In this document: in pieces, positions 1-10,399 of the stretch
Position numbering within the stretch: the stretch's first letter is position 1
Layout: each line of letters begins with the position of its first letter
Assembly: GCA_025453435.1 (NCBI GenBank)
Contig: JALOQI010000010.1
Location: 1 to 10,399 of the forward strand
Reading direction: 5' to 3'
DNA length: 10,399 bases
Source of the DNA: Candidatus Omnitrophota bacterium
GTDB lineage: Bacteria; Omnitrophota; Koll11; Gygaellales; Profunditerraquicolaceae
Notes under the pieces: model-generated
Seen by the model: the letters and a program-made list of their open reading frames with translations, nothing else
What the model was told of the DNA's origin: nothing
The model's database searches: none
Translations under genes and position numbers: made by a program

Positions 1-112
1 CTTTTGTCGACACGCCTGCCACTCCACGAGCGATTTCCAGCGGCGCGGCACAGCCTGACATAAGCGCAATAAAACACCAGATGCCTGCTAGACTTATTAT
101 ATTGTTGCGCAC
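1..112 (-). CDS. Lipoprotein, N-terminal part only (3' end off-window)
   Basis: Seen: 37 codons from a GTG at 112, preceded at 6 bases by a strong GGGAGG ribosome-binding site. The sequence is a lipoprotein signal peptide: positive start (VRNN), hydrophobic core (IISLAGIWCFIALM) and lipobox MSGC with the lipidated Cys at residue 21, followed by AAPLEIARGVAGVSTK. The mature protein is too short here to assign a family. It starts 53 bases after the GH1 stop; no clear promoter is seen in that gap, so it may be read from the GH1 transcript. Ala at +2 suggests export to the outer membrane if the cell has one. Confidence 0.75.
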   Translation of the reverse strand, partial: MRNNIISLAGIWCFIALMSGCAAPLEIARGVAGVSTK

Positions 113-165
113 CTTGACCCTCCCTGATTGACCGATCTTTGAATTCAATTTATCCGCACGGCCAT

Positions 166-1322
166 TCATTCAAGGCTGTTCGTTAAACAGGCCTGCGCAA
201 GTTTTTTCGCGCTCTCCCTGACAGTGCGCGCCTGCGTGCGGTAATCCACTTCTATCAAACCGAATCTGGGAACAAAGCCTTTGTCCCATTCGAAATTATC
301 CAACAGAGACCAGTAAGTATATCCTATAACTTTTGCGCCATTTTCTATGGCTTTATGCACCATGCTTAAATGGCCTCTTATAAATTCCCAACGCTGAGCA
401 TCATCGTCGGTGCAAATCCCGTTTTCGAGTATAAAGATCGGCAATTTATACCTGATAAGCGCCGTGAGCACATCATAAAGACCCTGCGGATAGATCTCCC
501 AGCCCATGGAATTCTTTTCCAGAGTATCATGATCCTGTAATAGTTCACGCCGATATAATCAAGGGATTTGTTCCTGGCAAGAACATCCAGAATATTAAAA
601 TCAACCAGGGCCTTGCGCAGAGATACGCTGAATTTGTCGCGCAGGCTGTTTGTGCACGCTACATAAGCTGGCATATGGTGAGCTATGCTGACACTGGGCG
701 CAGGGAGTTTTTTCTGACGGTAAAGGCTGTGTATCAGCCTGTGGCAGGCGATATGGCTGAGTATCATATTTTTTCTCACAGCCAGGGCTAGAGCCAGGGA
801 CCGCCGGTTAGGAGGCCAGGCCCCTAAGATATAACCGTAGAAAATATATATAAGAGGTTCGTTTATAGTTACCCAGTATGTTACATAAGGAGCTAATTCG
901 GATACTATTTGTTCTGCGTAAGCCAGGAACGATCTGACGGCTCTTTTATCCGACCAGCCTCCCATATCGGCGAACCACTGAGGGCTGGTGAAATGATGCA
1001 ATGTGACGACCGGCTCGATATTTCTCTGCCGAAGAGCCGCAACAACATCCTTATAATGGCTTATCGCCTCCGTGTCGAATTTACCCCGGGAAGGCTCTAT
1101 CCTGCACCATTCAACAGACAACCTGGCGCAATTATGCCCGATGGATTTAGCGAGGTCGAAATCTTCCTTATAGCGCTCATAATGCATGCAGGCAGGCCCT
1201 GATTTAACCCTCTGGGCCGATTCCTGCTCCCATTTCCACCAATCGCTGTTGATATTGCCGCCTTCTGCCTGGTGGGCGGAGAGCGACGCCCCCCAGAAGA
1301 ATCCATAGGGAAATTTCATCAT
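166..1322 (-). pseudogene. Beta-glycosidase, glycoside hydrolase family 1, interrupted by a one-base frameshift
   Basis: Seen: two frames make one GH1 protein. The upstream frame (to about 520) has FPYGFFWGASLSAHQAEGG at the start, TLHHFTSPQWF, the acid/base Glu in TINEP (about residue 154 from the ATG at 1319) and LDYIGVNYY. The downstream frame (from about 520 to 166) carries MGWEIYPQGLYD, the nucleophile Glu in FILENG, and YTYWSLLDNFEW and the aglycone-side end GFVPRFGLIEVDY. Restoring one G in TGG-AAAAG at 519-520 joins them as NYYRIMILW-EKNSMGWEIYP, about 385 residues, shorter than the usual 440-470, mainly between NYY and GWEIYP. Known: retaining hydrolysis of beta-glucosides/galactosides; no signal peptide, so cytosolic. 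Unshifted, the first frame runs on to 378 with unrelated sequence and lacks the nucleophile. Start ATG 1322 or 1319; no Shine-Dalgarno. It may be a recent pseudogene or an assembly error. Confidence 0.85.
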
Positions 1323-1329
1323 AGCCTGT

Positions 1330-1358
1330 ATTATACCACTGACAAAAAAAAATCCCAA
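1330..1358 (-). promoter_or_regulatory. Predicted extended -10 promoter of the GH1 gene
   Basis: Minus strand: TTGGGA (1358-1353) lies inside the terminator stem, then 17 bases, then TATAAT (1335-1330) preceded by TG one base before it (TGGTATAAT, an extended -10). Initiation near 1323 would fall at or just before the ATG at 1322/1319, so the mRNA would have almost no leader. Confidence 0.45.
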
Positions 1359-1382
1359 CATTTCTGTTGGGATTCGTTTTTT
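1343..1382 (-). terminator. Intrinsic terminator, usable in both directions
   Basis: A perfect 10-pair stem (1351-1360 with 1365-1374, AATCCCAACA) has a 4-base loop that reads GAAA on the minus strand. On the minus strand it is followed by a run of eight T (1350-1343); on the plus strand by CG and six T (1377-1382). It would end the structured RNA and insulate the GH1 gene from it. Confidence 0.92.
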
Positions 1383-1628
1383 ATAATCAGCCGATAAAGG
1401 CGCACTCCACCTTCATCACACTCGGCAACCCAGCCACCATATCGCGCGGCTACCCGCAGGCTCCGCGCCCCCGCACCCGGAAGCGCGCGCCCGAAGAAGG
1501 CGCAACGTAGGTCTGTGGCTTTGCCCCGCACTCACGTCTGCCAAGTAACGGGGTCCCGGACATGTCAGTTTTCGAGTCTGCTCGATCCGGGACGTCCCCC
1601 GATTTCTCGAGGTTTGCCTTTATCGGCT
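1343..1628 (-). ncRNA. Candidate stand-alone structured RNA, family not recognised
   Basis: Seen: 1616-1628 and 1389-1401 are perfect inverted repeats (13 pairs, AGCCGATAAAGGC) enclosing a GC-rich interior. Inside, 5' to 3' on the RNA: a 6-pair hairpin with a GAAA tetraloop (1612-1607 with 1602-1597); an 8-pair helix GTCCCGGA (1593-1586 with 1560-1553) stacked on a 5-pair hairpin (1585-1581 with 1576-1572) with an 11-base one-sided bulge at 1571-1561; a short CCCG helix (1552-1549 with 1528-1525); and a 6-pair AGCCAC/GTGGCT helix (1520-1515 with 1437-1432) around a very GC-rich arm. A strong promoter fires at the 5' end and an intrinsic terminator closes the 3' end: about 240 bases of core, 285 in all. 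I see no RNase P GAGGAAAGUCC, no tmRNA T-arm/CCA end and no SRP GGAAGGAAGCAGC-like loop. 6S RNA is possible but the multibranched layout argues against it. Alternative: an attenuator leader of the GH1 gene. Confidence 0.65.
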
Positions 1629-1634
1629 ATCATA

Positions 1635-1662
1635 AGTATAACACAGAACAGACGTTTTTCAA
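1635..1662 (-). promoter_or_regulatory. Strong predicted promoter of the structured RNA
   Basis: Minus strand: TTGAAA (1662-1657, five of six), a 16-base spacer, then TATACT (1640-1635, five of six). Initiation about 7 bases downstream falls at about 1628, exactly the first base of the 13-base repeat that closes the RNA. That coincidence is the main argument that an RNA gene starts here. Confidence 0.6.
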
Positions 1663-1672
1663 GTAAGCCGCT

Positions 1673-2128
1673 TTATTGCCCTGCAGTCTCAGATTGGACT
1701 GCCTGATTCAAATATGCGCCGAGCAATTTCCAGGTCTTTGGCCCGACTTTGCCGTCAGCGGTGAGGCCGTTCGCTGCCTGGAATTCTTCGACCGCGGCCT
1801 TGGTCTTGGGCCCGATCTTGCCGTCTATTTCGCCTTTATAGAACCCGGCGTTAGTCAAGGCGGTCTGGATGTCTGTTGCCGCAGGCCTGTAAGGCCCTGA
1901 CGGTGGAAGCGCTTCGAGTTCTCCTGCCTGTTCAACAGGTGTTGCCACGGGCGTCAACGCCGTTGGAGCCGGAGCTGGCACCGCCGCATCTTTGGTCGTA
2001 GTCAGCCGGTTCAGGTCCTCCGGAGACATAGGCTGCTGCATGTCTTCAAGTGACTCTGTTTTTTTGGAGCATCCCGCAACCAGCAAAACAGAGGCCAGGA
2101 CCATCGCTATAAGTTGAAATCTTTTCAT
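1673..2128 (-). CDS. Peptidoglycan-binding lipoprotein
   Basis: Seen: 151 residues. A lipoprotein signal peptide MKRFQLIAMVLASVLLVAGC carries a lipobox LVAGC, so Cys20 is the lipidated residue after cleavage. Residues 21-80 are a flexible linker rich in Pro, Ala and Thr. Residues 84-138 are one PG_binding_1 domain, with the family hallmarks GFYKGEIDGKIGPKTKAAV and FQAANGLTADGKVGPKTW. Known: this domain binds peptidoglycan stem peptides or sugar chains. No enzyme domain is fused, so it probably tethers a membrane to the cell wall. Which membrane is uncertain; Ser at +2 does not signal inner-membrane retention and suggests the outer membrane. AAAGGAGG lies 12 bases before the ATG. It has its own predicted promoter, and the RNA-gene promoter begins 11 bases after its stop. 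Confidence 0.92.
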   Translation of the reverse strand: MKRFQLIAMVLASVLLVAGCSKKTESLEDMQQPMSPEDLNRLTTTKDAAVPAPAPTALTPVATPVEQAGELEALPPSGPYRPAATDIQTALTNAGFYKGEIDGKIGPKTKAAVEEFQAANGLTADGKVGPKTWKLLGAYLNQAVQSETAGQ

Positions 2129-2166
2129 AGCTGTTTGTTGCCTCCTTTCAGGTTAAATATTCTTTT

Positions 2167-2194
2167 ATTGTAATACTCTTGTTTTAAATTGCAA
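2167..2194 (-). promoter_or_regulatory. Predicted promoter of the peptidoglycan-binding lipoprotein
   Basis: Minus strand: TTGCAA (2194-2189), a 16-base spacer, then TACAAT (2172-2167, five of six consensus bases). Initiation near 2160 would give a leader of about 32 bases holding the AAAGGAGG ribosome-binding site (2148-2141). The 84-base gap after yqeY has no other evident signal. Confidence 0.45.
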
Positions 2195-2212
2195 GCCAAA
2201 AATATACCAGGC

Positions 2213-2668
2213 CTAAGCGCTCTTTTTTGAAAGCCTTTCCCTGACCAGATCGCTCACAAGTTTTCCGTCTGCATTAGCCCCGGTCTTTTGTCTTACCTCC
2301 TTCATCACATTTCCCATATCCTTCATTCCGCCGGCGCCCAGAGCCGCAATGACTTCATCGACGATCTTGATTATCTGGTCTCTGGGCATCTCTTCAGGCA
2401 CATAGCCTTTGAGGATCTCGAGCTCTTTTGTTTCTTTCTGGGCAAGATCCGGCCTGTTGCCGGCTGTAAACTGGTCTATCGAATCCTGGCGCTGTTTCAT
2501 AAGCTTCTTGATAACGGCCAGGCAATCCGCGTCATCCAGCTTATCTTTTTTCTTTTCAAGCGCGGCATAGCCCAGCTGTCCGCGCAGGAAACTAAGGGCA
2601 GACACCTTCAATGAATCTTTCTGCTTCATGGCGTCTTTAAAATCGTTCAGGATCTTCTCTTCGAGCAT
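2213..2668 (-). CDS. GatB/YqeY domain protein
   Basis: Seen: 151 residues, typical YqeY length. The N-terminal helical part (LEEKILNDFKDAMKQKD, then LSFLRGQLGYAALEKK) and the C-terminal part with LKGYVPEEMP, GMKDMGNVMKEV and TGANADGKLVSDLVRERL match the family. Known: the fold equals the tail domain of GatB, the amidotransferase subunit that makes Gln-tRNA(Gln)/Asn-tRNA(Asn). The free-standing protein is presumed to bind tRNA, but its own function is not settled. An excellent AGGGAGGT lies 6 bases before the ATG, within the 12-base gap after the kinase stop. Probably the last gene of the nadA segment, though no terminator is visible after it. Confidence 0.92.
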   Translation of the reverse strand: MLEEKILNDFKDAMKQKDSLKVSALSFLRGQLGYAALEKKKDKLDDADCLAVIKKLMKQRQDSIDQFTAGNRPDLAQKETKELEILKGYVPEEMPRDQIIKIVDEVIAALGAGGMKDMGNVMKEVRQKTGANADGKLVSDLVRERLSKKSA

Positions 2669-2680
2669 AGATATACCTCC

Positions 2681-3580
2681 CTAAAATAAAACTATCTGTC
2701 TGTATTTCGCCAGGCGGCAGCGCAGATCTTTCATATTTAAACGCGAGGTCTTCTCGAGTCCGAAAGCCTCCACATTGAACGACGCCACGATCGTGCCGTA
2801 AACCAGGGCCTGCTTTATTGTTTTATCGTCCAGTTTCTTCTTTGCCGAAAGGTATCCCATAAAACCTCCGGCGAATGTGTCTCCTGCGCCGGTCGGGTCA
2901 GTTACGTTGCGCGTGGGGAAAGCCGGGAGGCTGAATATGTATTTATCCGAGCAGAATATAACGCCGTGCTCGCCTTTTTTTACAAGCACCATTTTAGGCC
3001 CCATGCGCAGCAATGCAAGGCTGGCTTTGCTCAGATTGGATTCTCCCGTAAGGCTTCGCGCCTCCTGGTCATTGGCCACGTAAATATCGACCCGGCGAAG
3101 CATTTTCAAAAGCGACTGTTTTTTATTCTGTATCCAGTAGTTCATGCTGTCAAGAGCCACCAGACTCGGCGCGTTCATGCGGGAAAGAAGCGACCTCTGG
3201 ATATCCGGGTCCACGTTAGCGAGAAAAACATTCTTGATCGATCTCTGTTCCGGCGTTATTATCGGGCAGAACTCAGCAAGGACCCCCAGCTCTGTCTTTC
3301 TGGTGATAGCAGCGTTCATATCCTTTTGATACTCGCCTGCCCAATGGAATGTCTTGCCTGAAGCGCGCAGAAGAGAGTCCAGGATGATCCCTTTGCGCTT
3401 GAGAAAATCCACGTAGGCGCCAGGGAAATCGCATCCCACTATCGCCACCAGATGCACCTGAGTAAAAAGCCTGGCCGACATTGAAAAATGCACGGCAGAA
3501 CCGCCCAGCATCTTTTTACGCACGCCCGACGGCGTTTTCACGGTATCCAGGGCCGCTGTACCGAGCACAAGAATCGACAT
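2681..3580 (-). CDS. PfkB-family carbohydrate/nucleoside kinase
   Basis: Seen: 299 residues, standard for the ribokinase fold. The N-terminal signature is relaxed (MLGGSAVHFSMSARLF at 24-39, in place of GGxxxNxA). The C-terminal signature is intact: DPTGAGDTFAGGF at 228-240, with catalytic base Asp234 and the anion-hole GAG. KKGEHG at 201-206 and VANDQEARSLTG at 168-179 fit the ATP-binding half. Known: ATP-dependent phosphorylation of a sugar or nucleoside hydroxyl; the substrate cannot be read from these motifs, and the substrate-side signature is divergent. A perfect GGAGGT lies 5 bases before the ATG. It sits between uppP and yqeY without a transporter or aldolase, so context does not fix its pathway. 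Cytosolic. Confidence 0.9.
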   Translation of the reverse strand: MSILVLGTAALDTVKTPSGVRKKMLGGSAVHFSMSARLFTQVHLVAIVGCDFPGAYVDFLKRKGIILDSLLRASGKTFHWAGEYQKDMNAAITRKTELGVLAEFCPIITPEQRSIKNVFLANVDPDIQRSLLSRMNAPSLVALDSMNYWIQNKKQSLLKMLRRVDIYVANDQEARSLTGESNLSKASLALLRMGPKMVLVKKGEHGVIFCSDKYIFSLPAFPTRNVTDPTGAGDTFAGGFMGYLSAKKKLDDKTIKQALVYGTIVASFNVEAFGLEKTSRLNMKDLRCRLAKYRQIVLF

Positions 3581-3601
3581 ACTACCTCCGGTTATGGATT
3601 T

Positions 3602-4345
3602 TTATTTGACGAAAATCAGCGCGATTAACGCTGCCGCAAAACAGTAATACGAAAAATAATGGAACCTGGCCTTTGCAAGGGCCCTTTTCAGGAACCACAA
3701 AGCGAACATGCCGGAGGCGAAGCTGCAGAAAAATCCGACAGCCAGTTTAGCCCCGTCGGCTGAAAAAGCCGAATTTATGTCCCTTGCCTCCAAAAGGGCG
3801 GCGCCCGCTATAGCCGGGATAGACGCCACGAACGAAAACCTGAAGCCTTTCATCTTTTCAACGCCGCGGAAAAGCATAGTGGATATTGTTATGCCCGAAC
3901 GCGAAACCCCGGGGAATATAGCTGCTGCCTGGGCAAACCCGAGGATAACGGAATCTTTCACGCTGACTTCCTTGCGGATGCTGTGCATGAAACGCGCGGT
4001 CAGAAGCAATATCACGCCTGAGGCGATCCATCCCGCCGCAACGATTTTTATAGACGAAAACGCGGATTCAAAAAACTCTTTGCCCGCAACTCCGATCACT
4101 CCGGTGATCAGCGTCACTATCAGTATCTGCGCAAGCATGCGCCGGCTGGAAAACGCTTCGAGGATATCCCGGAAGAAAAAAATTATCACGGCCAGAAGCG
4201 TGCCCAGATGCATTACTATCGATATTGCGATCCCCTGCTCCTGAAGGCCAAAAAGCTTTCCGAGCACAGCCAGATGTCCGCTTGAGGAAACGGGGAGGAA
4301 TTCAGTTATGCCCTGGACAATGCCAAGGATTATATAATCTATCAT
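3602..4345 (-). CDS. uppP: Undecaprenyl-diphosphate phosphatase
   Basis: Seen: 247 residues, slightly shorter than the common 260-275. Both active-site regions are present: QGITEFLPVSSSGHL at 11-25 (Gln11/Glu15 as the (E/Q)xxxE pair) and PGVSRSGIT at 145-153 with Arg149. About seven to eight hydrophobic stretches mark a polytopic inner-membrane protein. Known (BacA/UppP family): removes a phosphate from undecaprenyl diphosphate to recycle the lipid carrier for peptidoglycan and other wall polymers; it can raise bacitracin tolerance. The ATGA overlap with the pseudouridine synthase couples translation. A 21-base gap follows before the kinase gene. Confidence 0.95.
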   Translation of the reverse strand: MIDYIILGIVQGITEFLPVSSSGHLAVLGKLFGLQEQGIAISIVMHLGTLLAVIIFFFRDILEAFSSRRMLAQILIVTLITGVIGVAGKEFFESAFSSIKIVAAGWIASGVILLLTARFMHSIRKEVSVKDSVILGFAQAAAIFPGVSRSGITISTMLFRGVEKMKGFRFSFVASIPAIAGAALLEARDINSAFSADGAKLAVGFFCSFASGMFALWFLKRALAKARFHYFSYYCFAAALIALIFVK

Positions 4346-4974
4346 GCATGCTCCAGAAGGAATTTTTCCATGTCATTTGCCAGAGGGCACTGAACGCGGA
4401 TATTTTTCTTCGTGACAGGATGAGTGAATTCCAAAGCAACCGCGTGCAGGCACAGCCTTTTTGCCCTGAGGGCGAAATCTCTGCGGAAGATGAATTTAGA
4501 TTCTCCTACGAGCGGGTGCCCGATGGATTTAAAATGGAGCCGGATCTGGTTCGTTCTTCCGGTCTGAGGCCGCACATCCAGATCAGTGTAATCCGCCGAC
4601 CTCTTGAGCACCCTGAAAACCGTAACCGCGGGCTTGCCTTCCAAAGGCTTTGTAATCCTGCCCTCATCCTGGCTTATTCTGCCGTGGGCGAACGCCCTGT
4701 AGAATTTTCGCACTTCGTGCCTGCGGAATTTATCCATCATCAGCTGGCAGACTTCATTGTTTTTCGCGTACATCACCAGCCCTGAGGTTTCTTTATCCAG
4801 CCTGTGGCAGGCGTGTAGCTTGTAGCTCTTGCCTTCGCGGACGGCATCTTCGTTGAGTATCAGGGTCAAATGCCTGTCCTTCGAACCGGGGCCCGAGATG
4901 GTCAGCAGCCCGGGGGGCTTGTTCACGACCAGCAGAAACTCATCCTCGTATGCGGCAGGTATATTGTTGAGCAC
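4342..4974 (-). CDS. RluA-family pseudouridine synthase (no S4 domain)
   Basis: Seen: 210 residues. The catalytic motif HRLDKETSG sits at 57-65 with the nucleophilic Asp60. The family N-terminal strand DEFLLVVNKPPGLLT is at 11-25, and the C-terminal RPQTGRTNQIRLHF segment is intact. There is no S4 RNA-binding domain in front, as in the shorter RluA/TruC-like members. Known: isomerises uridine to pseudouridine in rRNA or tRNA; the exact target cannot be assigned from this sequence. The start is GTG at 4974, 4 bases after the nadA stop, with GGAG about 13 bases upstream inside the end of nadA; no better start is present. Its TGA overlaps the uppP ATG (ATGA). Confidence 0.92.
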   Translation of the reverse strand: MLNNIPAAYEDEFLLVVNKPPGLLTISGPGSKDRHLTLILNEDAVREGKSYKLHACHRLDKETSGLVMYAKNNEVCQLMMDKFRRHEVRKFYRAFAHGRISQDEGRITKPLEGKPAVTVFRVLKRSADYTDLDVRPQTGRTNQIRLHFKSIGHPLVGESKFIFRRDFALRAKRLCLHAVALEFTHPVTKKNIRVQCPLANDMEKFLLEHA

Positions 4975-4978
4975 GTAT

Positions 4979-5887
4979 TCAGACTATCTCCAGCATCCGG
5001 TCGATGGCCTTGCGCGCGCGCAGACGGATATCGTCGGAAACGCGCACTTCATGCCGCAGGGTCTCGAGCGAAACCAGGATCTTGTTCAATGTGATCTTTT
5101 TCATATTCGGGCATACTGCGCGTATTGATGCGGGATAAAATATCTTCTCGGGATGATCCTGTTTTAGACGGTAAACCATATCGGTCTCGGTGCCGATGAT
5201 CATCTCTTTGGCAGTTGTTTTCTTTGCGTAAACACCCATCCCGCTTGTAGAAAGAACTTCATCCGCCATCGCAACGACTTCGGGCAGGCATTCGGGATGC
5301 ACCAGAACTTTGGCATGAGGGTGGAGTTTTTTCTGCCGGGCTATATCCTCGGGCAGTATCTTGATGTGCGTGGGGCAAAAACCCTTCCATGCGATAAGGC
5401 TGCGGCCCGTTTTTTTTGAAACATAATCAGCCAGATTTTTATCCGGGACGAATATTATTTCTTTAACGCTTTTATACGCGTTGACCACGGCTATCGCATT
5501 TGAAGACGTACAGCAGGCGTCCAGATGGGCCTTGACCGCAGCCGAAGAATTCACATAGCCTATCACAGCCGCGTCAGGATGTTTTGCCTTAAGGTCTTCC
5601 AGCTGCTCGGCTGAAAGCATATTGGCCATCGGGCAGGTCGCAGTGCGGTCAGGCATAAGAACCATCGCCCGAGGGCACAGTATCGAAGCTGTCTCCGCCA
5701 TAAAATCCACGCCGCAATAAACAATTATCTTGGCGTCGGTCTTTGAGGCTATCCGGGCAAGCTCGAGCGAATCTCCCCTGAAGTCGGCTATCTCCTGAAC
5801 CTCCGGAAGCTCATAATTATGCGCGAGGATCACCGCGTTGCGGGCTTTTTTAAGCTCCTGTATCCTTTTAACCGTAGAGTTTTCCAT
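4979..5887 (-). CDS. nadA: Quinolinate synthase A
   Basis: Seen: 302 residues from the ATG at 5887, the normal length. The three cluster-binding cysteines are in their family contexts: Cys58 (YCGVDFMAE), Cys171 (KGFCPTH) and Cys259 (VCPNMKKITL). The substrate motif LAHNYELPEVQ at 21-31 and a VHPEC segment are also present. Known: condenses iminoaspartate with dihydroxyacetone phosphate to quinolinate for NAD synthesis, in the cytosol, using an oxygen-sensitive [4Fe-4S] cluster. A TTG 14 codons upstream (5929) keeps the frame, but it coincides with the -35 element of a good promoter and gives a non-family extension, so ATG 5887 is chosen. No Shine-Dalgarno precedes this ATG. nadB and nadC are not in the window. 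The next gene starts 4 bases after the stop. Confidence 0.96.
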   Translation of the reverse strand: MENSTVKRIQELKKARNAVILAHNYELPEVQEIADFRGDSLELARIASKTDAKIIVYCGVDFMAETASILCPRAMVLMPDRTATCPMANMLSAEQLEDLKAKHPDAAVIGYVNSSAAVKAHLDACCTSSNAIAVVNAYKSVKEIIFVPDKNLADYVSKKTGRSLIAWKGFCPTHIKILPEDIARQKKLHPHAKVLVHPECLPEVVAMADEVLSTSGMGVYAKKTTAKEMIIGTETDMVYRLKQDHPEKIFYPASIRAVCPNMKKITLNKILVSLETLRHEVRVSDDIRLRARKAIDRMLEIV

Positions 5888-5900
5888 ATTTTGATATTTG

Positions 5901-5929
5901 ATTATACTCCATAATATAGTCTGCGGCAA
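5901..5929 (-). promoter_or_regulatory. Predicted sigma70-type promoter for nadA
   Basis: Reading the minus strand, TTGCCG (5929-5924) is followed after exactly 17 bases by a perfect TATAAT (5906-5901). Initiation about 7 bases on would be near 5894, only about 7 bases before the nadA ATG at 5887. The box lies in the 47-base gap between the DUF3108 stop and nadA, so it would start a separate nadA-rluA-uppP-pfkB-yqeY transcript. Sequence inference only. Confidence 0.55.
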
Positions 5930-5934
5930 TCACT

Positions 5935-6699
5935 CTATTTGCTGTAAGAGCGCATGCTTAAAGTATAGTTCAGGCCGTTGGCGCCCACTATTTTGAGAGG
6001 GATGCGCTTATCATCCGCGCTGATCCATATAGAAAATCTTTTCGGGTCGCTTTCCAGATAAAAAGATCTGAATTTCCCGGCCGGTACCTCTATATCCTCA
6101 AGCGACTTTAGCGTCATCTGATAATCCTGCTGCGGCAAAGTTATCTTCATTGACCAGCCCGGCCGCAGATCTTCAAGAAGACGCAGCTGAAAGGGCAGAA
6201 GTATCGCGTTATGTATCGGGCCCTGCTTTTTGATGCGCTTTTTCTCCGTGGAACCGCCTGCGGTCTTTGTGATATCAATGGTATAAAGAACCTGGTCATA
6301 ATCTTCGGTTATGCGCTCATACTTCGGCCACATCCTGACATCTCTCTGTATGCGCATAGGCAGAAAATCCTTTGTGTCAGCCCATATGGTCTCGGTGTCA
6401 TTGATCTTGACCACCTTTGTCGTGAATTCGACAAGATGCGCTTGTTTTCCATCAAGGATTGTCTTCTCCCGGTGCATAAATGTGCTTGTGCCGATCTTAA
6501 TACCGCCCATTTTAACGTCATAGACTATTTTTTCACCTGAATAATCAGGGGCCTTTTTCTCTTCGACAAATACAGGAGCGGTTTTCCCCGCCGCCTGCTT
6601 AGGGGAAATCGATACGGCGCCGGGCCGCGAATACATGATTATCACCGCTTCCACGAGAAAAAAATAAATGATTGCGAGTATCGCCGTTGTGCGTGGCAT
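5935..6699 (-). CDS. DUF3108 domain protein, membrane-anchored
   Basis: Seen: 254 residues. Residues 4-21 form one hydrophobic segment (AILAIIYFFLVEAVII) after a short basic start, so an uncleaved anchor or signal peptide; no lipobox. A Pro/Ala/Lys linker to about residue 50 precedes a soluble domain that begins GEKIVYDVKMGGIKIGTST, the characteristic first strands of DUF3108, and ends with a WISADDKRIPLKIVG segment typical of the family. Known: DUF3108 proteins are periplasmic or outer-membrane-associated beta-rich proteins of unknown function, with a lipocalin/LolA-like look. The gene starts 3 bases after the PPC stop and ends (TAG) 47 bases before the preferred nadA start. Likely exported; ligand unknown. 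Confidence 0.82.
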   Translation of the reverse strand: MPRTTAILAIIYFFLVEAVIIMYSRPGAVSISPKQAAGKTAPVFVEEKKAPDYSGEKIVYDVKMGGIKIGTSTFMHREKTILDGKQAHLVEFTTKVVKINDTETIWADTKDFLPMRIQRDVRMWPKYERITEDYDQVLYTIDITKTAGGSTEKKRIKKQGPIHNAILLPFQLRLLEDLRPGWSMKITLPQQDYQMTLKSLEDIEVPAGKFRSFYLESDPKRFSIWISADDKRIPLKIVGANGLNYTLSMRSYSK

Positions 6700-6702
6700 A
6701 TT

Positions 6703-7149
6703 TCAACTTCCCGCCATTATGCGAAGCAGATTTATTCCGGTGTTCGGATCAATGGCCTTTGAGGCTCTGACGCCTTTAAGCTCGAACACAACAGCTTCGA
6801 TAACCAAAAAAACATCCGACGCTTTGCGAACGCAGCCTGTCAGAGTCCTGTCCTTTTTACCCATCGAGGTATGCACATGTATCTGCGGGCCTGGCTTGCC
6901 GGCAAATATCGTGCCTATGCCCATGGCTTCCCATCCTCCGGCGAATTTTTTCCAATTCGGCTGCGGGGGGATGACGGGCTTTTTCGGGCCGGCGGCGAGA
7001 TCTCCTTTATTCAACGCGCCCAGAAATATAAACACCGCGGACTTTATCTTCTCTTTGCGGCTGAACCGTTCCAATTCCCGCAAAAGGACATCTTCATGAC
7101 TGAATTTTAAAACAAAAATGCGCCCAAGACTGCCTTTAGTGTATTCCAT
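6703..7149 (-). CDS. PPC/DUF296 domain protein
   Basis: Seen: 148 residues, a single PPC (plant and prokaryote conserved) domain. The start MEYTKGSLGRIFVLKF matches the usual first strand; FLGALNKGDL and the metal-site motif HxH at 91-93 (QIHVHTSMG) follow. Where many relatives carry GGH (third metal ligand) this protein has TGCV, placing Cys106 at or near that position. A GGGAG ribosome-binding site sits 9 bases before the ATG, which lies 14 bases inside the end of birA, so translation is coupled. Known: bacterial PPC proteins form trimers, many bind a metal, and the domain occurs with AT-hooks in plant DNA-binding proteins; the bacterial function is unsettled. No AT-hook is seen here. The operon position after birA hints at housekeeping use, nothing more specific. 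Confidence 0.82.
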   Translation of the reverse strand: MEYTKGSLGRIFVLKFSHEDVLLRELERFSRKEKIKSAVFIFLGALNKGDLAAGPKKPVIPPQPNWKKFAGGWEAMGIGTIFAGKPGPQIHVHTSMGKKDRTLTGCVRKASDVFLVIEAVVFELKGVRASKAIDPNTGINLLRIMAGS

Positions 7150-8107
7150 GCAAAACGTCTCCCGCCATGATCTTTTCTATTATGCCGCTGTCGCAGCGCA
7201 CAAGAAGCCCTCCGTCAGCGTCGATATCAACGGCAATGCCCTCTATCCGGCGCTTGTGCATATCTATCTTGACCCGCTTGCCCAGAGTAGCGCTCGACCT
7301 GCGCCATGAATCCAGTATCGGCCCGATTTCATTCTTGCGGAATTTCGAATAGTTCAGGTCCATCTGCCGCAGTATCTCCTGGAGCAATTCCGCCCGGTTT
7401 ACAGTAGAACCGGTGCGTTCCCTGATAGAAGCCGCGCCGTCGACAAGCGTCTCTTTTTTGTTGTTCACATTTACGCCTATGCCGATCACGACAAAATTAA
7501 CCCTCTCGACAGAAGCGTTCATCTCCGTAAGTATTCCGCCCAGCTTTCCGCTGCCAAGAAGTATATCGTTGGGCCACTTGATGGCCGCTTCGAGCCCGGA
7601 TACCTGCCCGATCGCTTCGCAGACGCTTACAGCTGACATCAGCGTGATTGAAGCGACTTCTCCCGGGCCCATCGCCGGCTTCAAGATCACAGAAAAGTAC
7701 AGGCCCTTATATTTTGGAGAAGACCATTGCCGGCCAAGCCTGCCCCTGCCGCTAGTTTGAGTCTCGGCTACAACCACCGTTCCTTCGCAGGCTTTATCGG
7801 AAGCTGACTGCATGGCCAGGTCCATAGTAGAGGACGCATGGTCGTAATACCGGACTGCTTTGCCTATAAGCTTGGTGTTGAGCCCTGACTGGATCTCTGC
7901 CGGATATAACCTGTCAGGACAATTCAAAAGCTGGTAGCCCAGATGAGGGACCGAAGAAATACCGTAACCCAGGTCTTTTAATTGAAGGACATATTTCCAC
8001 AAAGCCTGCCTGCTGATCTTAAAGCGCTGGCACAGCTCTTCTGCCGTAACTGGGTTTTGTTTTCTTCTTAAATATTCAAGGATCTGATCGACTGCCATAG
8101 GGGTCAT
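7136..8107 (-). CDS. birA: Bifunctional biotin--[acetyl-CoA-carboxylase] ligase / biotin operon repressor
   Basis: Seen (numbering from the ATG at 8107): an N-terminal winged helix of the BirA type at about 5-60 (TAEELCQRFKISRQALWKYV), the ligase domain with SSTMDLA at 92-98, the biotinyl-AMP loop GRGRLGR at 120-126, KWPNDILL at 177-184 and GGILTE at 190-195, and a C-terminal SH3-like domain at about 275-323. Known: activates biotin with ATP and transfers it to the lysine of carboxyl-carrier proteins; with the winged helix it also represses biotin genes. The start is uncertain: ATG at 8107, ATG at 8098, or TTG at 8131 (GAG about 9 bases upstream) are all possible, and none has a strong Shine-Dalgarno. 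No biotin-synthesis gene or BirA operator was seen in the window. Its last 14 bases overlap the next gene. Confidence 0.93.
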   Translation of the reverse strand: MTPMAVDQILEYLRRKQNPVTAEELCQRFKISRQALWKYVLQLKDLGYGISSVPHLGYQLLNCPDRLYPAEIQSGLNTKLIGKAVRYYDHASSTMDLAMQSASDKACEGTVVVAETQTSGRGRLGRQWSSPKYKGLYFSVILKPAMGPGEVASITLMSAVSVCEAIGQVSGLEAAIKWPNDILLGSGKLGGILTEMNASVERVNFVVIGIGVNVNNKKETLVDGAASIRERTGSTVNRAELLQEILRQMDLNYSKFRKNEIGPILDSWRRSSATLGKRVKIDMHKRRIEGIAVDIDADGGLLVRCDSGIIEKIMAGDVLHGIH

Positions 8108-8141
8108 GACACAGGCGGGAAGGCCGCGCAAATGAAAGGTC

Positions 8142-8690
8142 TCATTTTTTCAATACTTTTAGCTTGCGCTCTATAGCGTCTAAACGGCTGGAGATATCAT
8201 GCAGAAGGCCCAGCGCCTCTTTCTGAAAAGCTTCCTGTTTTCGGCCGGCGCCTTCTATCTGCCTGGCGCTCAAATGCGCTGTTTCTTTCGCTTTCCTGCG
8301 CTTAAGCCCTTCTTTGATCTCTTGTTCTTCCTTCGCTATCAGATGGTCTACGTAAAATGAGACTTTTTGTCTGTCACTGAGGCTTTCGAAATCGGTAAAA
8401 AAAATACCCGTTCCCCAGCGTTCGGAGCCGTCTATGAGGCGGACCCGGTTTGAGCGGAAAACCGTGCCGCTGCATGACACATCTCCTATTAATGAAGCAT
8501 CCTGCGTATAAGCGGGGAGCTCAAGAGTTATTACTATATTTTTTCCTGCCGGGACCTCCCTGGGCAGTTCAACGTATGTGCCAAGCCTGCTTATGTTCTC
8601 GGTCCTGGCAACAAGCTCGTCGTTGTTCCCGAAAGAGAGTTTTACGGGGATATTTGCTTTAAGCCTGTGCTCTTTTCTTTTCTCGTTCAT
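8142..8690 (-). CDS. PilZ-domain protein with C-terminal coiled coil
   Basis: Seen: 182 residues. The PilZ signature is complete: RxxxR at residues 5-9 (RKEHR) and NxSxxG at 32-37 (NISRLG), followed by the beta-barrel strands to about residue 115. Known: these two motifs bind cyclic di-GMP. Residues 118-182 are charged and helical (Lys/Glu/Arg-rich, then a leucine heptad-like tail), suggesting a coiled coil for oligomerisation or partner binding. No signal peptide or membrane segment, so cytosolic. The ATG directly abuts the upstream TAA (zero gap) and the next gene follows within a few tens of bases, so it is co-transcribed with the ferredoxin and birA. No output domain is fused and no flagellar, pilus or cellulose gene is nearby, so what it controls cannot be told. 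Confidence 0.85.
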   Translation of the reverse strand: MNEKRKEHRLKANIPVKLSFGNNDELVARTENISRLGTYVELPREVPAGKNIVITLELPAYTQDASLIGDVSCSGTVFRSNRVRLIDGSERWGTGIFFTDFESLSDRQKVSFYVDHLIAKEEQEIKEGLKRRKAKETAHLSARQIEGAGRKQEAFQKEALGLLHDISSRLDAIERKLKVLKK

Positions 8691-9098
8691 TTAAAAATGC
8701 ACCTCCATAGCGTGGGTCGGGCATATTTTTATGCATAACTCGCACGCAATGCATTTTTCCTGGTCAAAAATGACTTTTCGGGTCGCGGGATCTACAACCA
8801 GAGCCTCAGCCGGGCAGATGGTCACGCATACGCCGCAGTCAGTGCATTTCTCGCTGTTGCGCACGATGTCTTCGCTCAAAGGCTGGATCTTGACTCCTGA
8901 TTCTTTTAGATACTCAAGACCCTTTTCATATTCCGCATCTTCTCCGCGCAGCTCCAGGACCATCAGGCCTTCTTCCTGGGGAGTGACATAAGCTTTTAAA
9001 ATATTGAATTCCAGCCGATAATCCTTTATCAGCCTGTACACGATCGGCTTATCCACAAGCCTTTGAGGAAAATGCAGGACTATCCGTTTGGATATCAT
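8691..9098 (-). CDS. NIL-domain di-cluster 4Fe-4S ferredoxin (homocysteine-synthesis partner)
   Basis: Seen: 135 residues from the ATG at 9098. The first 75 or so resemble the NIL domain (the ACT-like fold also found after MetN ATPases), starting [10 protein letters not shown]. Two classical CxxCxxCxxxCP motifs follow: Cys85/88/91/95 and Cys116/119/122/126, each expected to bind a [4Fe-4S] cluster. The frame stays open for 30 more codons upstream, but that extension is read out of the NifU gene and is low-complexity, so the ATG that overlaps the NifU stop as ATGA is preferred. A weak AGAGG lies about 10 bases upstream. Known: NIL/ferredoxins of this build act with HcyBio proteins in making homocysteine from aspartate semialdehyde and sulfide, probably supplying electrons. 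The NIL part may bind a methionine-related ligand (inference). The stop TAA is followed immediately by the PilZ gene ATG. Confidence 0.9.
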
Positions 9099-9316
9099 AC
9101 GGCCACAACCTCTTTTACCTGGGGGACTTCTTCCTTTAATACCCGCTCGACGCCCATTTTGAGCGTCATCTGCGACATCGGGCAGCATCCGCAGGCTCCA
9201 GTAAGGCGGACCTTTACTATTCCGTCCTTGCTGACATCTACAAGCTCTATATTGCCGCCTTCAGCGGCAAGCATTTCTCTTACTTTATCCAGCGCTTTTT
9301 CAACTTGCTCTCTCAT
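9095..9316 (-). CDS. NifU C-terminal-domain protein (stand-alone Fe-S scaffold/carrier)
   Basis: Seen: 73 residues, the size of a lone NifU C-terminal (NFU) domain, with the typical N-terminal helix, [12 protein letters not shown] strand and a CxxC motif in [14 protein letters not shown]. Cys42 and Cys45 are the usual pair; Cys44 adds an unusual third thiol between them. An AGGAG ribosome-binding site lies 7 bases before the ATG. The gene starts 33 bases after the HcyBio stop, and its TGA overlaps the ATG of the NIL-ferredoxin (ATGA), so the two are translationally coupled. Known for the family: assembles or transfers Fe-S clusters to apo-proteins in the cytosol. Inference: it may mature or repair the clusters of the neighbouring ferredoxin, or carry sulfur/iron in homocysteine formation. 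It is not a full NifU: there is no IscU-like or central [2Fe-2S] domain. Confidence 0.9.
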
Positions 9317-9349
9317 AGTATGCTCCTGTCAGTTAATCTATAAACTTTA

Positions 9350-10399
9350 CTAAAGCGGCCGTTCATTCAAAGGTTTGAACGAATAACCGGATTCAGCTCC
9401 GGGTAGACATGCTACCGGCTCTGTAAGGGTGAATTCTCCTTTTGAGATCCACGCCTTTAATTCTTCCGCTATCTCTTTTGAGCGGGAATAGCTCGATAAT
9501 GCGCCCGTATGCACCTCTTTGCCCTGGATAATGATCTTTCCTGATTTTAACTGGGCGTAAGAGACCTGGCCCAATGAACGCGATATACCCTGGGGATAAT
9601 CATGGCTGTAATCCACGATCTGCGCGAATATCTCTTCGTCCTTGACCGCAGCGCAGGCAACGACCTGCTCATCCAGCACGGGTATAGGGACTCCGATACC
9701 CACCGTAAGTGTGCAGCCATAACCAAGCATGCTGGTTCCGCGCAGCCAATGAGCCTTCATCTGCTTTAAGTCTCCTATTACGCTCAAAGTCCCTGCTCCT
9801 GCGACCGGCACGCCTAAAGGTGTGCGGGTCACCCCGGGATTGTGCTGCGTGCCGTTCCATGCCACATAACCTACGCCTCCGCCGAGAAAAATACGAGTGC
9901 CGATGCCTATTGTGCGGTAATTCGGGTCCTTTAAAAGAGGAGACAGCTGTCCCGCAGAACAGTAATTGGCATTTCCAAGTTCCGGCTTCAGCATGCCCAT
10001 ATAAGTATAAATCGGCCTGTCGGAAACATTGACAGCTATATTATAATTCTGGTAGGCGTTTCTTATATTAAAAAGCACTGCCTCATTGACATCTTTCAGG
10101 TTGATCCAGGTGTCCAGTTTCTTTCGCGGGTAACAATCTGTGCCGTAAGCAGTTGCTTCAAGCCTTATGTCTTTGCCTTCGAGAAGCTCCTGAATTACGT
10201 GCCCCCCGCCGTATTTGAATTCTCCGGGGTATACCTTATTCCGGGGATCATCCTCAGGCATTGCCGCAGCGCCAAGATATATATCAACAGCTGCAAAGCC
10301 GGTATATGCGGGAACGTCGTTGAGTTTACATACCCCGCCTCCGATCTTGATGCGCGGCTTTGAATGGCCTATGTTGAAGTATGCGCCTGATGAGCACAT
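9350..10399 (-). CDS. Homocysteine biosynthesis protein, HcyBio/DUF39 (COG1900) family, 5' end cut by window
   Basis: Seen: 349 residues open to the window edge, ending in TAG. The first visible Met sits in a motif MCSSGA followed by FNIGHS, which in this family lies about 50 residues into the protein. The ATG at 10399 is therefore probably internal and the true start off-window. Gly-rich segments (IKIGGG, FLGGGVGY) and Cys at visible residues 2 (MCSSGA) and 89 (GTDCYPRK) look like conserved core positions; Cys2 is the prime candidate for the sulfur-handling thiol. No CBS-domain pair follows the core, unlike the CBS-fused archaeal form. Known for the family: with a NIL-domain ferredoxin it converts aspartate semialdehyde plus sulfide to homocysteine, bypassing O-acyl-homoserine; this was shown in methanogens and supported genetically in Desulfovibrio. 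Inference: same cytosolic role here, strengthened by the NIL-ferredoxin two genes downstream. The family assignment is firm, the function good. Confidence 0.9.
   Translation of the reverse strand: MCSSGAYFNIGHSKPRIKIGGGVCKLNDVPAYTGFAAVDIYLGAAAMPEDDPRNKVYPGEFKYGGGHVIQELLEGKDIRLEATAYGTDCYPRKKLDTWINLKDVNEAVLFNIRNAYQNYNIAVNVSDRPIYTYMGMLKPELGNANYCSAGQLSPLLKDPNYRTIGIGTRIFLGGGVGYVAWNGTQHNPGVTRTPLGVPVAGAGTLSVIGDLKQMKAHWLRGTSMLGYGCTLTVGIGVPIPVLDEQVVACAAVKDEEIFAQIVDYSHDYPQGISRSLGQVSYAQLKSGKIIIQGKEVHTGALSSYSRSKEIAEELKAWISKGEFTLTEPVACLPGAESGYSFKPLNERPL

Follow-up and report, generated by a model that had tools for sequence, protein, structure and literature searches.

A structured RNA upstream of a GH1 glycosidase gene

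The window, a 10,399-nucleotide stretch of contig JALOQI010000010.1 from a Candidatus Omnitrophota bacterium, carries a structured RNA between a gene for a peptidoglycan-binding protein (PF01471) and a gene for a GH1 glycosidase (PF00232). The GH1 gene is read from the minus strand (378..1322, putative ATG at 1322), and its frame is broken near the 3′ part: it is split over 378-1322 and 166-507 of the minus strand, and the relative at L124 has one frame of 406 residues. The split is either an assembly error or a broken gene.

A first-pass annotation had proposed a strongly structured RNA on the minus strand from 1628 to 1343. Folding of 1634-1343 agreed with this (-139.9 kcal/mol, z -7.24), as none of 200 shuffled sequences reached so low an energy. 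The near-consensus promoter that the same annotation placed at the first base of a 13-pair closing helix was also recovered, as TTGAAA-16-TATACT on the minus strand (1635..1662, 10/12 consensus matches) with an extended -10 element (TG before the box). The predicted start, at about 1628, is the first base of the closing helix. Four promoter-like sites occur in 1 kb on both strands against 0.7 expected, and a similar promoter was found by script upstream of 18 of 19 GH1-linked RNAs, the window included.

The closing helix (1628-1616/1401-1389) comprises 13 Watson-Crick pairs, or 12 in a duplex prediction cut one base short. Its 5′ strand, AGCCGATAAAGGC (1616..1628, minus), includes residues G20-C22 of the aptamer described below, and its 3′ strand, GCCTTTATCGGCT (1389..1401, minus), has local pairing as an alternative. 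The RNA ends in a terminator hairpin, TCCCAACA-GAAA-TGTTGGGA, at 1375-1350, followed by a T-run (1344..1375 in all, minus), identified by the terminator scan and in relatives. The canonical 3′ terminator of the first-pass annotation is thus present, as are its multibranched interior and two GAAA loops, which cap P2 and the terminator in the fold. A 66-residue open reading frame at 1531-1331 overlaps the RNA; this stretch is accounted for by an RNA with covarying helices. A tRNA and tmRNA search returned none.

The RNA is a c-di-GMP-I aptamer

c-di-GMP-I RNAs form a much-studied riboswitch class. An Rfam scan of the whole window at curated cut-offs matched no family. When 421 bases were searched alone, c-di-GMP-I (GEMM-I, RF01051) was matched at 31.7 bits (E 1.7e-4), below the cut-off of 35 bits, and the alignment covered model positions 1-87, its full length. 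The alignment has excess sequence in two places, P2 (88 nt versus 19) and the tip of P3 (55 nt versus 3). Other Rfam classes in this search, at E up to 10, gave weak matches of 0.04 or worse. Three GH1-linked relatives with the insertion described below score above the RF01051 cut-off (L131, 35.9 bits; L141, 41.0 bits; L191, 43.5 bits), and three others (L124, L126 and L130) fall below it, like the window RNA.

The ligand contacts of the class are G20, A47, A48 and C92, according to the cited portions of the structural reports (PMC3764141, PMC4744006). In the RF01051 alignment G20, A47 and C92 are present at 1618, 1522 and 1425, respectively (1425 or 1424 for C92). In the solved structure, as given in the same portion of PMC3764141, C44 pairs with G83 of P3 and so links P2 and P3, and C22 and G45 are conserved P2 residues. 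Both C44 (C1594) and G83 (G1434) are intact in the window and able to pair. Along the minus strand, with residue names from that portion of PMC3764141, the RNA presents the aptamer core GGCAAACC (1611..1618; G20 at 1618, C22 at 1616), G42 A43 C44 (1594..1596) and GCAAAGCC (1517..1524), which holds G45 C46 A47 A48 A49 and the start of P3. The upper P2 hairpin, CCTCGA-GAAA-TCGGGG (1597..1612, minus), is seen in the fold and ends in a GAAA loop. P3 (1427..1520, minus; G83 at 1434) has a long distal extension with a receptor-like CCTACG/ATATGG, which we take to be one base off the CCTAAG/TATGG receptor. P3 is followed by GCC (1424..1426, minus), which holds the C92 contact and can pair alternatively.

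On this alignment, the contact residues and the relatives over the cut-off, we assign the minus strand from 1628 to 1343, by its sequence, to a known class: it is a c-di-GMP-I riboswitch aptamer, and c-di-GMP is its presumed ligand. GGDEF genes are found in 9/9 related genomes. The first-pass annotation had instead considered the RNA to be an unrecognised class. The empty result at the Rfam gathering cut-offs is the one point in favour of a large bacterial RNA that has no connection with riboswitches and forms a class of its own, but the sub-threshold match is a full-length c-di-GMP-I alignment with intact contact residues, and three relatives exceed the RF01051 cut-off. The idea of a new class is contradicted at the level of both sequence and structure, and we give it next to no weight.

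Two abutting hairpins are inserted between C44 and G45

The string GGGAC|GCAAAGCC of the ordinary aptamer is split at one point in the window by 69 nt (1593-1525). The insertion point lies exactly between C44 (1594) and G45 (1524), on the 3′ side of the P2 internal loop. The inserted bases form hairpin A (GTCCCGGA...TCCGGGAC, 1553..1593, minus) and hairpin B (CCCG...CGGG, 1525..1552, minus), both defined by the fold, the homologues and covariation, with 0 bases between them. When both hairpins are removed in thought, an ordinary aptamer is left. With the hairpins in place, the P2 loop should become a four-way junction in which A and B form an end-to-end helical stack. Because an additional GGCA/TGCC helix from RNAalifold competes with the established fold, we chose not to include it in the RNA model.

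We compared the inserts of relatives, collected as described in the next section. All 97 insert rows of alignment A5, which is fitted to the model, have C immediately 5′ of the insert, and 90 of the 97 continue with GCAAA after it. The spacing between A and B is 0 nt in 86 of 96 two-hairpin copies. The total insert length ranges from 32 to 110 nt and the sequence is variable. Compensatory changes in homologues, by which the first-pass annotation had proposed to judge the RNA, are found in the insert. In an alignment-free test, in which the first five bases were compared with the five before the split and the last five with the five after it, 90 of 97 distinct inserts reached 9-10 of 10 terminal pairs, as did 7.9% of dinucleotide shuffles; with Watson-Crick pairs only, the figures were 78/97 and 0.2%. 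At every one of the ten terminal pair positions, two or more further standard pair types occur. Helix B opens with a pyrimidine-purine pair in 93/97 inserts (75 C-G, 17 U-A, 1 U-G) and is unpaired at this position in the other four, a bias that is a sign of a junction constraint. Covariation was also evident in A3, a MAFFT alignment of seven sequences that is not structure-fitted: 98.9% of cells were paired, and the covariation score of 0.437 exceeded the shuffled value of 0.150 (0/500 shuffles as high) and all slid versions. Helix B is the weakest in A3, with a double change in 1/5 pairs.

The two-hairpin insertion at C44/G45 is a new structural variant of a known riboswitch. Our literature searches aimed at the insert, with limited coverage of subscription papers, found no description of it.

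Our first choice for the role of the insert is structural tuning, in which the hairpins only rigidify or space the P2 junction, for example for slower or tighter folding, and have no partner. The variable lengths and sequences of hairpins that are nevertheless clean and abutting, together with the pyrimidine-purine first pair of B, speak for this, and we give it an even chance. A second input is possible: the fixed position, the abutting helices and the strong conservation of pairing would also suit a second sensing or protein-binding domain that makes a two-input switch. Against such a domain, the apical loops of A and B lack mutual complementarity above that of permuted pairs, a shared loop sequence was not seen among the inserts, and the GH1-linked RNAs of several species have no insert at the same place, so that the insert is dispensable at that site. 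We consider a second domain improbable. Loop-loop kissing between A and B was rejected as a candidate, as the mean longest complement (1.63) gave no signal relative to permuted loops (1.68).

Distribution of the insert

We scanned GTDB genomes with a pattern that describes the aptamer with 48-78 nt at C44/G45. This matched 85 genomic stretches, and 3 more in viral contigs, and many of the matches are probably due to chance. A filter on P2 length and loop was passed by 39 matches, the window included, and only these were read individually; the two-hairpin insert was judged present in the window and at 11 genomic loci, ten of which carry an Omnitrophota or Omnitrophica label and one (L006) an Elusimicrobia label. 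The model R1 was built from seven of the twelve insert sequences (A3), because MAFFT misaligned helices A and B in L006, L019 and L076 (alignment A2).

At E 1e-3, R1 matched 294 of 384 genomes in the phylum to which G001, the source of the Omnitrophota locus L047, belongs. Since R1 also matches ordinary c-di-GMP-I aptamers, this is no count of inserts. We therefore re-searched 97 sources, mostly Omnitrophota, chosen as the best and longer R1 matches and thus a selected, non-random set. They gave 104 matches: 96 with two abutting hairpins, 7 without the insert, and one (L203) in which the insert ends are right and the minimum-energy fold is merged. Excluding the window, L003 and L006 from the 97 inserts leaves 94 copies in at least 68 of the 384 Omnitrophota-phylum genomes.

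In the phylum of G004, the Elusimicrobia-type genome of L006, 35 matches were listed from 198 genomes. Among the 20 loci classified there, the insert is present in two (L240 and L242, the latter being L006) and the remainder are ordinary or ambiguous (L254 and second matches in L238 and L246). The 198 genomes in the phylum of G608 (the source of L002, with the label Deltaproteobacteria) gave a list of 43 matches, and the 16 loci classified include two hairpins at the same point in 5 copies from 4 genomes (L311, L318, L319, L325 and L326). In these five, C21-G46 replaces G21-C46. The swap of this aptamer pair is read from GCCAAACC...GGAAAGCC, and L325 and L326 have large extra sequence in P3 as well. 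One further locus of that phylum, L323, has one hairpin at the insertion point, and the other classified loci look ordinary. No insert was seen among the 15 loci classified from the 199 genomes in the phylum of G613, the genome of L026 (labelled Peptococcaceae).

Two-hairpin copies are present in 48 fetched sources; RF01051 exceeds its cut-off in 17 of these and does not in the other 31. It is therefore likely that counts of the c-di-GMP regulon in these uncultured bacteria are too low.

Other elaborations of the aptamer were seen in these searches. At L070, two similar insert-bearing riboswitches lie about 2.2 kb apart in one genome (6101-6342 and 3881-4122, minus). L032 has two occurrences of the 3′ aptamer motif GCCGGGTTGCCG, one of them within the P3 extension, which possibly mark alternative folds. 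L321 consists of two aptamers in a row. Pattern matches from Bipolaricaulota and Oscillospiraceae were rejected as insert copies, as they retain GGGACGCAAAGC and resemble aptamers arranged in tandem or nested in one another. Apparent nested c-di-GMP-I aptamers are found at L010, L012, L018, L021, L035, L048, L065, L072, L079, L082 and L085, in records mostly labelled Bipolaricaulota or Acetothermia, with the inner aptamer in the tip of the outer P3. Their outer tip pairs vary together, for example TAGGC/GCCTA and TAAGC/GCTTA. In several (e.g. L021 and L072) the outer CCTAATGG and the CCATTAGGAGG that immediately precedes the start codon are complementary, a sequence match that suggests translation control.

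The aptamer at GH1 loci

A GH1 homologue is present in 70/79 genomes of the family of G001. R1 matched 19 of 30 fetched GH1 loci and 18 were counted as upstream neighbours, L290 being left out because its match lies at a distance of about 780 nt; a contig end truncates L272. Relatives with both the insert and a GH1 start downstream are L124, L126, L130, L131, L141 and L191. The same place upstream of GH1 is occupied by an ordinary aptamer in, for example, L271, L285, L291 and L295, and by an insert-bearing one in L270, L281, L284 and L296; the call was ambiguous at L283, L289, L297 and L298. At this one switch, the insert thus appears to have been either acquired or lost. Across 93 downstream frames, the Pfam matches were N-methylation (pilin-like) in 10, GH1 in 6, and GH113, GAF and response-regulator domains in 4 each.

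A promoter scan placed a promoter-like site for GH1, TTGGGA-17-TATAAT (1330..1358, minus), across the terminator of the RNA. At 19/30 loci the script found TATAAT upstream of the putative ATG of GH1, at a distance of 4-13 nt, and four more (L275, L276, L285 and L289) have the same layout by eye, the script having picked another box or ATG. The right arm of the terminator hairpin supplies TTGGGA, a fair -35 box. With this hairpin-borne -35 and a TATAAT close to the ATG, GH1 seems to own a near-leaderless promoter. Inspection by eye found no Shine-Dalgarno sequence before GH1. The TCCCAACA...TGTTGGGA hairpin was found by script at 19/30 GH1 loci, 13/18 with the RNA and 6/12 without it, and is therefore not simply the expression platform of the window RNA. 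This conserved palindrome with its T-run doubles as the GH1 -35 region (window 1375-1330; L270-L299), and it could be a protein operator too.

Competing helices suggest a switch

Because the closing helix uses the GGC of the core (G20-C22), the whole helix cannot coexist with the ligand-bound fold. Its 3′ strand takes part in a second competitor, a local hairpin GCCGA...TGAAGGTG/CGCCTTTA TCGGC (1390..1426, minus; -15.1 kcal/mol), which is exclusive with the closing helix and with a free C92. We compared 19 GH1-linked RNAs, leaving out L272 (cut), L290 (distant) and L297 and L298 (3′ strand not found). In 18/19 (not L271) there is a 5′ strand resembling GCCGATAAAGG whose partner, the 3′ strand CCTTTATCGG, lies beyond the aptamer, and in 18/19 (not L191) this 3′ strand can also pair locally with the aptamer end, covering at least part of the C92 stretch. 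In 8/19, a run of at least five U begins no more than two bases after the local hairpin. The conserved competition and these U-tracts look like a first terminator that is relieved by ligand. The window has no U-tract after its local hairpin.

We infer the ligand, the direction of switching and the effect on GH1 as follows. The transcript would start at about 1628. With c-di-GMP bound between G20 and C92, the 5′ strand GCCGATAAA should be kept paired with TTTATCGGC, the 3′ strand. In the ligand-free RNA, TCGGC could pair instead with GCCGA, the C92-bearing 3′ end of the aptamer, in the local hairpin; as this hairpin takes the C92 stretch, ligand binding and the local hairpin should exclude each other. 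The likeliest role would be cis control of GH1, by read-through or by interference with the overlapping promoter. In the window itself, the first U-tract is absent and only the second, apparently unregulated terminator is present, so most transcripts should end at about 1343. A search by eye for an antiterminator of this second terminator gave only weak 5-pair options; with no U-tract and no clear antiterminator, switching may not reach GH1 in the window.

A separate transcript for the window RNA is plausible, as nearly all GH1-linked relatives have the closing helix and a terminator frequently overlaps the GH1 promoter. The RNA could then be an autonomous short transcript, a c-di-GMP-binding sRNA or a ligand buffer, that merely neighbours GH1; its terminator would end it, and GH1 would be transcribed separately from the near-leaderless promoter. 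It has its own promoter and terminator, the near-leaderless layout of GH1 recurs at most loci by script or by eye, and the GH1 promoter and hairpin occur also where the RNA is missing. Yet many relatives keep the RNA upstream of GH1, and some other members have classical aptamer-made terminators directly before a gene. In L136, L152, L183 and L206 the terminator is built from the 3′ strand of the aptamer itself, which is the ordinary cis design. We regard the autonomous transcript as possible, at perhaps one chance in a few, and lean towards cis control of GH1. A composite account is markedly less probable: a module-built four-way-junction c-di-GMP-I aptamer in two, probably three phyla, whose GH1-linked form is an autonomous, self-terminated c-di-GMP-binding RNA that controls the near-leaderless GH1 promoter by interference or in trans, not by ordinary attenuation, with the module as a second input.

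Our main reading, to which we assign a probability of about 0.85, is that the RNA is a c-di-GMP-I aptamer with a two-hairpin insertion at C44/G45, whose likeliest role is cis control of GH1. The analysis shows the identity of the aptamer, by sequence and structure, as well as the insertion, its covariation, the competing helices and the conserved neighbourhood. The insert lies two bases from the ligand contact A47, and its occurrence in the Omnitrophota genomes and in genomes of two further phyla suggests that a four-way junction is tolerated, or used, by the pocket. As the GH1-linked RNAs at one and the same place include some that have the insert and some that lack it, they offer a natural experiment on its function.

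Comparison with known c-di-GMP-I systems

The window RNA shares with the RF01051 consensus G20, C22, C44, G45, A47-A49, G83 and C92, aligned end to end, as well as a GNRA-capped P2 and a receptor-like P3. It differs in the 69-nt insert at C44/G45, where the consensus has none, and in its long distal P3, the 13-pair helix that overlaps G20-C22 and its sub-cut-off score. The c-di-GMP-I-GGC family (RF03167) belongs to the same clan and has the same core. It matches three fetched sources without the insert (L320, L321 and L328), whereas the five Deltaproteobacteria-type insert copies fall below the cut-offs of both RF01051 and RF03167.

Bc1 of Bacillus thuringiensis has a long expression platform with two terminators, and a protein binds the terminator DNA; c-di-GMP unfolds the first terminator, and the second stays and masks the first, as stated in the excerpt cited (PMC11218506). 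It is a precedent for a switchable first terminator combined with a masking second one. The excerpt does not mention an insertion in the aptamer, and the second hairpin of the window differs in overlapping a promoter-like site of the next gene. The tandem c-di-GMP-I riboswitches (PMC9481103) are likewise elaborated aptamers of this class, but in the part of that report cited here the elaboration consists of two or three aptamers in a row, whereas the window RNA is a single aptamer with inserted hairpins.
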